The notes under the pieces were generated by a model that did no database searches, had not been told where the DNA came from, and saw only the letters and a program-made list of their open reading frames with translations. DNA of 64,000 bases, taken from positions 1 to 64,000 of the forward strand of contig NZ_LDZY01000014.1 of the NCBI RefSeq assembly GCF_001029285.1, given 5' to 3'. This stretch comes from Desulfosporosinus acididurans (GTDB lineage: Bacteria > Bacillota > Desulfitobacteriia > Desulfitobacteriales > Desulfitobacteriaceae). The stretch's first letter is position 1. Each line of letters opens with the position of its first letter. The position numbers and the translations under genes were made by a program. Below, piece after piece: positions 1-64,000 of this stretch.

Positions 1-1
1 G

Positions 2-967
2 CGTAGTAAGGAGCTTGATGACAACCACCCCAGCAAAACGGATGCTAAGGACCCCAAAACAATTGCTAAGCTGGTCATCGAGGGGAGATACAATGAGCCC
101 TATATCCCGGAGGGGATCTATGCAGAACTGCGAATAGCGATGGCTTGCAGAATGCGCATCCAAAAGGAAATGAGCAGTATAAAAAATCGCATTCAGAGGT
201 GGCTGAAAATCTACTTTCCCGAGCATGAAACGGTGTTTGGAAAGTTTGATGCGACAAGTAGCATGCTGGTTCTGCAAGTTGCCCCGCAACCTAGGGATAT
301 CAAAAGACTTGGAGTAGAAGGAATAAACCGAATTTGGAGAGACAACAAGTTGAGAGCAGTCGGAATGAAAAGGGCTAAGAGCCTGTATGAAGCTGCTCAG
401 AAGAGCATTGGTTGCACCGAAGGAGAGTCTTGTTCCCGAATGGAAATTCAGCTATTACTCCAAGACTATCACACTAAAACAGCACAATATCAGGCAGTCA
501 TAGAAACCATCGATGAGTTGTGCCGTCAGATACCAGAAGTAGCGAAGTTACTTGAAATTAAAGGTGTTGGCCTTGTTACCGTGGCAGGCTTTCTCTCCGA
601 AGTTGGAGATATTAGACGCTTTAATTCTCCAAAGCAGATCCAAAAGCTTGCGGGCTTAGCCTTACGAGAAAGCAGCTCAGGTAAGCACAAGGGACAGACC
701 ACGATCAGTAAGCGCGGCCGCGCACGACTGAGGGCAATCCTATTTCAAGCAGTGATGCCGCTAGTCGCAAAAAACGCAGAGTTTGCAGAGATACACAACT
801 ACTACACAACAAGGATCAAGAATCCCCTGAAGAAGAAACAATCACTAATTGCCTTAAGCTGTAAACTAATTCGGGTGTTCTATGCAATATTAACAAAAGG
901 TACAGAATACGATCCAGAAAAGCTAATTAAGGACATTCATCGTCCAGTTGAGCATTTAGCAGCGTAA
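2..967 (+). mobile_element. IS110-family transposase, 5' end cut by window
   Basis: The frame is open from the first bases of the window, so the gene starts upstream; an internal ATG at 140 is not the true start. The visible N-terminal part carries the acidic stretch with DDNHPSKTDAKDPKTIAKL, typical of the DEDD/RuvC-like half of IS110-family transposases. The C-terminal half (residues with GVGLVTVAGFLSEVGDI, then KLAGLA and KRGRARLR) matches the Transposase_20 helix-hairpin-helix domain. These enzymes insert a circular intermediate at specific sites without making long target duplications. The frame ends normally at TAA 965-967 with no internal stop, so the copy may be functional. Family assignment is firm; the subgroup (IS110 or IS1111) cannot be decided without the left end. 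Confidence 0.9.
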
Positions 968-1383
968 TTAGAATAGCAGCGAAACCATAAGAAACAAACG
1001 ATCTGTGGGTTAAAGCGTCACCACAGAAGCGAGCAATCCAGGTAACCTAGCAAAACAAAAGAGCTGGTAGTCAGTCGCATATTTTTCCATTAGAGCAAGG
1101 ACTCGGTAGAGGAGCATAACTGACACCCAATCATGGATAGGTGGAACGAAGGAATTTAGGGCAGATTTATAATCTTGACCCTGTTAGACATGGGAGGTTT
1201 ACCACCGTGAGAATCATGGGTTTACAACGGCCAACATATCCACAAATAGTAGACGTTGGCTTTGCCATATCCAATTTCTCCGAATTAGACATTTTATGCG
1301 AATTCTATCCGTGGTGAGCTAATTTGGTTAGCTAGGAATTCTATGAAAATACGAGATATCTAAAGAAAATATCAAGATATTAT
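968..1383 (+). other. Non-coding right flank of the IS110-type element
   Basis: No gene is visible in about 410 bases between the transposase stop and the next ribosome binding site. The stretch is rich in short hairpins: GCCAAC 1230-1235 pairs with GTTGGC 1255-1260, and AGCTAA 1317-1322 pairs with TTAGCT 1328-1333, the latter flanked by two copies of GAATTCTAT (1300-1308 and 1336-1344). IS110-family elements have a structured non-coding end that specifies the guide (bridge/seek) RNA. Part of this stretch may be that end, but the element boundary could not be fixed. Confidence 0.4.
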
Positions 1384-1398
1384 AGGGAGGAGAATAAA

Positions 1399-1929
1399 GT
1401 GAAAGAAAAATTGTTGAGGACTGACACCAAAGCACTTGTGGGAGCTGTTATTATCGGTATTGTATTTCTGATTATGGACCAGGTAACAGGGCGAATCGAC
1501 GGTATCTTAGATCCGACCCTTTTGCTGCTTAACGGAACCAGCTGGGCATTTTTTACGGGCTTAATAGTTTTGATGTACAAACAACCGGCAGGTATTATCG
1601 CCGGATTAGTGGAAGCTTTTGTAGCTATGGCAACTGCTTATTCCCCCCTGGCATTTTTCTTCTTATTTGCAAATACCCTGGGTTCTATTGCGTATTCATT
1701 AATTGCCTCTCAGTTGTCTATGAAAAAATTAAGTCATCATTTGATAGCTATGTTAGGTTGTACTGTTATTGGTAACTTTTGTGTTACGATAGGCTTGATA
1801 AATGTCTTTCATCTTGATTGGAAAATTGCCATTTTGTCTTCTGCGCTAACTACCTTAGTCGGAACCATCGTAGCAGGAATCCTTACGAAGAGCGTTTATC
1901 GTTCTTTACAGAAATCAGCATTACTCTAA
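1399..1929 (+). CDS. ECF transporter S-component-like membrane protein
   Basis: A 176-residue protein starting at GTG 1399, preceded by GGGAGG at 1385-1390. It has about five to six hydrophobic helices (for example VGAVIIGIVFLIMDQVTG near residues 14-31, and segments near 37-60, 65-95, 110-130 and 140-165). Short length, small loops and glycine-rich helices fit the substrate-binding S component of an energy-coupling-factor vitamin transporter, possibly of the YkoE thiamine-precursor type. No TPP riboswitch motif was found upstream. No intact ECF ATPase or T component lies next to it; only a decayed ABC-ATPase fragment follows. The assignment rests on overall character, not on a diagnostic motif. 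Confidence 0.5.
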   Translation: MKEKLLRTDTKALVGAVIIGIVFLIMDQVTGRIDGILDPTLLLLNGTSWAFFTGLIVLMYKQPAGIIAGLVEAFVAMATAYSPLAFFFLFANTLGSIAYSLIASQLSMKKLSHHLIAMLGCTVIGNFCVTIGLINVFHLDWKIAILSSALTTLVGTIVAGILTKSVYRSLQKSALL

Positions 1930-2064
1930 AAAATAAGCAAAAGTTCACCTTCAAAGAGAATTAGGTCAAGAAACATCTGAAACTAAGGGGCATTTTGGGT
2001 AGAACAGGATTTGAAAGGGTTCATTGAATGACCTAAAAAGATTTGATGCGCAGAAAACTTTATA

Positions 2065-2256
2065 TTTAGAACATGACCATGAAGGTCTTGCCTTAAAGAA
2101 GGGGCAGATTTTCATGGTTTATTTATGGCAGCATAGAAGTTTTTGTTCGCAGCCGGCGGTTTCGAGGTAATGACTGCAGAAAATATCGCACAGGCCTATG
2201 GAGTTCCGGTTACCGTCGAACGAATACAAAATCAAATGGTCGTTATCCCTATGTGA
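2065..2256 (+). pseudogene. Relic of an ABC transporter ATPase C-terminus
   Basis: Two adjacent frames together read like the end of a FecE/BtuD-type ATPase. The first gives GLALKKGQIFMV (about 2093-2125), the usual 'L..G.I...G' strand. After a frameshift the second gives FAAGGFEVMTAENIAQAYG and ends VVIPM at stop 2254-2256, which is the family's usual tail. No start codon, Walker A or signature motif remains. It is a decayed fragment, perhaps of a transporter once linked to the preceding membrane gene. The rest of the gap 1930-2443 shows no gene. Confidence 0.6.
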
Positions 2257-2443
2257 TGCTAAATGAGTTATTTAGTATAAATTCTAAATTCTAATTATCT
2301 TATCTCATCTTCGACATAAGGTTATAGGAAACTTGGACAAGATTTAACAAGTTCTGCGGGTTATGTATTCTATAATTATCTTTGTCGATTAAAATTCATA
2401 AAATATGAACCGAATCAAATGTTTGATTTTGGAGGAATTAAAA

Positions 2444-5182
2444 GTGCTAGCTGAAGTGTTCACAATCGATACGAAAGATAATTCGTACCTCATATCATCT
2501 GCCTCTAAGGTGACTCAAATAGGCAGCGGCTTTCTTGAGTTAACTGAATATTCAAAGGATGAACTTGAAAGTAAAGACATTTCAGAAGTTTTTACCGGGC
2601 TATTAAGGCTATCTAAAAAGAAGTTTGAACAAATTGATATAAAAGACAACATAGAATGTTATATATTTACAAAATCCTTCGAAGTAAGAGAGGTGATAAT
2701 ATCTGTATTATCGGGTCGAGAATCAAACAATCTAATTTATACTGTTATTGAAAAGCCGAATTCAAGACTTGATGATAAACTCATTTTTGAAGAACAATTA
2801 TTCAAAGATAATATTGTAGGTTGTTCCATTTACAGTGTACCTGATTTAATCTTGCTTAAATCAAATGAAAAATATCTTGAATTTATGGATCAATCATATA
2901 ATACAATAGAAAAATGCATTGGCTTGTCATTATGGGAAAGTGTACCTGGATATATGGGAAGTAATTCAGAACAGTTATTTTTAACTATCATGAAAACTGG
3001 AATGCCCCAATATTATAATGAATTTAAATATGATCACTATGAGAGAGGAATTACTTATTGGGATGGCTCGGTAGTTCCAATATTTTCAAATGGAAATCTT
3101 AAATATATATATCAGACTTGTACGGAAATAACTGAAAAAGTTGCAACTAGGAATCAAATAGAAGAGCAGATAAAGATTATTGAATCACAAAATATAAAGC
3201 TGAATCAGCAGAATGAGTTGTTTAAACGTCACCTAAAATTACTCGACCTTTCAACAGAAGCTATTTTTGCCTGGGATTTAAATGGAGCAATAACATATTG
3301 GAATAAGGGCGCAGAAATGATGTACGGTTTTAGTCATAAAGAAGCAGTTGGTTGTGTCAGCCACGAGCTCTTAAAAACCGTACATTTTGGCATTACTGAC
3401 AATATTATTTCTATGCTGGAGCGAGATGGGTATTGGAATGGTATCGTAGAACATACTACCAAAGATGGCAGGAAACTTATCATTGAGACAAGGCATCAGG
3501 TTATTTTGGCTGATCGCGGGAAACATATTGTACTTGAAACTAATCATGACGTCACCGAGCGTAAGCGGGTGGAAGAGAAAGTGCGAGAAAGTGAAGAACG
3601 CTTCCGAGCTGTTCAGGAAAACTCCCTTGATCGCTTTACAATTCTCAAGCCCTTTTATAATTATCAGGGCGAATTGGTTGATTTCACCTACGTTTATCAG
3701 AATGTCCAGGCTGCGATAACGACGGGACATAAACCGGAAGAACTCGTCGGTCTCCGCATGACCGAGGTCTGGCCTACCTTTCCCCAGACTCGCTTTTTTA
3801 CGATGTACAAGGAGGCGGTGGAAACCGGGCAGGTTATGGAATTTGAAGAATGTTACCATGCGGATGGGATTGATGACTGGTTTCGAGCCACGGTTACTCA
3901 TATACCTGAAGGCATTGCCATTGCCACTCAAATTATCACTGAACGCAAAAAAGCTGAGGCAGCGCTTCGCGAGAGTGAGAAGAATGCTCACGAACTTATT
4001 GCGAAACTTGAAAAAGCCGACCATTATAAAAACCAATTTATCAGCAGTCTTTCTCATGAATTAAGGAATCCGCTGGCCTCAATGATGATGAGTCTTTCTC
4101 TTCTAAAATTGGCAGCTCCGGATTCAGAACAAGCTTCACAAGCAAAAGAAATCTTTGAAAGGCAAACAATCCAACTCTCCCGTCTCGTCGATGATCTCCT
4201 GGAGGTTACTCGTATTTCTCAGAATATGATTAAACTAAAAATAGAGCAAATCGAGCTGAATAATCTTATTTTGAAGACAGTAAAAGATTTTATACCAATG
4301 TATGCGGAAAAAGGTGTGAATTTAGAATGGAATATTTTTTGCGAGCCAATTTTCTTGCAAGCTGATCCGGCTCGATTAACCCAAGTTATTGGAAACCTAC
4401 TTCATAACGCTCTAAAATTTACGGGTAAAGACGGAAAAACGCAAGTGAATGTTTTCAAAGATGAAAAAAGTAATAAAGCGGTTATTACCGTAAAAGACAA
4501 TGGGTTAGGAATCAAACCGGAGCAGTTACCGGACTTATTCCAGCCATTTATTCAGGCGGATACATCACTGGATCGCAGCAGCGGAGGACTTGGTTTGGGG
4601 TTAGCCATCGTCAAAGGCATGGTGGAGTTACATGGGGGTAATGTTATAGGTCATAGCGACGGACTTGGTAAAGGATCAGAATTTGTCATTAGTCTTCCTT
4701 TACTTACGAAGCAAGAGAGTAAAAATGAGATAAAGGATCATACCGAAAACAATGTGAAGTTTTTTCGACGGATTTTAGTAATTGACGATATCGAAGATGT
4801 GGCAGAAATCATATGTTCCCTTCTCCGGTTTTTAGGGCATGAAGTGATATCAGCCCCAAATGGAATCAAGGGGTTATCCGCGGCGAAAGACTTCAAACCA
4901 GATGTGGTATTTTGTGATATTGGGTTGCCGGGAATGAACGGGTATGAGGTGGCCAGAAATATACGACTGGATAATCAACTCAAAGGTATCTACTTGATTG
5001 CCCTATCAGGATACGCCCAACCGGAAGATTTGAAAAAGAGTATGGAAGCAGGTTTTAATTGTCATTTGGCAAAACCGCTTGATCTTGAAAAACTCAAAGA
5101 AATGCTGAATTTAGAAATGGCGTATAGCAAAAGATCAGAGCTGAATAATCAAAATTCAACTATATCTATTGCTAGCAAATAA
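2444..5182 (+). CDS. Hybrid sensor histidine kinase (PAS repeats, kinase, receiver)
   Basis: A 912-residue protein. GTG 2444 is chosen because GGAGG at 2431-2435 sits 8 bases before it; the in-frame ATG at 2405 has no ribosome binding site. Predicted order: an N-terminal PAS-like region, PAS domains around residues 105-220, 265-380 and 385-505, a HisKA domain with the phospho-acceptor His in SLSHELRNPLASMM, an HATPase domain (NLLHNALKF, DNGLGI, GGLGLGLAIVKG) and a C-terminal receiver (ILVIDD, with Asp in VVFCDIGLPGMNGYE). No membrane segment is evident, so it is probably a cytoplasmic sensor. The receiver may take part in a phosphorelay. No response regulator or Hpt gene is adjacent, so its output is unknown. 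Confidence 0.88.
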   Translation: MLAEVFTIDTKDNSYLISSASKVTQIGSGFLELTEYSKDELESKDISEVFTGLLRLSKKKFEQIDIKDNIECYIFTKSFEVREVIISVLSGRESNNLIYTVIEKPNSRLDDKLIFEEQLFKDNIVGCSIYSVPDLILLKSNEKYLEFMDQSYNTIEKCIGLSLWESVPGYMGSNSEQLFLTIMKTGMPQYYNEFKYDHYERGITYWDGSVVPIFSNGNLKYIYQTCTEITEKVATRNQIEEQIKIIESQNIKLNQQNELFKRHLKLLDLSTEAIFAWDLNGAITYWNKGAEMMYGFSHKEAVGCVSHELLKTVHFGITDNIISMLERDGYWNGIVEHTTKDGRKLIIETRHQVILADRGKHIVLETNHDVTERKRVEEKVRESEERFRAVQENSLDRFTILKPFYNYQGELVDFTYVYQNVQAAITTGHKPEELVGLRMTEVWPTFPQTRFFTMYKEAVETGQVMEFEECYHADGIDDWFRATVTHIPEGIAIATQIITERKKAEAALRESEKNAHELIAKLEKADHYKNQFISSLSHELRNPLASMMMSLSLLKLAAPDSEQASQAKEIFERQTIQLSRLVDDLLEVTRISQNMIKLKIEQIELNNLILKTVKDFIPMYAEKGVNLEWNIFCEPIFLQADPARLTQVIGNLLHNALKFTGKDGKTQVNVFKDEKSNKAVITVKDNGLGIKPEQLPDLFQPFIQADTSLDRSSGGLGLGLAIVKGMVELHGGNVIGHSDGLGKGSEFVISLPLLTKQESKNEIKDHTENNVKFFRRILVIDDIEDVAEIICSLLRFLGHEVISAPNGIKGLSAAKDFKPDVVFCDIGLPGMNGYEVARNIRLDNQLKGIYLIALSGYAQPEDLKKSMEAGFNCHLAKPLDLEKLKEMLNLEMAYSKRSELNNQNSTISIASK

Positions 5183-5291
5183 CTTTATAACTTGTTGTTA
5201 GAAACACCAACCCACAAAGAGTTATATGGAATCTGTTGTTCAATATCAATTAGAAAAATGAGTCATTGGAGTTTGTGGATAAAGGCTAAGG

Positions 5292-5323
5292 GAAACCGCC
5301 GGCAAATTATTGCTGGCGGTTTC
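5292..5323 (+). terminator. Hairpin downstream of the hybrid kinase gene
   Basis: Arms 5292-5305 and 5310-5323 pair over 14 bases with one G-U, giving a very stable stem with a 4-base loop. The T tract after it is weak (TCTGCATTG), so termination may be inefficient, but the position after the kinase gene fits a terminator. Confidence 0.6.
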
Positions 5324-5398
5324 TCTGCATTGTTGTGGTACAATTTAAAGATTATGGTCTTTAATATTTTGTATTATGTCAATTTGATTATTAAATAA

Positions 5399-5743
5399 CA
5401 AATGCCTTCTTTTGTAGGTACTAACCAAAATAATACCAAATAATTACTTAGTATTATAATTTTAAATATAAATCGTAAAGTGTTATATATAAGATGATTG
5501 GACTTGTAATATATTTCGAACCAAATTATTGCTTAAATTTGATATTATCCCATTGTATGGAATATAAATTGCCATTTTTTAAATTATAATTAAAATTTTA
5601 ACTATTTCTAACAATAAAAAAATACGATTGCGAGCATGTTTCTTTACTTTTGGTTTCAGTTGTATAATAGCTTAAAAATCATTAGAAGTATTTCATTATA
5701 ATTGTACTTTTATTGATAAGAAATTAAAAAGAAAAGAGGTGAA
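5399..5743. other. AT-rich intergenic stretch without a gene
   Basis: About 345 very AT-rich bases before the permease gene. No gene, RNA structure or confident promoter was recognised. The small open frame just upstream (5192-5398) runs through the hairpin at 5292-5323 and is not considered coding. Confidence 0.5.
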
Positions 5744-7372
5744 TTGCTTTGTCCGCAAAAATCAGGACAAAGCGACTGCATGAGGCAAGGTCTAAAACGA
5801 GAACTTGGTTTGCTTGATTTAACAATGATGGGGTTAGGGGCCATAATCGGTTCCGGATGGTTGTACGCCGCGCAGAAGGCGGGTAATCTCGCCGGCCCAG
5901 CGGCAATTTTCGCTTGGCTCGGCGGTGGCGTTGCGGTTATGTTTATTGCTTTAGTGTATGCTGAATTAGGTGCCATGCTTCCCGAATCCGGAGGACTTGT
6001 ACGTTATTGCCAGTACTCTCATGGAAGTTTCGTCAGTTACATGATGGCTTTTGCCCTCATACTTGCCGATTCAACGGTTATTGCCATCGAAGCAGAAGCG
6101 GTTGTTCAGTATGCTAGTTATTATGTGCCATCACTTTATAATAACACTGCAGGCGCGATGACGGCCGCCGGATGGTGTTTGGCAGCAATTTTAATCGTTA
6201 TATTTTTCTTCCTCAATTATCTTAGTGCAAAGGCTTTTGCTAAAAGTAATACTATCATAACCGCTTTGAAATTCCTGACTCCTGCTTTAACTGTTATTGT
6301 CCTGTTAACTCAGTTCCATGCTGGGAATATGGCCGCGGGTGGCTTTGCTCCCTTTGGTGTACCAGGAGTGTTTACAGCTATTTCTTCTGGTGGGATTATT
6401 TTCTCGTATTTTGGCTTTCGTCAAGCAGTTGTAATGGCTGGAGAAGCTAAAAATCCTCAGCGTGATGTCCCTTTAGCGATTGGTCTCGCGATTGGCTTGG
6501 GTATCATTTTATACATTCTTTTACAAACTGTCTTTATTGGGGCTTTACCTGCGAGTGAACTGGCGAAAGGTTGGGGGCATATCAATTTCCGATCTCCTTT
6601 TGCCCAGTTAGCCATGCTTCTTAACTTTAACTGGCTCGCTGCAATCCTCTTTGCAGATGCAGTTATCTCTCCTGCCGGGACTGGTAACATTTACATGGGG
6701 ACAACCTCACGCTTGATCATGGCCCAGTCGGAAAATGGTTTTTGGTGGAAAGTATTTAAGAAAGTACATGCTAAATCGGGTGTTCCACGGCCTGCTCTCT
6801 GGCTGACTGTAGTGCTAGCCTTGGTTTGGACAGCCCCTTTCCCTTCTTGGGGAAAATTAGTCGGTGTTGTTTCAGGAGCAGTTGTCTTCACGTATATGAT
6901 TGGTCCAATTAGCCTTGTAGCTCTTCGGCGTACCGCTCCCGGACTTCACCGCCCGTTTGTTCTTAAAGGTTTCAGTTTTGTGGCTGGTATTGCTTTTATC
7001 GTTAGCACTATGATCATCTATTGGAGTGGTTGGGCAACCGATTCGGTCGTAATGCTTGCCAATCTCTTTGGCCTCATACTATTTGTCGGTTTTCTGCTAG
7101 TTCGTCCTGATTTACGGACAAATATTGGTAAGCATATCAAAGCTGGCATTTGGCTCGTGGTTTATATGGTTTTCATGATTGCTATCAGCTACCTCGGAAG
7201 CTCTAAGTTCGGAGGCAAAGACTTTATCAAATACCCCATGGATCAAGTTGTCGCGATGATAGGAGCAGTTATTTTCTACTTCTGGGGAAGTGCCAGCGCA
7301 TTCCCAACAGAGGAAATACTGAACGTTGTTGATGAACAAGCAAGGGACAAAAATCGCAGAAGGCTGGCTTAG
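5744..7372 (+). CDS. APC-family amino acid permease
   Basis: A 542-residue transporter with about 12 to 14 hydrophobic helices. The first helix has MMGLGAIIGSGWLYA, the unwound GAIIGSG motif of APC amino acid permeases. The length and sequence character resemble aspartate/proton symporters of the YveA type, but the substrate is an inference. The start is uncertain: TTG 5744 lies only 3 bases after AGAGGT, while ATG 5780 (protein of 530 residues, beginning MRQGLKREL) starts closer to the conserved region but has only a weak site. A terminator follows at 7446-7471, so it is probably monocistronic. Confidence 0.85.
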   Translation: MLCPQKSGQSDCMRQGLKRELGLLDLTMMGLGAIIGSGWLYAAQKAGNLAGPAAIFAWLGGGVAVMFIALVYAELGAMLPESGGLVRYCQYSHGSFVSYMMAFALILADSTVIAIEAEAVVQYASYYVPSLYNNTAGAMTAAGWCLAAILIVIFFFLNYLSAKAFAKSNTIITALKFLTPALTVIVLLTQFHAGNMAAGGFAPFGVPGVFTAISSGGIIFSYFGFRQAVVMAGEAKNPQRDVPLAIGLAIGLGIILYILLQTVFIGALPASELAKGWGHINFRSPFAQLAMLLNFNWLAAILFADAVISPAGTGNIYMGTTSRLIMAQSENGFWWKVFKKVHAKSGVPRPALWLTVVLALVWTAPFPSWGKLVGVVSGAVVFTYMIGPISLVALRRTAPGLHRPFVLKGFSFVAGIAFIVSTMIIYWSGWATDSVVMLANLFGLILFVGFLLVRPDLRTNIGKHIKAGIWLVVYMVFMIAISYLGSSKFGGKDFIKYPMDQVVAMIGAVIFYFWGSASAFPTEEILNVVDEQARDKNRRRLA

Positions 7373-7445
7373 AAGCTTGATGGGCTGGTTGGGGTGAAAG
7401 TTATAGATGAGTTCACTAGTTTGAGAGAATTCGAAATTGCTAATT

Positions 7446-7471
7446 AAAAGAGCGTCTATGGGCGCTCTTTT
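7446..7471 (+). terminator. Terminator after the permease gene
   Basis: AAAAGAGCG (7446-7454) pairs with CGCTCTTTT (7463-7471) around an 8-base loop. The arm itself provides the U-rich end. Confidence 0.8.
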
Positions 7472-7951
7472 AGCGTTCTTAATACAGGAAATAGAGGATA
7501 GTGTGCTGGCGGAGTACGTAAGGTAAGTTACATAAAGCTCATTACGCATAAATAGGCTCCGGATAGGAAAAGTAAACAATTAATAATGATTAAAAATGCT
7601 CTCTGGCTTAGATGCTATCAAAGCAAAAACCAGAAAAACAATCGCTAAGGATATAATCAAATCAGTTTCTCTTTTTGACAAAAATTCAAATAATAAAAGG
7701 ACCGAACACATCAACCATAAGGTTTAAATGATAACGATCCAATTAATTATAGCATATCATGTCGAAAAAACTGCAGTTCTGTGGGTAAGCTTGACACTGG
7801 GGCAATGATGGTAAATTGTCTTGTGAAATTGTTTTTTAAACAGGTCGGAAATTTTGACTTTTATACTATAACAATTTGTTGTAAAATGAGTATAGACATT
7901 TGATACAACCAGTCAATTTTAAAGATTTAGATGAAAAACAAGGAGAAGAAA
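7472..7951. other. Intergenic stretch upstream of the hydro-lyase genes
   Basis: About 480 bases with no supported gene. The region 7780-7900 is AT-rich and holds TTGACA-like and TATACT-like hexamers, but no pair with good spacing could be chosen, so the promoter of the following operon is left open. No T-box or other known leader was recognised here. Confidence 0.4.
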
Positions 7952-9238
7952 ATGGGTAAAACAATAGCTGAAAAAATATTTGACGCACATAGGGTAAACA
8001 TGCCTTTTCCAGATACGCATGTTTTAAAATTGGATAGGGTGTTTTGTCATGAAATTACCACGCCGATTGCCATCACAGATCTTATGGCAAGGGGAATGGA
8101 CAGAGTCTTTGATCCCACGAAAATTAAAGCAGTCATAGACCATGTAACACCTGCCAAAGATTCTAAAACGGCTGAACAGGGAAAGATACTGCGGGATTGG
8201 GCTAAAAGGCATGGTATCAAAGATTTTTTTGACATCGGAAGAAATGGCGTTTGTCATGCCATATTTCCAGAAAAGGGATTTGTAAGACCTGGGTATACAG
8301 TGATTATGGGGGATTCTCACACCTGTACTCATGGAGCTTTTGGAGCTTTTGCTGCGGGTGTCGGTACGACCGACTTGGAAGTAGGAATTCTTAAGGGTGT
8401 TTGTGCTTTCCACTTTCCGAAAACCCTTAAATTTGTACTTCGGGGTACTTTAAAGCCCGGCGTTTATGCCAAAGACTTGATACTTTTTCTTATTAAAGAA
8501 TTGACTGTAAACGGTGCTACAAACATGGTCATAGAATTTACAGGACCGGTCATTGATGCCATGTCCATGGAATCACGTATGACTCTTTGCAATATGGCCA
8601 TTGAAGCCGGAGGCACTTGTGGCATTTGTTACCCGGATATGACAACCGTTGAGTATTTATGGGAATTCATAAAAGATGAATTTAAAACGAAGGAAGACGC
8701 CTTGAAAGAATACACCAAATGGGTTTCTGATGAGGATGCTTCTTATGAGAAGGTCTATGAATATGATGTTACCAATTTAGAACCGATGGTTACGTTTGGT
8801 TACAAACCGGACCAAGTAAAAACCGTTAAGGAAATGTCAGGCAGCAAAATTGATCAAGTTTATATAGGGAGCTGCACCAATGGCCGTATCGAAGATCTGA
8901 GAATTGCTGCAAGTATTCTTAAGGACAAAAAAATCAGTGATGATGTGCGTGCCGTTGTAAGTCCTGCAACTCCGGCTATTTATTCGCTGGCCTTAAAAGA
9001 AGGATTAATTGAGATTTTCCAAAACGCCGGTTTTTGTGTTACAAATCCAACCTGCGGTGCATGTCTTGGCATGAGCAATGGAGTTCTTGCTGCTGGTGAG
9101 GTTTGTGCTTCGACGACAAACCGGAACTTTAATGGCCGAATGGGCAAGGGCGGTACCGTTCATCTGATGAGTCCTGCTACAGCCGCAGCTTCAGCGCTCG
9201 AAGGAAAAATAACTAATTCGCAATTATATAAAGCGTGA
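7952..9238 (+). CDS. Isopropylmalate/homoaconitate-type dehydratase, large subunit
   Basis: A 428-residue aconitase-superfamily large subunit. ATG 7952 is chosen over the in-frame ATG 7931 because AAGGAG at 7940-7945 lies between them. Visible family motifs are GDSHTCTHGAFGAF, IGSCTNGR and NPTCGACLGM; the cysteines in the last two are expected [4Fe-4S] ligands. The enzyme moves a hydroxyl group between neighbouring carbons of a dicarboxylic 2- or 3-hydroxy acid. With the small subunit 15 bases downstream it forms a heteromer. It is not within a leucine operon here (no leuA or leuB), so the substrate could be isopropylmalate, homocitrate, citramalate or dimethylmalate. Confidence 0.85.
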   Translation: MGKTIAEKIFDAHRVNMPFPDTHVLKLDRVFCHEITTPIAITDLMARGMDRVFDPTKIKAVIDHVTPAKDSKTAEQGKILRDWAKRHGIKDFFDIGRNGVCHAIFPEKGFVRPGYTVIMGDSHTCTHGAFGAFAAGVGTTDLEVGILKGVCAFHFPKTLKFVLRGTLKPGVYAKDLILFLIKELTVNGATNMVIEFTGPVIDAMSMESRMTLCNMAIEAGGTCGICYPDMTTVEYLWEFIKDEFKTKEDALKEYTKWVSDEDASYEKVYEYDVTNLEPMVTFGYKPDQVKTVKEMSGSKIDQVYIGSCTNGRIEDLRIAASILKDKKISDDVRAVVSPATPAIYSLALKEGLIEIFQNAGFCVTNPTCGACLGMSNGVLAAGEVCASTTNRNFNGRMGKGGTVHLMSPATAAASALEGKITNSQLYKA

Positions 9239-9253
9239 GTAATGGAGGGAACA

Positions 9254-9778
9254 ATGAAACAATTTAGCGGAAAAGTCCTATTCTTGGATAGGTGTGATAT
9301 CAATACCGATGAAATCATTCCAGCGAAGTACCTTACTGAAATCACTAAAGAGGCCTTAAAACCTTATCTATTAGAGGATTTGTCTCTTACCGGATTTAAA
9401 AATAAAGAAGATGTCAAGGACAAAGCAGTCATTGTGACAAGAGCTAATTTTGGTTGTGGTTCTTCCAGAGAACATGCCCCCTGGGCTTTGGAAGTTAATG
9501 GAATCAATGTCGTGATTGCTGAAAATTTTGCCAGGATATTCAGACAGAACATGTACAATTGCGGTATGTTTGCTATCGAATTACCAAAGGATAAGATCGA
9601 ATATCTTTTTGAGACCTATGCAGGCAAAGACACTTCAATAACCATTGACATTGATAACGATAAGATTGTTGTAACTTCATCAGACCAGTCAGAAAAAATA
9701 GATTTCAAAGTCGGCGAGTTTGACAAAACTCTAGTTAAAGAAGAGGGCTGGGTCGGTTACGCTGATAAAAACTATTGA
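9254..9778 (+). CDS. Isopropylmalate/homoaconitate-type dehydratase, small subunit
   Basis: A 174-residue swivel-domain subunit. An in-frame ATG at 9242 lies inside the sequence ATGGAGGGA that provides the ribosome binding site (GGAGGG 9244-9249), so ATG 9254 is the likelier start. It has the family marks DRCDINTDEIIPAKYL near the N-terminus and FGCGSSREHAPWAL. The loop after KYL, which helps set substrate choice in this family, reads TE here, unlike the YLRT of typical isopropylmalate isomerases I know. It is co-transcribed with the large subunit. The next gene has its own promoter and T-box. Confidence 0.85.
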   Translation: MKQFSGKVLFLDRCDINTDEIIPAKYLTEITKEALKPYLLEDLSLTGFKNKEDVKDKAVIVTRANFGCGSSREHAPWALEVNGINVVIAENFARIFRQNMYNCGMFAIELPKDKIEYLFETYAGKDTSITIDIDNDKIVVTSSDQSEKIDFKVGEFDKTLVKEEGWVGYADKNY

Positions 9779-9783
9779 TTGTA

Positions 9784-9812
9784 TTGACTTTTTTAAACGC
9801 ATGATCTATAAT
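9784..9812 (+). promoter_or_regulatory. Sigma-A promoter of the T-box/aminotransferase unit
   Basis: TTGACT at 9784-9789 and TATAAT at 9807-9812 with a 17-base spacer, close to consensus. It begins 6 bases after the stop of the small hydro-lyase subunit and would start transcription near 9819, just before the T-box leader. Confidence 0.85.
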
Positions 9813-9819
9813 GGCAAAA

Positions 9820-10093
9820 ATTAAATACACAAAGCTGTGACGAAAAATAGTACTTGTTTTAATATGCGCAGAGAGAAGATGGTTGGTGAAAATCTTCGTG
9901 AAGAAAACAGGGAAGCCATTTCTGAGCTGTTTAGCCGAATATATCTACCAGTAAGCTTTACCGGAGTTCCGACCGTTATAACGGAAGCGGCATTTTGTGC
10001 CGGCAGAGTGCAGAGTAACCTCTGAATTTAGGTGGTAACACGGATATGCTATTTCGCCCTAAGCTGATTAAAACAGCTTAGGGCTTTTTATTA
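9820..10093 (+). promoter_or_regulatory. T-box riboswitch, probable alanine specificity
   Basis: A tRNA-sensing transcription attenuator. Seen: the AGTA element of the specifier loop, followed by CTTGTTTT that pairs with AAAACAGG; the distal stem I sequence GCAGAGAGAAG...GGTGAAAATC; the T-box itself, AGGTGGTAACACGG at 10030-10043; and a terminator of 10 perfect pairs (10057-10066 with 10074-10083) followed by CTTTTTATT. Directly after AAAACAGG comes GAA-GCC-A, the usual position of the specifier triplet, so the codon is read as GCC (Ala). Uncharged tRNA-Ala would be expected to prevent termination and switch on the aminotransferase downstream. The 62-codon frame inside this leader is not a gene. 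Confidence 0.9.
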
Positions 10094-10170
10094 TGGGTTT
10101 TAGCTTGTTTATCGTAAAAGCAGCGATCTGTTGGGCGATTGCAAAAAATATTGTAGAAGGGTGATTTGTT

Positions 10171-11388
10171 ATGAGAACATTCAATATGTCAAAGAAACTG
10201 GATTATGTCTGTTATGATGTCCGTGGGCCTGTGCTGGAGGAAGCAGAGCGCATGCGCAGTCAAGGCATCGATATTTTGCGTTTAAATATCGGCAACCCTG
10301 CACCGTTTGGCTTTGATGCTCCTGGAGAAATAATTCACGAGATGACTGAAAATCTGCACAATGCTGAGGGATATTCGGACTCCAAGGGTATTCTCTCAGC
10401 TCGTGAAGCAATTGTAAATTACTGTGAATATAAAAAAATACCGCATGTTGGGGTAGATGATGTATATACCGGCAATGGTGTCAGCGAATTAATTGTGATG
10501 GCTATGCAGGGACTTCTCGACAATGGAGATGAGATTCTCGTTCCTGCCCCCGATTATCCGCTGTGGACGGCAGCCGTCACATTGGCAGGTGGAAAAGCCG
10601 TCCATTACATCTGTGATGAGCAGTCCGAATGGTATCCGGATATACAGGATATAAGCAAAAAAATAACCCCCAAAACAAAAGGCATTGTTATTATCAATCC
10701 GAACAATCCGACCGGTGCGGTCTATTCAGTCGAAATATTGGAACAGATTGTAGAACTTGCCCGGCAGCACGGCCTTATTATTTTCTCCGATGAAATATAT
10801 GACCGACTTATGATGGACGGTTTTCAGCACACATCCATTGCTTCATTGGCTCCTGATTTATTTGTTGTAACTCTGAACGGCCTTTCAAAATCCCATAAGA
10901 TCGCCGGATTCCGCTGCGGATGGATGTGCTTGAGCGGAGACAAGTCACAGGCACGCGGCTATATTGCCGGGTTAAACATTCTATCATCTATGCGGTTGTG
11001 TTCAAATGTACAATCGCAGTACGTCATTAAAGCAGCCCTTTCAGACATCCATACATGCGACGACACTCTTTTACCTGGAGGAAGGATCTATGAGCAGCGC
11101 GACTATATAGTCAAGGCTTTAAACAATATTCCTGGTCTTCAGGCGGTAAAACCTAAAGCTGCTTTCTATGTCTTCCCCCGGATTGATACCAAACGGTTCC
11201 ATATCACGGATGATGAAAAATTTATCCTGGACTTTCTGCATGAAAAACACATTCTTATGGTTCATGGGCGTGGATTCAACTGGCTTATGCCTGATCATTT
11301 CCGGATCGTATATTTACCCAAAATCGAGGAATTAAAAATTGCCTGTGACCGCCTAGGCGATTTTCTGGACGGGTATCGGCAGGCATGA
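10171..11388 (+). CDS. alaA: Alanine aminotransferase (AlaA-like)
   Basis: A 405-residue class I PLP aminotransferase that makes alanine from pyruvate and glutamate. The sequence is close to E. coli AlaA along its whole length, including LNIGNPAPFGFDAP, YTGNGVSELIVMAMQ, LVPAPDYPLWTAAV, GIVIINPNNPTGAVYS and the PLP-lysine region LNGLSKSHKIAGFR. The ribosome binding site is AAGGGTGA before ATG 10171. The Ala-type T-box upstream independently supports a role in alanine supply. A terminator lies about 130 bases downstream, so it stands alone. Confidence 0.9.
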   Translation: MRTFNMSKKLDYVCYDVRGPVLEEAERMRSQGIDILRLNIGNPAPFGFDAPGEIIHEMTENLHNAEGYSDSKGILSAREAIVNYCEYKKIPHVGVDDVYTGNGVSELIVMAMQGLLDNGDEILVPAPDYPLWTAAVTLAGGKAVHYICDEQSEWYPDIQDISKKITPKTKGIVIINPNNPTGAVYSVEILEQIVELARQHGLIIFSDEIYDRLMMDGFQHTSIASLAPDLFVVTLNGLSKSHKIAGFRCGWMCLSGDKSQARGYIAGLNILSSMRLCSNVQSQYVIKAALSDIHTCDDTLLPGGRIYEQRDYIVKALNNIPGLQAVKPKAAFYVFPRIDTKRFHITDDEKFILDFLHEKHILMVHGRGFNWLMPDHFRIVYLPKIEELKIACDRLGDFLDGYRQA

Positions 11389-11518
11389 TAAACTTTTGAA
11401 GTCCAATTCTGGTTTTTGCTGCTCTGTAAAATGAACTTTGATAGAGAAAGGCCTAGGTAAAACTGGTCAGCCAAAGCAGTAGGCAATGGGAATATTATGA
11501 TATGATCGGTAAGATTAA

Positions 11519-11549
11519 GTCGGGATGCTTCTGTATCCCGACATTTTTT
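11519..11549 (+). terminator. Strong terminator after the aminotransferase
   Basis: GTCGGGATGC (11519-11528) pairs with GTATCCCGAC (11533-11542), one G-U, followed by seven T. The remaining bases to 11792 hold no gene. Confidence 0.85.
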
Positions 11550-11792
11550 TAGGTGTTATACACCTATACGGTTTCCGTATTTACTTTTATGCTTGGGTAT
11601 GCGGGCTAACAAAGCGAGTGTAAATCCATTTTTTTGAAGTTAGAAAATTTGTACACAGGATATTGAAAATTAATGGAGAATACTATTCTGAAAAGTTTAG
11701 GATTTCTTAGAGCTTTTTATAATAATTCTACGCTGAGGGGCTTAGCTAAGTATCCGTAATTATATCATTATAGGCGAGAGAGGAATAATTAA

Positions 11793-13232
11793 GTGATAGA
11801 GCATTCTGAAGCTTGGCATCGTGCGATGAGACGTCGACGAAGAAATAGATTTGGGCTAATTGCATTTGCTTTCTTAGTAATCGTTCTTTGCTTAATAACA
11901 TTTAAACACACCGGAAAAATGACGAACAGTAATGCGATGTCCGTAACGCCCCAGTCCTCAACAGTCAAAATTCCCGACGCAGTTAAAACTGCTCTCCAAG
12001 CAGCAGCTTCAGCGAGACATCCAGATTTACTGAGAAAATTCCCCTATCCTTTTAAGGCCATGTTAGCTATTTCTTCAGATATCGACATGACTACGTTAGG
12101 GGAGTTTGAAGAGTATCATAGATTTCTAAATACTAAGGAACAAACTCCCTATGGGCAAGGTTTAGGATTGGATATTGGAGATTCCTCCTGGCTATATATC
12201 GCGAATGACACCAAAGAAAAAGTTGATAAAGAAGGACACACTATTGACTATTCAATGTCCTATTTCCAAGGCATTGATCCAAATAAGCTTAAAGACGCGA
12301 AGAAAATAGTCCATTATTTTAAAGTTGGGTGGATTGATTCTTTGCATACCTTTGGGGACTTTTCACGAAATGATCACTCGATTAAATTCACGCGCGCTTT
12401 AGCTGTCGCCGCATGGAATGCAATGAACCAGAGTGGATTTAAACCTGAAGTTTGGATTAACCATGGATCTGAAACGAATGTTCAGAACTTCGGAATTTAT
12501 AATTCTCATAATCTTTTTAAATACCAGCAAGGGGATAACCCTAAATCGCCGTACTATCATACAGACCTGACGCTTAAGAATGGGATTCGTTATGTTTGGG
12601 ATTCTATGGGGGAAAATCAGTTTAGCTGGGATGACCCTTTGTTTCCAATTCATTTACGTGATGGTCAAAAGGTCTGGGGTTTCCATCGTTATACGAATGA
12701 ACGAACTAAAGGTAAGATTAATTGGACTTGGGAAACACAATTTATATCACGGCAACTTACAAAAACAAGGCTGGATCAGCTTGTTCAAGAAGATAAGTAT
12801 TCGATTGTGACCCAACATTTAGGTAAAGGGAATACAGGTTTTCCTTTTACTCCGGAAGGAGTTAAAACACTTAATTTATTGAAAAGTTACAATGATGATG
12901 GAAAAATATTAGTTGCTCGAACTTCCCGCTTGTTGGATTATGCTAGAAGTCAAAAACATGTACATTATTCACTCGTCCAGTTAAACGGTAAGACCTACAT
13001 CAATATTAATACCATAGACGATCAAGTCTTAGGTTCAAGTATTCCGTCAATAGATGAGGTTCGCGGACTCACGTTTTATGTCAATGATCCATCGAGTACC
13101 TACTTGTTCTTAAATATGAATCCAATAAATGCTGATGATATACAATGTAACCCTCGGGATGAAAAAGGCAGAAAAAGTATAGAGATAAAATGGTTTAAAC
13201 CTGATTATACCGATTATACCAAGGCGGAATAG
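11793..13232 (+). CDS. Membrane-anchored protein, possible polysaccharide-deacetylase fold
   Basis: A 479-residue protein starting at GTG 11793 (GAGAGAGG upstream). A positively charged N-terminus (AMRRRRRNRFG) precedes one hydrophobic helix near residues 22-40, so the bulk lies outside the cell. The extracytoplasmic part opens with FPYPFKAMLAISSDIDMT, which resembles the first strand of NodB-like deacetylases with its acidic pair (SSDID), and later has the polar stretches SLHTFGDFSRNDH and WINHGSETN, which could supply metal ligands. I do not recognise a named family; an envelope-sugar function is an inference from this pattern. It is flanked by terminators and stands alone. Confidence 0.5.
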   Translation: MIEHSEAWHRAMRRRRRNRFGLIAFAFLVIVLCLITFKHTGKMTNSNAMSVTPQSSTVKIPDAVKTALQAAASARHPDLLRKFPYPFKAMLAISSDIDMTTLGEFEEYHRFLNTKEQTPYGQGLGLDIGDSSWLYIANDTKEKVDKEGHTIDYSMSYFQGIDPNKLKDAKKIVHYFKVGWIDSLHTFGDFSRNDHSIKFTRALAVAAWNAMNQSGFKPEVWINHGSETNVQNFGIYNSHNLFKYQQGDNPKSPYYHTDLTLKNGIRYVWDSMGENQFSWDDPLFPIHLRDGQKVWGFHRYTNERTKGKINWTWETQFISRQLTKTRLDQLVQEDKYSIVTQHLGKGNTGFPFTPEGVKTLNLLKSYNDDGKILVARTSRLLDYARSQKHVHYSLVQLNGKTYININTIDDQVLGSSIPSIDEVRGLTFYVNDPSSTYLFLNMNPINADDIQCNPRDEKGRKSIEIKWFKPDYTDYTKAE

Positions 13233-13382
13233 ATATGGTCATAATGATTATATGCTGGGCATGATTCGCGGGAATGGAATGATTTTGTGAAATGAAGAAT
13301 GCCGAAATACTGGGTTTGGCTTCTGGTGGTGGCCAGCAGATGATAATATGGAAAAACCGGAGTGTTAAGCGATACAATTATT

Positions 13383-13413
13383 AAACGGAGCAATTTACTG
13401 CTCCGTTTTTATT
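13383..13413 (+). terminator. Terminator after the membrane-anchored protein gene
   Basis: AAACGGAGCA (13383-13392) pairs perfectly with TGCTCCGTTT (13399-13408), followed by a T-rich run. Confidence 0.85.
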
Positions 13414-13469
13414 TATTGATATAATCAGTCACCCGCACACTCAGTGGAGAAGAACAAGGAGAAAATTTA

Positions 13470-13772
13470 ATGAATATTAGACAAGAAAGAGAAAGAGAGA
13501 CCGTTCTTAGGAATTTCTTTACGGCTGATGGCAAATTAAAACAGATTCCTGTTCAACGAAAGAAAAAATTAATTGTATTGGAACGCATATTAGAGGGATT
13601 CATTGTTGGGCAAAGATATTTGGAAAAAGAGATTAACGAGCATATTAAAAAATATCATCCGGATTACGCTACTATTCGGCGTGAGTTTATTATCAACAAC
13701 TATATGTATCGAGAGAATGGGATCTATGAAATGAATCCTCCGGAATTGTGGAGAAGAGAGGATCTACTCTAG
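13470..13772 (+). CDS. DUF2087-family protein
   Basis: A 100-residue protein with a good site AAGGAG before ATG 13470. The pattern FFTADGKLKQIP, then KKKLIVLERILEGF, GQRYLEKEINEHI and TIRREFIINNYMYRENGIYE matches DUF2087, a small domain often found alone or fused to helix-turn-helix regulators. The exact function is not known; the conserved arginines and the wHTH-like shape suggest a DNA-binding or regulatory role. It is a single gene between a terminator and the promoter of the next MarR gene. Confidence 0.75.
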   Translation: MNIRQERERETVLRNFFTADGKLKQIPVQRKKKLIVLERILEGFIVGQRYLEKEINEHIKKYHPDYATIRREFIINNYMYRENGIYEMNPPELWRREDLL

Positions 13773-13803
13773 ACTGAAAGCATATCAAATTAGTATATGT
13801 TGT

Positions 13804-13851
13804 TGACATTAGTTATCCTCTGAAATACAATTAGTATAACAATAATTGTTG
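13804..13851 (+). promoter_or_regulatory. Promoter and palindromic operator of the MarR/MFS unit
   Basis: TTGACA 13804-13809 and TACAAT 13827-13832 with a 17-base spacer. The perfect palindrome AACAAT-A-ATTGTT spans 13839-13851, exactly where transcription should start. A bound MarR dimer here would block initiation, so it is a candidate autoregulatory operator. Confidence 0.7.
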
Positions 13852-13875
13852 AAACAAGTAAATGAGGGTATCAGT

Positions 13876-14328
13876 ATGTATATGTTTACAACTTATGATG
13901 AATCGGTAGGACAACTGACAAATCAAACCAATAAACTAATAATGCGCTATTTAAACTCAAAACTTGAATTGTATGATATTACTCTTGAGCAGTGGATTGT
14001 ATTATTGAAATTATCACAGCAAGATAAAATCACACAGAAGAAATTGGCCGAAAATGTTGATAAGGATCAACCTACTTTGGCAAGGATATTGGATATTTTA
14101 GAAAGGAAAAAACTTGTTGAAAGAAAACCTAATGAAAAGGATAGAAGAGCATTTAGTGTTCAAATGACTGAGAAAGGAATAAACCTAAAGAAGCATGTGA
14201 CACCTCTTCTTGAAAATTTATTTGCAACAATAGTTGAGGGAATCTCGGATGAGGAAATGGAAACATATAAACGTGTTCTCTTGAAAATAAACAGAAATAT
14301 TACTATTCAAGAAAAGGTGGAGAAATAA
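13876..14328 (+). CDS. MarR-family transcriptional regulator
   Basis: A 150-residue winged-helix repressor. ATG 13876 is preferred over TTG 13846 because GAGGG at 13864-13868 has the right 7-base spacing. Features: a recognition-helix segment QKKLAENVDKDQPTLARILDILERKKLV and the wing ERKPNEKDRRAFSVQMTEKG, both standard for MarR. Its stop abuts the start of the MFS transporter gene, so the two form an operon. By analogy it represses that exporter and itself until an effector binds; the effector cannot be predicted. Confidence 0.88.
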   Translation: MYMFTTYDESVGQLTNQTNKLIMRYLNSKLELYDITLEQWIVLLKLSQQDKITQKKLAENVDKDQPTLARILDILERKKLVERKPNEKDRRAFSVQMTEKGINLKKHVTPLLENLFATIVEGISDEEMETYKRVLLKINRNITIQEKVEK

Positions 14329-15546
14329 TTGCAAGGACTAAATTTAAAATCTTCGGACAGACTTTGGACGAAAAGGTATACCTTAATTTTAATCATAAAT
14401 TTATTTGTTTACATTGCTTTTTATTTATTGGTACCGACTTTACCTGCATTTGCTAAACAGATTGGCGGGAGTAATTTACAAGCTAGTCTAGTAGTTAGTG
14501 GATTTTCTATATCTTCGCTTATATGTAGGGCAGTGACCGGAAATCTAGCTGATAAAGTGAATAGGAAGCCGCTTTTAGTAATTGGTCTCTTTATTTTAGC
14601 TTTATGCACTTTTTCTTATATGTTCCTCCCAATATCGGCAGTCATAGTTGTACGCATTCTTCAAGGGGTTGGTTGGGGAATGTCATCTACAGTTATTGCT
14701 GCCGTAGTTTCGGAAATGGTTCCCGGTAAACTTAGAGGCGAAGGAATGGGATATTATTCACTATCTATGATAATTTCGATGTCTTTGGCGCCAATTATCG
14801 CAATTATGGTTATGAATAGTTATAAGTTCAATGTAGTCGCTGCGTTTTCTATAATTCTAGTTGGTGTTGCAATGCTATTATTACAATTATTGAAGATTCC
14901 TCACAATAAGGTCCAAAGGGTAGGACATAAAAAAGAAAATATTATTGTACTGAGAGATTTATTTGAAAAGAGGGCGTTGTTTCCATCGTTTCTTTGTTTT
15001 TTATTGGTAATTCCTTTGTGCGGAATTATGAGTTATATCATGTTATATGGTCAAGAAATAAAGTTATCTAACATTTGGATATATTTTATTGGACATGTCT
15101 CAATGATTTTAGTGACAAGATCTTTTGTTGGAAAGTTATTTGACAGAAAAGGTCATGCTGTAGTAATTATACCCGGAGCAATATCAATGATCATAGGACT
15201 CGGAATACTCTCTTACGTACATTCTGTTACTACTCTGGTTATTTCGTCACTATTTTACGGGTTTGGATATGGTGCAGTTCAGCCATCATTACAGGCCTGG
15301 GCGGTAAACAGATCACCAGTTGAGCGTATAGGTGCGGCAAATGGAACGTTCTTATCCTCAATGGACTTAAGCTTTACCATTGGTTCAATAGTATTAAGCC
15401 TCATTGCAGAAATTAAGAGTTATGCTATAATGTATCGATTTTCTGATATCTTTATGGTTGTTTTCTTATTGGTATACGGTTTTAGACTATTGAAGGAAAA
15501 GAATAGTAATATCAATGATGAAGACTTGTTGGAAAATGTGAGTTAA
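14329..15546 (+). CDS. MFS efflux transporter
   Basis: A 405-residue major facilitator protein with 12 predicted helices, starting at TTG 14329 directly after the MarR stop (site AAGGTGG at 14315-14321). It has the cytoplasmic loop motif GNLADKVNRKPLLVIG between helices 2 and 3 and GVGWGMSSTVIAAVVSEMVP in helix 4-5, in keeping with drug/proton antiporters. The close MarR partner supports export of a toxic compound; the substrate is unknown. A terminator follows at 15583-15628. Confidence 0.85.
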   Translation: MQGLNLKSSDRLWTKRYTLILIINLFVYIAFYLLVPTLPAFAKQIGGSNLQASLVVSGFSISSLICRAVTGNLADKVNRKPLLVIGLFILALCTFSYMFLPISAVIVVRILQGVGWGMSSTVIAAVVSEMVPGKLRGEGMGYYSLSMIISMSLAPIIAIMVMNSYKFNVVAAFSIILVGVAMLLLQLLKIPHNKVQRVGHKKENIIVLRDLFEKRALFPSFLCFLLVIPLCGIMSYIMLYGQEIKLSNIWIYFIGHVSMILVTRSFVGKLFDRKGHAVVIIPGAISMIIGLGILSYVHSVTTLVISSLFYGFGYGAVQPSLQAWAVNRSPVERIGAANGTFLSSMDLSFTIGSIVLSLIAEIKSYAIMYRFSDIFMVVFLLVYGFRLLKEKNSNINDEDLLENVS

Positions 15547-15582
15547 ATTAAAAATATCGGAGATTGTTCCGAAAACAGAACT

Positions 15583-15628
15583 CACTTAGACTCCGGGATC
15601 AATTCTCGGGAATCTAAGTGTTTTTTTT
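15583..15628 (+). terminator. Terminator of the MarR/MFS operon
   Basis: CACTTAGA (15583-15590) pairs with TCTAAGTG (15613-15620), extended by imperfect pairs, then eight T. Confidence 0.85.
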
Positions 15629-15788
15629 GCCCTAAAGTGGCTCGATATTTAGTTTAGTTCTAGTTCAATACTAATCATTGAAGTACGTTATTAAAATTGG
15701 CTGAATAAATACTTTCGGTATTGGTAGTTGATTTGGAATTGTTTTAGGTAAATAATTAAATTGGATGAATCCAATGAGGTGATTTGGT

Positions 15789-17306
15789 ATGCGGCTAGTC
15801 ATTGATAGAGAAAATCATACACCTGTTTATATTCAGATTTTTGAGCAGATACGTAGGATGATTATAGCCGGTGAGCTTTCACCTGGTTTCAGACTTCCGC
15901 CTGAAAGGAAGTTGGCTCAAAGTCTTGGCGTCAATAGGACGACGATTTTAAACGCTTATCGCGAGTTAAAAGCTGAAGGATTGGTAGGTTCTCATGTTGG
16001 AAATGGAACTGTTGTCCTTTCCTGTCTTCAGGACGAGTCGGATTTACTCAATTTCACTTCACAAGAACCTGCTTGGGATCAGATTTTTAGTCATCATGCC
16101 AATGATTTTGATTCCTATATTCTAAAGGACTTATTAACCTTAGCAAGCAGGAAAGACGTGATTTCTTTTGCCACAGGAATGGCTTCTCCGGAAACCGGGC
16201 CGCTAAATGCTTTTCTTGGCATCGAGAAAGAATTAATTGAAAGCAGAAATTATAAGCCTTTGCTTCATTCTCCTACAGAAGGCTTCAGATCGTTACGTGA
16301 GGCTATTTCCGGTTTGATGCATAAACGTGGTGTATATTGCAGCTATGATGAGATCATGCTTCTTTCGGGTTCACAACAAGGTCTGGATGTGGCAGCAAGG
16401 ATGATCCTTGATCCAGGGGATATCGTTGTCGTCGAAGAACCTTCATTTTTCCCCGCGATTCAGGCGTTCAAATCCATCGGCGCCAGAGTCATGGGAATTC
16501 CGATTGATGAAAAGGGCATGAGAGTCGACTTGCTTGAACAGTTATTACAAAGGTACAGACCAAAATTGATTTACACAATACCAACATTTCACAATCCTAC
16601 AGGGACAGAAATGGAGTTGGAACGAAGGATACGACTGATTGAACTTGCCTATAAATATAAGGTTTTGATTATTGAGGACGATGCCTATGGAGACCTTTGT
16701 TATGAAGGTCATTCACTTCCTTTGCTGAAAGCAATGGATAATGAAGGCTATGTTATTTATTTAAGTACCTTTTCCAAAACTGTTTATTCAGGTTTGAGAT
16801 TGGGTTGGATGACGGCGCATAAAAAGGTTATAAAAAAATTTGCTGCCGCAAAACAAATTATGGATTTGCATTCCAGTAGTTTATCCCAATGGATAATTGA
16901 ACAGTTTATAAAAAGCGGGGGACTTGAAGCGCATATTCCCAGGCTTTGTAAAGACTATCGAGAAAAAAGAGATGCGATGTACGATGCACTGACTAAAAAT
17001 GCGCCGTCAGATTTGCTATGGAATATGCCTAGAGGAGGTTACTACATTTGGTGTAAACTTCCGAGCGGCGTTTCGGCAGCAAAACTGATTACCAAAGCGG
17101 CAGAACGCAAAGTGGTTTTTGTTCCGGGAACTCCTTTTTTCACCTCGGGGCAGGGTGACGATTATATACGTTTAAACTTTACCTTTGAAGAACTTAAAGA
17201 TATTACAGATGGGATTCAAAGGTTATGTGCAGCTATGAAAGAGTTAATAGATGAGCAAAATTATTGCGACGTTTATCCTGCACTGGAGATTAATCCCATT
17301 GTTTAA
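15789..17306 (+). CDS. MocR-type GntR/aminotransferase fusion regulator
   Basis: A 505-residue protein. Residues 1-75 form a GntR winged helix (PVYIQIFEQIRRMI, LPPERKLAQSLGVNRTTI), followed by a class I aminotransferase-like domain from about residue 115 with the PLP-lysine motif STFSKTVYSGLRLGW and PTFHNPTGTEM. MocR regulators sense amino acids or PLP derivatives rather than acting as enzymes in most studied cases. A true aminotransferase (43 bases after) and a racemase-family gene follow in the same direction. The simplest reading is that it controls these two, but no operator was located. Confidence 0.88.
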   Translation: MRLVIDRENHTPVYIQIFEQIRRMIIAGELSPGFRLPPERKLAQSLGVNRTTILNAYRELKAEGLVGSHVGNGTVVLSCLQDESDLLNFTSQEPAWDQIFSHHANDFDSYILKDLLTLASRKDVISFATGMASPETGPLNAFLGIEKELIESRNYKPLLHSPTEGFRSLREAISGLMHKRGVYCSYDEIMLLSGSQQGLDVAARMILDPGDIVVVEEPSFFPAIQAFKSIGARVMGIPIDEKGMRVDLLEQLLQRYRPKLIYTIPTFHNPTGTEMELERRIRLIELAYKYKVLIIEDDAYGDLCYEGHSLPLLKAMDNEGYVIYLSTFSKTVYSGLRLGWMTAHKKVIKKFAAAKQIMDLHSSSLSQWIIEQFIKSGGLEAHIPRLCKDYREKRDAMYDALTKNAPSDLLWNMPRGGYYIWCKLPSGVSAAKLITKAAERKVVFVPGTPFFTSGQGDDYIRLNFTFEELKDITDGIQRLCAAMKELIDEQNYCDVYPALEINPIV

Positions 17307-17349
17307 TATAGTTGGTTTTTATTTTTAGTGAGATGAAGGAGGAGTTAGT

Positions 17350-18534
17350 ATGGATTTTAAGTATGCAAAGAGAATGGAATACATCAAAGCGTCTGAGATC
17401 AGAGAGATTTTAAAGGTTGCTGAGAGACCGGAGTATATATCATTTGCCGGAGGCTTACCTGCACCAGAACTTTTCCCAGTAGAAGAAATCAAAGAAGTAT
17501 GCAGGATTGTGCTTGAGGAAGAAGGCGCAAAAGCATTACAATATTCAGCTACTGAAGGATATAATCCACTCAGGCAATGGATAGCCCAAAGAATGAATCA
17601 GCGGTTAGGGACTAGCTTCGATACAGAAAATATACTGATAACCCACGGATCTCAGCAGGCTCTTGACCTGACAGGTAAAGTTTTTCTTGATGAAGGAGAT
17701 ATTGTCCTATGTGAAAGTCCGACATACCTTGCAGCTATAAGTGCCTTCAGAGCATATGGCTGCGAGTTTGTCGAGGTTCCTACTGATGATGAGGGGATGA
17801 TACCGGAAGAACTGGATAGAATTTTGACAAACACTAAACGAGTGAAATTAATTTATATCATTCCTGACTTTCAAAATCCAACGGGAAGGACCTGGAGTCT
17901 TGAGAGAAGAAAATATCTGGTTGAGGCGGCAACAAAGCACAATGTTATGATCATTGAAGACAATCCTTATGGAGAACTGAGGTTTGAAGGCGAAAATTTG
18001 CCATCTGTTAAATCCTTTGATCAGGCCGGTTGTGTGCTCTGTTATGGAACTTTCTCCAAAACATTTTGTCCAGGCTACAGAATTGGCTGGGTTGCAGGTG
18101 AAAAGTCGGTTATTGAGAAGTATGTCCTTGTTAAGCAAGGGACAGATTTGCAAAGCAATACCCTTGCCCAAAGGGAAATTGCCAAATACCTTGAGTTGTA
18201 TGATATTGATGAACATATTGCTATCATACGTGAGGTCTATAAGAGACGGAAAACTATAATGGTCCAAGCTATGGAAAAGGAATTTCCAGATGGTGTAACC
18301 TTTACGAGACCTCAAGGGGGATTATTTGCTTGGGTAGAGCTGCCCGCGAACGTTAATGCCAGAGACGTCTTGGAAAAAAGTCTAGAAAAAAAAGTCGCCT
18401 TTGTGCCGGGTGGTTCGTTCTTTCCTAACGGCGGAAAGGAGAACACCTTTAGGGTCAATTATTCTAACATGCCTGAGGAGAGGATAATTGAAGGTATTAA
18501 ATGTCTTGGAGAAACTTTAAAACAGTTTGTATAA
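17350..18534 (+). CDS. PLP aminotransferase, LysN/2-aminoadipate type
   Basis: A 394-residue class I aminotransferase with an ideal site AAGGAGGAG before ATG 17350. Visible are ISFAGGLPAPELFP at the N-terminus (a LysN/ARO8-like opening), LITHGSQQALDLTGKVFLDEGD, IPDFQNPTGRTW and the PLP lysine in GTFSKTFCPGYRIGW. Members convert 2-aminoadipate, aromatic or branched amino acids to 2-oxo acids; the precise substrate cannot be told. It follows the MocR regulator and precedes a racemase-family gene, which points to a small amino acid salvage or D-amino acid unit. Confidence 0.85.
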   Translation: MDFKYAKRMEYIKASEIREILKVAERPEYISFAGGLPAPELFPVEEIKEVCRIVLEEEGAKALQYSATEGYNPLRQWIAQRMNQRLGTSFDTENILITHGSQQALDLTGKVFLDEGDIVLCESPTYLAAISAFRAYGCEFVEVPTDDEGMIPEELDRILTNTKRVKLIYIIPDFQNPTGRTWSLERRKYLVEAATKHNVMIIEDNPYGELRFEGENLPSVKSFDQAGCVLCYGTFSKTFCPGYRIGWVAGEKSVIEKYVLVKQGTDLQSNTLAQREIAKYLELYDIDEHIAIIREVYKRRKTIMVQAMEKEFPDGVTFTRPQGGLFAWVELPANVNARDVLEKSLEKKVAFVPGGSFFPNGGKENTFRVNYSNMPEERIIEGIKCLGETLKQFV

Positions 18535-18583
18535 TTTGGGATAGTGCTGCTAACAGTGGAGGGAATCAAGGGGGGAGATTATT

Positions 18584-19273
18584 ATGAAAACAATAGGTTT
18601 AATTGGAGGGATGAGTTGGGAATCCTCCTCTGAATATTACCGTATTCTTAATGAAGAAATTAAGCTGAGGCTCGGAGGTCTGCATTCCGCTCAATGCGTT
18701 CTTTACAGCGTTGACTTCGAGGAAATTGAAATCTGCCAAAGAAATGACGAATGGGAAAAGGCTGCTCAAATTCTGACAGGTGCTGCTCATAGTCTTGAAG
18801 CCTCCGGTGCTGATTTTATTATCATTTGTACGAATACTATGCACAAAGTTGCTGATGAGATTCAGGCAGGCATTCATATTCCCTTATTGCACATTGCTGA
18901 TGTCACAGCACAAGAAGTTATTTCGAAGGGAATCAAGGTTATTGGCCTTTTGGGTACGAAATATACAATGGAACAAGATTTTTATAAATCACGTTTAGAG
19001 GCTCAGGGCATCAAGGTTTTGATTCCTCAGGAAACAGATAGAGTAATTGTAAATGATGTGATTTTTAACGAACTATGCTTAGGACAAATCTTAGAAGAAT
19101 CTAGAGCTAACTATAAGCGAATTATTCAGAACCTAATTGAGCAGGGCGCGAAGGGAATTATTCTAGGCTGTACAGAAATTGGTCTATTAGTTAAACCCGA
19201 GGACTCGACAGTACCATTGTTTGATACAACCGTACTTCATGCTAAAGAGGCTGTAAACTTAGCTCTTAAATAA
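18584..19273 (+). CDS. Aspartate/glutamate racemase-family amino acid racemase
   Basis: A 229-residue protein with site GGGGGGAG before ATG 18584. It starts KTIGLIGGMSWESS and has the two catalytic cysteine motifs expected of PLP-independent racemases: CTNTMHK (near residue 84) and GCTEI (near residue 198). Size and motifs match the YgeA/RacX branch, some of which racemise several amino acids. In context it would interconvert L- and D-forms of the amino acid handled by the aminotransferase before it. A terminator follows at 19317-19344. Confidence 0.85.
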   Translation: MKTIGLIGGMSWESSSEYYRILNEEIKLRLGGLHSAQCVLYSVDFEEIEICQRNDEWEKAAQILTGAAHSLEASGADFIIICTNTMHKVADEIQAGIHIPLLHIADVTAQEVISKGIKVIGLLGTKYTMEQDFYKSRLEAQGIKVLIPQETDRVIVNDVIFNELCLGQILEESRANYKRIIQNLIEQGAKGIILGCTEIGLLVKPEDSTVPLFDTTVLHAKEAVNLALK

Positions 19274-19316
19274 TAAGGAACAGCCTTTCCATACCAAGAG
19301 GGAAATCAGTTTTGTG

Positions 19317-19344
19317 AAGGAGCGTTTTTGGACGCTCCTTTTTG
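19317..19344 (+). terminator. Terminator after the racemase gene
   Basis: AAGGAGCGT (19317-19325) pairs with ACGCTCCTT (19332-19340), followed by T-rich sequence. Confidence 0.85.
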
Positions 19345-19479
19345 CTTTTGTTGCAGGAAATGAATGATAATAGTGGAATTATTATGATATGCTTAAATGC
19401 CTGGTAAGTAAGACCGCCACGCCAGAGAGCAGTAAGAGCCGTATGACTTGAAAAAATTATTGATAGCGAGGGGATATAT

Positions 19480-20109
19480 GTGAGCCGAGATAATTTAGAA
19501 AGCCTACAGAAAAGAGCAGGTTCTATTCACATAGTGATGGAGATTATCTTTGTTATTGGGGCAATAATCTTCGTAGCAGCAATGATAGGTTTTATCTATT
19601 TCTTTTTTGCTCCTCAAGATAAATTTAACGTCGTAAAAGGCACTATAGACTGGTCTATAACCTATAGATTAACAGGCAGCTCGTCATTCTTTATTAATAT
19701 GCCTTTAAACATTCTACAGCCGTTAGAAAATAGCATGGTTGTTGCAAAACATGCATTTTTAACCAGCATGTTTTTATTGCTCGTTAAAGTCTCTTTAATA
19801 ATTTATGGTGTAAAACAAGCTGCAGATTTTTTAAATTCTATTGCAAACGATAAAGCTCCATATGTAATTCGCAACGTCAAACGAATTAAAAAAATTGCTT
19901 ATGTGTTAATTTTTTATTCGGTTGCTGTGGATATCTTATCATGCCTTTTATACTTAATTTTTGTAACCAAAATATTTACTTTGGATTTAGCAAATGTCCA
20001 TTTAAGTGGTATCTTAAGTGGTGTATTAAGTGGAGGGTTTATTCTTGTTATCGCCGACTTATTCAAATATGGTGTGTTCCTCCAGGATGAGTTTAATGCA
20101 AAATTATAA
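19480..20109 (+). CDS. DUF2975-like four-helix membrane protein
   Basis: A 209-residue protein starting at GTG 19480 (GCGAGGGG upstream). Four hydrophobic segments lie near residues 17-45, 85-110, 140-165 and 172-195, and it ends with FKYGVFLQDEFNAKL. This resembles DUF2975 proteins, which usually sit next to a small XRE-type regulator of the YozG kind and end in a similar 'G..LQ.E' tail. Here that partner is missing: the DNA directly after the stop leads into a truncated glutamate-synthase-like gene. A deletion or rearrangement is likely to have removed the partner. Confidence 0.65.
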   Translation: MSRDNLESLQKRAGSIHIVMEIIFVIGAIIFVAAMIGFIYFFFAPQDKFNVVKGTIDWSITYRLTGSSSFFINMPLNILQPLENSMVVAKHAFLTSMFLLLVKVSLIIYGVKQAADFLNSIANDKAPYVIRNVKRIKKIAYVLIFYSVAVDILSCLLYLIFVTKIFTLDLANVHLSGILSGVLSGGFILVIADLFKYGVFLQDEFNAKL

Positions 20110-20176
20110 ACTGCCTAAAAGTTACATTTTGAGCTTGCTGATATTTATGCTCGTTTTAGTTTCTAATCATTTCGCT

Positions 20177-20932
20177 ATATCAGTCGAGTATCTTAGAAAA
20201 TTAGGTTACAAACGAATCTCTCTGAAAACAGGTTCTTATGGAATGGAAGCATTAGCTGCCGCTATCAAATTAGCTACAGAAGCTCACCTTGATTTATTAA
20301 CTATTGATGGTTCCGGCGGCGGTACTGGAATGAGTCCATGGAACATGATGGAAACTTGGGGAGTCCCCTCAATCCTTCTGCATTCGAAAGCTTATGAATA
20401 TGCTTCGATTTTAGCTGCTAAAGGACACAAAGTGGTTGATATGGCCTTTGCCGGCGGGTTAGCCAGAGAAGACCACATTTTCAAGGCTTTGGCTTTAGGA
20501 GCTCCCTTTACCAAAATGGTCTGTATGGGAAGAGGGGTAATGATCCCAGCTTTTGTCGGTTCAAATATTGAAGGTGTACTTAATCCTGAACGCAGAGCTC
20601 AGGTAAATGGAAACTGGGACGTCCTGCCGAAAAATGTTCTTGAGCATGGCTCAAAAGCAGAGGAAATCTTTGCAGGTTATTATGATGTTCAAAGTAAGGT
20701 TGGCGCTGATGCCATGAAGAAAATTCCCTACGGCGCTATCGCAGTTTGGACTTTAGCCGATAAACTCGCGGGTGGGCTTCAGCAGTTTATGGCGGGAGCA
20801 CGAAAGTTCTCACTCAAGCAAATTGCCCGAACGGATATTTCTTCCGCTAATCGAGAGACGGAGCGCGAAACCGGAATCCCCTTTATTACGGATTTTCAAG
20901 ACGAATTTGCTAAAAAAATCTTAAATAGTTGA
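20177..20932 (+). pseudogene. Truncated glutamate synthase-like FMN domain
   Basis: From about 20177 the frame reads YLRKLGYKRISLKTGSYGME, then LLTIDGSGGGTGMSPWN, AGGLAREDHIFKALALG and LAGGLQQFMAGARKFSLKQI. This is the C-terminal half of the FMN-binding TIM barrel of glutamate synthase-type proteins. The N-terminal half is absent. The frame opens inside the overlapping DUF2975 gene, and the residues between that gene and the homology look unrelated (SYILSLLIFMLVLV). There is no credible start or ribosome binding site for the fragment. It is most simply a deletion relic; expression as a chimeric protein cannot be fully excluded. Confidence 0.75.
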
Positions 20933-20980
20933 CTTACATCTAACAAATGGAGTAATAAGTGAATTGGGGTTGAGAGCGAA

Positions 20981-21022
20981 GGGGGTGTTGCAAGACTGCC
21001 ACAAAACAGTCAGCAACCCCCC
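20981..21022. repeat. GC-rich hairpin downstream of the glutamate synthase relic
   Basis: G-rich arm 20981-20991 pairs with C-rich arm 21013-21022 with one bulge, and the inner GACTG/CAGTC arms extend the stem. There is no T run, so it is either a weak terminator for the lost gene or another stable RNA fold. Confidence 0.5.
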
Positions 21023-21167
21023 CTCATAATTTGGAATGTAAGGTGCCCTTTTACCTTTCAATGTAAACATTTTTACGGTGATATATAGTTTGGGCATTTT
21101 CGGATGTCTTGATACAGCCTAGATGATGGTCAAAGAGGTAAATTGTGGTTATTTTTTCTAAAAATAG

Positions 21168-21195
21168 TTGACAAAGTCAAATAAATTAGTACAAT
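21168..21195 (+). promoter_or_regulatory. Promoter with palindrome over the -35 box
   Basis: TTGACA 21168-21173 and TACAAT 21190-21195 with a 16-base spacer. The -35 hexamer is part of the palindrome TTGAC-AAA-GTCAA (21168-21180), a candidate site for the MarR-type protein encoded just downstream. Confidence 0.7.
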
Positions 21196-21242
21196 GATAT
21201 CATATCTATTTAAATGCCTTATATTATGGAGGAGGGTGCATC

Positions 21243-22199
21243 GTGAATTCGCGGAACATGAATTTGATACATATCATTCGGAGATTTAATCGATTTTACA
21301 CTAATATTTTGGGATTACTGGACAAGCATATTTATGAAAGCGAATTTTCGCTTGCAGAAGTTCGGGTTTTATACGATATTGAACATATGGAAGTTTGTAC
21401 AGCTAAGAAATTGATAGAAGAGTTAAAAATTGATCCAGGTTATCTAAGCAGAATAATAAAACGCTTTGAGAATGATAGCCTTATATACAGAGTACAGTCC
21501 CCGGAAGATGGTCGGTTATATTACCTTTTCCTTACGGATAAAGGCAAAAATACTCTTTCAAAGTTGAATGATTTGTCTAATGACCAAATCTATAACTTAA
21601 TCAGCCGTCTGCCAGAACGAGATAAAATGAGTGTTGTAGAAAGTATGAAAACTGTCGAAAACGCTTTCTCAGGAAAACCTATAAAAATCAAAGAAAAGAT
21701 TACAATTCGCAGTGAATTGAGACCGGGAGATGTGGGTTATTTAATTCATCTTCATGGAAGGTTTTATGCGGAAGAATGTAAATATAACTATATGTTTGAA
21801 GGATATGTCTGCAAAACGATTTTCGATATGTTTAATAATTACAACGTGGAAAAGGATAGATTCTGGTTTGCAGAAGCGAATGGAGAAATAATTGGCTCCA
21901 TTGCTATTATTGGACATTCTGCGACACGAGCTCAGTTAAGATGGTTCATTCTTCATCCATCATTCAGAGGAATTGGCTTGGGAAACACTCTGCTAAATGA
22001 AGCTGTGAAATACTGTCAGGAGAAAGGATATGAACAGGTATTTCTAGAAACTACAGATGACCAAAAAATCGCAATCAAAATGTACATGAACGTAGGATTT
22101 AAGAAAGTGGCGGAACATGAAAATAAGGAGTGGGGAAGGAAATTGATTGAACAAACCTATGAGTTGAGCTTACCTCTAGGGAATATGGTTTCTAACTGA
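21243..22199 (+). CDS. MarR regulator fused to a GNAT acetyltransferase
   Basis: A 318-residue fusion starting at GTG 21243 with GGAGGAGGG just upstream. Residues 1-150 are a MarR winged helix (CTAKKLIEELKIDPGYLSRIIKRFE; wing SPEDGRLYYLFLT). Residues 165-310 are a GNAT domain with the acetyl-CoA loop RGIGLGNTLLNEAV and the closing GFKKVAEHE strand. This domain order is a known architecture in Firmicutes and other bacteria; the acetyl acceptor is generally unknown. It stands alone between its promoter and the terminator at 22257-22286. Self-regulation through the -35 palindrome is an inference. Confidence 0.9.
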   Translation: MNSRNMNLIHIIRRFNRFYTNILGLLDKHIYESEFSLAEVRVLYDIEHMEVCTAKKLIEELKIDPGYLSRIIKRFENDSLIYRVQSPEDGRLYYLFLTDKGKNTLSKLNDLSNDQIYNLISRLPERDKMSVVESMKTVENAFSGKPIKIKEKITIRSELRPGDVGYLIHLHGRFYAEECKYNYMFEGYVCKTIFDMFNNYNVEKDRFWFAEANGEIIGSIAIIGHSATRAQLRWFILHPSFRGIGLGNTLLNEAVKYCQEKGYEQVFLETTDDQKIAIKMYMNVGFKKVAEHENKEWGRKLIEQTYELSLPLGNMVSN

Positions 22200-22256
22200 A
22201 GATCTGGAAGAATAGCTGCTTGCAATCAGGCAAAGCATTTTCAAAGCCTTCAATTT

Positions 22257-22290
22257 AAAAGCCGCCCCACAGCAAGGGCGGCTTTTAGTC
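22257..22290 (+). terminator. Terminator after the MarR-GNAT gene
   Basis: AAAAGCCGCC (22257-22266) pairs perfectly with GGCGGCTTTT (22277-22286). Confidence 0.85.
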
Positions 22291-22587
22291 TTTTTCATGG
22301 TTTCTCTTATCTTTATCTTTGAGATTTCCTCTGCAATTAGAATACAATAAAGTTCATGATATTTTATCAGCTTTGTTTCAAGAATTTATCAAGATTATAA
22401 AAGAGCGGCAAAAAGTGCCTATGCCACGCTAAAAGCAAGCCGGTAGTCAAGCGAGAGTTATTTAGAAGTCGAGAACATATGCAGATGTATTTATTTGGTT
22501 AAGCACAATAACTGAAATCCTCATCGGTGCGCTCTGAGTCAAGTTTGGAATAGAAGGCAATATTATATAGTAACCATAAATTCCTAT

Positions 22588-22616
22588 TTGCTTTTTGAAC
22601 TTAACCTTGTTATAAT
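22588..22616 (+). promoter_or_regulatory. Promoter of the 6S-like RNA
   Basis: TTGCTT 22588-22593 and a consensus TATAAT 22611-22616 with a 17-base spacer. The predicted start near 22622-22623 coincides with the first paired base of the RNA described next. Confidence 0.7.
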
Positions 22617-22621
22617 GAGTT

Positions 22622-22817
22622 TCCAAGAAACCTGCGATGTGCGAAGATTTGATTTGGTTTTGATCCTATTTGAAATTTCGGGAATTTGAGAAACTTACTG
22701 ATTAGGTCAGGCCTCTGCTGTTAGAGGAAGACTGAAAAGTAGGGTGAAAATGCCCACCTGCGAGAGCGGGGTTAAAAACCAAATAATCTAAACGGCTTTG
22801 CGGGGAATCTAATTGGT
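22622..22817 (+). ncRNA. ssrS: Probable 6S RNA
   Basis: A rod-shaped RNA of about 195 bases, the usual size of 6S RNA. The ends pair: CCAA 22623-22626 with TTGG 22813-22816, CCTGC 22631-22635 with GCGGG 22800-22804, AGATT with AATCT, and ATTTGG with CCAAAT (22779-22784). These closing helices frame a large weakly paired centre, and the far end closes with CAG-CCTCT/AGAGG-CTG. The 5' sequence CCTGCGATGTGCGA resembles the start of other bacterial 6S RNAs. Such RNA mimics an open promoter and sequesters housekeeping RNA polymerase. Promoter and terminator flank it exactly, and there is no open frame. A different structured RNA cannot be ruled out without a covariance search. Confidence 0.65.
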
Positions 22818-22824
22818 GAAATGT

Positions 22825-22858
22825 AATCCAGAGCAACGAAATGCTCTGGATTTTTTCT
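22825..22858 (+). terminator. Terminator of the 6S-like RNA
   Basis: AATCCAGAGCA (22825-22835) pairs perfectly with TGCTCTGGATT (22842-22852), followed by a T run. It is separate from the RNA body. Confidence 0.9.
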
Positions 22859-23065
22859 TATTAAGGAAATATATTTAAGGAATTAGATAAATCTTTCCGC
22901 CATTTGGATATTGTAACCAAAGATATCTTGTATTTTAACGTGTTTCGGAAGATAATAAAATCGCTATACATATTCAACACATTGCTATTTGGAATTCGCT
23001 TGTGGTGCTGTTGTTAAAAATCTTCAAATTCAATTTAAAAGTTATAGGGAGGGTGATACCAGATC

Positions 23066-24043
23066 ATGTTAACTCCAAGACAGAATTTGTTCGAAACAAT
23101 CAGAGGTGGCAAACCTGATCGTTTTGTCAACCAGTATGAATTCATGGAAATAATTATGGAAACCCGTTTTGATAAAAAGCTTCCGATCGGGGGGGAGGGC
23201 GTAAACAGCTGGGGAATCACTTACAGATGGCCTGAAGGACAGATCGGTCAGTTTCCTGTGCATGATGACGAGCACAAGGTATTAAAAGATATTACCGAGT
23301 GGAAAAAGTACGTCAAAGCACCGGTGATCTCGACGTCTGATGAATTCTGGGCTCCAGCCATAGCACATGCTGACTCTGTGGACCGCAATGAAAAATTCGT
23401 GACGGCGTTTGTTGCACCGGGAATCTTTGAACAGTGCCATAATCTTATGGGCATGGAAGATGCCCTGATGGCGTTATATGAGGAGCCTGAAGCTATGCAT
23501 GAGCTGATTGATTACCTAGTTGATTTTGAGCTGGCTTATGCAAAAGAAATAATCGACCACATCCATCCCGATGCACTTTTCCATCATGACGATTGGGGCA
23601 GTCAAAAAAATTCGTTTATTTCTCCGGAAATGTTTGAAGAGTTTTACTTACCCGCTTATAAAAAAGTCTACGGTTTCTATAAGGCCAATGGCGTCGAACT
23701 GATCGTTCACCACAGTGATTCTTATGCTGCCAACCTAGTCGATTATATGATTGAAATGGGAATTGACATCTGGCAGGGAGTCATGACGACCAATAACACG
23801 CCGGAGCTGATCAAGAAATATGGCGGGAAAATCTCTTTCATGGGCGATTTGGACAGCGGTACCATCGACTTTCCGAACTGGACGCAGGAGATTTGTGCTG
23901 AAGAAGTCAGAAGGGCTTGCACACATTGCGGAAAGCTTTACTTCATCCCCTGTTTAACCCAAGGTCTGGGCGTCAGTTCTTTCCCCGGTGTCTATGATTG
24001 TGTAAGCTCCGAGATTGATAAAGTGAGCAAGGAAATGTTTTAA
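23066..24043 (+). CDS. Uroporphyrinogen decarboxylase-fold methyltransferase
   Basis: A 325-residue protein with site AGGGAGGGTGA before ATG 23066. The fold is that of uroporphyrinogen decarboxylase, used in anaerobes by methyltransferases that move methyl groups between corrinoid proteins and a thiol or tetrahydrofolate (MtaA/MtbA and O-demethylase families). Candidate zinc ligands are in ELIVHHSDSYA and FIPCLTQG. It lacks the conserved N-terminal RxxxxP...R pattern of true HemE. No corrinoid protein or partner methyltransferase is nearby, so its donor and acceptor are unknown. A terminator follows directly. Confidence 0.75.
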   Translation: MLTPRQNLFETIRGGKPDRFVNQYEFMEIIMETRFDKKLPIGGEGVNSWGITYRWPEGQIGQFPVHDDEHKVLKDITEWKKYVKAPVISTSDEFWAPAIAHADSVDRNEKFVTAFVAPGIFEQCHNLMGMEDALMALYEEPEAMHELIDYLVDFELAYAKEIIDHIHPDALFHHDDWGSQKNSFISPEMFEEFYLPAYKKVYGFYKANGVELIVHHSDSYAANLVDYMIEMGIDIWQGVMTTNNTPELIKKYGGKISFMGDLDSGTIDFPNWTQEICAEEVRRACTHCGKLYFIPCLTQGLGVSSFPGVYDCVSSEIDKVSKEMF

Positions 24044-24046
24044 ATG

Positions 24047-24090
24047 GAGAAAACCTCCGAAGTCATCTCCGGAGGTTTTCTCTTCATTAA
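24047..24090 (+). terminator. Terminator after the URO-D family gene
   Basis: GAGAAAACCTCCG (24047-24059) pairs with CGGAGGTTTTCTC (24070-24082), then a T/A-rich tail. Confidence 0.85.
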
Positions 24091-24204
24091 TTTTGAACTG
24101 AAAACTCTACTAGCTTAAGACATAAATTTAATAATTTGTCCCAGAATAGTTTTGAAATATTCCTTGATAAGGTTGGCGATCATTCCTAAGGAGGTGAAGT
24201 TTTT

Positions 24205-24714
24205 ATGAGTGCAGAAAGAGTTGTAGAGTTGCTTAAAGAGCTGTCTGCAACCATCACAACTGTTGAGAGTTGTACAGGAGGACATATCATTTCTGCGATT
24301 ACAGATGTAGAAGGAGCATCGGATGTCACTCCAGGGGGTTATGTTACTTATTCAAACCGCCAAAAACTAGCTATTGGAATTTCTGAAGATATTCTAGAGA
24401 AATATGGCGTATATAGTTTAGAGTGTGCAAAGGCTATGGCTGTTGTTGGTCAGAAGAATACCCAAGCTGATTTTAGTGTTGGAGTAACCGGAACCTTCTC
24501 AAATATTGATGTACATAATGAAGGCAGCGAAGCAGGGGTTGTCTATTTTGCAATCGTATTTAAAGCGGAGCAAGCAACTGCGGAAAAAATAAATGTCCCG
24601 ATAATGAAGAGGCATGATCAGAAACAATTTGTTACAGAAATCGTTCTAAATAGAGTGGTGGATGTTCTTGAATCGATACATAAGGCACTATTGAATTTCA
24701 AGGTCAAAGTGTAA
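24205..24714 (+). CDS. CinA C-terminal/PncC-type amidohydrolase
   Basis: A 169-residue protein with an ideal site AAGGAGGTG before ATG 24205. It holds the signature TTVESCTGGHIISAITDVEGAS of the CinA C-terminal (PncC) family, in which the Ser of ESCTGG is the nucleophile that deamidates nicotinamide mononucleotide for NAD salvage. The second motif, usually GIAGP, reads VGVTGTFSNID here, somewhat divergent. The N-terminal CinA domain is absent, as in stand-alone PncC. It faces the next gene convergently and has no partner. Confidence 0.8.
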   Translation: MSAERVVELLKELSATITTVESCTGGHIISAITDVEGASDVTPGGYVTYSNRQKLAIGISEDILEKYGVYSLECAKAMAVVGQKNTQADFSVGVTGTFSNIDVHNEGSEAGVVYFAIVFKAEQATAEKINVPIMKRHDQKQFVTEIVLNRVVDVLESIHKALLNFKVKV

Positions 24715-24750
24715 ACACCCTGCCAGAGCGTTCTGAACGTCATTAGATAT

Positions 24751-25431
24751 TTACCAAAGTAAAGGTATCAAATGATAACGAACCTTTTTACAATAGTCTG
24801 TATAACCTGATAGGTTTTTCGATAGGAATTTTTCCTCATCCAGAAGCCGAAGAATAATGGTAAGGATCAATGGCATTACAAAGAGTACAGCCCAATAAGA
24901 ACCTAAAGCAATAGGTGAAAATATCATCATTAGTATTGCCCCAGAATACATAGGATGACGTACCAACCTATAGGGTCCTGTTGAAATGACTTCCTGATTT
25001 TTATCTACTTCAATTATGGCGGAAGTATAGCTGTTCTCTTTGAAAACCAGAAATACTATATAAAATCCTAAGACAACAAAAACATTGGCAAATAAACTAA
25101 TATTTAGGGGTACTCGGGACCAATGAAAGCGAAAATCAAGCCCTGCAAAAATGAATACAAAACAGAAAAACAAATTTGCCAGGGCTTGTATCGCTTTCTG
25201 GCTCTTTTCTTTCTCAGCGGTTGCTCCTGCTTTGAGACGACGTTCTAACAATTGTAGGTCCTTTTTAAATAAGTATAGAGTTATCAGTATTACCGAAATT
25301 GAAAATGTTAGCAGGTAGATCCAAGCCTGCAGGTAATTAATTGTCCATGCAGGTAAAAAAATAAAGGCAGCCAAGGCTATTATAAGCATTAAAAATCCGG
25401 CTAATGTTCTCCCTAATAAATTAATCATCAC
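24751..25431 (-). CDS. Isoprenylcysteine carboxyl methyltransferase-like membrane protein
   Basis: A 226-residue protein with six or so hydrophobic helices. The C-terminal half holds VISTGPYRLVRHPMYSGAIL, the RHPxY motif of ICMT/PEMT-type membrane methyltransferases, followed by EEKFLSKNLSGYTDYCKKV, the usual E..L...F..Y..Y segment. These enzymes use S-adenosylmethionine; bacterial substrates are mostly unknown. The ribosome binding site is GGAGGGC before the start on the minus strand. It is convergent with the PncC gene and single. Confidence 0.8.
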   Translation of the reverse strand: MMINLLGRTLAGFLMLIIALAAFIFLPAWTINYLQAWIYLLTFSISVILITLYLFKKDLQLLERRLKAGATAEKEKSQKAIQALANLFFCFVFIFAGLDFRFHWSRVPLNISLFANVFVVLGFYIVFLVFKENSYTSAIIEVDKNQEVISTGPYRLVRHPMYSGAILMMIFSPIALGSYWAVLFVMPLILTIILRLLDEEKFLSKNLSGYTDYCKKVRYHLIPLLW

Positions 25432-25552
25432 AAGCCCTCCAATTTCCTACCTGGAGTTTATTGTTTCCTAAAAACCTTCAACAATAATATACCCCAAAAT
25501 AGAGAAGAAGAGGCATTTGCAATATCCTTCATTAAATAATGCTCTTGCAGGA

Positions 25553-26191
25553 TTAATATCCGCAGCTGTCACCAATAATTAATACCGTTATATCTGCCGC
25601 CATCGGCTTCTTCCTCATTACAGAATATACCCTGCATATTCTGGTCGGGGATTGACAGTTAACACACACACCGCTTTTAGTACAAGGATTTGGAGTATCC
25701 AGTCTTTTATTATTCATAGGAGCTGCGATCCCTTCTAATCTTGCAAAGGCGGCAGCTTCATTTTGGCAGAGTTTGTTGACACCAGCTGCGATAATTACTT
25801 TTTTGGGACCAAAACTCATGGCAGCGACTCGATTTCCTAAGCCATCAACATTTACAAGCATACCGTCCAGAGTAATGGCATTACTGCTGCACAGGTATAA
25901 GTCACTCAGCATTTCTTGCCGGGAAATAGCTATCTTTTCTTCCGGGGCAATACCTGGTGCACCGTGGTCCAAAACCTTGCCGCCGACAGCGTTAACCTTA
26001 TCTTGAATTCCCATGTTCTTGATTGTCATTGAGCCGCCAAAACCCACGGTCATTTCTGGTTTAACGTGATTCATAATAAAAGCCGCCGCTTCTTCAGCGG
26101 TTGCAAAATACACTGCGTCAAACTCATTCTTTTTTAAAGCTTCAACAGCCTTGCGCCCAATTGTTTCATTGTGCCATTCATTAATTTCCAT
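25553..26191 (-). CDS. LUD-domain protein (LutC/YkgG-like)
   Basis: A 212-residue protein with AAGGGGGA before its ATG. The pattern GFGGSMTIKNMGI, DLYLCSSNAITLDGMLVNVDGLGNRVAAMSFGP and the C-terminal cysteine group PNPCTKSGVCVNCQSPTRIC matches the LUD domain family found with lactate utilisation systems and as stand-alone proteins in anaerobes. The cysteines could bind an iron-sulfur cluster or metal. No lutA or lutB is adjacent; the window's lactate/glycolate oxidase genes lie 27 kb away. The biochemical role of stand-alone members is not established. Confidence 0.8.
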   Translation of the reverse strand: MEINEWHNETIGRKAVEALKKNEFDAVYFATAEEAAAFIMNHVKPEMTVGFGGSMTIKNMGIQDKVNAVGGKVLDHGAPGIAPEEKIAISRQEMLSDLYLCSSNAITLDGMLVNVDGLGNRVAAMSFGPKKVIIAAGVNKLCQNEAAAFARLEGIAAPMNNKRLDTPNPCTKSGVCVNCQSPTRICRVYSVMRKKPMAADITVLIIGDSCGY

Positions 26192-26671
26192 GATAAATCC
26201 CCCTTCTTTTTTGCCTTAATAACTACTTTTAAACATGTTCTTATTCTCCAACGTTTAGTTTATGTGCGAGCTATATGTATAATTATATATAATAGATAAA
26301 AATATGAAAGTATGCACTTTTAGGGTAGATACTACCCAAAAGGAATGCTAGAACTATTTGAGCTAATCATACAGGGGGTGATGGAATTTTGGTAAAGTAA
26401 TTGAATTTGTGCGGTATATTTTGAGATTGGATGATAAGTTCATTCAGTCTTTTTGTTATCGACTAGATTAGATATTATGTTTGTATATTCTCTATAAAGT
26501 AGAATTGAATTTATGCTTATTTTAGATTAATTTCACGAACATAGGAGGAAATAGAGGAAAGATGTGGAATGGTTAGAAATAAAAGAAGATTATAATAATG
26601 AATATATGTAAATATATGTATTCACAGTGAGAGAGTTAATATGGATGTGGTAAAAACTGGAGATGATCTAT
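26192..26671. other. Divergent intergenic stretch with a short palindrome
   Basis: About 470 AT-rich bases between the divergent LUD and diguanylate cyclase genes. The only structure seen is the perfect palindrome GGGTAG-ATA-CTACCC at 26323-26337, placed between the two genes and possibly an operator. No gene is supported here. Confidence 0.4.
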
Positions 26672-27565
26672 TTGAGTGGCAAACATAGTATTAAAAAATA
26701 TGTTCCAATAACTAGTTTTATCTCGACAGTTATAACGATCATAGTTTTATATCTTACTAAAATACCAAATCCGAATATTATATTAATCACATTAATAGTT
26801 TATTTTACTTTTTTAGGTGGTTATATTTCCGGTGCTATAAGTTGTTTGCTTACAATAACTTATTCACTAGTTTTTTTCTCAAGTTCTGGACATCTATTAA
26901 TGTATTCTCCAAATAATTGGAAACGTGTTCTCATAAGCTGTATATTTATACCAATAATGATTTTGATTGTTGGATCTTTAAAAAATGATCTCTTAAAGAA
27001 AACAAGAGATTTAGAGCTCATTAATGAAACACTAAGTTTTAGTTCGAACCACGATTTTTTAACGGGTATACATAATAGACGGTATTTTGATGAGGCAATT
27101 ACCAAGGAATGGTTTCGGGCTATACGTGACCAAAAGCCGGTTTCCATAATTATGGTCGATATAGATTACTTCAAAAAGTTCAATGACACATATGGCCACA
27201 ATACAGGAGATTATTGTTTAAAAGAGGTTGCAAAAGCACTAATAAAAGAAACTAAGCGAGCTGGTGACGTTTCCGCACGATTTGGTGGGGAGGAATTTGC
27301 AGTTATTCTCCCTAATACCAACCTAGAGGGAGCACGCTATATCGCCGAAAATATTAGAAAATCGGTAGAAGATTTGAAAATCCGGTTTGAATCATCGTTA
27401 GTATGTGATTATTTAACAGTTAGTGTTGGTCTCGCAACAATGGTTCCAGCGAAAAATAGTAGTTATTTCGAACTATTGAATAATGCTGATGCTGCTTTAT
27501 ATATTGCAAAGGAAAATGGAAGAAATCGAGTAGAAATGGGTAGTACAATGTTTCCACGTTTGTGA
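26672..27565 (+). CDS. Membrane diguanylate cyclase (GGDEF)
   Basis: A 297-residue protein. TTG 26672 is chosen because GGAG at 26659-26662 has a 9-base spacing to it; the in-frame ATG 26663 touches that site. Three to four membrane helices (residues about 8-105) precede a GGDEF domain. The active-site motif is RFGGEEFAVIL, the substrate loop reads FDEAITKEWFRAIRD...DYFKKFNDTYGH, and an RxxD inhibitory site (RAGD) stands five residues before GGEEF. It should therefore make cyclic di-GMP with product inhibition, in response to a membrane cue. A terminator follows at 27707-27742. Confidence 0.88.
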   Translation: MSGKHSIKKYVPITSFISTVITIIVLYLTKIPNPNIILITLIVYFTFLGGYISGAISCLLTITYSLVFFSSSGHLLMYSPNNWKRVLISCIFIPIMILIVGSLKNDLLKKTRDLELINETLSFSSNHDFLTGIHNRRYFDEAITKEWFRAIRDQKPVSIIMVDIDYFKKFNDTYGHNTGDYCLKEVAKALIKETKRAGDVSARFGGEEFAVILPNTNLEGARYIAENIRKSVEDLKIRFESSLVCDYLTVSVGLATMVPAKNSSYFELLNNADAALYIAKENGRNRVEMGSTMFPRL

Positions 27566-27706
27566 CAACAGCAATGTATGGTATGTCGATGAATCCTATG
27601 TGGCTCATCCCTTGAGATAGCTGATGGTCTTGAGTTATTTTATGAGGGAGCAAAAGAGTCCGTCATTAATTTGCAAATCGAGAATGATCGCCCTTTCAAA
27701 AGCACA

Positions 27707-27742
27707 AAAGCACGTGTCCGGAGTTCTTCTGACACGTGCTTT
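27707..27742. terminator. Bidirectional terminator between convergent genes
   Basis: AAAGCACGTGTC (27707-27718) pairs perfectly with GACACGTGCTTT (27731-27742). It lies between the cyclase gene and the permease on the opposite strand and may serve both. Confidence 0.8.
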
Positions 27743-27834
27743 AAGTGAATAAGGTCTGCTCACTCGTCCTCGTAAATAAGCGCCTTTAGGGGAAGAGGCG
27801 CATTTTCCGAACATAGCGCTAAGTAATAAAACGC

Positions 27835-29274
27835 TTAAGCTGCTTTTGATTTGCCAGCATGGTATTGTTGATTTTTCGAGACAAGGTGCTGGGTATAAAA
27901 CCACAGCGGGATATATAAAAGCAGCACACCCACTCCCACAAGTGTTGACGACCAACCGGAGTCCAGGGCGTTCAGATACGTGATTCCAACTAAGTACAGT
28001 GGAATATTGACCAGTGCGCAAATCAGCGCGATGATCTTCCATCCAGAAGGAGCCTTAAATTCTCTGTGCAGCGAACGAAGCTTTTTGTCGGAGTATACTT
28101 TTACATAGGCGAACAGGCTGATGCCGTTGGCACATATGTAGCCAATTGCTGAAGCGGCAAGAACGGCCGCAGGAGATTTTAGCGTGATCAGCGCCATATT
28201 AAATAGCGCTGTGACCACCATTGCAATCACTGGAGTTCCATACATATTTGTTTTTCCGAAAATTGCCGGGAGATTCTCCTCCTTCGCCATAGACTCCATC
28301 GCTCTGGCGGAGCCGAAAAACGCAGTCTGGATGATCAGAATCATAGAGGCAATCAGCATAAACACGGCAATCGTCGCACCGACGCTTCCGAAAGACTGCT
28401 GGGCGAGCAACAACATGGGCGAGTTTGGCTCATTGATTACAGCATTTGTCCCAAGCGCTCCGATACAAGCCGCCTGTACGAAAACATAAATAAAAGCGCA
28501 GATAATGCCGCAGGAGAACAGGGATTTGGGAATGTCTGTCTTGGGATTTTTATACTCTGGTCCGTAGATAGCCGCGGTTTCCCAGCCGCAGGCGCTCCAT
28601 TCAGCCATGGCCATAATTCCTACGAATATCAGAAGATCTCGGCCGCTGCTCCAGCTCCAGGCAGCGGGAAGCATATTTTGCGTGATATTGCTGAGATGGA
28701 ATTTTCCGTTCAGCATTGGGGCGGCAGAGAGCACCACCAGGGGAACAATGGAAACGATGCTCAGAATATAGCCGAGGATGGCTCCACTGGCCAGACCGCG
28801 ATAACAGACTAGAATTAAAAGAGAGAACACAACGAGGCCGGAAAGAATCGATAAAACCGTGGTATCGACATTTGCAAATGCGGGCAGCAGGTTGTGCAGA
28901 TACTGGCCGATTAACATGGCGTATACGGCTAAAACGGAGTTCCAGGAGAACCAGTAGCCCCATGCGCTGAATCCACCTACAAGTTTGCCGATGTCATATT
29001 TGCCAATGGTGGTTCCCTTGAAGGCTTCCTGAGAAAAACCGGGCAAACCAGATGCCTGGGGGAAAACGGAAGCCATTTCGCCATATGCCGTATTTTGCAT
29101 GAACCCCTGAAATATGGAAAGAACCCAGACAATGATTGAAAAACCCAGAACATATTTTGTAAAGTAACCGATGGATGGCAGAATCAGCAAGGGCACACCC
29201 ATTGCAATGGCCAGGCCCTGCTTCCAATCGATAGTACGCTCGGAAGAAACCGGTGTTTGCTCTTTTTTACTCAT
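27835..29274 (-). CDS. APC-family amino acid permease
   Basis: A 479-residue transporter with about 12 helices. The start beginning MSKKEQTPV is chosen because AAAGGA stands 8 bases upstream; a longer frame adds ten residues without a site. The first helix reads AIAMGVPLLILPSIGYF, a variant without the usual GxGIG, and helix 6 holds MAEWSACGWETAAIYGPEYKNP, the 'GxE...E.KNP' pattern of the family. The substrate is unknown. Codon use here is GC-richer than the neighbours (for example CTGCGGGCAG-type stretches), which may hint at acquisition. Confidence 0.82.
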   Translation of the reverse strand: MSKKEQTPVSSERTIDWKQGLAIAMGVPLLILPSIGYFTKYVLGFSIIVWVLSIFQGFMQNTAYGEMASVFPQASGLPGFSQEAFKGTTIGKYDIGKLVGGFSAWGYWFSWNSVLAVYAMLIGQYLHNLLPAFANVDTTVLSILSGLVVFSLLILVCYRGLASGAILGYILSIVSIVPLVVLSAAPMLNGKFHLSNITQNMLPAAWSWSSGRDLLIFVGIMAMAEWSACGWETAAIYGPEYKNPKTDIPKSLFSCGIICAFIYVFVQAACIGALGTNAVINEPNSPMLLLAQQSFGSVGATIAVFMLIASMILIIQTAFFGSARAMESMAKEENLPAIFGKTNMYGTPVIAMVVTALFNMALITLKSPAAVLAASAIGYICANGISLFAYVKVYSDKKLRSLHREFKAPSGWKIIALICALVNIPLYLVGITYLNALDSGWSSTLVGVGVLLLYIPLWFYTQHLVSKNQQYHAGKSKAA

Positions 29275-29580
29275 AATTGAACGTCCTTTCCACTCCATAA
29301 GCAATAATTGGATAACCTAAAGAGATCACTAGAAATCGGAATTGTAAACTTCTCACTTTCAGTCATAAAGCCCTCCCCCAAAATTATAAACTGATTACGA
29401 TAATGACAATATTCTAGAATAACAGCAACAATACCATACAATTCGACAATTATCTCAATAGCCATTTATAAATTATAAAGCCTCTATCTAAAACGTGAAT
29501 ATACAAAATAGCTATATGGGATATAGCTTTCTAAGATTGATCACCTTCGGTATGGCCTGCTTTAAGACAATAGATAAAAA

Positions 29581-29618
29581 TACACCGGCTTTTCCAACAA
29601 TAAAGAAAAGCCGGTGTA
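29581..29618. terminator. Perfect 13-bp hairpin in the 29.3-29.7 kb gap
   Basis: Arms 29581-29593 and 29606-29618 pair perfectly and end in A/T, so either strand could terminate. On the minus strand it follows the 109-codon gene region. The rest of 29275-29675 holds no supported gene. Confidence 0.7.
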
Positions 29619-29675
29619 TTGATCTGCACGTCACAGTTGTATTAAAACAAGAAAGTTTGGTAAAACATTATCGTA

Positions 29676-29993
29676 TTAGTTATAAAATCTAACCATGAGT
29701 TCTTTGTATATTTGCTCAGTCCATGAAGATATAGAAATTTTCAAATCAGTAACTCTCTTCAATTCACCATTTGCTGTGGTTTTAGGGTTAAATTGGGTTG
29801 GGATACTATAATTAATATCCTCTGACTTAGGTACGCTGGCTTGGAAATAGAACTCCGGGTCAAAACGGTAAATGATAGAAAGAGTAATATTGGATTGGGT
29901 TTCAATTTTCTTAACTAGAAAATTATTTTCGCTGAATTTTTGATTTATTGTTAAAGCTTCCCGAACATCGCTTAAAAAGTTTTTGTTAAGCAA
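29676..29993 (-). CDS. Small protein of unknown function
   Basis: About 105 residues, with no family recognised. The frame extends to TTG 30005, but AAAGGAG directly abuts that codon, so the next TTG (29993) is the more plausible start with a 12-base spacing. The sequence is mainly polar with alternating hydrophobics (KKIETQSNITLSIIYRFDPEFYF), suggesting a small beta-rich domain. It is the first of three minus-strand small genes and is separated from them by 330 bases with only a hairpin (about 30227-30272). Real but uncharacterised. Confidence 0.5.
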   Translation of the reverse strand: MLNKNFLSDVREALTINQKFSENNFLVKKIETQSNITLSIIYRFDPEFYFQASVPKSEDINYSIPTQFNPKTTANGELKRVTDLKISISSWTEQIYKELMVRFYN

Positions 29994-30339
29994 ATCTATA
30001 GTCAACTCCTTTCTATACAGAGCAGCTCCTAATGTACATTAGAAGCAAATTTTATATTAAACCTGATATTTTCTTCTGCTTGTACTAATTATTACATATT
30101 TAAAATTAGCTTACAATGCTTGGAATAATGTTTTTATTTTTAAACTTTATAAAATAAAATATAATACTCTATTTAAATCGGATTATTCATTAATCAGTGA
30201 ACTTTTTCAGCTAAAGCTGATAGATATGAGGAGCATCACTTACTACTTCAAAAAGTAGTTTAGCGACGCTCCCTTACCAGAATTCTTATAGTTCTTTTAA
30301 TACTTGTGATTATGACAAGTTTAACAATAATATCGTGCT

Positions 30340-30546
30340 TTAGGTTCCAACTAAGCCGACGGATATAATGTCAGGCATTAATATATTGAGAGTCGTGACT
30401 GCTACTCCGTTGAGGGTTGCGTTATAAAGGGATACAATGTTACCTTGCATAGCAGCGAGGTAACCTCTGGCGGTTCCACCTGAATAGGCAATTACTAATT
30501 GTTGTCCCTGAGTCCAAGAATCAAACAAGCCTCCACCTTCAGGCAT
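30340..30546 (-). CDS. Small Sm-like-barrel candidate protein A
   Basis: A 68-residue protein with an ideal AAGGAGGTG before its ATG. The pattern WTQGQQLVIAYSGGTARGYL, then GNIVSLYNATLNGV and LMPDIISVG repeats that of the gene at 30668-31015: a GQ..-hydrophobic strand, a G.A.G turn, a strand ending in L.N and a final I..I.VG strand. This is how Sm-like small barrels (and the DUF2642 spore-associated group) are built, so that fold is suggested, not shown. Many Firmicute relatives of this type are sporulation proteins; the role here is unknown. Confidence 0.6.
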   Translation of the reverse strand: MPEGGGLFDSWTQGQQLVIAYSGGTARGYLAAMQGNIVSLYNATLNGVAVTTLNILMPDIISVGLVGT

Positions 30547-30667
30547 TATAAAACACCTCCTTATCCAAGTTTTCGAAAGGTCTGTCGTCCCTTTCTAATT
30601 TAATGTATGTTTGAAAGGGACAGGTGTGACAAGCACAAAGATTTTCTCAATATCCTCAGATGATTTC

Positions 30668-31015
30668 TTAAAGTCTTTTCCACATGGGCGTTTTCTCTAT
30701 TTCTGGTTCTGGTTCTGGTTCTGGCGCAGAAATACCGATTGCAATGATTTTGGCCATGCGAATGTTCAGCGTTTCCATAGCCATATTATTTACAACGACA
30801 TTATAAAGTGTAATTCCGCCGATGTTGATTCTCGCAATCTGGCCTTGAGCTGTACCGCCTTCCCAAGCGATAAAAACTCTTTGTCCCTGAGACCAGTTCC
30901 CTAGATTTTGTTCGATGTCTGTCTTGAGCAATATTGAGTTGATATACCCCAAAAATGTTATAAGATTAGTCCAGATGGTTTTAATGTCCTCATATTTACA
31001 GTTTTGTAAAAACAT
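30668..31015 (-). CDS. Small Sm-like-barrel candidate protein B
   Basis: 115 residues; the start beginning MFLQNCKYED is chosen because GGAAGGG lies just upstream, inside a slightly longer frame. After an N-terminal helix region, residues 40-90 read NWSQGQRVFIAWEGGTAQGQ and GGITLYNVVVNNMAMETLNI, aligned residue for residue with protein A. The C-terminus has an EPEPEPEIE stretch, encoded by a short GGTTCT-type tandem repeat near 30703-30722 on the plus strand. The two genes look like tandem duplicates. The function is unknown; a sporulation or envelope role is a guess from genome type. Confidence 0.6.
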   Translation of the reverse strand: MFLQNCKYEDIKTIWTNLITFLGYINSILLKTDIEQNLGNWSQGQRVFIAWEGGTAQGQIARINIGGITLYNVVVNNMAMETLNIRMAKIIAIGISAPEPEPEPEIEKTPMWKRL

Positions 31016-31192
31016 AATATCCCTTCCAATCATTATAGTTTTAATTATTTTATGTTTCAGTAGTTTCTAAGGCGACAAGCTAACAAAATATCGAAAAGTA
31101 GATTATGCATGGTTTCAAAGACATGCCGAATAACACGTGGAATATTTTGCCATATAATAAGTTAGTATGGTTATGGAATGGGGGGATTATTA

Positions 31193-31525
31193 TTGGATGG
31201 TAATGCCTTAGGTATTAAAGGATTAGTATTGCAAATCGTGCATTATGTATGTAGTAATAACATGCAACAGGCATTGATGTCTGTAAAAGGGCAAAGGATT
31301 CAGCTTCTAATGAGTACAAGTCCTCCAGCGGGGAGGCCCCCAAATATTACCGGTATTGTCAAAGAGGTTGATGGAGGGCTTCTTAAATTAGAACTCTCAC
31401 GCGGTGAAGCAACGGCCAAACCCAAAATTGGAGTTTACTCGATACGCAGCATTTTGGGGTTTGTACCTGTTTCAGCAGAAGAGGATGGGGAAGATGGATG
31501 CGGGCAATGTAAAAAAAAAATTTGA
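31193..31525 (+). CDS. Small Sm-like-barrel candidate protein C
   Basis: About 110 residues, starting at TTG 31193, six bases after GGGGGGA (31180-31186); in-frame ATG 31178 overlaps that site. Residues 25-80 carry KGQRIQLLMSTSPPAGRPPN, ITGIVKEVDGGLLKLELS and YSIRSILGFVPV, the same strand order as proteins A and B, so it may be a third, more distant relative. It ends with an acidic, cysteine-containing tail (EEDGEDGCGQCKKKI) that could bind metal. It is divergent from protein B and 9 bases before the next gene. Confidence 0.55.
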   Translation: MDGNALGIKGLVLQIVHYVCSNNMQQALMSVKGQRIQLLMSTSPPAGRPPNITGIVKEVDGGLLKLELSRGEATAKPKIGVYSIRSILGFVPVSAEEDGEDGCGQCKKKI

Positions 31526-31534
31526 GGGGATTAT

Positions 31535-31927
31535 ATGAACTGTTATAAAGTAACTGTTGAAATTAAACGTGGGTATGTCAGACCGAATGGTAGAGTGGCA
31601 GTTTCAATGAGCCTTCCTGAAGGAGCAGAAACAATTATTGATTTGACGAAAGTCTATATTTCTCATCCGAACGATCATTCTGTGGTTCTTCTTGAACCTA
31701 TTGATGTAAGTATCGAAACTGAAGAAGATGTAGTAGTTGCTCTATTTGAAGCTGCGGCTTTATTAGATGTCGCAACAAATAATGAAATTACTATGGTAGC
31801 AGGTCTAACCGACGTAATCACGCCTGTTGGAGAAGAAGAAGAATATGATTGCCTTTATGGAAGTGCTAAGTTCAAAAAGAATATAGTTGGAAGACGCGGT
31901 GGTTCTTCTAATCGAAAGGAACGTTAA
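31535..31927 (+). CDS. Unknown acidic protein, partner of the small-barrel gene
   Basis: A 130-residue protein with site GAGGGGA before ATG 31535. No family was recognised. Predicted strands (YKVTVEIKRGYVRPNGRVAVSM; KVYISHPNDHSVVLLEP) suggest a beta domain, followed by an alanine-rich helix (VVVALFEAAALLDVA) and a basic tail (GRRGGSSNRKER). It is co-directional and tightly spaced with protein C, so the two are likely an operon closed by the terminator at 32075-32103. Confidence 0.55.
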   Translation: MNCYKVTVEIKRGYVRPNGRVAVSMSLPEGAETIIDLTKVYISHPNDHSVVLLEPIDVSIETEEDVVVALFEAAALLDVATNNEITMVAGLTDVITPVGEEEEYDCLYGSAKFKKNIVGRRGGSSNRKER

Positions 31928-32074
31928 TATTTATTATAAATTAATAGTAGCATGATATCAGATGCACGGTCTTTTCTTCTACTACGATATGTTTCCACAA
32001 ACCAATACTTTAAGCTCTAGCATATTCAAAACATTAATAACAATGACATTTTTGCTTAGATACTAGAGTTCACT

Positions 32075-32103
32075 AAAAAGGAGAGCGGTAAGCTCTCCTT
32101 TTT
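32075..32103 (+). terminator. Terminator before the kdp regulatory region
   Basis: AAAAAGGAGAGC (32075-32086) pairs perfectly with GCTCTCCTTTTT (32092-32103) around GGTA. It closes the small-protein operon and insulates kdp. Confidence 0.9.
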
Positions 32104-32122
32104 CCTAAGAATCAAATGTACA

Positions 32123-32149
32123 TTTACGACATTTTTACTTAGTATTTAC
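32123..32149 (+). promoter_or_regulatory. Upstream TTTAC repeat array (three copies)
   Basis: TTTAC occurs at 32123, 32134 and 32145, exactly 11 bases apart, so all copies face the same side of the helix. OmpR-type regulators such as KdpE bind such phased direct repeats. It lies about 320 bases upstream of kdpF and may be a distal site. Confidence 0.5.
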
Positions 32150-32373
32150 GAACCAATTATTGGCTATAACTAGAAATTTTATGGATTTAGAAGATATGAT
32201 TATGCTGATTTAAAAAGAGACTTACACAGAATGCTAAAGGTCACTAGTTTGTATCAAGTCTACTTGAAAGGAGATATGTAAATTTGAATAGCAATTATGG
32301 AACGTGGAACGAGTTTTAGTCAAAGAGTTTATCTTGATAGTAAAAGTAATTAGCAATATCAAAGCCCAGAATT

Positions 32374-32439
32374 TTTACGTTTTGTTTACGCTGCGAAGCG
32401 ATTATTTACAACTTTTTTACAGCATAATAACTTATGATA
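32374..32439 (+). promoter_or_regulatory. Candidate KdpE operator and kdp promoter
   Basis: TTTAC occurs at 32374 and 32385 and again at 32405 and 32416: two pairs, each with 11-base spacing. The later pair (TTTACAACTTTTTTACA) resembles the T-rich KdpE site of E. coli. TATGAT at 32434-32439 could be the -10 box; there is no good -35, as expected for an activator-dependent promoter. It stands 30 to 90 bases before kdpF. Confidence 0.6.
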
Positions 32440-32466
32440 TGGGTTATCAGAAGAGGAGGGCTGGAG

Positions 32467-32553
32467 ATGTTAGATCTAATATTGGGTGGCATAGTTACAA
32501 TCAGTCTTTTGGTTTATTTGAGTTACGCACTAATTAATGCTGAAAAAATCTAG
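32467..32553 (+). CDS. kdpF: KdpF, small subunit of the K+ ATPase
   Basis: A 28-residue single-helix membrane peptide at the start of the kdp operon. The helix (GGIVTISLLVYLSYAL) ends in YALINAEKI, matching the YALINAE tail of E. coli KdpF. A strong site GAGGAGGG at 32453-32460 stands 6 bases before ATG 32467. KdpF binds between KdpA and KdpB and stabilises the complex. It is too short for ordinary gene finders and easily missed. kdpA follows after 60 bases. Confidence 0.9.
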   Translation: MLDLILGGIVTISLLVYLSYALINAEKI

Positions 32554-32613
32554 ATTTTCATTTATTAAACCCGATGGAAGTACTTCCTTACTATTAAAAT
32601 GGAGGATCATTTG

Positions 32614-34311
32614 ATGAGAACGATGGATATTGTACAAATACTTCTCTATGTTGTCATTCTGACAGTTTTAGCTGTTCCTTTGGGCAGATATATGGCCAAA
32701 GTATTTAGTGGAGAGAAAACTTGGACTGACCCGTTCTTTCGTCCACTCGAAAAGCTGATTTACCGCTTAACAGGAACTGAAGAACAGTCCGAAATGGGAT
32801 GGAAACAGTATGCCGGGGCACTCCTTATCTTTAACTTTTGCGGTTTTATAGTCCTGTTTTTACTTCAGCTGTTACAAAAGTATCTACCTCTTAACCCTCA
32901 GGGTTTTGGAACAGTTTCCCCTGACCTAGCCTTTAATACGGCTGCAAGTTTTATTACGAATACTAACTGGCAAGCATATTCCGGTGAGTCGACTATGAGT
33001 TATTTAGTGCAAATGGCAGGTTTAACCGTACAAAACTTCGTTTCCGCTGCAACAGGAATAGCTGTTGTCGTTGCCCTTACAAGAGGTTTAGCCAGAAAAT
33101 CGGCTTCAACTATCGGCAACTTTTGGGTAGACATAACTCGCTCTATTTTGTGGGTTCTGCTTCCTTTGTCAATCATCGGGGCGCTTATTTTAACTCAACA
33201 AGGTGTTATACAAAATTTCAGCACTTATTTACACCTTACAACGCTTGATGGCGGAAAACAAACGCTGGCTATGGGTCCGGTTGCTTCTCAAGAGGCCATT
33301 AAAATGTTTGGAACCAATGGGGGAGGCTTTTTCAATGCCAACTCAGCTCATCCTTTCGAAAACCCTACGCCCATAACCAACTTTTTGGAAATGTTGTTTA
33401 TTCTGCTAATTCCGGCTGCTTTACCGTTTACGTTTGGGCGGATGGTGGGTAATCCCAAGCAAGGCAGGGTCATCTTTGTCACCATGCTTGTTTTATTTCT
33501 TATTTTGGTGGGGGTGACCTATTCTAGCGAAATCTTTGGAAATCCCAATGTGACAGCTTTAGGCATAAGTGGTCCATCAGCAATGGAAGGCAAAGAAGTG
33601 CGTTTCGGCGTTGCGAATTCCGCGCTGTTTGCTACAGTTACCACAGCAGCCTCTTGCGGAGCCGTTAATGCAATGCACGACAGCCTAACTCCTCTCGGCG
33701 GCATGGTTCCAATGCTGCAAATGATGCTGGGCGAGGTTGTTTTTGGCGGAGTTGGCGCAGGACTCTACGGTATGCTCATCTTTGTGATTTTAACAGTCTT
33801 TATCGTAGGTTTAATGGTTGGCCGAACTCCAGAGTATTTGGGTAAAAAAATTGAATCCTGGGAAATGAAGATGGCGACCATAGCGATTCTCGTACCGGCC
33901 GTAACTATTTTGGTTGGCAGTGGTCTGGCGAGTATCACAAAAGCTGGAACATCGTCGATTTTAAATCCCGGCCCTCATGGCTTAAGCGAAATTCTATATG
34001 CTTTTACATCAGCTGCTGCGAATAATGGCAGTGCCTTTGCAGGCTTAAATGCCAATACACCGTTTTATAACATTGCCTTAGGGATAGCTATCCTTCTTGG
34101 AAGGTTTGGGATCATTCTTCCGGTTCTGGCCATAGCAGGCGGTATGGTCAAGAAGAAAGCTGTGCCGGAAGGACCCGGTACGTTTCAGACAACAGGGCTG
34201 CTTTTTGGAAGTTTACTTGCCGGGATAGTCATTATTATCAGTGCCTTAACGTTCTTTCCGGCGCTTGCTTTAGGTCCTATTGTTGAACATTTAATGATGA
34301 TCGGAAAATAA
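32614..34311 (+). CDS. kdpA: K+-transporting ATPase subunit KdpA
   Basis: A 565-residue potassium channel-like subunit. ATG 32614 is chosen because the upstream in-frame ATG 32599 lies in the ribosome binding site (GGAGG 32601-32605). About ten membrane helices are present, with selectivity-filter type segments including MFGTNGGGFFNANSAHPFEN and, near the end, SAAANNGSAFAGL. It binds K+ and passes it to KdpB for uptake at very low external potassium. It is encoded between kdpF and kdpB in the conserved order. Confidence 0.97.
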   Translation: MRTMDIVQILLYVVILTVLAVPLGRYMAKVFSGEKTWTDPFFRPLEKLIYRLTGTEEQSEMGWKQYAGALLIFNFCGFIVLFLLQLLQKYLPLNPQGFGTVSPDLAFNTAASFITNTNWQAYSGESTMSYLVQMAGLTVQNFVSAATGIAVVVALTRGLARKSASTIGNFWVDITRSILWVLLPLSIIGALILTQQGVIQNFSTYLHLTTLDGGKQTLAMGPVASQEAIKMFGTNGGGFFNANSAHPFENPTPITNFLEMLFILLIPAALPFTFGRMVGNPKQGRVIFVTMLVLFLILVGVTYSSEIFGNPNVTALGISGPSAMEGKEVRFGVANSALFATVTTAASCGAVNAMHDSLTPLGGMVPMLQMMLGEVVFGGVGAGLYGMLIFVILTVFIVGLMVGRTPEYLGKKIESWEMKMATIAILVPAVTILVGSGLASITKAGTSSILNPGPHGLSEILYAFTSAAANNGSAFAGLNANTPFYNIALGIAILLGRFGIILPVLAIAGGMVKKKAVPEGPGTFQTTGLLFGSLLAGIVIIISALTFFPALALGPIVEHLMMIGK

Positions 34312-34338
34312 TCTCAATTGTAACTTGGAGGCAGTAAC

Positions 34339-36396
34339 ATGCAAGAAAATGTGAGTCATGAAGGTAAGAAGACCTCTTCCGGAAGTTTCAACTCTGCAAT
34401 GATAGTAGAAGCTGTAAAGGACGCTTTCAAAAAACTAAACCCATCTATCATGTGGCGTAATCCGGTGATGTTTGTGGTAGAGGCCGTGGCAGTGTTAAGT
34501 ACCTTTTTTGTATTAAGAGATTTATTTGCACATGCCAAGACGTTAGGGTTTAATCTGCAAATTGCCATTTGGTTATGGATAACAGTCATCTTTGCCAATT
34601 TTTCTGAAGCCATTGCTGAGGGGCGAGGAAAAGCACAAGCCTCGGCTTTACGGAAGACGAGGAGTGAAACCTTAGCCAAAAAGCTCGATGGAGAGAAGAT
34701 CGTCAATGTTCCGGCTCCGGATTTACGCAAAGATGACATTGTTTTAGTAGAGGCTGGAGATGTTATCCCTGGTGACGGTGAAGTGATTGAAGGAATCGCG
34801 TCTGTTGATGAAAGCGCTGTTACAGGAGAATCAGCCCCCGTTATTCGTGAATCCGGTGGTGACCGAAGTTCCGTTACCGGCGGGACGAAAGTGTTATCAG
34901 ACTGGATTAAAGTAAGAATTACAGCAAATCCTGGGGAAACGTTCCTCGACCGGATGATTCATTTAGTTGAAGGAGCCAAACGACAAAAAACGCCAAATGA
35001 AATTGCTTTGACGATTTTACTTTTAGGTTTGACAATTATTTTCTTACTTGCGGTGGCGACCCTTGAACCTTATGCTATCTATTCAGGTACTATTGTAGCT
35101 GTCCCAGTACTGGCTGCCTTATTAGTTTGCCTTATTCCTACCACCATTGGAGGACTGCTCAGTGCCATTGGGATTGCCGGAATGGATCGTTTGTTAAAAC
35201 GGAATGTCTTGGCGATGTCCGGACGGGCAGTAGAAGCTGCCGGAGATGTCAATGTTTTGCTGCTCGATAAGACGGGAACCATTACCCTAGGCAACAGGAT
35301 GGCGACTGAATTTATTCCCGCGTCGGGTGTACCTGCTGAAAAACTCGCCGATGCAGCCCAAATATCCTCGCTTGCTGATGAAACTCCCGAAGGACGAAGT
35401 ATCGTAATCTTAGCGAAAGAAAAGTACAATATAAGAGAACGTGATATTAATAGTTTAGGAGCGATCTTTATACCGTTCAGTGCTCAAACAAGAATGAGCG
35501 GTGTTAACCTGGAGGGGCGGGAAATCCGCAAAGGGGCAACAGATGCCATCGAAAAATATGTCCGTGAACAAGGTGGGATTATGGCCCCCGATGTCATTAC
35601 TGCGGTAGAGGATATTGCCAAAAAAGGGGGCACGCCTTTAGTTGTAGCCGAGGGAGCTCAGGCATTAGGCGTTATTTATCTTAAGGATGTCGTCAAAGGC
35701 GGTATTAAAGAGCGTTTTGCCCAGCTCCGTAAAATGGGTATAAAAACTGTGATGATTACCGGCGATAATCCACTCACTGCGGCAGCTATTGCAGCAGAGG
35801 CCGGTGTTGATGATTTCTTAGCCGAAGCTACTCCGGAAGCAAAACTGAAACTTATTAGAGATTACCAAAATAAAGGACATCTTGTGGCAATGACAGGGGA
35901 TGGGACAAACGATGCGCCGGCACTTGCTCAGGCAGACGTAGGCGTTGCTATGAATAGCGGTACTCAGGCTGCCAAGGAAGCCGGAAACATGGTTGACTTA
36001 GACAGTAACCCTACAAAACTCATTGAGGTTGTGGAGATAGGTAAACAGCTTCTAATGACAAGAGGTTCATTAACGACGTTCAGTATTGCCAATGATGTAG
36101 CCAAATACTTCGCCATTATTCCCGCTTTATTCTTTGCAACCTACCCGCAATTAAAGATATTAAATATTATGCATCTGGCAACACCCCAAAGTGCCATTCT
36201 TTCAGCGGTCATCTTTAATGCCCTAATTATTGTAGCATTGGTTCCTCTCGCTTTACGTGGGGTGAAATACCAACCACTTGGAGCAAATATTATCTTACGG
36301 AAAAATCTTTTGTTCTATGGTTTGGGCGGATTGATCGTTCCGTTTATAGGGATTAAAATTATCGATTTGATTATTTCCGCCTTACACTGGGCGTGA
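34339..36396 (+). CDS. kdpB: K+-transporting ATPase subunit KdpB
   Basis: A 685-residue P-type ATPase. Motifs: TGES in the actuator domain ([15 protein letters not shown]), the phosphorylated Asp in [16 protein letters not shown], and the hinge [20 protein letters not shown]. Membrane helices cluster at residues 40-95, 215-280 and 580-685. It supplies the energy for potassium uptake. kdpC starts just beyond its stop. GGAGG stands before ATG 34339. Confidence 0.97.
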
Positions 36397-36413
36397 GAAA
36401 GGAGTCTTTAAAG

Positions 36414-36992
36414 ATGCTAAAGCAATTTGCGAAAAGTTTTGCCATGCTGCTTGTGATGATCGTACTGACAGGGATTGCTTATCCTTTAGTGATAACCGGT
36501 CTTGCTCAGATAATCTTCCCTCACCAGGCAAATGGCTCTTTAGTGTATAAGGGTGGCCAGGTCGTGGGATCCCAATTAATAGGCCAGAATTTCAATGATC
36601 CTAAGTACTTTCAGTCGAGACCTTCAGCCGCAGGGAAAAACGGCTATGATGCCACAGCATCGGGAGGATCTAATTTGGGGCCAACCAATAAAGAATTTTT
36701 AAACAGTGTGGCTGAACGAGCCAATAATATTCGTCAACAAAATGGGTTAAGCCCTAACCAAGCTGTTCCTTCTGATCTTGTGACGGCATCTGCCAGCGGC
36801 TTAGACCCGGATATTACTCCAGCAGGAGCTATGATTCAAATCCCAAGAATAGCAAAATTACGGAATCTCTCCGCTGAGACCGTTAAAAATCTGGTGCAGA
36901 GAAATACTGCTTCGCCTCAATTGGGAATATTCGGTGAGCCGAGGGTTAATGTTTTGCAGCTTAACCTTGATCTCGATAACTTAACGAAATAA
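36414..36992 (+). CDS. kdpC: K+-transporting ATPase subunit KdpC
   Basis: A 192-residue subunit with one N-terminal membrane helix (FAMLLVMIVLTGIAYPLV) and a soluble outer domain containing GSQLIGQNF, YFQSRPSAA, SGGSNLGPTN and ITPAGAMIQIPRIA, all typical of KdpC. ATG 36414 is preferred over GTG 36393 because AAAGGAG lies at 36399-36405. It stabilises the KdpA-KdpB assembly and increases potassium affinity. A hairpin separates it from kdpD. Confidence 0.95.
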   Translation: MLKQFAKSFAMLLVMIVLTGIAYPLVITGLAQIIFPHQANGSLVYKGGQVVGSQLIGQNFNDPKYFQSRPSAAGKNGYDATASGGSNLGPTNKEFLNSVAERANNIRQQNGLSPNQAVPSDLVTASASGLDPDITPAGAMIQIPRIAKLRNLSAETVKNLVQRNTASPQLGIFGEPRVNVLQLNLDLDNLTK

Positions 36993-37003
36993 TTAAATAG
37001 ATA

Positions 37004-37043
37004 TAGCCAAACAGTTAAAAAACGTAAATTAACTGCTTGGCTA
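37004..37043 (+). terminator. Hairpin between kdpC and kdpD
   Basis: Arms 37004-37017 and 37030-37043 pair over 14 bases with one mismatch; the following TGCTTTGCTTT is only moderately T-rich. It may partly terminate transcription, giving less KdpD and KdpE than transporter, or protect the kdpFABC message end. Confidence 0.55.
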
Positions 37044-37069
37044 TGCTTTGCTTTAATGGGGAGGAAACA

Positions 37070-39775
37070 ATGAACGAGAAAAGGCGTGTTAATCCCGATG
37101 AGCTTTTGGCTGATATACAGGATCAGACAAAAGGAAAATTAACGGTTTTCCTAGGAGCTGCAGCTGGAGTCGGAAAAACTTATGCTATGCTGGAAGTTGC
37201 CCGGGAAAGATTGTCCGAAGGCATTAAACTTGTAGCAGGATGGGTTGAACCGCATGCTCGGCCAGAAACAATAGCCTTAATGGAAGGGGTTCCTAAAGTT
37301 ATCCCTAAAGAGATTGAGTATCACGGCAGGGTCTTGAAGGAGATGGACCTTGATGAAATACTGTCAATCCATCCTGAAATAGTTTTAGTGGATGAATTAG
37401 CTCATACTAATGTGCCCGGTTCACGGCATCTGAAGCGCTACCAGGATGTTGAGGAACTCCTGGCAGTGGGAATCCATGTTTATACAACAATTAATATTCA
37501 GCATGTTGAAAGCTTTAATGATATCGTTGCGAAGATAACGGGAGTTACCGTTCGTGAAACGGTTCCGGACTCAATTTTAGAAAACGCCAGAATACATCTT
37601 ATTGACATTCCAACAGAGGCTTTAATTCAGCGCCTGGAAGAAGGGAAAATTTACGTACCTAATCAAGCGAAACATGCTTTGGACAAGTTTTTTAGACCGG
37701 GGAATATTAATGCTTTAAGAGAACTATCTATGCGCTTTGCAGCCCAGAGAGTTGATCGGCAATTGGAATCCTACATGCGGGTTCACGGCATAGAGGGTCC
37801 TTGGCCGGCTGGTGAACGGGTCATGGTTTGCATTAGTACCAGCCCTTTTGGGGAACGGCTGATTAGAATGGGCAAACGAATTGCCGAAGGAATGAAAGCT
37901 GAACTTCTTGTAGTCTACATCGACACTCCTTCAAATTATTTAAAACAACAAATGCAAAAGGACCAGCTGGCTAAAAGCTTGCATTTAGCTCAAGAATTGA
38001 ATGCTGAAATCATATCTTTAAGCGGTAATGATGTTGTCGAAGAGTTACTTGAAGTCGCCCAAAAACGTAATGCAACCCAAATTATTATTGGCAAACCCGG
38101 AAACCTTAAACTTCGGGACCGCTTTACGGGATCGATTGTCGAGAAGGTGCTTAGGCAAAGCCAAAATATTAGTGTTCATGTGATACCAGGAGATGTTCCC
38201 AAGATCAAACAAGATCATGAACTAAAAAAGATTCGCCTAAATAAAGCGAATAATCTTATTCCGTATGTGACAACGTTTGTGTCGCTGGCAGTTATTACAG
38301 TTTTAGCGTGGTTAGGAAGTTCTGAGTTGGGTTTGGTTAATACAGCCATGCTTTATTTGCTGCCTGTCCTTTTGAGTGCTGGGCGTTATGGAAAAAAGGT
38401 TGGTGTTTTCACAGCGATTGTATCGATTATCACCTACGACTTTTTTACAATCCCTCCAGTTTTAACGTTTACTGTAGCAGATTTGAGGTATTTAATTAGT
38501 TTTGGAATTATGATTCTGATAGGCTATTATTTAGGTAATCTATCCACTCGGTTAAGAATTCAAATTATGAATTCTCGTCAGCGTGAGTCTCAAACTGCTG
38601 CTCTTTATTCGTTAAGCCGTGAAATTGCGGCAGTCTCTGAGCTGGATTTTGTACTGGAAAGTGTCGTCAAAAAAGTATCTGACATTATTCAAGGCGACGT
38701 CGTTATTTTAGTTCCCGAAAAAAATGGGCAGTTGGTTTTACGTGCTAGTTCAAACATGGGAAGTACCTTCGAAGAAAACGAAAGGGCAGTCGCTGCATGG
38801 GCTTTTCAAAATAAGCAAATTGCGGGAAAGGGCACGGATACACTTGGCGGGGCCAAAGGATTTTATCTGCCTTTAGTATCCGAACAAGGAATTTGCGGAG
38901 TGCTAGGAGTACAACTAAAAAATACGGAAAGATATATATTGTCCGAAAAAAGGAATTTAATTGATGCCTTTGCAAGCTTAACAGCTTTAGCTATCGCCAG
39001 AATCTCGTTGGTTGAAAGGGCAAGAGAGGCCCAGCTTTTGAGTGAATCTGAAAAGCTTCGGACCGCGTTACTCAACTCTATATCTCATGATTTGCGAACT
39101 CCGCTTGCCTCAATGATAGGGGCTATAACAAGCCTTTTAGAGAATGACAATCTCTTCGATGCTTCTTCCCGTCAGGCTCTTCTCCAAACCATTAAAATTG
39201 GTGCCATGAGGATGAATAAGTTAGTGAATAATTTACTCGATATGGCTCGACTAGAAAGCGATATGCTTAAGTTAAACAAGGAGTGGTGTTCGATCAATGA
39301 AATCATTAAAGAATCCATTAAATATTTTGATGAAGGTTTAGTGAACAAACGGCAAATTGTCTGCGAAATTTCCAATAAAGATTTATTGATTAACGTGGAC
39401 TTCGTATTAATCAGACAAGTACTTACCAATCTTTTGGATAATGCTATGAAATATTCCAAGCCGGATAGTCAAATTCTTATTAATGTTAGAAATAACGAAA
39501 AACAAGTGGAATTTTCCGTTCACGATCAGGGGGTACCTATTCCTTCGGAAGATCTAGAGCATATTTTTGATAAGTTCTACCGAGTACGTTCTCCTCGCCA
39601 GATTAGCGGAACGGGATTAGGTTTAGCTATTTCAAAGGGAATCGTTGAACTTCACGGCGGAAGCATACGAGCAGAAAATAGTTTGGACAACGGGGGAGTT
39701 ACTATTTCGTTTTCAATTCCGCTAACTGAAATTCCTACAAATACTCCGGAAGAAATAGGAGATTACCATGAATGA
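37070..39775 (+). CDS. kdpD: Sensor histidine kinase KdpD
   Basis: A 901-residue potassium/turgor sensor. ATG 37070 is chosen after GGGGAGG (37059-37065); the longer frame from 37037 lacks a site. Domains: KdpD N-terminal ATP-binding domain with Walker A (FLGAAAGVGKTYAML) and VDELAHTN, a universal-stress-type domain (residues about 250-370), four membrane helices (about 400-500), a GAF-like region (about 520-650), HisKA with SISHDLRTPLASM, and HATPase with NLLDNAMKYS and GTGLGLAISKG. It phosphorylates KdpE, whose gene overlaps its end by 8 bases. Confidence 0.95.
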   Translation: MNEKRRVNPDELLADIQDQTKGKLTVFLGAAAGVGKTYAMLEVARERLSEGIKLVAGWVEPHARPETIALMEGVPKVIPKEIEYHGRVLKEMDLDEILSIHPEIVLVDELAHTNVPGSRHLKRYQDVEELLAVGIHVYTTINIQHVESFNDIVAKITGVTVRETVPDSILENARIHLIDIPTEALIQRLEEGKIYVPNQAKHALDKFFRPGNINALRELSMRFAAQRVDRQLESYMRVHGIEGPWPAGERVMVCISTSPFGERLIRMGKRIAEGMKAELLVVYIDTPSNYLKQQMQKDQLAKSLHLAQELNAEIISLSGNDVVEELLEVAQKRNATQIIIGKPGNLKLRDRFTGSIVEKVLRQSQNISVHVIPGDVPKIKQDHELKKIRLNKANNLIPYVTTFVSLAVITVLAWLGSSELGLVNTAMLYLLPVLLSAGRYGKKVGVFTAIVSIITYDFFTIPPVLTFTVADLRYLISFGIMILIGYYLGNLSTRLRIQIMNSRQRESQTAALYSLSREIAAVSELDFVLESVVKKVSDIIQGDVVILVPEKNGQLVLRASSNMGSTFEENERAVAAWAFQNKQIAGKGTDTLGGAKGFYLPLVSEQGICGVLGVQLKNTERYILSEKRNLIDAFASLTALAIARISLVERAREAQLLSESEKLRTALLNSISHDLRTPLASMIGAITSLLENDNLFDASSRQALLQTIKIGAMRMNKLVNNLLDMARLESDMLKLNKEWCSINEIIKESIKYFDEGLVNKRQIVCEISNKDLLINVDFVLIRQVLTNLLDNAMKYSKPDSQILINVRNNEKQVEFSVHDQGVPIPSEDLEHIFDKFYRVRSPRQISGTGLGLAISKGIVELHGGSIRAENSLDNGGVTISFSIPLTEIPTNTPEEIGDYHE

Positions 39776-40451
39776 GAAAGATAAACGGATACTTGTAATT
39801 GATGATGAACCTCAAATTCTCAGACTTCTAAAGGTTTCTCTGGCAGTACATGGTTATGAGGTATATGAGGCTAATACTGCCGCTGAAGGATTTAGAAAGA
39901 TAACTGAAACTAAACCCGATCTGATTGTTTTGGATTTAGGACTTCCTGATTCAGATGGTATTGATGTTATCACAAAGGTAAGAGAATCTTCGAAAGTACC
40001 GGTCGTTGTTCTGACTGCGCGTGAACATGAAAATGATAAAGTTTTAGCATTTGATTTAGGAGCAGACGATTACGTAACCAAGCCATTTAGCATGGGAGAA
40101 CTTCTTGCAAGGATTCGAAACGCTCTGAGGCATAGCTATGATACAAGTGATGAAGTAATCTTGAAATTTGGAGACATAACTATCAATCTTGAAAACCGCG
40201 AAGTAAGAGTCAATGGGAATCTGATCAAATTGACACCGATTGAGTATCAATTACTGACCTTGCTAGCTCAAAATAAAGGAAAAATACTAACGCACCATCA
40301 ACTTCTCAGTACGATTTGGGGGCCGCATACAGATTCAAATAGCCACTACTTAAGGATATATATAGGACAATTAAGGAAAAAACTGGAGAATGATCCTTCG
40401 GAACCGATTCACCTTATTACTGAACCTGGGATCGGATATAAACTAGTTTAA
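39768..40451 (+). CDS. kdpE: Response regulator KdpE
   Basis: A 227-residue OmpR-family regulator with AGGAG before ATG 39768. The receiver has VIDDEPQ and the phosphorylated Asp in LIVLDLGLPDSDGID, with Lys in YVTKPFSMGEL. The C-terminal winged helix has VRVNGNLIKLTPIEYQLLTLLA and HYLRIYIGQLRKKLE, where the DNA-recognition helix lies. It should activate kdpFABC via the TTTAC repeats upstream of kdpF. Confidence 0.95.
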   Translation: MNEKDKRILVIDDEPQILRLLKVSLAVHGYEVYEANTAAEGFRKITETKPDLIVLDLGLPDSDGIDVITKVRESSKVPVVVLTAREHENDKVLAFDLGADDYVTKPFSMGELLARIRNALRHSYDTSDEVILKFGDITINLENREVRVNGNLIKLTPIEYQLLTLLAQNKGKILTHHQLLSTIWGPHTDSNSHYLRIYIGQLRKKLENDPSEPIHLITEPGIGYKLV

Positions 40452-40464
40452 TTTCACTATATAA

Positions 40465-41256
40465 TTACTGATAGATAATTGCAATAACGTGGGCAACTGG
40501 AATAAGAAGCACCTGCCCCATCAAGGTTCCAGCTAACTTAGAACCGATCAGCATAACGACAAGGGCCTTGATATCTTCGTAGGGTCGATTTCCCCTTAAA
40601 GCCTGATCAGTAATAATCGAAGACTTTGGATCGACAAAAAGCATGAGAATAATATTGGCAGCAGTGTTAATGATACCTGCCGACGCCGAAGCTGCCAGAC
40701 GGTGTTCAGTATTAACCAGTAATGTGGAATAGAAAGCCGACATCACTCCAATTGTATAGAGACCGGTGACGAAAGCATTGAGCGCCATTAATTCGCCCGG
40801 GATTTTACGAAAGGGGAGAGTATTTACCATGTTCTTTGACGGTAATTTAATGTACCAAAAGAATTTCCGGATATTGTCGAATCTTAAGGTATTCATAATA
40901 ATGGATGGTACAGAACCTGATCGTTCGAGGTTGCTTACTGCTTTAGAGAAGCAACTTAAAAAAGTCGGGGTTAACAAACTACCCATAAGAACCCCTAATG
41001 CCGCTATCCAGATGACTTTGCGCATAGATGGAAGTGGATCATTCTTTTGATTAAGAGAAATATCCATCAATTCTCCAATTAAAGGGGCTTGAAGGGTATG
41101 TGCCGCCAGAGAAACCAGGTAGAAAAGGTTAAAAAAGGTATTGGACAAGGCGAATTGCCTGCTTTTAACAGAATTAAGCCGTACGGAATAAGCAAAGGTA
41201 TCAATAATATGAATTAGGAATGTAGAAAGAAATAATTGAGAGATATTGAATTGCAC
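40465..41256 (-). CDS. amj: Amj-like lipid II flippase (DUF2837)
   Basis: A 263-residue membrane protein. GTG 41256 is taken as start, 8 bases after GGAGG, rather than ATG 41271, which overlaps that site. About six to seven helices; the N-terminal pattern STFLIHIIDTFAYSVRLNSV and the stretch LVSLAAHTLQAPLIGELMD resemble B. subtilis Amj (YdaH), which flips lipid II across the membrane as an alternative to MurJ. Length is close to Amj (about 270). It faces kdpE convergently. In Bacillus, amj is induced when MurJ fails; no such control can be seen here. Confidence 0.7.
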   Translation of the reverse strand: MQFNISQLFLSTFLIHIIDTFAYSVRLNSVKSRQFALSNTFFNLFYLVSLAAHTLQAPLIGELMDISLNQKNDPLPSMRKVIWIAALGVLMGSLLTPTFLSCFSKAVSNLERSGSVPSIIMNTLRFDNIRKFFWYIKLPSKNMVNTLPFRKIPGELMALNAFVTGLYTIGVMSAFYSTLLVNTEHRLAASASAGIINTAANIILMLFVDPKSSIITDQALRGNRPYEDIKALVVMLIGSKLAGTLMGQVLLIPVAHVIAIIYQ

Positions 41257-41318
41257 AGTTTTACCCTCCATCCGACCTTATCCTTGATATGACTATGTCG
41301 GAAGAAGAACAGAAATGC

Positions 41319-41347
41319 TTGACAACCTACATGTCGTATACTAAACT
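41319..41347 (+). promoter_or_regulatory. Promoter of the BtuFCD-type operon
   Basis: TTGACA 41319-41324 and TAAACT 41342-41347 with a 17-base spacer. Transcription from here would include the structured leader that follows. Confidence 0.65.
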
Positions 41348-41354
41348 ATGAAAA

Positions 41355-41475
41355 ATTCCACAAATTTCAACTGCCTACGGGAATGTTAGGATATAAATAC
41401 CTAAGTTAACGGTAATCATACCTGATACCGGCAAGACTTTTACCCTTCCGTTAGTGAAGGGTTTTTGTTTTTAAA
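41355..41475 (+). promoter_or_regulatory. Structured leader with terminator, unclassified riboswitch candidate
   Basis: About 110 bases of leader form a series of hairpins: TTAGG 41386-41390 with CCTAA 41400-41404, CGGTA 41410-41414 with TACCG 41426-41430, and a terminator ACCCTTC 41442-41448 with GAAGGGT 41456-41462 followed by T-rich sequence, all before the first gene. This layout is that of a transcription-attenuating riboswitch. The classical cobalamin (B12) box was not found, although a B12-type importer follows. Confidence 0.5.
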
Positions 41476-41506
41476 AGTTTAACTTATGAAAGGAAGGTTA
41501 GTCGTA

Positions 41507-42469
41507 ATGAAAAAAGCTTTGCCTTTGTTACTCATAATGGTTTTAGTTTTAGGAATATTGACTGGCTGCGGTACTCAAACTGCTAAACAAGCAACGGATC
41601 CGACGGATCAAACAAACAAAGTAAACTCAGCACAAACCAACTATCCCCTGACAATTAAAGATGATTCCGGGACAGAAGTTTCTATACCGGCTAAGCCAGA
41701 GCGGATTATTTGTATCTTACCGAGTGCCACGGAAACCTTATTCGCGATAGGAGCGGGCAACAATGTTATTGCTGTAACCAAATATGATAACAATCCAGTT
41801 AATGTACAAAAAAAGGTAGAGTATGTGTTTCAGGATACTTTAAACCCGAACATAGAGCAGATTGTTAAGCTCAAACCGGACTTAATCATTCTGGGAGAGA
41901 TTAGCCCTACAACCACTGCAGCAATTCGCAATTTAAAGATACCGGTAATTGTTAGTAACCCCCAGGATCTAGCTAATGTTTACACTACCATCAAGGAATT
42001 TGGCAAAATTACCGATACCCAAGCTTCCGCGGCGAAAGTCATTGACAGTATGCAAAATGAAGAACGAGCGATTGAAAAGAAAGTCGTCCTGGTAAAAGAT
42101 ACAGATAGTCCCAAGGTTTGGATTGAAGTTGACCCGACTTTGTATACAGCAGGAAGCGGCACGTTTATGGATGAATTGGTTAGCAAGGCTGGTGGTATAA
42201 ACATTGCGGCAAATGTCAAGGGTTGGGTTCAATACAGTAGTGAAAAGGTAATGGCGGCAAATCCCCAAGTAATTTTATATTCCTATGGCGAGTATAACGT
42301 CAACGCCAAACAAACTATTATGAAACGCCCAGGTTGGCAAGATATTAACGCAGTAAAGAATAACAGGGTTGTCGAGCTTAACAGCGATTTGGTCACAGAA
42401 CCAGGCCCAAGGATTATCGACGGCATGGAAAGCATCGCTAAGGCATTGTACCCCAGTTTATTCCGATAA
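41507..42469 (+). CDS. Substrate-binding lipoprotein of a BtuF-type ABC importer
   Basis: A 320-residue lipoprotein. ATG 41507 (MKKALPLLL...) is chosen, after AAAGGAAGG; the frame extends 7 codons more. The signal peptide ends in the lipobox GILTGC, so the protein is anchored outside the membrane by lipid. The mature part is a periplasmic-binding-protein type III fold with RIICILPSATETLFAIGAGN, LKPDLIILG and PGPRIIDGMESIAKAL, as in BtuF and siderophore binders. The ligand could be a corrinoid, heme or siderophore. Permease and ATPase genes follow immediately. Confidence 0.88.
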   Translation: MKKALPLLLIMVLVLGILTGCGTQTAKQATDPTDQTNKVNSAQTNYPLTIKDDSGTEVSIPAKPERIICILPSATETLFAIGAGNNVIAVTKYDNNPVNVQKKVEYVFQDTLNPNIEQIVKLKPDLIILGEISPTTTAAIRNLKIPVIVSNPQDLANVYTTIKEFGKITDTQASAAKVIDSMQNEERAIEKKVVLVKDTDSPKVWIEVDPTLYTAGSGTFMDELVSKAGGINIAANVKGWVQYSSEKVMAANPQVILYSYGEYNVNAKQTIMKRPGWQDINAVKNNRVVELNSDLVTEPGPRIIDGMESIAKALYPSLFR

Positions 42470-42470
42470 G

Positions 42471-43517
42471 ATGAGTATGTTTATGAAACGTAAAATTATA
42501 CCATGGACGGTGGGATTACTCTTCCTGCTCTTTCTTACAATATTGGCCAGCCTATCAATCGGGTCTGTGTATGTGCCTTTAGGCTTGTCTTTCCGAATTC
42601 TTCTCGATCATTTACCGTATATGCCCGCGGCCGGAAGCCTGGTTCAAAATGCAATTATCTGGGAATTGAGACTTCCGCGAATTTTCCTGGCTGTCTTAGT
42701 AGGAGCAATGCTCTCGGCTTCCGGTGTTGCCTTTCAAGGAATCTTACGCAATCCTTTAGCTGATCCTTATATCTTAGGGGTCTCGGTTGGTGCAGCACTG
42801 GGTGCTGCAGGCTACATTGTTTATTTGCACAACATAGCATGGTTAGGCCAACTGGGTCTGCCCTTAGTCTCTTTTGCCGGAGGCATCGTATCTCTAGCTT
42901 TGGTCTTGGTACTCGCGGAACATCATGGGCAGCGGGATAGAGAAACCTTAATTCTTTCCGGTGTAGTCATTCAGTCTCTTTTTGGCGCTTTTTTGACCTT
43001 CCTCATTGCCATTGCAGGGCACCAGATGCAAGAGATTGTCTTTTGGATGATGGGCAGCCTGGCTAATAGCAGTTGGCAGAACGTGGTTATTCTGCTGCCT
43101 TACTTTATAGCGGGTATGGTCTACCTGTTACTGCAATACCGCGATCTTAATGTCATTGCTTTAGGTGAACGGGCGGCAACTTACTTAGGGATGGAAGTGG
43201 AGAAAAAGAAAATTGCTATACTGGCCGCGGGTACTCTACTTACGGCTGCGGCTGTATCCCAAGTTGGCATTATCGGCTTTGTAGGTTTAATCGTACCTCA
43301 CCTGATGCGTTTGGTAGTTGGACCGGATCACAAGGTTCTCTTACCATTATCTACTGTGGCAGGTGCTATTTTCCTCCTTTGGTCAGATACAATTGCCCGA
43401 GCTGTAATACCGTCTCAGGAATTACCTATAGGGGTTGTGACAGCCTTTGTAGGTGCGCCGTTTTTTGCTTATCTATTGAAAAAAGGGTTAAGGAGGGGCA
43501 AAAGTGAGTCTTTTTGA
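42471..43517 (+). CDS. FecCD/BtuC-type ABC permease
   Basis: A 348-residue permease with about ten helices, starting at ATG 42471, 2 bases after the preceding stop. Family marks are WELRLPRIFLAVLVGAMLSA, GILRNPLADPYILGVSVGAALGA and QVGIIGFVGLIVPHLMR, typical of FecCD permeases. It acts as a dimer that passes the ligand from the binding lipoprotein to the cytoplasm. Its end overlaps the ATPase gene by 14 bases, so translation is coupled. Confidence 0.93.
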   Translation: MSMFMKRKIIPWTVGLLFLLFLTILASLSIGSVYVPLGLSFRILLDHLPYMPAAGSLVQNAIIWELRLPRIFLAVLVGAMLSASGVAFQGILRNPLADPYILGVSVGAALGAAGYIVYLHNIAWLGQLGLPLVSFAGGIVSLALVLVLAEHHGQRDRETLILSGVVIQSLFGAFLTFLIAIAGHQMQEIVFWMMGSLANSSWQNVVILLPYFIAGMVYLLLQYRDLNVIALGERAATYLGMEVEKKKIAILAAGTLLTAAAVSQVGIIGFVGLIVPHLMRLVVGPDHKVLLPLSTVAGAIFLLWSDTIARAVIPSQELPIGVVTAFVGAPFFAYLLKKGLRRGKSESF

Positions 43518-44277
43518 AATATGCGGTGTCAGCCAGGACTATGGCTGGGGGCCAGTGCTGCAAAACATTAACTTTCACTTAACCGAAGGCGGAAGCACTG
43601 GTATTATCGGGCCGAACGGCAGCGGTAAATCGACATTGATCCGTGTTATCAGCGGTCTGCTCGTTCCGAGTCAAGGTGAAGTACGGTTTCGGGGCAAAAC
43701 TGTACATTCATATCGCAAGAAGGAACTTGCCAGGCAGATTGCGGTATTAGAACAAGAAGGAACTGCTCCCTTGCCTTTTACAGTAAAAGAAGTTGTTGCC
43801 ATGGGCCGTTATCCTTGGTTAAAACCTTTCAGTGAGCTTAACCGCCAAAATGATTTGATTGTCGAAGAGGTGCTCACAACCCTAGGTCTGTGGGAGATAC
43901 AAGACCAATCGGTTAATACCCTTAGCGGAGGCCAAAGACAACTGGTATCTTTAGCACGTGCTATGGCTCAACAGCCTACTGTGTTGATTCTGGATGAACC
44001 TACCACCTATTTGGACATTGGTCATCAGGTCTTGGTGATGCAGCATGTACGCCGCTGGCGCTTTAAAAAAGGCATTACTGTAATCATGGTCTTACACGAT
44101 TTAAACCTTGCCGGACAATACTGTGATAAATTCCTCTTGATGGAACAGGGACATATTAGAGCATGCGGAAATGCAACAGAGGTAATGGACCAAGAAATTA
44201 TTACCAGTGTTTATGGCACCAGTTTGATTAAAATAAACCACCCTGTGCTTGGTGTTCCTCAATTTTTACTTACCTAA
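43504..44277 (+). CDS. FecE/BtuD-type ABC ATPase
   Basis: A 257-residue ATPase starting at GTG 43504 after AGGAGGGG. Walker A is GPNGSGKST, the signature LSGGQRQLVSLARAMA, and Walker B VLILDEPTTYLDI followed by the switch His in VLHDLNLAGQY. It powers the BtuF/BtuC-type importer with the two genes before it. No B12 synthesis or adenosylation gene is in the operon to fix the ligand. Confidence 0.93.
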   Translation: MSLFEICGVSQDYGWGPVLQNINFHLTEGGSTGIIGPNGSGKSTLIRVISGLLVPSQGEVRFRGKTVHSYRKKELARQIAVLEQEGTAPLPFTVKEVVAMGRYPWLKPFSELNRQNDLIVEEVLTTLGLWEIQDQSVNTLSGGQRQLVSLARAMAQQPTVLILDEPTTYLDIGHQVLVMQHVRRWRFKKGITVIMVLHDLNLAGQYCDKFLLMEQGHIRACGNATEVMDQEIITSVYGTSLIKINHPVLGVPQFLLT

Positions 44278-44437
44278 CTCACTTTTTCAATCTTGTGAAC
44301 GTCCTATACTATTAGCTGTGGAAGCCGGTTGACATTCAGCAAATTGCCAGGAAAATAAAAATATTCAATTCCTACAGGAAATATTGTAGAAAGGTAGAAT
44401 ATATAAATGATACATGTAATAAAGATGGGTGAAATAG

Positions 44438-45400
44438 TTGAAGAAAATATTTACATTATTAGTTATCGTTATGTGTCTACTGGCATCACCTCGAAGCTTA
44501 TTGGCGGCAACGTCTGGGAACAGTGAAACGAAATCAGTCGGAACTAAAACAGTTGGAATTGTAACTGCATCGGCGCTTAATTTACGTCAGACAGATGTAT
44601 CTACCTCGAAAGTACTTACGGCCATTCCTAAAAACACTCAAGTTGATGTGATTTCTAAAAACACAAGTAATTGGTACAATGTCAAATATAATGGTCAGAC
44701 TGGTTGGGTTTCGGGAGCGTACCTAATACTTAAGACGGTTACTGACACATCATCAGAAACTACGCCAAGTGCAATATCCGGGAACGATAAAACTATATCA
44801 GATACGAAGACAGTTGGAATAGTTACAGCTTCGGCCCTTAATCTACGTAAAACAGATGCAGCTACATCAGCAGTACTTACTACTATTCCTAAAAACGCCC
44901 AAGTTGAGGTGATAGCCAAGAATACCGGTAATTGGTATAACGTCAGCTACAATGGTCAAACTGGATGGGTTTCTGGATTATATCTAACCGTGAAGACTGT
45001 TACGGATACGGACTCCGTGCCTGAAGTTTCGCGATCAGATAGTTCAAAACTTGTGGATGATGCCCTAAGCCTACTAGGTGTTCCCTACGTTTTCGGAGGA
45101 AACAGTCGTAGTGGGTTTGATTGCTCGGGTTATACCCAATACGTATTTAAGGGTGTCGGTATTTCTTTACCAAGAACTGCTGAAGAACAATATAAATCGG
45201 GAGTCTCAGTGAGCCGGGAGCAGCTGCAGGCTGGTGATTTAGTATTCTTTTCTACGTATGCTCCGGGAGCATCGCATGTCGGTATCTATATCGGCGGCGG
45301 AAAGTTCATCGCAGCTGATTCCAATAAAGGTATTTGTATTTCTAACCTTGATGATCCTTACTATAGGAGCTCATACCTTGGTGCCCGTCGAATAAGCTAG
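44438..45400 (+). CDS. Secreted SH3-SH3-NlpC/P60 peptidoglycan endopeptidase
   Basis: A 320-residue exported hydrolase, starting at TTG 44438 (GGGTGA upstream). A signal peptide (LLVIVMCLLASPRSLLAAT) is followed by two SH3b repeats (residues about 32-105 and 122-195) that are near copies, each with ALNLR, IPKN and NWYNV...YNGQTGWVSG. The C-terminal NlpC/P60 domain has the catalytic Cys in RSGFDCSGYTQYVF and His in GASHVGIYIGGG. It should cleave peptide bonds in cell-wall stem peptides. A terminator follows at 45435-45466; it stands alone. Confidence 0.93.
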   Translation: MKKIFTLLVIVMCLLASPRSLLAATSGNSETKSVGTKTVGIVTASALNLRQTDVSTSKVLTAIPKNTQVDVISKNTSNWYNVKYNGQTGWVSGAYLILKTVTDTSSETTPSAISGNDKTISDTKTVGIVTASALNLRKTDAATSAVLTTIPKNAQVEVIAKNTGNWYNVSYNGQTGWVSGLYLTVKTVTDTDSVPEVSRSDSSKLVDDALSLLGVPYVFGGNSRSGFDCSGYTQYVFKGVGISLPRTAEEQYKSGVSVSREQLQAGDLVFFSTYAPGASHVGIYIGGGKFIAADSNKGICISNLDDPYYRSSYLGARRIS

Positions 45401-45434
45401 GAGCGCAGGGCATTAAGTTCAACTTGAAACATAT

Positions 45435-45466
45435 AGCAACTAAGCATTGGACTTAGTTGCTTTTTT
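45435..45466 (+). terminator. Terminator after the NlpC/P60 gene
   Basis: AGCAACTAAG (45435-45444) pairs perfectly with CTTAGTTGCT (45452-45461), then six T. A second, weaker hairpin with T-rich tail lies near 45533-45556. Confidence 0.9.
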
Positions 45467-45625
45467 ACTCTGCTGCAGTAAACACATCAATACACGTTGA
45501 GGCCAACAATATATTAGTTTTTTGGCGATGAGGGAGCGTTTTGGCGCTTCTTTTTATTTTTAACCATGCATGTGAGGTAAGAGGCGACAAGACACGACAA
45601 TTAATTATAATATTCATTTAAATAT

Positions 45626-45703
45626 GAATATTGATTAAATTGAAAATTCGATGTATTATATAATTGTCAAGCATATTTGAATATTTGTTAAATTGCAAAT
45701 TCG
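45626..45703. repeat. Two 25-bp direct repeats in an AT-rich control region
   Basis: The 25 bases at 45626-45650 and 45679-45703 agree at 22 positions and are 53 bases apart. Each contains TTAAATTG with GAAT on the left and AATTC on the right, a quasi-palindrome. A further palindrome ATTCAT-TTAAAT-ATGAAT (45613-45630) overlaps the first. They stand just before a strong ribosome binding site and are likely operator sites for a dimeric regulator. Confidence 0.55.
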
Positions 45704-45718
45704 GAAAGGGGAGGTGGT

Positions 45719-45772
45719 ATGGGGTTTTTATTGCGTTACGAAACATCAAGTGAACCTATTGAAGTAGGCTGA
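45719..45772 (+). CDS. Orphan 17-codon reading frame with a strong ribosome binding site
   Basis: GGGGAGGTGGT immediately precedes ATG 45719; the frame reads MGFLLRYETSSEPIEVG and stops at TGA 45770-45772. The spacing and site strength are those of a real gene start. It may be a leader peptide, or the severed start of a gene whose remainder was replaced by the transposase fragment that follows. Confidence 0.35.
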   Translation: MGFLLRYETSSEPIEVG

Positions 45773-45839
45773 ATAGAAATTCTATATTTTTTAGACAAGT
45801 ATCGAACAATTAAATATTCTTTCTAAAGATGAACAAGGC

Positions 45840-46320
45840 AAATAATCGTTTTTCACGCTTGTTCACTTTCATTTGTCTGAAACACGCAGTTTCTCAGGGA
45901 ACAGTCGTAAGTTGTCCTTGAGCAAAACGACATTTGACGATTTCTGAGGCTGCCGCTTTATCTCGAAGCCAGCTGAGCAAATCTAAGCCAGCTGAGCAAA
46001 TGGTAACACTTTTATAGTAAGCGCCTTAACGTCTCCAAGTAAACCATGATTCGCGGAGATGCCAAGAATTCGAGTCCGAAAAATGTGGAATAGAATCATC
46101 CGCTCGACCAAACGTTTAAGTTTACCCGGCGTGGTCGTTGAGCCTTTTCTCCCTTTTTACCTCTCTTAGTTTTCTTCTTGCGTCTCTCGGCCTTTTTTAG
46201 GGCTTGAGATTGTCTCTACGGGCATTCCAAAGGCGTTTGAAGAAGTCGTAGAAGGTACCAACACCGGGGAAAATAAAGTTGGTTCAAGGAAACTCTTGTC
46301 CCAACTGCCTCGGCAAATGC
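45840..46320 (-). pseudogene. Decayed transposase fragment
   Basis: On the minus strand, in shifting frames, the DNA reads GVGTFYDFFKRLWNARRDNL, then a lysine-rich linker (KKAERRKKKTKRGKKGEKAQ) and a later EFLASPRIMVYLETL stretch, with stops between. This is the look of the N-terminal half of a DDE transposase of IS4-like type found in related clostridia. A 19-bp-period duplication containing AGCCAGCTGAGCAAAT (about 45967-46000) lies inside. No inverted repeats were identified. It separates the operator region at 45.6 kb from the acyl-CoA dehydrogenase gene. Confidence 0.55.
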
Positions 46321-46358
46321 CGAGAGGCTATTTAAAATTTAGGAGGAGGCAATTAAAA

Positions 46359-47507
46359 ATGGATGTTAATTCTTTTAGTTTATCGGAAGAACAGGAAATG
46401 ATTATGAACACGGCAAGATCATTTGCACAAAAGGAACTTCAACCTATTGTCTATGAGAGCGATGCAAATAGTATATTTCCTGTAGAACAGTATAAGAAGA
46501 TGGGCGAGATGGGTTTGTTGGGCTTACCATTCTCATCAGAATATGGTGGTTCCGACGGAGATTACTTATCTTACATCTTAGCCGTCGAAGAAATTTCCAA
46601 AGTGCATAGTGCCGTTGGTATCTCATATTCGGTAAGTACCTCTCTCTGTATGGGAGGAATATATCAAAATGCTTCAGAGGAACAAAAGAAAAAATATCTT
46701 CCAGATCTATGTTCTGGAAAGAAATTTGGTTCTTTCGGATTAACTGAGCCAAATGCGGGCTCAGATGCAGCAGGTGTAAGAACTACAGCTAAAAGAGATG
46801 GAGATCACTATGTATTAAACGGTTCTAAATGCTTTATTACAAATGGCCCTCTCTCTGAGACCTTTTTAGTATTTGCTTCAACGGATATAAGTCAAGGAAC
46901 AAAAGGATTATCAGCGTTTATTATTGAAAAAAGTTTCCCGGGATTTTCAATAGGCACTATTGAAAACAAATGTGGGATAAGAGCTACTCAAGTTTCAGAA
47001 CTGCTTTTTGATGACTGTATTGTCCCAGCTGAAAACTTAGTAGGACAAGAGGGAAAAGGTTTTGGCATTGCAATGAAGACTCTTGATGGCGGAAGATTCG
47101 GAGTCGCAGCCCAAGGACTTGGTCTCGCAGAAGGAGCATTTGATATAGCGAAACAATATTTGAAAGATAGAATCCAGTTTGGCAAGCCTTTATACAAAAA
47201 TCAGTATTTAGCATTTAAAATGGCTGAATTAGAGATCGAAATTGAACAAGCTAAGTATCTCTTGTACAAAGGAGTTCTTGATAAACAAGCTGGAAGACCT
47301 TATTCAGTTTCAGCAGCGAAGGCAAAAATGGCTTGCACAGACGCAGCGATGCATGTAACTGTAGAATGCGTTCAAATGCTTGGCGGAAATGGCTACATGA
47401 AGGATTATCATGTTGAAAGAATGATGAGAGATTCTAAGATTACTCAGATCTATGAAGGAACAAATCAAATCATGAGAATGATTATTGCCGGAAATATTTT
47501 CAAATAA
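46359..47507 (+). CDS. Acyl-CoA dehydrogenase (short-chain type)
   Basis: A 382-residue FAD enzyme. ATG 46359 is chosen after GGAGGAGG (46341-46348); an upstream frame extension is not coding. Motifs: FGLTEPNAGSDAAGVRTTA near residue 125, KCFITNGPLS, and the C-terminal MLGGNGYMKDYHVERMMRDSKITQIYEGTNQI, in which the Glu of YEGTNQ is the catalytic base of butyryl/short-chain acyl-CoA dehydrogenases. No etfA or etfB is in the window. In context it probably reduces a 2-enoyl-CoA made by the dehydratase encoded downstream, or runs the reverse reaction. Confidence 0.93.
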   Translation: MDVNSFSLSEEQEMIMNTARSFAQKELQPIVYESDANSIFPVEQYKKMGEMGLLGLPFSSEYGGSDGDYLSYILAVEEISKVHSAVGISYSVSTSLCMGGIYQNASEEQKKKYLPDLCSGKKFGSFGLTEPNAGSDAAGVRTTAKRDGDHYVLNGSKCFITNGPLSETFLVFASTDISQGTKGLSAFIIEKSFPGFSIGTIENKCGIRATQVSELLFDDCIVPAENLVGQEGKGFGIAMKTLDGGRFGVAAQGLGLAEGAFDIAKQYLKDRIQFGKPLYKNQYLAFKMAELEIEIEQAKYLLYKGVLDKQAGRPYSVSAAKAKMACTDAAMHVTVECVQMLGGNGYMKDYHVERMMRDSKITQIYEGTNQIMRMIIAGNIFK

Positions 47508-47573
47508 TTTAATTTTTCAAGAACAACCGACGGTTTGTGGAGTGATGTCGTTAAGTTGATAGGAGAGATACGA

Positions 47574-47759
47574 ATGAAAGAGTGTATTGCTTGTCATTCT
47601 GGCCAAATAAAACAGGTGGATATCATAACAAAAGATGATGCATTTATCTTATTAGAGAATAGTGAAGTAGTCGACAGTCCTCCACAAAGTCAAAAGATAA
47701 TAAAGTATGTTTGTTTAAATTGTGGATTCATAAATCTTTATGCAGAGGACTATATTTAA
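47574..47759 (+). CDS. Small zinc-ribbon-like protein
   Basis: 61 residues from ATG 47574, preceded by AGGAGA; a longer frame from 47535 lacks a site. Two pairs of cysteines (ECIACHSG at the start and YVCLNCGFI near the end) are spaced to bind one zinc ion or a cluster. It sits between the acyl-CoA dehydrogenase and CoA-transferase genes. No family was named. It may be a rubredoxin-like or regulatory adaptor; the role is unknown. Confidence 0.65.
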   Translation: MKECIACHSGQIKQVDIITKDDAFILLENSEVVDSPPQSQKIIKYVCLNCGFINLYAEDYI

Positions 47760-47821
47760 AATAACTGTTACCAAATAGTTTGCGACATAAGAAATCTCTC
47801 ACATATGACTGACGTGTCCGC

Positions 47822-47886
47822 AGTGACTTAATAATTGGAATATTCTTATTCAATGCCCCGCAATTTGCGGGGCAGGTTAAGTCACT
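47822..47886 (+). repeat. Nested perfect inverted repeats before the CoA-transferase gene
   Basis: Outer arms AGTGACTTAA (47822-47831) and TTAAGTCACT (47877-47886) pair perfectly, and within the loop TGCCCCGC (47854-47861) pairs with GCGGGGCA (47867-47874). No T run follows, and the ribosome binding site of the next gene begins 13 bases later. It may be an attenuator, an RNA stabiliser or an operator. Confidence 0.7.
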
Positions 47887-47914
47887 GAGGAAAACATTGG
47901 AGGAGGGGCCTAAT

Positions 47915-49471
47915 ATGAGAAAGGTTGCTATTCTGACAGCAGAAGAGGCTGTTGATTTAGTTAAAGATGGGGACACTCTTTGTACATGTGGATTTGTTGG
48001 AAATCTTCTTGCAGAAGCACTTTATAAAGCCATAGAAAAGAAATTTTTAGAGACCGGCAGCCCTAAAAATATAACTTTGTTTTATCCAGCATCACAAGGC
48101 AGCAGGAACGGCACAGGCGGTGATCATTTTGCCCACGAAGGTTTGGTAAAAAGAGTAATAGCAGGTCATTATAATACCGCTCCAAAGTTAGGCGAACTGT
48201 GTCTAGCTAATAAATGTGAAGGTTACAACTTACCACAAGGTACTTTGGAATATATTATTAGAGATGCCGCGGGACATAGGCCTGGTACAATTACCCATGT
48301 TGGATTGGGTACTTTTGTTGATCCAAGAAATGGCGGAGGTAAAATAAACGCCAGGACGACAGAAGATTTAGTAGAAGTTATAAAAATCGGCAATGAAGAA
48401 AAGCTTTTCTACAAAGCATTTCCTTTAGATATCGCCTTCCTTAGAGGTACTTATGCGGATGAGTATGGAAATGTAACCCTAGAAAAAGAAGTAGCTACTA
48501 TTGAGGTTACATCTATAGCGCAGGCAGTTAAAAATAATGGTGGAAAAGTAATTGTTCAAGTGGAAAAGGTTGTAAAGGGTGGTACTTTAGACCCCAGACT
48601 GGTTCAAATACCTGGTATTTATGTTCATGCTGTTGTAGAAGTAGTTGATATGAAAGATCATGAACAAAGTGTTGGACAAGAATATAATCCGGCACTTTGC
48701 GGGGAAGTAAGAGCACCTGAAGGTAATGTTGAAATGACCCCCTTGACTATTAAAAAAGTTATTGGCAGAAGAGCAGCTATGGAATTGGTAAAGGATACTG
48801 TTGTTAATTTAGGTGTAGGAACACCTGAGTATGTTGCTCAAGTTGCAAGTGAAGAAGGAATTGCAAGTTACATGACATTAACTGTAGAATCGGGTGCAAT
48901 TGGAGGCAGTCCGCAAGGTGGAGCTAGATTTGGTGCTACGTTAAATCCTGATGCTATTATTGACCAAAATAGTCAGTTTGATTTTTATGATGGCGGCGGT
49001 CTTGACATGGCATTTTTAGGCTTAGCTGAATGCGATGAAGAGGGTAACATTAATGTTAGTAAATTTGGTCCCAAAATACCAGGCTGTGGAGGTTTTATCA
49101 ATATAACCCAAAATTCAAAAAAAGTATTCTTCCTTGGTACATTTACAGCTGGTGGCCTAAAAGAAAAAATTGAAGATGGAAAATTAATAATAGAACAAGA
49201 AGGAAGACAAAAGAAATTTATAAAACAAGTAGAACAAGTTACATTTAGTGGAAAATATGCAATTAAAACCGAACAACCCGTCTTATATATAACAGAAAGA
49301 GCTGTATTTGAATTAAAAGAAGGTGGGCTTAACTTAATAGAAGTTGCTCCTGGAATTGATATCCAAACACAAATTATAGATTTAATGGATTTTGCCCCTA
49401 TGATTGACAAAAATGTTAAGACTATGGACCCAAGGCTTTTTAGTGAAGAAAAAATAAACCTGAAGAAATAA
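47915..49471 (+). CDS. Family I CoA-transferase (propionate/acetate CoA-transferase type)
   Basis: A 518-residue enzyme with the two halves fused, as in Pct/YdiF. ATG 47915 is chosen after GGAGGAGGGG (47899-47908). Visible: CGFVGNLLAEALYKAIE at the N-terminus, GTFVDPRNGGGKIN, and MTLTVESGAIGGSPQGG, whose Glu is the expected covalent CoA carrier. It would activate a 2-hydroxy acid (for example lactate) by moving CoA from acetyl- or propionyl-CoA. It is followed by dehydratase activator and subunits, as in acrylate-type pathways. Confidence 0.9.
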   Translation: MRKVAILTAEEAVDLVKDGDTLCTCGFVGNLLAEALYKAIEKKFLETGSPKNITLFYPASQGSRNGTGGDHFAHEGLVKRVIAGHYNTAPKLGELCLANKCEGYNLPQGTLEYIIRDAAGHRPGTITHVGLGTFVDPRNGGGKINARTTEDLVEVIKIGNEEKLFYKAFPLDIAFLRGTYADEYGNVTLEKEVATIEVTSIAQAVKNNGGKVIVQVEKVVKGGTLDPRLVQIPGIYVHAVVEVVDMKDHEQSVGQEYNPALCGEVRAPEGNVEMTPLTIKKVIGRRAAMELVKDTVVNLGVGTPEYVAQVASEEGIASYMTLTVESGAIGGSPQGGARFGATLNPDAIIDQNSQFDFYDGGGLDMAFLGLAECDEEGNINVSKFGPKIPGCGGFINITQNSKKVFFLGTFTAGGLKEKIEDGKLIIEQEGRQKKFIKQVEQVTFSGKYAIKTEQPVLYITERAVFELKEGGLNLIEVAPGIDIQTQIIDLMDFAPMIDKNVKTMDPRLFSEEKINLKK

Positions 49472-49515
49472 TGATTGAAATAGTTGAAGAAATAATTAAA
49501 GAAGGAGATTAATCT

Positions 49516-50301
49516 ATGTTTACTATGGGGATTGATATTGGTTCATCATCCTCAAAGGTTGTAATACTTGAAGATGGATTGAATATTATCGCTGCTGAAG
49601 TCATCCAAATTGGAACAGGTTCTACTGGACCAAAACGTGTACTAGATGAAGCTCTTTCAAAGTCAGGTCTTAAATTGCAAGACATGGCTAAAATTATTGC
49701 TACAGGTTACGGAAGATCTTCAGTAGAAGAATCACACAAACAAATCAGCGAAATCAGTTGTCAGGCTAAGGGAGTTTTCTTTTTAGTTCCTTCAGCAAAA
49801 ACAATTATTGACATCGGTGGTCAAGATGTTAAGGCAATTAAACTTGACAGTAAAGGCTGCGTTAAGCAGTTTTTTATGAATGATAAATGTGCTGCTGGAA
49901 CAGGACGTTTTCTTGATGTTATGTCACGAGTACTTGAAGTTAGTCTTAATGAAATGGCAGAATACGATTCTCGTGCAACGGAACCTGCCACTGTTAGCAG
50001 CACGTGCACAGTTTTTGCGGAATCTGAGGTAATATCTCAGCTTGCAAACGGAGTTGCTAAAGAGAACATTATTGCGGGGGTTCATCAGTCAGTTGCCAGC
50101 AAAGCTTGTGGACTTGCCTATAGATGTGGGGTGGAAGAGGACATTGTTATGTGCGGAGGTGTTGCCAAAGACTTAGGGGTAGTTAGGGCAATAAGCAAAG
50201 AACTAAAAAAACCAGTAATCGTAGCGCCTAATCCTCAAACTACAGCTGCACTTGGAGCTGCTATATTTGCCTTCGACGAAGTTATTGGAGCAAATAAATA
50301 A
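49516..50301 (+). CDS. 2-Hydroxyacyl-CoA dehydratase activator ATPase (HgdC-type)
   Basis: A 261-residue ATPase of the BadF/BadG/HgdC family with AAGGAG upstream. It has the ASKHA phosphate loop TMGIDIGSSSSKVVIL, DIGGQDVKAI, and two cysteines in NDKCAAGTGRFLD and SSTCTVFAESEV that in HgdC dimers hold one [4Fe-4S] cluster. It injects a single electron, driven by ATP, into the dehydratase to start catalysis. It is extremely oxygen-sensitive in known cases. The two dehydratase subunits follow 18 bases downstream. Confidence 0.93.
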   Translation: MFTMGIDIGSSSSKVVILEDGLNIIAAEVIQIGTGSTGPKRVLDEALSKSGLKLQDMAKIIATGYGRSSVEESHKQISEISCQAKGVFFLVPSAKTIIDIGGQDVKAIKLDSKGCVKQFFMNDKCAAGTGRFLDVMSRVLEVSLNEMAEYDSRATEPATVSSTCTVFAESEVISQLANGVAKENIIAGVHQSVASKACGLAYRCGVEEDIVMCGGVAKDLGVVRAISKELKKPVIVAPNPQTTAALGAAIFAFDEVIGANK

Positions 50302-50319
50302 AGGAAAGAGGTATGGAAA

Positions 50320-51588
50320 ATGACTGATACATCGAATATGAGTGCCAAAGAATTGTTAGGTTTCTATCAAGAAGAATTATATGAAGAAGCGAGACGGGCA
50401 AAAAAAGAAGGAAAACTTGTTTGTTGGTCTGCATCTGTTGCTCCTTCGGAGTTTTGTGTCACTATGGATATTGCTATGATATATCCTGAAACACACGCTG
50501 CGGGTATTGGTGCAAGAAAAGGTGCCTTAGATGTTCTTGAAGTTGCAGATGAAAAAGGCTATAACGTGGATACTTGCTCTTATGCAAGAGTAAATATGGG
50601 TTATATGGAACTTTTAAAACAAGAGGCTTTAACGGGAAAAACACCAGAAAAGCTTGAAAAATCTCCAGCGGCAAGAATACCCCTTCCTGATTTAGTAATA
50701 ACATGCAACAATATTTGTAACACATTGCTTAAGTGGTATGAGAATCTTGCCGTTGAATTAAATATTCCTCTGATCATCATTGATGTTCCATTTAATCATA
50801 CAATGCCAATACCACAGTATTCTAAGGACTATATCGCGGAACAGTTTAAGAATGCCATTTCGCAGCTTGAGGAAATCTGTGGTAAGAAATTCGACTACGA
50901 CAAATTCTTAAAAGTACAGGAACAAACACAACGTTCTGTTGCCCAATGGAACAGAATCGCTTCTTTGTCATCACATAAACCATCACCATTAAACGGTTTT
51001 GATCTTTTCAACTATATGGCACTGATAGTTTGTGCAAGAAGTAGAGACTACGCAGAAATTACCTTTAAAAAGTTTGCAGATGAACTTGAGGAAAATCTAA
51101 AAAATGGTATCTACGCGTTTAAAGGAAATGAACAAAAGCGTGTAACATGGGAGGGTATAGCTGTTTGGCCACACCTTGGACATACATTTAAAGGCTTAAA
51201 GAATCTTGGAAATATAATGACAGGTTCAGCCTATCCTGGTCTGTGGAATCTTTCTTATACACCAGGTGATATGAGTTCAATGGCAGAAGCTTATACTAGA
51301 ATTTATATAAATACTTGTCTCGATAACAAAGTTAAGGTTCTTAGTGACATAATTAGTGGAGGAAAGTGTGACGGAGTTATTTATCATCAGAACAGAAGCT
51401 GTAAGCTAATGAGTTTTCTAAATGTAGAAACTGCCGATATATTACAAAAAGGAAATCATTTACCCTATGTGAGCTTTGATGGAGACCAAACTGACCCTCG
51501 TAACTTTTCTCCTGCACAATTCGATACACGTATACAGGCATTAGATGAAATGATGAAGCAGAATAAGGAGGGAGTTTCTAATGAGTAG
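50320..51588 (+). CDS. 2-Hydroxyacyl-CoA dehydratase subunit alpha (HgdA/FldB-like)
   Basis: A 422-residue subunit with AAAGAGG before ATG 50320. It shows the family's KKEGKLVCWSASVAPSEF opening, LVITCNNICNTLLKWYENLA, and cysteines in CDGVIYHQNRSCKLMSF that bind a [4Fe-4S] cluster in relatives. The substrate is a 2-hydroxyacyl-CoA (lactyl, 2-hydroxyglutaryl, 2-hydroxyisocaproyl or phenyllactyl); sequence reading alone does not separate these. Its end overlaps the beta subunit by 8 bases. Confidence 0.92.
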   Translation: MTDTSNMSAKELLGFYQEELYEEARRAKKEGKLVCWSASVAPSEFCVTMDIAMIYPETHAAGIGARKGALDVLEVADEKGYNVDTCSYARVNMGYMELLKQEALTGKTPEKLEKSPAARIPLPDLVITCNNICNTLLKWYENLAVELNIPLIIIDVPFNHTMPIPQYSKDYIAEQFKNAISQLEEICGKKFDYDKFLKVQEQTQRSVAQWNRIASLSSHKPSPLNGFDLFNYMALIVCARSRDYAEITFKKFADELEENLKNGIYAFKGNEQKRVTWEGIAVWPHLGHTFKGLKNLGNIMTGSAYPGLWNLSYTPGDMSSMAEAYTRIYINTCLDNKVKVLSDIISGGKCDGVIYHQNRSCKLMSFLNVETADILQKGNHLPYVSFDGDQTDPRNFSPAQFDTRIQALDEMMKQNKEGVSNE

Positions 51589-52699
51589 AATTGAAACTAT
51601 TATAAGTGAATTATCTTCTATTTCAAATAATCCCAAAAAGGCTATGGAAGATTATAAAAAAGAAACCGGCAAAGGGGCAGTAGGTGTTATGCCTTATTAT
51701 GCTCCTGAAGAAATAATTCATGCTGCAGGTCTTCTTCCAGTAGGTATTTGGGGAGGACAGAAGAGTATTTCTAAAGCCCGTGCCTTTTTACCTCCCTTTG
51801 CTTGTTCGATTATGCAATCCGTTATGGAAATGCAGCTGGAAGGTGTATATGATAATTTAGAAGCTATACTTTTCCCCGTTCCTTGTGACACCTTAAAATG
51901 TCTTAGTCAAAAATGGAAAGGAACATCACCTGTCATCGTATTTACTCATCCTCAAAACAGAAAACTAGAAGCAGCAAATAAGTTTCTTGCTGAGGAATAT
52001 AGGCTTGTTCGTGAAAAACTCGAAAGAATATTGGATGTTAAGATTACCGATGAGGCACTAACCAAAAGCATTGACATTTATAACGAAAATCGTAAAGTAA
52101 TGCGTGAATTTGTGGACATAGCCGCTGCTTATCCTCAGATTATTGATCCCATAAAACGTCATGCTATTATAAAAGCAAGATCTTTTATGGAAAAATCTAA
52201 ACATACGGCTATGGTAAAAGAATTGAATTCAGAGCTTAAATCGTTACCTGTTGAGGACTTTACAGGTAAAAGGGTTGTTTTAACAGGAATTATGGCTGAA
52301 CCAAATGAAGTATTAGAAATTCTAAAAGAAAACGGTTTTGCTGTTGTTGCAGACGACCTTGCACAGGAATCGAGACAGTTCAGAAATGATGTTCCATTAG
52401 GCCCAGACCCACTATATAGATTGGCTAAATGGTGGCAAGAATTCGATGGTTGTTCTCTTGCTACAGATGCGAAGAAATCAAGAGGTCCAATGCTTATCGA
52501 TACGGTTAAATCATCTAAGGCAGATGCCGTTGTGGTTTGCATGATGAAGTTCTGTGACCCCGAAGAATTCGACTATCCAATCTACTATAGACAGTTTGAA
52601 GAAGCTGGAATTAAAAGCTTATTTATAGAAATTGACCTTGAAACAACATCCTTTGAACAGACTAAAACCAGAGTTCAAAGTTTTAGTGAAATGCTGTAA
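51581..52699 (+). CDS. 2-Hydroxyacyl-CoA dehydratase subunit beta (HgdB/FldC-like)
   Basis: A 372-residue subunit with AAGGAGGGAG before ATG 51581. Features: GVMPYYAPEEIIHAAGLLPVGIWGG, LFPVPCDTLKCLSQKW with two Cys, GIMAEPNEVLEILKENGFAVVADDL and VVVCMMKFCDPEEFDYP. It pairs with the alpha subunit; each holds one [4Fe-4S] cluster in known enzymes. This gene ends the cluster, with a hairpin at 52819-52849 behind it. Confidence 0.92.
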   Translation: MSRIETIISELSSISNNPKKAMEDYKKETGKGAVGVMPYYAPEEIIHAAGLLPVGIWGGQKSISKARAFLPPFACSIMQSVMEMQLEGVYDNLEAILFPVPCDTLKCLSQKWKGTSPVIVFTHPQNRKLEAANKFLAEEYRLVREKLERILDVKITDEALTKSIDIYNENRKVMREFVDIAAAYPQIIDPIKRHAIIKARSFMEKSKHTAMVKELNSELKSLPVEDFTGKRVVLTGIMAEPNEVLEILKENGFAVVADDLAQESRQFRNDVPLGPDPLYRLAKWWQEFDGCSLATDAKKSRGPMLIDTVKSSKADAVVVCMMKFCDPEEFDYPIYYRQFEEAGIKSLFIEIDLETTSFEQTKTRVQSFSEML

Positions 52700-52714
52700 T
52701 TTCTAAGTGTAGAA

Positions 52715-52748
52715 AACTTATTTCTGAATTGAACTTGTTTCTGAATTA
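52715..52748. repeat. Tandem 17-bp repeat after the dehydratase genes
   Basis: AACTTATTTCTGAATTG (52715-52731) is followed at once by AACTTGTTTCTGAATTA (52732-52748), 15 of 17 identical. The role is unknown. Confidence 0.6.
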
Positions 52749-52818
52749 TAAGTTAATAGAAATTTAAAGCGTATCTCTTTAGGTAATGTCTCTTGTTGTT
52801 TGTTTGCATCCTGACTTT

Positions 52819-52849
52819 GTGGGAAGAGGTGATATGTGACCCTTCCCAC
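52819..52849 (+). terminator. Hairpin closing the dehydratase cluster
   Basis: GTGGGAAG (52819-52826) pairs perfectly with CTTCCCAC (52842-52849). No clear T run follows, so termination may be weak. Confidence 0.5.
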
Positions 52850-52888
52850 TTAGTTTGTTAAGTCGAGAATTATAATTACTTATTTAAG

Positions 52889-52904
52889 TTTAAGTTTGCT
52901 TAAA
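52889..52904. promoter_or_regulatory. Palindrome upstream of the FAD-oxidase gene
   Basis: TTTAAG-TTTG-CTTAAA (52889-52904) is a perfect 6-4-6 palindrome about 65 bases before the start. It could be an operator for a dimeric regulator; there is no regulator gene next to it. Confidence 0.4.
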
Positions 52905-52967
52905 ATGATTTTACATTATGTGGTCTGACCGGCGTACATATCCGAAGGGTTATAAGGAGGTATAAGG

Positions 52968-54356
52968 ATGTTAGCTCATGAAGTCTTGGAAGACCTTGTT
53001 CAAGTGCTCGGTCGTGAAAATGTCCTCACAGAGCAGGAAGACTTATTGACCTATGCTTATGACGCAACTGCGGCGATGAAACATCATAAGCCGGATGTTG
53101 TGGTTGCACCTCTATCTACTGAACAGGTGGCAGATGTCGTGAAAATCGCCCTTCGTCACCATGTCCCTATTTACCCTCGTGGTTCTGGAACGAACCTTAG
53201 TGGGGGAACTATTCCCATTGAAGGGGGTATCGTTCTCTCAATGCTTAACCTAAACAAAATCCTGGAAGTTGACCAGGATAACTTAACAGCAACAGTTCAA
53301 CCCGGGGTGATCATTCAGGCTCTCAATGATGAAGCGGCAAAATACGGCTTGTTGTACCCGCCGGATCCAGGTACAGTCACCACAGCAACTATGGGCGGCT
53401 CGGTTTCGGAGTGTTCGGGAGGATTGCGTGGGCTGAAATACGGTGTAACTAAGCATTATATCATGGGCTTGCAAATGGTCTTGGCGAACGGAGAAGTCAT
53501 TCGTTGGGGAGGAAAAACGGTCAAGAACGTTACAGGGTATGATTTAGTAGCTCTCTTTACTGGGGCCGAAGGAACGTTGGGGATTATCACTGAAATAATC
53601 GTCAAACTAATTCCAGCTCCAGAAGCACGTAAGAGCATTTTAGCGGTCTTTGATGATATTGATAAAGCGGGGAGGGCCATTGCAGCCATAATTCGCAATA
53701 AAGTTATTCCCGCAACGCTTGAAATCTTGGATAATGCGACTATTCAGACCGTGGAAAACTTTGTGCATGCGGGACTTCCGATGGACGCGGAAGCGGTTCT
53801 CTTATGTGAAGTGGACGGCTACAAGGAAGTTGTCGAACGAGAAGCTGTTTTGGTAGAACGCATTTTGAAAGAGGAAGGAGCTGTTCAGGTAAAAATCGCT
53901 AAAGATGATAAAGAGCGCGATCTTTTGTGGTTGGCTCGTCGCAGCGCGCTTCCTGCTCTCGCTCAAAAACGACCGACGACCGTACTTGAAGATGCGACCG
54001 TTCCCCGAAGTAAAATTCCGGATATGCTTAAAGCAATCCGTAGAATTGCAACAAAATACAATCTGCAAATTGCTACATTCGGCCATGCAGGAGACGGGAA
54101 TCTACATCCCACAATTTTAACCGATGAACGTGAATTAGAAGAAATGAAAAGAGTGCACATGGCAGTAGACGAGATTTTCGAAACGGCGATAGCGCTTGGA
54201 GGAACCCTTTCCGGTGAACATGGAATTGGTATCGCCAAAATGAAATATCTTGGCTTGGAATTTGGAGAAGCAGGTGTGGCGGCTTTGCGGCGCATTAAAG
54301 AAGCCATGGATCCCAACTATGTATTGAACCCCTTGAAGATGGTAAGGAGGGACTGA
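52968..54356 (+). CDS. glcD: FAD-linked lactate/glycolate oxidase subunit (GlcD-type)
   Basis: A 462-residue flavoprotein with AAGGAGG before ATG 52968. The FAD_binding_4 domain shows VPIYPRGSGTNLSGGTIPIEGGIV and TVTTATMGGSVSECSGGLRG; the C-terminal oxidase domain shows FGHAGDGNLHPTI and SGEHGIGIAKMKYL with candidate active-site His. Such proteins oxidise D-lactate, glycolate or related 2-hydroxy acids to the 2-oxo acid. The iron-sulfur partner gene follows after 2 bases. Its position next to the dehydratase cluster suggests a shared 2-hydroxy acid. Confidence 0.92.
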   Translation: MLAHEVLEDLVQVLGRENVLTEQEDLLTYAYDATAAMKHHKPDVVVAPLSTEQVADVVKIALRHHVPIYPRGSGTNLSGGTIPIEGGIVLSMLNLNKILEVDQDNLTATVQPGVIIQALNDEAAKYGLLYPPDPGTVTTATMGGSVSECSGGLRGLKYGVTKHYIMGLQMVLANGEVIRWGGKTVKNVTGYDLVALFTGAEGTLGIITEIIVKLIPAPEARKSILAVFDDIDKAGRAIAAIIRNKVIPATLEILDNATIQTVENFVHAGLPMDAEAVLLCEVDGYKEVVEREAVLVERILKEEGAVQVKIAKDDKERDLLWLARRSALPALAQKRPTTVLEDATVPRSKIPDMLKAIRRIATKYNLQIATFGHAGDGNLHPTILTDERELEEMKRVHMAVDEIFETAIALGGTLSGEHGIGIAKMKYLGLEFGEAGVAALRRIKEAMDPNYVLNPLKMVRRD

Positions 54357-54358
54357 TC

Positions 54359-55642
54359 GTGTCCGTATATGATTCACTGGATTCGATTACCGAAGAACTC
54401 CATAAATGTATGAAATGCGGAAATTGCATGGCGGTATGTCCCATTTACAAGGAAACACGCAAAGAAGTCGGAGTTGCCAGGGGAAAGATTAGTTTAGCGG
54501 AATACATTCTCTCGGGAGAAGCAGAGATGACTAAGGGAATGGCAGATCGTTTTTCCCTTTGTACGACCTGTATGGCTTGCAATACCAATTGTCCCTGCGG
54601 GGTTCGGTTTGATAAAATTATTCTGGCAGCAAGAGCGGAAGCCGTCCGAAAAAAAGGGCTGCATCCAGTCAAAAAAATTGCCTTTACTGCGTTGAAGATG
54701 CAGCGAATGTTCGATTTCGGGATGAAGGCGGGAAGTATATTCCAAGGTGTTGCCTTGAAAAACGCGCCGAGTAGACACAGCAAATTAGCACGTATGCGCG
54801 TGGATGTTGGGATAGGTAAGGAGAAATTGTTCCCAATGTTGTCCAAGAAGACCTTGCGTTCCGAGTTCCCTGAAGTGGTTACGATTAAAAACCCAAAGAT
54901 GAGAGTTGGGTTCTTCACGGGCTGTATGATCAACTATTTTTACACGGACATCGGCAGAGCGGTGATCGAGGTGCTTACAGAAAATAACATCGAAGTTGTC
55001 ATTCCTAAGTTCCAGGCCTGTTGTGGTATCCCAGCCTCGGTCAATGGGGATGTGGATTCAGCATGTTCTTTGGCCAAACGTAATTTGCGGGCATTTGAGA
55101 GAATGGGGGCGGATGCCTTAGTTGTCGCCTGTTCTTCAGGTGGTACTGCTTGGAAGCATGTTTATGGAGAGTTGCTTGAAAATGATCACGAATTTAAAGC
55201 CCTGGCGGATAAATGGGCTAAAAAATCCTATGATATTTCTGAGTTCCTGATTCATCAAGTTCCCTTTAAGAAAGAAGGTTTGGGTCGAGTAAGGCGTAAA
55301 GTGACGTATCATGAACCTTGTCACTTAAACCGTGGACAGGGGATTAGCAAAGAACCGCGTGAAATTTTAAAAAGCATTCCCGGTGTGGAATTAATTGAAA
55401 TGAAAGAGCCGGGTCGTTGCTGTGGTATGGCTGGATCATTCAGTCTTGTACACCCGGATCTCTCCGTACAAATTTCTGATCGTAAAACAGCAGATATCCA
55501 GACGACTAATACGGATACTGTAGCAACGGGTTGTCCGGCTTGTCGGCTGCAGCTGCAAAGTGGGATCGAAAATGCTGGATTTGACCGAGAAGTATTGCAT
55601 ACTGTTCAAATCTTGGCCGAGTCTTATCGAGTCGGTAAGTAA
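54359..55642 (+). CDS. glcF: Iron-sulfur partner subunit (GlcF-type)
   Basis: A 427-residue protein starting at GTG 54359, with AAGGAGGG inside the end of the preceding gene, so the two are coupled. Two [4Fe-4S] motifs are seen (CMKCGNCMAVCP and CTTCMACNTNCPCG), then two CCG domains (FQACCGIPASVNGD and GRCCGMAGSFSL), which in heterodisulfide-reductase relatives bind a special cluster. It takes electrons from the GlcD-type flavoprotein to an acceptor (quinone or electron-transfer flavoprotein). A terminator follows. Confidence 0.92.
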   Translation: MSVYDSLDSITEELHKCMKCGNCMAVCPIYKETRKEVGVARGKISLAEYILSGEAEMTKGMADRFSLCTTCMACNTNCPCGVRFDKIILAARAEAVRKKGLHPVKKIAFTALKMQRMFDFGMKAGSIFQGVALKNAPSRHSKLARMRVDVGIGKEKLFPMLSKKTLRSEFPEVVTIKNPKMRVGFFTGCMINYFYTDIGRAVIEVLTENNIEVVIPKFQACCGIPASVNGDVDSACSLAKRNLRAFERMGADALVVACSSGGTAWKHVYGELLENDHEFKALADKWAKKSYDISEFLIHQVPFKKEGLGRVRRKVTYHEPCHLNRGQGISKEPREILKSIPGVELIEMKEPGRCCGMAGSFSLVHPDLSVQISDRKTADIQTTNTDTVATGCPACRLQLQSGIENAGFDREVLHTVQILAESYRVGK

Positions 55643-55703
55643 AAAATTGAATAATCTAACCCTAATTGAGTCCCCACTTTTCCTTGCTAATCATTAAATT
55701 TAA

Positions 55704-55745
55704 GGCGATCTCGCTCCACAATATCGGTGAAGCGAGATCGCCTTT
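55704..55745 (+). terminator. Terminator after the oxidase genes
   Basis: GGCGATCTCGCT (55704-55715) pairs perfectly with AGCGAGATCGCC (55731-55742), then TTTC. An open frame running through this hairpin is not a gene start. Confidence 0.85.
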
Positions 55746-55747
55746 CG

Positions 55748-56127
55748 CTATCATTTATGATGAGGTGCATCTCTTACCTGCCCCCGTCTTTCGTGCCACA
55801 GCACTGGTCGGCCAGCTGTTTGAGGTAGATATATGTAATCTCTTAAACTATGAAATTGTCGTCAGCTTTCTCGATCCCCTGCGTTTTCTGGGTTTCCTGC
55901 GTCTCAGCCTTTTGGAATGTTCTTCACCGGAACAAGCGGCATCCATTGCCACGGCACGCAAATACCAGCAGTATGTGCTGGGATTATATAGTCCGACTGC
56001 AGTTATTGTGCGCGAGATCGAAAAACTGCGCAAACTTTTGGAAAAACAGGGCATCTACCCTAGTCCGGAGGTTTTAGATGGAGAAAGTGTCGGCAAACGC
56101 GGCATGAAAGATGAAAGGAAAGGATAA
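55748..56127 (+). pseudogene. Helicase-like fragment joined to unknown sequence
   Basis: Right after the terminator the frame reads IIYDEVHLLPAPVFRATA, the Walker B region (DEVH) of XPB/RAD25-type superfamily 2 helicases, with nothing of the preceding or following helicase motifs. The remaining 100 codons (ending SVGKRGMKDERKG) are not recognised but keep an open frame with a helical character (REIEKLRKLLEKQG). There is no ribosome binding site before the fragment. It looks like a gene remnant fused by deletion. Confidence 0.5.
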
Positions 56128-56254
56128 TGCACCTGTTTACAATAGATTCTTTTCGTTGGCAGGTCAAGAATTATGGCTCAATTTTAGATAGTTACTACGG
56201 GGCACCTATGCCGAGCATGTAAAGGGGTAGATAATGGCATTGCGAGGTAGAATT

Positions 56255-56686
56255 ATGAATATAAGATTAATGTCCGTTAAGGACTATGACAAAGTTAATC
56301 AATTATGGAAAAGTACTGAAGGTATGGGTATGCGTAGCCTGGATGACTCAATTGAAGGTATTGAAAAATTCATAAAAAGAAATTCTAAAACGAATTTTGT
56401 CGCTCAAGTAGAAAATAACATTGTTGGTGTAATATTGTGTGGTCATGATGGTAGAAGAGGATACATCTATCACACTGCAGTCAAATCGGATTATCGTGGA
56501 AGAGGAATAGGTAGAGCATTGGTAGATAACGTGATTAATGCTTTAAAAAAAGAAGAAATAAACAAAGTCGCACTTGTTGTGTTTTCGTCAAATGATTTAG
56601 GAAACAAATTTTGGCAGTCCCTTGGTTTTAGTAGAAGAAGTGATTTGATTTATAGAAATTTGAGCATTAATGAAAAAAATATATAG
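56255..56686 (+). CDS. GNAT-family N-acetyltransferase
   Basis: About 143 residues from ATG 56255 (GAGGT at 56244-56248); ATG 56234 with AAGGGG upstream is also possible and adds seven residues. The family alignment begins at MNIRLMSVKDYD, which favours 56255. The acetyl-CoA-binding loop reads VKSDYRGRGIGRALVDNVI, and the C-terminal FWQSLGFSRRSDLIYR is standard for the RimI-like group. The substrate is not predictable. No partner gene adjoins it. Confidence 0.85.
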   Translation: MNIRLMSVKDYDKVNQLWKSTEGMGMRSLDDSIEGIEKFIKRNSKTNFVAQVENNIVGVILCGHDGRRGYIYHTAVKSDYRGRGIGRALVDNVINALKKEEINKVALVVFSSNDLGNKFWQSLGFSRRSDLIYRNLSINEKNI

Positions 56687-56779
56687 TGTTTGTACCGGTA
56701 CGTAATTCAAATATTCCCCATGCTTTGCATTCAGATAATCTCCGCTATTTTTTAACTGGCATCTCTTTAGATAAATTAA

Positions 56780-56807
56780 AACCCCGGCGGCTATTGTCGT
56801 CGGGGTT
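56780..56807. terminator. Hairpin between convergent genes
   Basis: AACCCCGGCG (56780-56789) pairs with CGTCGGGGTT (56798-56807), with one G-U. It overlaps the last codons of the minus-strand gene and lies downstream of the GNAT gene. Confidence 0.65.
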
Positions 56808-57327
56808 CGGTTACGTATCTTATTTTACTAGACTTAATAGATAGAACAGGTAAATCAATACTGTTTGGGGTGAGTGTTTTGGCTTCATAGGTTTTGATGA
56901 TAAAATCAATTATCATCTGACGTTTCATATTAATGCCGGCAAACAACAATAATAATATGCCTGTTGTCATTACAAATGCAGCTAAAATTACTTTAAGATG
57001 GTTTGTTTCAATACCGGTAAGTAAAACGTAAAATGCTAATAGTTCCCACGCTATCGCTATGGTTAAGACAAATTTGGACAAACTGAATTCTCCGTTGATC
57101 AGCGTCCCCTCATTTGTTTTTGTGAATTGTCCTTTGAAAATCCAAGGAAAAGCATCTCTTGCCAAATTTGGGGAACTAGTCCAAAATGTGTTGTTTTTTC
57201 GGTTGATTTTTGCAATTTGATGGGGGCTCGAAATAATGGAAATTGACTCGTCATTAATATTATTAATGTGATCTATCTTATTTTCACATTCTTCGACAGA
57301 AAATGACGTAATAAAGGAATATTTCAT
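56791..57327 (-). CDS. Two-helix membrane protein of unknown function
   Basis: 178 residues beginning MKYSFITSFS, with GAGGTGA upstream on the minus strand; a longer frame (to 57369) has no site. The first hundred residues are soluble and beta-like, then two hydrophobic helices (FVLTIAIAWELLAFYVLL and VILAAFVMTTGILLLLFAG) lead to a short cytoplasmic tail. Not recognised as a named family. It is alone and divergent from the uxaC relic region. Confidence 0.6.
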   Translation of the reverse strand: MKYSFITSFSVEECENKIDHINNINDESISIISSPHQIAKINRKNNTFWTSSPNLARDAFPWIFKGQFTKTNEGTLINGEFSLSKFVLTIAIAWELLAFYVLLTGIETNHLKVILAAFVMTTGILLLLFAGINMKRQMIIDFIIKTYEAKTLTPNSIDLPVLSIKSSKIRYVTEPRRQ

Positions 57328-57404
57328 GGTTTGATTCACCTCGCTATTAAATTTATTTATATTATACACAATTCGCCTTAAAAAGTGAATATATAAAAGG
57401 GGAG

Positions 57405-57581
57405 ATGGGCCTTCTGAAAAACATAATTATTTTATTAAAGAACATAGCTAATCTACCTTCATCAATTTTTTGGGACCACTATCTCACTTCTTACGAAGAA
57501 AAGTTTTTGGTGTTTGCCGATATATTACCTTATTTTGTTGGAAACCCTATTTATCATTGGATGCATTTAGAAGTGGGGTGA
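57405..57581 (+). pseudogene. uxaC: Glucuronate isomerase (UxaC) relic
   Basis: A 58-codon frame behind AGGGGAG reads, near its middle and end, IFWDHYLTSYEEKFLVFADI and [17 protein letters not shown]. These match two separate places in UxaC: the 'W..DHY' segment and 'EKF..WA..P..IGNPLYHW.HLEL'. The residues between them in the full enzyme are missing, and the rest of the roughly 460-residue protein is gone. The stop lies 4 bases before uxuA. It is a gene reduced by internal and 3' deletions; its ribosome binding site and short frame may now act only as a leader for uxuA. Confidence 0.75.
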
Positions 57582-57585
57582 AAAA

Positions 57586-58638
57586 GTGAAATTATCGTTT
57601 AGATGGTATGGTGAATCAGACCCTATAAAACTTGAGTATATTCGCCAGATTCCGAACATGCAAAGCATCGTTTCCGCCGTCTATGACGTGCCGGTTGGAG
57701 AAGTGTGGAGTCATGAGAGTATTTCAAGACTAAAGGAAATGGTTGAAGAAAAAGGCCTGTTGTTTGATGTTGTTGAAAGTGTCCCAGTCCATGAGGACAT
57801 TAAACTAGGCCTTCAAACCCGTGATTTATACATTGAAAATTACAAAGAAACTATTCGCAGACTAGGTGAATTCGGTGTTAAATGCATTTGTTATAATTTT
57901 ATGCCCATTTTTGATTGGACTCGGACCCAGCTTGATAGAAAACTGTCCGACGGTTCAACAGCCCTGGTTTATTACAAAGATCAGCTGAAAAAGATGGATC
58001 CTCTTTCAGGCGAATTAGCCCTGCCGGGATGGGATTCCAGTTACAAAAAAGAAGACTTAAAGCTCCTTTTTGAGCAATACGCCAAAATCAATGAAGAGCA
58101 GCTATGGGAAAACATTGAATATTTCTTGAAAGAAATTATTCCCATTGCCGAAGAATCTGACGTCAAAATGGCCATCCACCCGGATGATCCACCGTGGAAT
58201 ATTTTTGGCCTGCCGCGGATTATCACCAGTGCAGAGAATCTTGATCGTTTACTCAAGCTCGTTGATAGCCCTTATAATGGCTTGACTTTTTGTACAGGGT
58301 CACTAGGATGTTCAAGACTCAATAATATCTATGCAATGATTGATAAATACAGCGCACGAGGCAGAATTCACTTCATGCATGTTCGCAATGTGAAAATTCT
58401 TGATGATGGCGGTTTTGAAGAGAGTGCTCACTTTTCAGATTCTGGTTCCTTGGATATCGTAAAAATTTTATCTATTCTCCACGCAAATCACTTTGAAGGT
58501 TACTTAAGACCTGACCATGGCCGAATGATTTGGGGCGAAACGGGTAAACCAGGCTATGGCCTATTTGACCGGGCACTTGGGGCCAGTTATATCACCGGAA
58601 TCTGGGAAACTCTTGGAAAAATGAGGAGGAATATTTAG
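57586..58638 (+). CDS. uxuA: Mannonate dehydratase UxuA
   Basis: A 350-residue TIM-barrel enzyme that removes water from D-mannonate to give 2-keto-3-deoxygluconate. It starts at GTG 57586 behind GGGGTGA. Matching motifs: [62 protein letters not shown] and HFMHVRNVK, with metal ligands expected at His, Cys and Asp in these. The reductase gene uxuB overlaps its stop by one base. No KDG kinase or aldolase gene lies in the window, and the isomerase upstream is broken. Confidence 0.95.
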
Positions 58639-59486
58639 TGAAAATACCTTTTGATATTGATTTGAATAATAATGTAGCTGTTGTGACCGGTGCGGGCGGC
58701 GTGCTTTGCAGCATGTTTGCTAAAGCTATTGCCCAGTGTGGAGCAAAGGTTGCTCTGTTAGACCGTAATATAGAAAATGCCCAGCAATATGCTGATGATA
58801 TCGTCGCAGAAGGATTAATTGCCAAGGCCTATAAAGTTGATGTGCTTGATAAAGCAAGTTTAGAACAGGCTAGAGTTCAGATAAACGCTGATTTAGGGAG
58901 CTGTGACCTTCTGATTAACGGAGCAGGGGGAAATCATCCGCGGGCAACAACAACAAACGAATACTATCTTGAAGGTGACCTGGATAAGGATATTGCAACG
59001 TTTTTCAATCTTGATCCTAAGGGTGTTGAATTTGTCTTTAACCTAAATTTTTTGGGTACGCTGATTCCTAGTCAGGTGTTTGCCGTAGATATGTTGGGCA
59101 AAGAAGATGCCAGTATCATTAATATTTCTTCCATGAATGCTTATACGCCTCTTACGAAAATACCTGCCTATTCGGGTGCCAAAGCTGCGATCAGCAACTT
59201 TACCCAGTGGCTGGCGGTGCATTTCTCAAAAACCGGTATTCGTGTTAATGCTATGGCTCCGGGATTTTTTGTTACCAAACAAAATCACCAGCTATTATAT
59301 AATGACGATGGAACTCCTACACCCAGAACGGCCAAGATTCTTGACAATACGCCTATGGGACGCTTCGGTGAAGAAGAGGAGCTCATCGGTACACTCTTAT
59401 TCCTGCTTGCCAAGCCTGCTTCAAGCTTTATCAACGGTGTGGTAATTCCGGTAGACGGCGGTTTTAGTGCTTATTCGGGAGTTTAA
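58638..59486 (+). CDS. uxuB: SDR-type fructuronate reductase UxuB
   Basis: A 282-residue short-chain dehydrogenase starting at GTG 58638. It has the NAD(P) loop VVTGAGGVLCSMFAKAIA, NGAGGN, and the catalytic Ser-Tyr-Lys set in NISSMNAYTPLTKIPAYSGAKAAI. The length and partner match the SDR-type D-mannonate oxidoreductase of Bacillus (YjmF), which interconverts fructuronate and mannonate. Substrate choice rests on the uxuA neighbour. Confidence 0.88.
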   Translation: MKIPFDIDLNNNVAVVTGAGGVLCSMFAKAIAQCGAKVALLDRNIENAQQYADDIVAEGLIAKAYKVDVLDKASLEQARVQINADLGSCDLLINGAGGNHPRATTTNEYYLEGDLDKDIATFFNLDPKGVEFVFNLNFLGTLIPSQVFAVDMLGKEDASIINISSMNAYTPLTKIPAYSGAKAAISNFTQWLAVHFSKTGIRVNAMAPGFFVTKQNHQLLYNDDGTPTPRTAKILDNTPMGRFGEEEELIGTLLFLLAKPASSFINGVVIPVDGGFSAYSGV

Positions 59487-60132
59487 AACAGGTGTGCCCT
59501 GGCACTAGATAAGAATTCTGAGGTAATTGAAATGGATGACATATTAACACGGGGGAATTACCGTCATTCTTGAAGATCTCTGAATTGCGGTTATAGATAA
59601 AAAGACACGGCCTTTGCTAATGAATGACGTGCTGTTAACTTTTAGGGATGGGTACTGTCATAAAAACATAAGATTTATTACAAATATTCAAGCTCGCAGG
59701 GGTGGCAGTGATTGACTTTGCGGGCTATTATATTCTTTTAGTGCAAGAAGTGATTGAGCGATTATTGGAAAGTAATAGGAAGGAGGCGTAATGATTACAG
59801 ACATTGACAATTAAAAAGAGCGAATATTGTTCCAATAATTAACGTATAGTACAATTTAATGAGGAAGGAAGAAACGTGGTTCAGGTGGATGTATTTGGAA
59901 TACGCGATGAGGCCCTTTCAGGAATGTGTAGTTGCGGTTAAAAAAATGTAAACAATTGTACTCTTGCGTGGAGAATATTGGACCTAGCCAGTCAGTACAA
60001 CCATTAGATTAGGCTGTAGTTCAGTAATTTGCTACTGTAGATGAAATACATTTGGCGATACTTTATTATTTGTGGTAATTGTGTCTAAGTGGGGTAATGT
60101 GATTAATGAACGAACTAATTTATTACGAAAAA
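59487..60132. other. Gene-poor stretch with short broken frames
   Basis: About 645 bases without a complete gene. One short frame at 59876-59941 (GTG behind GAGGAAGGAAG) reads VQVDVFGIRDEALSGMCSCG and then stops; it resembles the start of small cysteine-rich redox proteins sometimes encoded near YraQ-type permeases, so it may be a relic. Another short frame near 59700-59790 ends RKEA just before a good ribosome binding site and an ATG that soon meets a stop. No function can be given. Confidence 0.35.
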
Positions 60133-60175
60133 ATGACCTTGCTTTCGAGGAAATTTACACCTTAAGCAAGGTCAT
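60133..60175 (-). terminator. Terminator of the MFS gene (minus strand)
   Basis: ATGACCTTGCTT (60133-60144) pairs perfectly with AAGCAAGGTCAT (60164-60175). Read on the minus strand it is followed by TTTTTTCG, so it terminates the gene at 60209-61396. Confidence 0.85.
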
Positions 60176-60208
60176 AATTGTTATAGGAAGGCTTTTAATA
60201 ATGACAGT

Positions 60209-61396
60209 TCATACCTTAGCTTGACTCCCAGTGATTCCAACGACATGTCCACGAATGAAAACAAAACTTAAGCAAAGAGTAATAACTAAGGCAACTCCAT
60301 AGATAATGAATAGCTGCAATAGTCCAAAAGTTGCTATGAGTCTGCTTCCAATGGCCGTGCCAACACCACCGCCTCCCATAAAGCAGAAGGCAACGAGTGA
60401 CATGGCCGCTCCTCGTGCTTTTTGGGCAAATTCTGTGGCCCTGGTCAATAATGTCGAGTGCGTAAAGATAAAGCCAAGTCCTAACAGAGCGACTCCTAAA
60501 ATAAGCAGGATTAGATTTGTACCCAAAGAATAGAGAATAAAGTCAGCCAGGGCAGCAAATAGCAATCCAAAAGTTAATACCGTTCTGGCCCCAAGTTTTT
60601 GTGAGAGCTTACCACTTAAACGTCCTCCTATAACCGACATAATTCCAAAACCTGTCATGATGAGACCGATATAAAAGAAATTAAAGTGATAAGTTTGTGC
60701 TATATAGGAGCCAATGTAGGAAAAACTGCCAACGATAAAAATCCCTTCGAGCAAGACTATAAAATACGTGAGGAGACTTTCGGAAGTCGCCAAAAGTCTT
60801 TTGTAGGGTGCTAGTAGTTTACTGTTAGGATTTTTATCAGAGGGCAGACTTTTGTAGTTTTTAAGAAGTAAAATTGTTGGGATTAGAGAAAAAACAGAAT
60901 AGGCCGCAAAAACCCCTCGCCAGTTCAGAAAAAAGGCAATGGTTCCGCCAATGGCCATACTCAAGCCTTGGCCGAGAAAAGAGATGCCCATAAAACTGCC
61001 AATTGCACCTTGTCGCTCTTGAAGAGGAAAGACATCGCCAATTAAAGCCAAGGAAATTGGCATTACTGAAGCAGCAAACAATCCTGTCAAAGCCCTAAAA
61101 AGGGCTAGACTCGTCAAGCTGCTGCCGAAAGCACAGAGACCTGTCGCAATAGTAAAAGCAATCATGGAAAATGTAATCACTTGTTTTTTGCCATAGCGAT
61201 CGGCAAGCGGTCCAAAGATAACCTGAAAAATACCAAAAGGAATCATGTAAGCACTGATTAATAAGCCGGCCTTTGCTATATCAATGTTCAAATTTTGAGA
61301 AATTGCGGGTAATAAGGGAGAAACGACCCAATTATCTGCCATAACGATAAATCCGGCCAAACCGAGCAACGCGATAAGATTTTTCTTCACGTTCAT
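60209..61396 (-). CDS. MFS exporter (AraJ/YdhP-like or drug efflux)
   Basis: A 395-residue, 12-helix transporter. The start MNVKKNLIALLG is chosen after GAGGTG; the frame extends 40 codons further without a site. The motif FGPLADRYGKKQVITFSM lies between helices 2 and 3, and VVSPLLPAISQNLNI follows helix 1, typical of drug:H+ antiporter families. It is transcribed in the same direction as the ArsP-type permease gene 74 bases away, but with a gap, so linkage is unsure. The substrate is unknown. Confidence 0.85.
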   Translation of the reverse strand: MNVKKNLIALLGLAGFIVMADNWVVSPLLPAISQNLNIDIAKAGLLISAYMIPFGIFQVIFGPLADRYGKKQVITFSMIAFTIATGLCAFGSSLTSLALFRALTGLFAASVMPISLALIGDVFPLQERQGAIGSFMGISFLGQGLSMAIGGTIAFFLNWRGVFAAYSVFSLIPTILLLKNYKSLPSDKNPNSKLLAPYKRLLATSESLLTYFIVLLEGIFIVGSFSYIGSYIAQTYHFNFFYIGLIMTGFGIMSVIGGRLSGKLSQKLGARTVLTFGLLFAALADFILYSLGTNLILLILGVALLGLGFIFTHSTLLTRATEFAQKARGAAMSLVAFCFMGGGGVGTAIGSRLIATFGLLQLFIIYGVALVITLCLSFVFIRGHVVGITGSQAKV

Positions 61397-61469
61397 ACAC
61401 CTCGTTTCACTAATCTTAGGGGTTTGAGAATAACTTAGTCTCAAAACAACCAATGAGTTTAAGAGTAAA

Positions 61470-62441
61470 TTATGAAATGATAAAGTTAAACATATAACCC
61501 GTAAAAATGATTCCACAGCCTACAATAGTCACGAAAATCACAAGCAGTTTTGGCTTTAAAACCTTACGCAGTAAGATCATTTCTGGAATGCTCAAGGCGG
61601 TGACCGCCATCATGAAAGCAAGTGCGGTGCCCATAGCGACACCTGCTCGGGTTAACTCACTGACCAGCGGAATGACTCCAGCAGCATTCGAATATAACGG
61701 GATGCCGAAGAGAACTGCGACCAACACAGCAAAAGGATTGTTTTTCCCGGCGTATTTGGCCAGCGCATCCTTAGGGATCCATCCGTGCATAAATCCCCCA
61801 ATTGCAATACCTATCACAACATAGATCCATATTTTCTTAATGAGATCCAAGGTGAAAACCCAGGCATCACGAAGTCTTTCATTTAACGTTGGAATAGGTA
61901 TTTCGAGACCATCATTATCAATTTCAATTTCATAGACATAGCCCTCGACATACTTTTCTAACCCAAGCTTGCCTAAGATGAGACCACTGATGATGGCGAT
62001 GATTTCTCCAGAAGCAATATAAATGAGGGCGATTTTTAGACCGAAAAGACTGTATAAGAGCCCGAGAGCTACTTCATTAACCATTGGGGCAGCAACTAAA
62101 TAAGAGAATGTTACCCCTAAGGGAATACCGGCTTCAACAAAGCCTATAAACAAGGGTACCGCTGAACAAGAACAAAATGGAGTGACGATTCCCAGCAACG
62201 CTGCGAGGATGTGAGCAAGAAAGGTATGTCCTTTTTTATTGGCAAGAATTTTACGGGTTTTTTCTGGTGGAAAGAAACTGCGAATAAAGGTAATGGCATA
62301 GATGATTAAGAAAAGAAGGATGAAGATCTTGATGGTGTCGTAGACAAAAAAGTTGAGCGCACTTCCAAGTTTTGAATCTTTGGCAATATTAAATACGGAG
62401 TAGATCAGCCAATCAGCTAAGTTTTGAGTCCAGGTAAACAT
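61470..62441 (-). CDS. YraQ/ArsP-type permease
   Basis: A 323-residue membrane protein with AGGAAGTGA before its ATG. Eight or more helices; GIVTPFCSCSAVPLFIGFVEAGIPLGVTFSYLVAAPMVNEVAL includes the CSCSAVP pattern of the DUF318/YraQ permease family, whose ArsP members export trivalent organoarsenicals. A large charged loop (EIDNDGLEIPIPTLNER) divides the helices. A thioredoxin-like gene and an ArsR gene lie upstream on the same strand, so a thiol-reactive metalloid substrate is plausible. Confidence 0.85.
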   Translation of the reverse strand: MFTWTQNLADWLIYSVFNIAKDSKLGSALNFFVYDTIKIFILLFLIIYAITFIRSFFPPEKTRKILANKKGHTFLAHILAALLGIVTPFCSCSAVPLFIGFVEAGIPLGVTFSYLVAAPMVNEVALGLLYSLFGLKIALIYIASGEIIAIISGLILGKLGLEKYVEGYVYEIEIDNDGLEIPIPTLNERLRDAWVFTLDLIKKIWIYVVIGIAIGGFMHGWIPKDALAKYAGKNNPFAVLVAVLFGIPLYSNAAGVIPLVSELTRAGVAMGTALAFMMAVTALSIPEMILLRKVLKPKLLVIFVTIVGCGIIFTGYMFNFIIS

Positions 62442-62572
62442 ATAATCACTTCCTGTATTACTATTTTAACGGGTTATTTGTTTGGAAAATGATGCGGCTT
62501 TGGTCTTTAACTCGATAAGAGAGACGCACCTGATAGAAGTTCACCCCCCAATAAGTAATTAAGTATTTTCTA

Positions 62573-62587
62573 ATATTATTATAATAT
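62573..62587. promoter_or_regulatory. AT palindrome upstream of the permease gene
   Basis: ATATTAT-T-ATAATAT is a perfect 7-1-7 palindrome 130 bases before the permease start, next to likely minus-strand promoter elements. It is a candidate ArsR/SmtB-type operator. Confidence 0.45.
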
Positions 62588-62629
62588 GTAATTATTATTT
62601 TTCAAGAGAAGCAGGCCTAAAAGAACAAA

Positions 62630-62657
62630 AAAACCGTCATCCTCAGATGGCGGTTTT
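62630..62657 (-). terminator. Terminator after the thioredoxin-like gene (minus strand)
   Basis: AAAACCGTCAT (62630-62640) pairs with ATGGCGGTTTT (62647-62657), with one G-U; on the minus strand a T run follows. Confidence 0.8.
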
Positions 62658-62699
62658 AAAGTTAAGTATCATGGTTAATGATAGGCAAGGAACCTTTGC

Positions 62700-62939
62700 T
62701 TAATCTTGTGCTTGAATTAATTTCTTGATTTCTGCAGCAGACAATACTTTTCCATAGGATTTAACCTTTTCGTCAATCACAAATCCCGGGGTTCTCATGA
62801 CGCCATACTTCATGACTTCTTTAATATCCTCAACTTTTGTTATTGAGGCATCGATTCCCATCTCTGCAATAGCCTCTCTGGCATTAGCCTCTAATTTCTT
62901 ACAGTTGGCACAACCGCTGCCTAGGATTTTAATCTCCAT
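62700..62939 (-). CDS. Small thioredoxin-like redox protein
   Basis: 79 residues starting MEIKILGSGC behind AAGGAGG; the 100-codon frame extends upstream into the ArsR gene. The active site is GSGCANCKKLE (CxxC near residues 10-13), and RTPGFVID gives the cis-proline. This matches the redox-active disulfide protein 2 family, small glutaredoxin-like proteins often encoded with YraQ/ArsP permeases and ArsR repressors. It may supply reducing power for metalloid handling. Confidence 0.88.
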   Translation of the reverse strand: MEIKILGSGCANCKKLEANAREAIAEMGIDASITKVEDIKEVMKYGVMRTPGFVIDEKVKSYGKVLSAAEIKKLIQAQD

Positions 62940-62952
62940 TTTCAGTTCCTCC

Positions 62953-63258
62953 TTAAGTAATAGATTCTTGAATGCTCTTAATATGGGCAATAGCAAAATC
63001 ATCCGTTAGTTTGATAATTGATTTTACTTTCTCATTGCTAATACGGTAATGAACATTGAGACCAACTCTCTCGCTGACGAGTAGACCGGCCTCTTTGAGG
63101 ATCTTTAAGTGTTGTGATAAGTTAGATTGGCTAAATTCTACATCTTCAGTGAGTTTACAGACACATTTCGGTTCATCAAGCAAAAATTTGACAATCTTAT
63201 AACGAATAGGATGGCCTAGCGCCTTTAGAACTTTGGCACTCAATTCAATTTGGTTCAT
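62953..63258 (-). CDS. arsR: ArsR-family metalloid repressor (minus strand)
   Basis: 101 residues starting MNQIELSAKVLKALGHPIRY, behind AAGGTG. The winged helix reads DEPKCVCKLTEDVEFSQSNLSQHLKILKEAGLL. CVC in helix 3 is the arsenite/antimonite-type ligand set of ArsR proteins. The thioredoxin-like gene starts 13 bases downstream, followed by the permease, forming a probable three-gene unit interrupted by one terminator. It should repress that unit in the absence of metalloid. Confidence 0.9.
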   Translation of the reverse strand: MNQIELSAKVLKALGHPIRYKIVKFLLDEPKCVCKLTEDVEFSQSNLSQHLKILKEAGLLVSERVGLNVHYRISNEKVKSIIKLTDDFAIAHIKSIQESIT

Positions 63259-63296
63259 AATGTTCACCTTTTTCGGCATAATTGCTTTGTTAATTA

Positions 63297-63331
63297 ATTA
63301 TATTATAAAATACTTATATAATCAATTTCAA
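63297..63331 (-). promoter_or_regulatory. Minus-strand arsR promoter and AT palindrome
   Basis: Read on the minus strand, TTGAAA (63331-63326) and TTATAA (63308-63303) have a 17-base spacer. ATTATAT (63297-63303) and ATATAAT (63316-63322) form an inverted repeat spanning the -10 region and part of the spacer, a likely repressor site. Confidence 0.5.
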
Positions 63332-63392
63332 GTTATTCATCTTTAATGAATGTCACAAAGAAAACTAAACTAAACTAAAATACAAATGCCAC

Positions 63393-63421
63393 TTGTTCAT
63401 ATCAAAAAAACTTGATATAAT
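63393..63421 (+). promoter_or_regulatory. Promoter and ArsR operator of the second arsR
   Basis: TTGTTC 63393-63398 and TATAAT 63416-63421 with a 17-base spacer. The palindrome ATCAA-N6-TTGAT (63401-63416) fills the spacer, so a bound ArsR would block polymerase. Transcription should begin near 63428, at the start codon itself. Confidence 0.75.
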
Positions 63422-63428
63422 TTCTTCT

Positions 63429-63734
63429 ATGATAGATATAGTTAAAATTTCTAAAGCTCTAAGCGATCCTATTCGCTATAAAATTTTATTGATGCTCCTC
63501 AACCATAAAGGATGTACATCATCTCAATGTGAGACGGATATGAAAGGCGTGTGCAATTGTGAGATTATGGAGGAGTTTGGTATGATTCAGTCTCGTGTTT
63601 CATACCACATGAAAGAACTCTGCGAAAGTGGGCTAGTCACAGAAATGCCCAAGGGAAAGTGGAAATATTATACTCTGAAAAAGGAGGCAATACGAGAGTA
63701 TAGCAAAGAATTGGGGGTTATTTTTCAACTATAA
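63429..63734 (+). CDS. arsR: ArsR-family repressor of the acr3 operon
   Basis: 101 residues starting MIDIVKISKALSDPIRYKIL at ATG 63429. A longer frame from TTG 63393 runs through the promoter and is rejected. No ribosome binding site precedes the ATG and the -10 box ends only 7 bases before it, so the message is probably leaderless. Cysteines in KGCTSSQCE and KGVCNCEIME are candidate As(III) ligands, and the recognition helix is QSRVSYHMKELCESGL. It should control itself and the exporter gene downstream through the shared ATCAA-N6-TTGAT sites. Confidence 0.88.
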   Translation: MIDIVKISKALSDPIRYKILLMLLNHKGCTSSQCETDMKGVCNCEIMEEFGMIQSRVSYHMKELCESGLVTEMPKGKWKYYTLKKEAIREYSKELGVIFQL

Positions 63735-63757
63735 CCCCTATTATTTTGTGCTTAATC

Positions 63758-63773
63758 ATCAAAATATATTGAT
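63758..63773 (+). promoter_or_regulatory. Second ATCAA-N6-TTGAT operator, upstream of acr3
   Basis: ATCAA 63758-63762 and TTGAT 63769-63773 with a 6-base spacer, the same design as the arsR promoter site. It lies 105 bases before the exporter gene. Confidence 0.65.
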
Positions 63774-63878
63774 ATGACAAGGTGGCCTTGAGTTATTGTG
63801 ATTATTTGAACACACTTCACCTATGATTAAGCTTATATGCTTTTATGAATAATCAAATAAAATTGGAGGCGATAAATA

Positions 63879-64000
63879 ATGAATCAAGATAAACCTGTTA
63901 GTCGCAAACTCTCTACTCTGGACCGATATTTAACGTTGTGGATTTTTTTGGCTATGGCAGTTGGAGTAGGATTAGGCTACTTTGTTCCTTCGTTTTCTCA
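63879..64000 (+). CDS. acr3: Acr3-type arsenite exporter, 3' end outside window
   Basis: Only the first 40 codons are present, from ATG 63879 with TTGGAGGCG upstream. They read [20 protein letters not shown] and continue GVGLGYFVP, which is the conserved opening and first membrane helix of Acr3 arsenite permeases. The preceding ArsR gene and operator support the assignment. The rest of the protein, including its catalytic cysteine, lies beyond the window. Confidence 0.85.

What the first reader, a model, noticed from the sequence alone, without database searches (positions are those of the whole stretch)
22588..22858. Probable 6S RNA with a matched promoter and terminator in an 870-base gap
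The predicted start, the end-to-end pairing, a size near 195 bases, the 6S-like 5' sequence CCTGCGATGTGCGA and a separate terminator all agree. A region that looks empty holds a global regulator of RNA polymerase.
Basis: partly seen in the sequence, partly recalled or inferred. Interest (0 to 1): 0.6.

Follow-up and report, generated by a model that had tools for sequence, protein, structure and literature searches.

The report
Second 6S RNA gene in Desulfosporosinus
The empty-looking gap does hold a complete gene for 6S RNA, a known RNA that restrains RNA polymerase; the unusual part is that it belongs to a second, scattered and mostly broken family of 6S copies that some species of this bacterial genus carry beside the ordinary single 6S gene.

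Summary
The finding is correct. Rfam's 6S model (RF00013) matches window 22626-22810, + strand, over its whole length with 84 bits (gathering score 46.4). An extended -10 box lies just upstream (22608-22616) and a strong intrinsic terminator just downstream (22825-22852). The genome is a Desulfosporosinus. As an RNA it is an ordinary member of a known family.

The surroundings are less ordinary. A conserved "type 1" 6S gene is found once in 26 of 29 genus genomes, with no fragments elsewhere. The window gene belongs to a separate clade on a long branch ("type 2", support 100/100), clearly present in 8 of 29. There it is often multi-copy, sits mostly in unrelated places and is mostly broken. 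The own genome has 13 type-2 places; of 14 stretches examined only the window copy is full-length with -10 box, product-RNA template and terminator. One relative has six 6S genes, five of type 2. My searches found no report of such a family, but the key survey paper is not held. How it spread is unresolved. Function is inferred: a second 6S RNA that holds housekeeping RNA polymerase and is released by product-RNA synthesis.

The parts
22588..22593 (+). weak -35-like hexamer TTGCTT
   Evidence: 3 of 6 to TTGACA, 17-base spacer (read); not listed by the consensus scan
22608..22616 (+). extended -10 box TGTTATAAT
   Evidence: a TGNTANNNT box upstream of the RNA also in other type-2 copies, e.g. 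G008 68 kb, C24, 55 kb, G009 2566 kb
22626..22810 (+). 6S RNA (type 2)
   Evidence: RF00013, 84 bits, model 1-187; fold z = -3.5. The transcription start is inferred as about 22623-22626
22656..22670 (+). predicted template of the product RNA (GGTTTTGATCCTAT plus the next base), 5' strand of the central region
   Evidence: motif at 22656-22669, shared with all 25 type-1-like rows of the alignment (invariant columns) and with most type-2 rows; product-RNA hallmarks from PMC8414754 section 12; exact start inferred
22825..22858 (+). separate intrinsic terminator (stem 22825-22852 and T-rich tail)
   Evidence: two compensating pair changes between the window and G009 2566 kb, by eye

Best explanation
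A complete gene for a second 6S RNA (type 2) of a Desulfosporosinus. Shown: a full-length match to the 6S family, an extended -10 box and a terminator of its own; of 14 type-2 stretches examined in this genome it is the only full-length one with all these parts, beside the conserved type-1 6S gene on contig C1. Inferred: RNA polymerase with the housekeeping sigma factor transcribes it; the folded RNA mimics an open promoter and occupies that holoenzyme, more so late in growth; when nucleotides return, the polymerase uses the 5' strand of the central bubble (22656-22670) as template for a short product RNA, about 5'-AAUAGGAUCAAAACC, and lets go. Types 1 and 2 share the template motif but differ in promoter, terminator and much of the rest, so they probably differ in when they are made and how tightly they hold. 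The gene belongs to a family of copies that has spread to many places in several species and mostly decayed.
For: RF00013 full length, 84 bits; fold z = -3.5; promoter and terminator at fitting distances; template motif kept; only 6 differences in 185 columns to the syntenic ortholog in G008, about 97%, against 92% in the 3.5 kb downstream that contains genes; with the Rfam structure 75.7% of cells in 14 type-2 rows pair, against at most 53.2% when slid; all other stretches examined in the own genome (13 of 14) are truncated, deleted or lack a part.
Against: No expression data. The -35 is weak. Covariation is weak: 7 pairs with changes on both sides, reached by 133 of 500 shuffles; the paired percentage is reached by 93 of 500, and RNAalifold gives a slightly unfavourable covariation term; the 14 rows include decaying copies. 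9 of 51 Rfam pairs are not standard in the window. Sister copies are mostly broken, so this one might also be on its way out. The predicted product-RNA start lacks the neighbouring A seen elsewhere.
Confidence: 0.9

Rival explanations
1. A recently silenced 6S gene: one of the decaying type-2 copies that has not yet lost a recognisable part and is no longer expressed or used.
For: Most type-2 stretches are broken (12 of 39 keep the template motif; 4 of 39 also have a -10-like box and a terminator that the script recognised); a type-1 gene is present; weak -35.
Against: Promoter, full RNA and terminator are kept, and the RNA differs from its G008 ortholog at only 6 of 185 columns while neighbouring DNA differs by about 8%.
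Confidence: 0.09
2. Not 6S RNA but another hairpin RNA or a chance fold.
For: 9 of 51 pairs of the Rfam structure are non-standard in the window.
Against: E = 4.1e-15 over the full model, no other family near its gathering score.
Confidence: 0.01

Closest known systems
6S / SsrS RNA, Rfam RF00013
   Same: Full-length match, length, end-to-end hairpin with a central region, product-RNA template motif, own promoter and terminator.
   Different: Nothing in the RNA itself excludes it from the family; the copy-number behaviour of its subfamily differs from what I found described.
Conserved type-1 6S RNA of Desulfosporosinus (own genome C1:294696-294881, minus strand)
   Same: Same Rfam family; same template motif GGTTTTGATCCTAT.
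   Different: Other promoter and, by eye, a terminator that overlaps the 3' end of the RNA (last line); one full place in each of 26 of 29 genomes and no fragments, six weak cross-matches to type 2 aside; separate clade.
Sibling 6S RNAs: 6S-1/6S-2 of Bacillus subtilis and two 6S RNAs of Legionella pneumophila (PMC4211561, passages); two tandem 6S genes in the Bacillus cereus group (PMC7726162, start of abstract); two copies in some Firmicutes (PMC8414754, passage)
   Same: More than one 6S RNA per genome, with different expression reported for the first two.
   Different: In these sources two copies; here up to five type-2 genes above the family cut-off in one genome (G008) and many fragments.

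Membership tests
6S RNA (RF00013) | covariance-model score above the curated cut-off | tested here: met
   84 bits against 46.4, model 1-187
6S RNA (RF00013) | long hairpin closed end to end with an open central region | tested here: met
   fold z = -3.5; 42 of 51 Rfam pairs standard in the window; slid controls lower
6S RNA (RF00013) | covariation that supports the structure within type 2 | tested here: inconclusive
   covariation score reached by 2 of 500 shuffles, but pairs with double changes by 133 of 500 and paired percentage by 93 of 500; term of +0.74 kcal/mol in RNAalifold
6S RNA (RF00013) | sequence hallmarks of a product-RNA template | tested here: inconclusive
   GG at 4/5 and AA at 9/10 if the start is 22669, but no A beside that start
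6S RNA (RF00013) | binds the housekeeping RNA polymerase holoenzyme and templates a product RNA | not testable with these tools
   needs biochemistry
6S RNA (RF00013) | transcribed, abundant late in growth | not testable with these tools
   promoter and terminator sequences only; no RNA-seq searched

The most novel reading that the evidence does not exclude
In Desulfosporosinus a 6S RNA gene became a dispersed repeat. A unit of roughly 320 bases (promoter, 6S RNA, terminator, in many copies followed by a second promoter) has multiplied and spread between genomic places and perhaps between species, carried by accessory-gene arrays or copied from the abundant RNA itself, leaving mostly 5'-truncated remnants and a few extra 6S genes that may be live. 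That would be a bacterial parallel to the short interspersed elements that animals made from structural RNA genes.
Probability: 0.25. Interest if true: 0.7.

Novelty: new member of a known kind. Interest (0 to 1): 0.38.

Why it matters
6S RNA is usually found as one or two genes per genome and holds RNA polymerase in reserve. A genus in which one 6S gene is fixed and single while a second kind multiplies, moves and decays lets one ask whether extra 6S copies do anything, and what moves a structural RNA gene in bacteria. For the window itself the gain is modest: a regulator annotated in a gap that looked empty.

Tried and rejected
(1) 6S on phages or plasmids: no match for window 22560-22870 in either collection. 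Three viral contigs matched an 18-base type-2 pattern, but none of the three loci reaches the 6S gathering score, so I take them as chance.

(2) Type 2 outside the genus: of 22 stretches of GTDB contigs with that pattern, 9 are Desulfosporosinus and 13 are from scattered organisms. 5 of the 13 went to Rfam and none is 6S at the gathering score; the other 8 were not tested. Of the 9 Desulfosporosinus stretches, 5 reach the cut-off. The pattern is exact, so more diverged type-2 RNAs elsewhere would be missed.

(3) Type 2 derived from type 1 within the genus: undecided. A tree that holds both together is not rejected (p-AU 0.287).

(4) Retroposition of the RNA: three profile matches start at position 80 and one at 86, the RNA's 5' end being at 81, without the promoter; two of these four (G006 C49 and C72) are duplicates of one another. 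29 of 37 profile matches reach the 3' end of the unit and 10 of 37 the 5' end. But those 10 include the promoter region, and 17 of 39 stretches go on into a shared block past the terminator, so the 3' ends are not ends of an RNA copy. Not shown.

(5) Integron-like arrays: a ~100-base hairpin repeat has 31 matches in the own genome, 30 of them on the + strand of their contigs, but no gene reaches the integron-integrase cut-off in 29 of 29 genomes; weaker matches occur in all 29 and in all 14 control genomes and mean no more than tyrosine recombinases. The repeat's fold is not better than shuffles (z = -0.68). Left open.

(6) 6S as attachment site of integrated elements: window 22542-22612 recurs at both ends of a ~15.5-kb stretch in G008, but the two pieces have diverged; not pursued.

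(7) A tRNA-like 3' end seen by eye beside G027's copy: ARAGORN found no tRNA in that 20-kb stretch.

(8) A first tree had 5 outgroup rows on the wrong strand and is discarded. The tree used leaves out three truncated or deleted rows (G006c, G000c, G008f).

Limits. The own genome is in 47 contigs, so copies may be missed, or counted twice at contig ends. The 39 stretches are not all matches; several short ones in G008, G009 and G025 were left out. In one search the -10 and terminator rules were strict, so counts of complete copies are lower bounds. [quoted passage not shown] '6S RNA' with Desulfosporosinus: 0 papers. Pseudogene/duplication, multiple-6S-gene, prophage/mobile-element and integration-site searches (listings only) showed no title or abstract start on such a family.

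Full report
WHAT IS THERE. The finding places a 6S RNA with promoter and terminator at 22588-22858, and the sequence agrees. The gap between the ORF that ends at 22199 and the one that starts at 23066 is 866 bases. Rfam's 6S model matches 22626-22810, + strand, over all 187 positions with 84 bits, E = 4.1e-15, gathering score 46.4. With permissive settings (E up to 10) nothing else in the gap comes near its own gathering score. The RNA folds end to end at -55 kcal/mol, z = -3.5, 1 of 200 shuffles as good. TGTTATAAT is at 22608-22616; the -35 is weak (3 of 6) and the consensus scan did not list this promoter. The terminator stem 22825-22852 was found by the scan.

WHERE IT COMES FROM. The lineage is Bacillota, Clostridia, Desulfitobacteriaceae.

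TWO KINDS OF 6S RNA. With the family model the own genome has three places: the window (84 bits), contig C1 (70.4) and contig C7 (30.1, below the cut-off). Of 60 genomes (29 of the genus including the own one, 7 of the family, 24 of the order) 56 have a match; most have one, G008 six, G000, G002, G006 and G027 three, G009, G048 and G049 two. I read and aligned the genus copies. Type 1 has promoters like TAGAGATTTTTTT...TATAAT and, by eye, a terminator that overlaps the 3' end of the RNA. A DNA search with the own type-1 gene finds one full place in each of 26 of 29 genus genomes; six further weak matches of 29-30 bases fall in type-2 copies. Type 2, the window's kind, has TGTTATAAT-like promoters and a separate terminator. 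In a tree of 49 rows type 2 is one clade (11 rows, 100/100) on a long branch and type 1 one group (26 rows, 89/94); whether type 2 arose from type 1 within the genus is not decided (p-AU 0.287).

TYPE 2 IS SCATTERED AND MOSTLY BROKEN. A DNA search with window 22555-22870 gives matches at E <= 0.001 in 21 of 29 genus genomes. In 11 of the 21 the only match is a short stretch inside the type-1 gene; G003 and G014 have further matches of 32-42 bases that I leave open. Clear type-2 copies or fragments are in 8: G000, G002, G006, G008, G009, G011, G025, G027. In the own genome 15 rows pass E <= 0.001: the window, the cross-match to type 1, and 13 rows that make 12 further type-2 places, two rows being pieces of one copy. 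Of 39 type-2 stretches put into a script, 14 from the own genome, 12 keep the 14-base template motif, and 4 keep it together with a -10-like box upstream and a recognised terminator: the window, its ortholog in G008 (68 kb), G008 at 55 kb and G009 at 2566 kb. In the own genome the nearest rival, C9 at 120 kb, has TATAAT, motif and terminator but has lost the 3' half of the RNA; the window copy is the only full-length one with all parts. Two copies (own C7 at 133.9 kb, G008 contig C2) have lost the same middle part between two ACCTGCGA repeats.

SYNTENY. The window copy and G008 at 68.7 kb are orthologs: 92% over 3.5 kb downstream including the URO-D-like gene, and the upstream ORF at 90%, though G008 has about 2.1 kb more downstream of 6S and about 15.5 kb more upstream. 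In G009 a 6S copy and a 3' fragment lie upstream of the same URO-D-like gene (89%). Own C7 at 133.9 kb and G009 at 1341 kb are orthologs of each other (91% over 2.5 kb downstream). I found no long shared flanks between the window copy and the other copies compared (output cut at 9000 characters). So some copies are old and inherited, and the family has been moving and dying for some time.

WHAT LIES BESIDE THE COPIES. 17 of 39 stretches continue beyond the terminator into a shared block ending in a second promoter-like sequence (...GTGGTATAATTA; at least 21 of 31 letters, reached by 0 of 2000 random window stretches), after which different genes follow (by eye). The window copy lacks this block. 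Several copies on own contig C7 lie in arrays of short genes with a hairpin-like repeat between them; that repeat has 31 matches in the genome. 29 of 37 profile matches reach the 3' end of the unit, 10 of 37 the 5' end. I have no mechanism that accounts for this.

HOW IT LIKELY WORKS. For the family: 6S RNA binds RNA polymerase holoenzyme and is released through product-RNA synthesis (abstract starts of PMC8876501 and PMC12005410 in the listing). For this copy: the motif GGTTTTGATCCTAT (22656-22669) is shared with type 1. Read as template it gives (A)AUAGGAUCAAAACC. PMC8414754 (section 12 read) gives as hallmarks GG at 4/5 or 5/6, AA at 9/10 and an A beside the start. A start at 22669 fits the first two and not the third, so it may be off by one or two. 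B. subtilis and L. pneumophila have two 6S RNAs with different expression (PMC4211561, passages); a division of labour here is analogy. The terminator stem shows two compensating pair changes between the window and G009 (AATCCAGAGC/GCTCTGGATT against AATCCGAAGC/GCTTCGGATT, by eye). Against a neat story: covariation within type 2 is weak, and no transcript has been seen.

VERDICT. Observation confirmed, interpretation supported. The RNA is a new member of a known family. The dispersal of its subfamily is what a specialist may find surprising; it is shown as a pattern and not explained.

Noticed in passing
L137 (G000:C7:200000-219999) and L138 (G000:C7:240000-255000); also own C28, C16, C9, C38 and C14 beyond the window: Arrays of short genes separated by a ~100-base repeat (CCACCAGTCAACCCACC..CTCCTTCAATCCCGCAGGATGGGATG..), 31 matches in the genome, 30 on the + strand of their contigs, 400-2000 bases apart within arrays; integron-like in layout, but no integron integrase above cut-off in 29 genus genomes.
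   Followed up: partly
L046 7695-7765 (G002): A type-2 6S copy in Desulfosporosinus sp. BG has the type-2 promoter upstream in inverted orientation.
   Followed up: no
L036 and L154 (G006): A promoterless type-2 6S begins directly behind an ORF's coding sequence, and its first 97 bases with the upstream 255 bases (98%) recur on another contig.
   Followed up: no
L035 (G027): Two diverged type-2 copies 2.5 kb apart, one followed by a sequence that looks like a tRNA 3' end by eye; ARAGORN finds no tRNA there.
   Followed up: partly
window 9828-10064: T-box leader (RF00230, 114.8 bits) upstream of an aminotransferase-like ORF at 10171-11388 (function by eye).
   Followed up: no
window 7442-7500 and 19319-19387: Short stretches 78-83% identical to a terminator-like repeat that also lies in the accessory-gene arrays of L137 and L138.
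   Followed up: no
window 1-1390: Contig start with a transposase-like ORF (140-967, looks like IS110 by eye) and stretches repeated at the ends of contigs C33 and C41, which also carry 5' fragments of type-2 6S.
   Followed up: no
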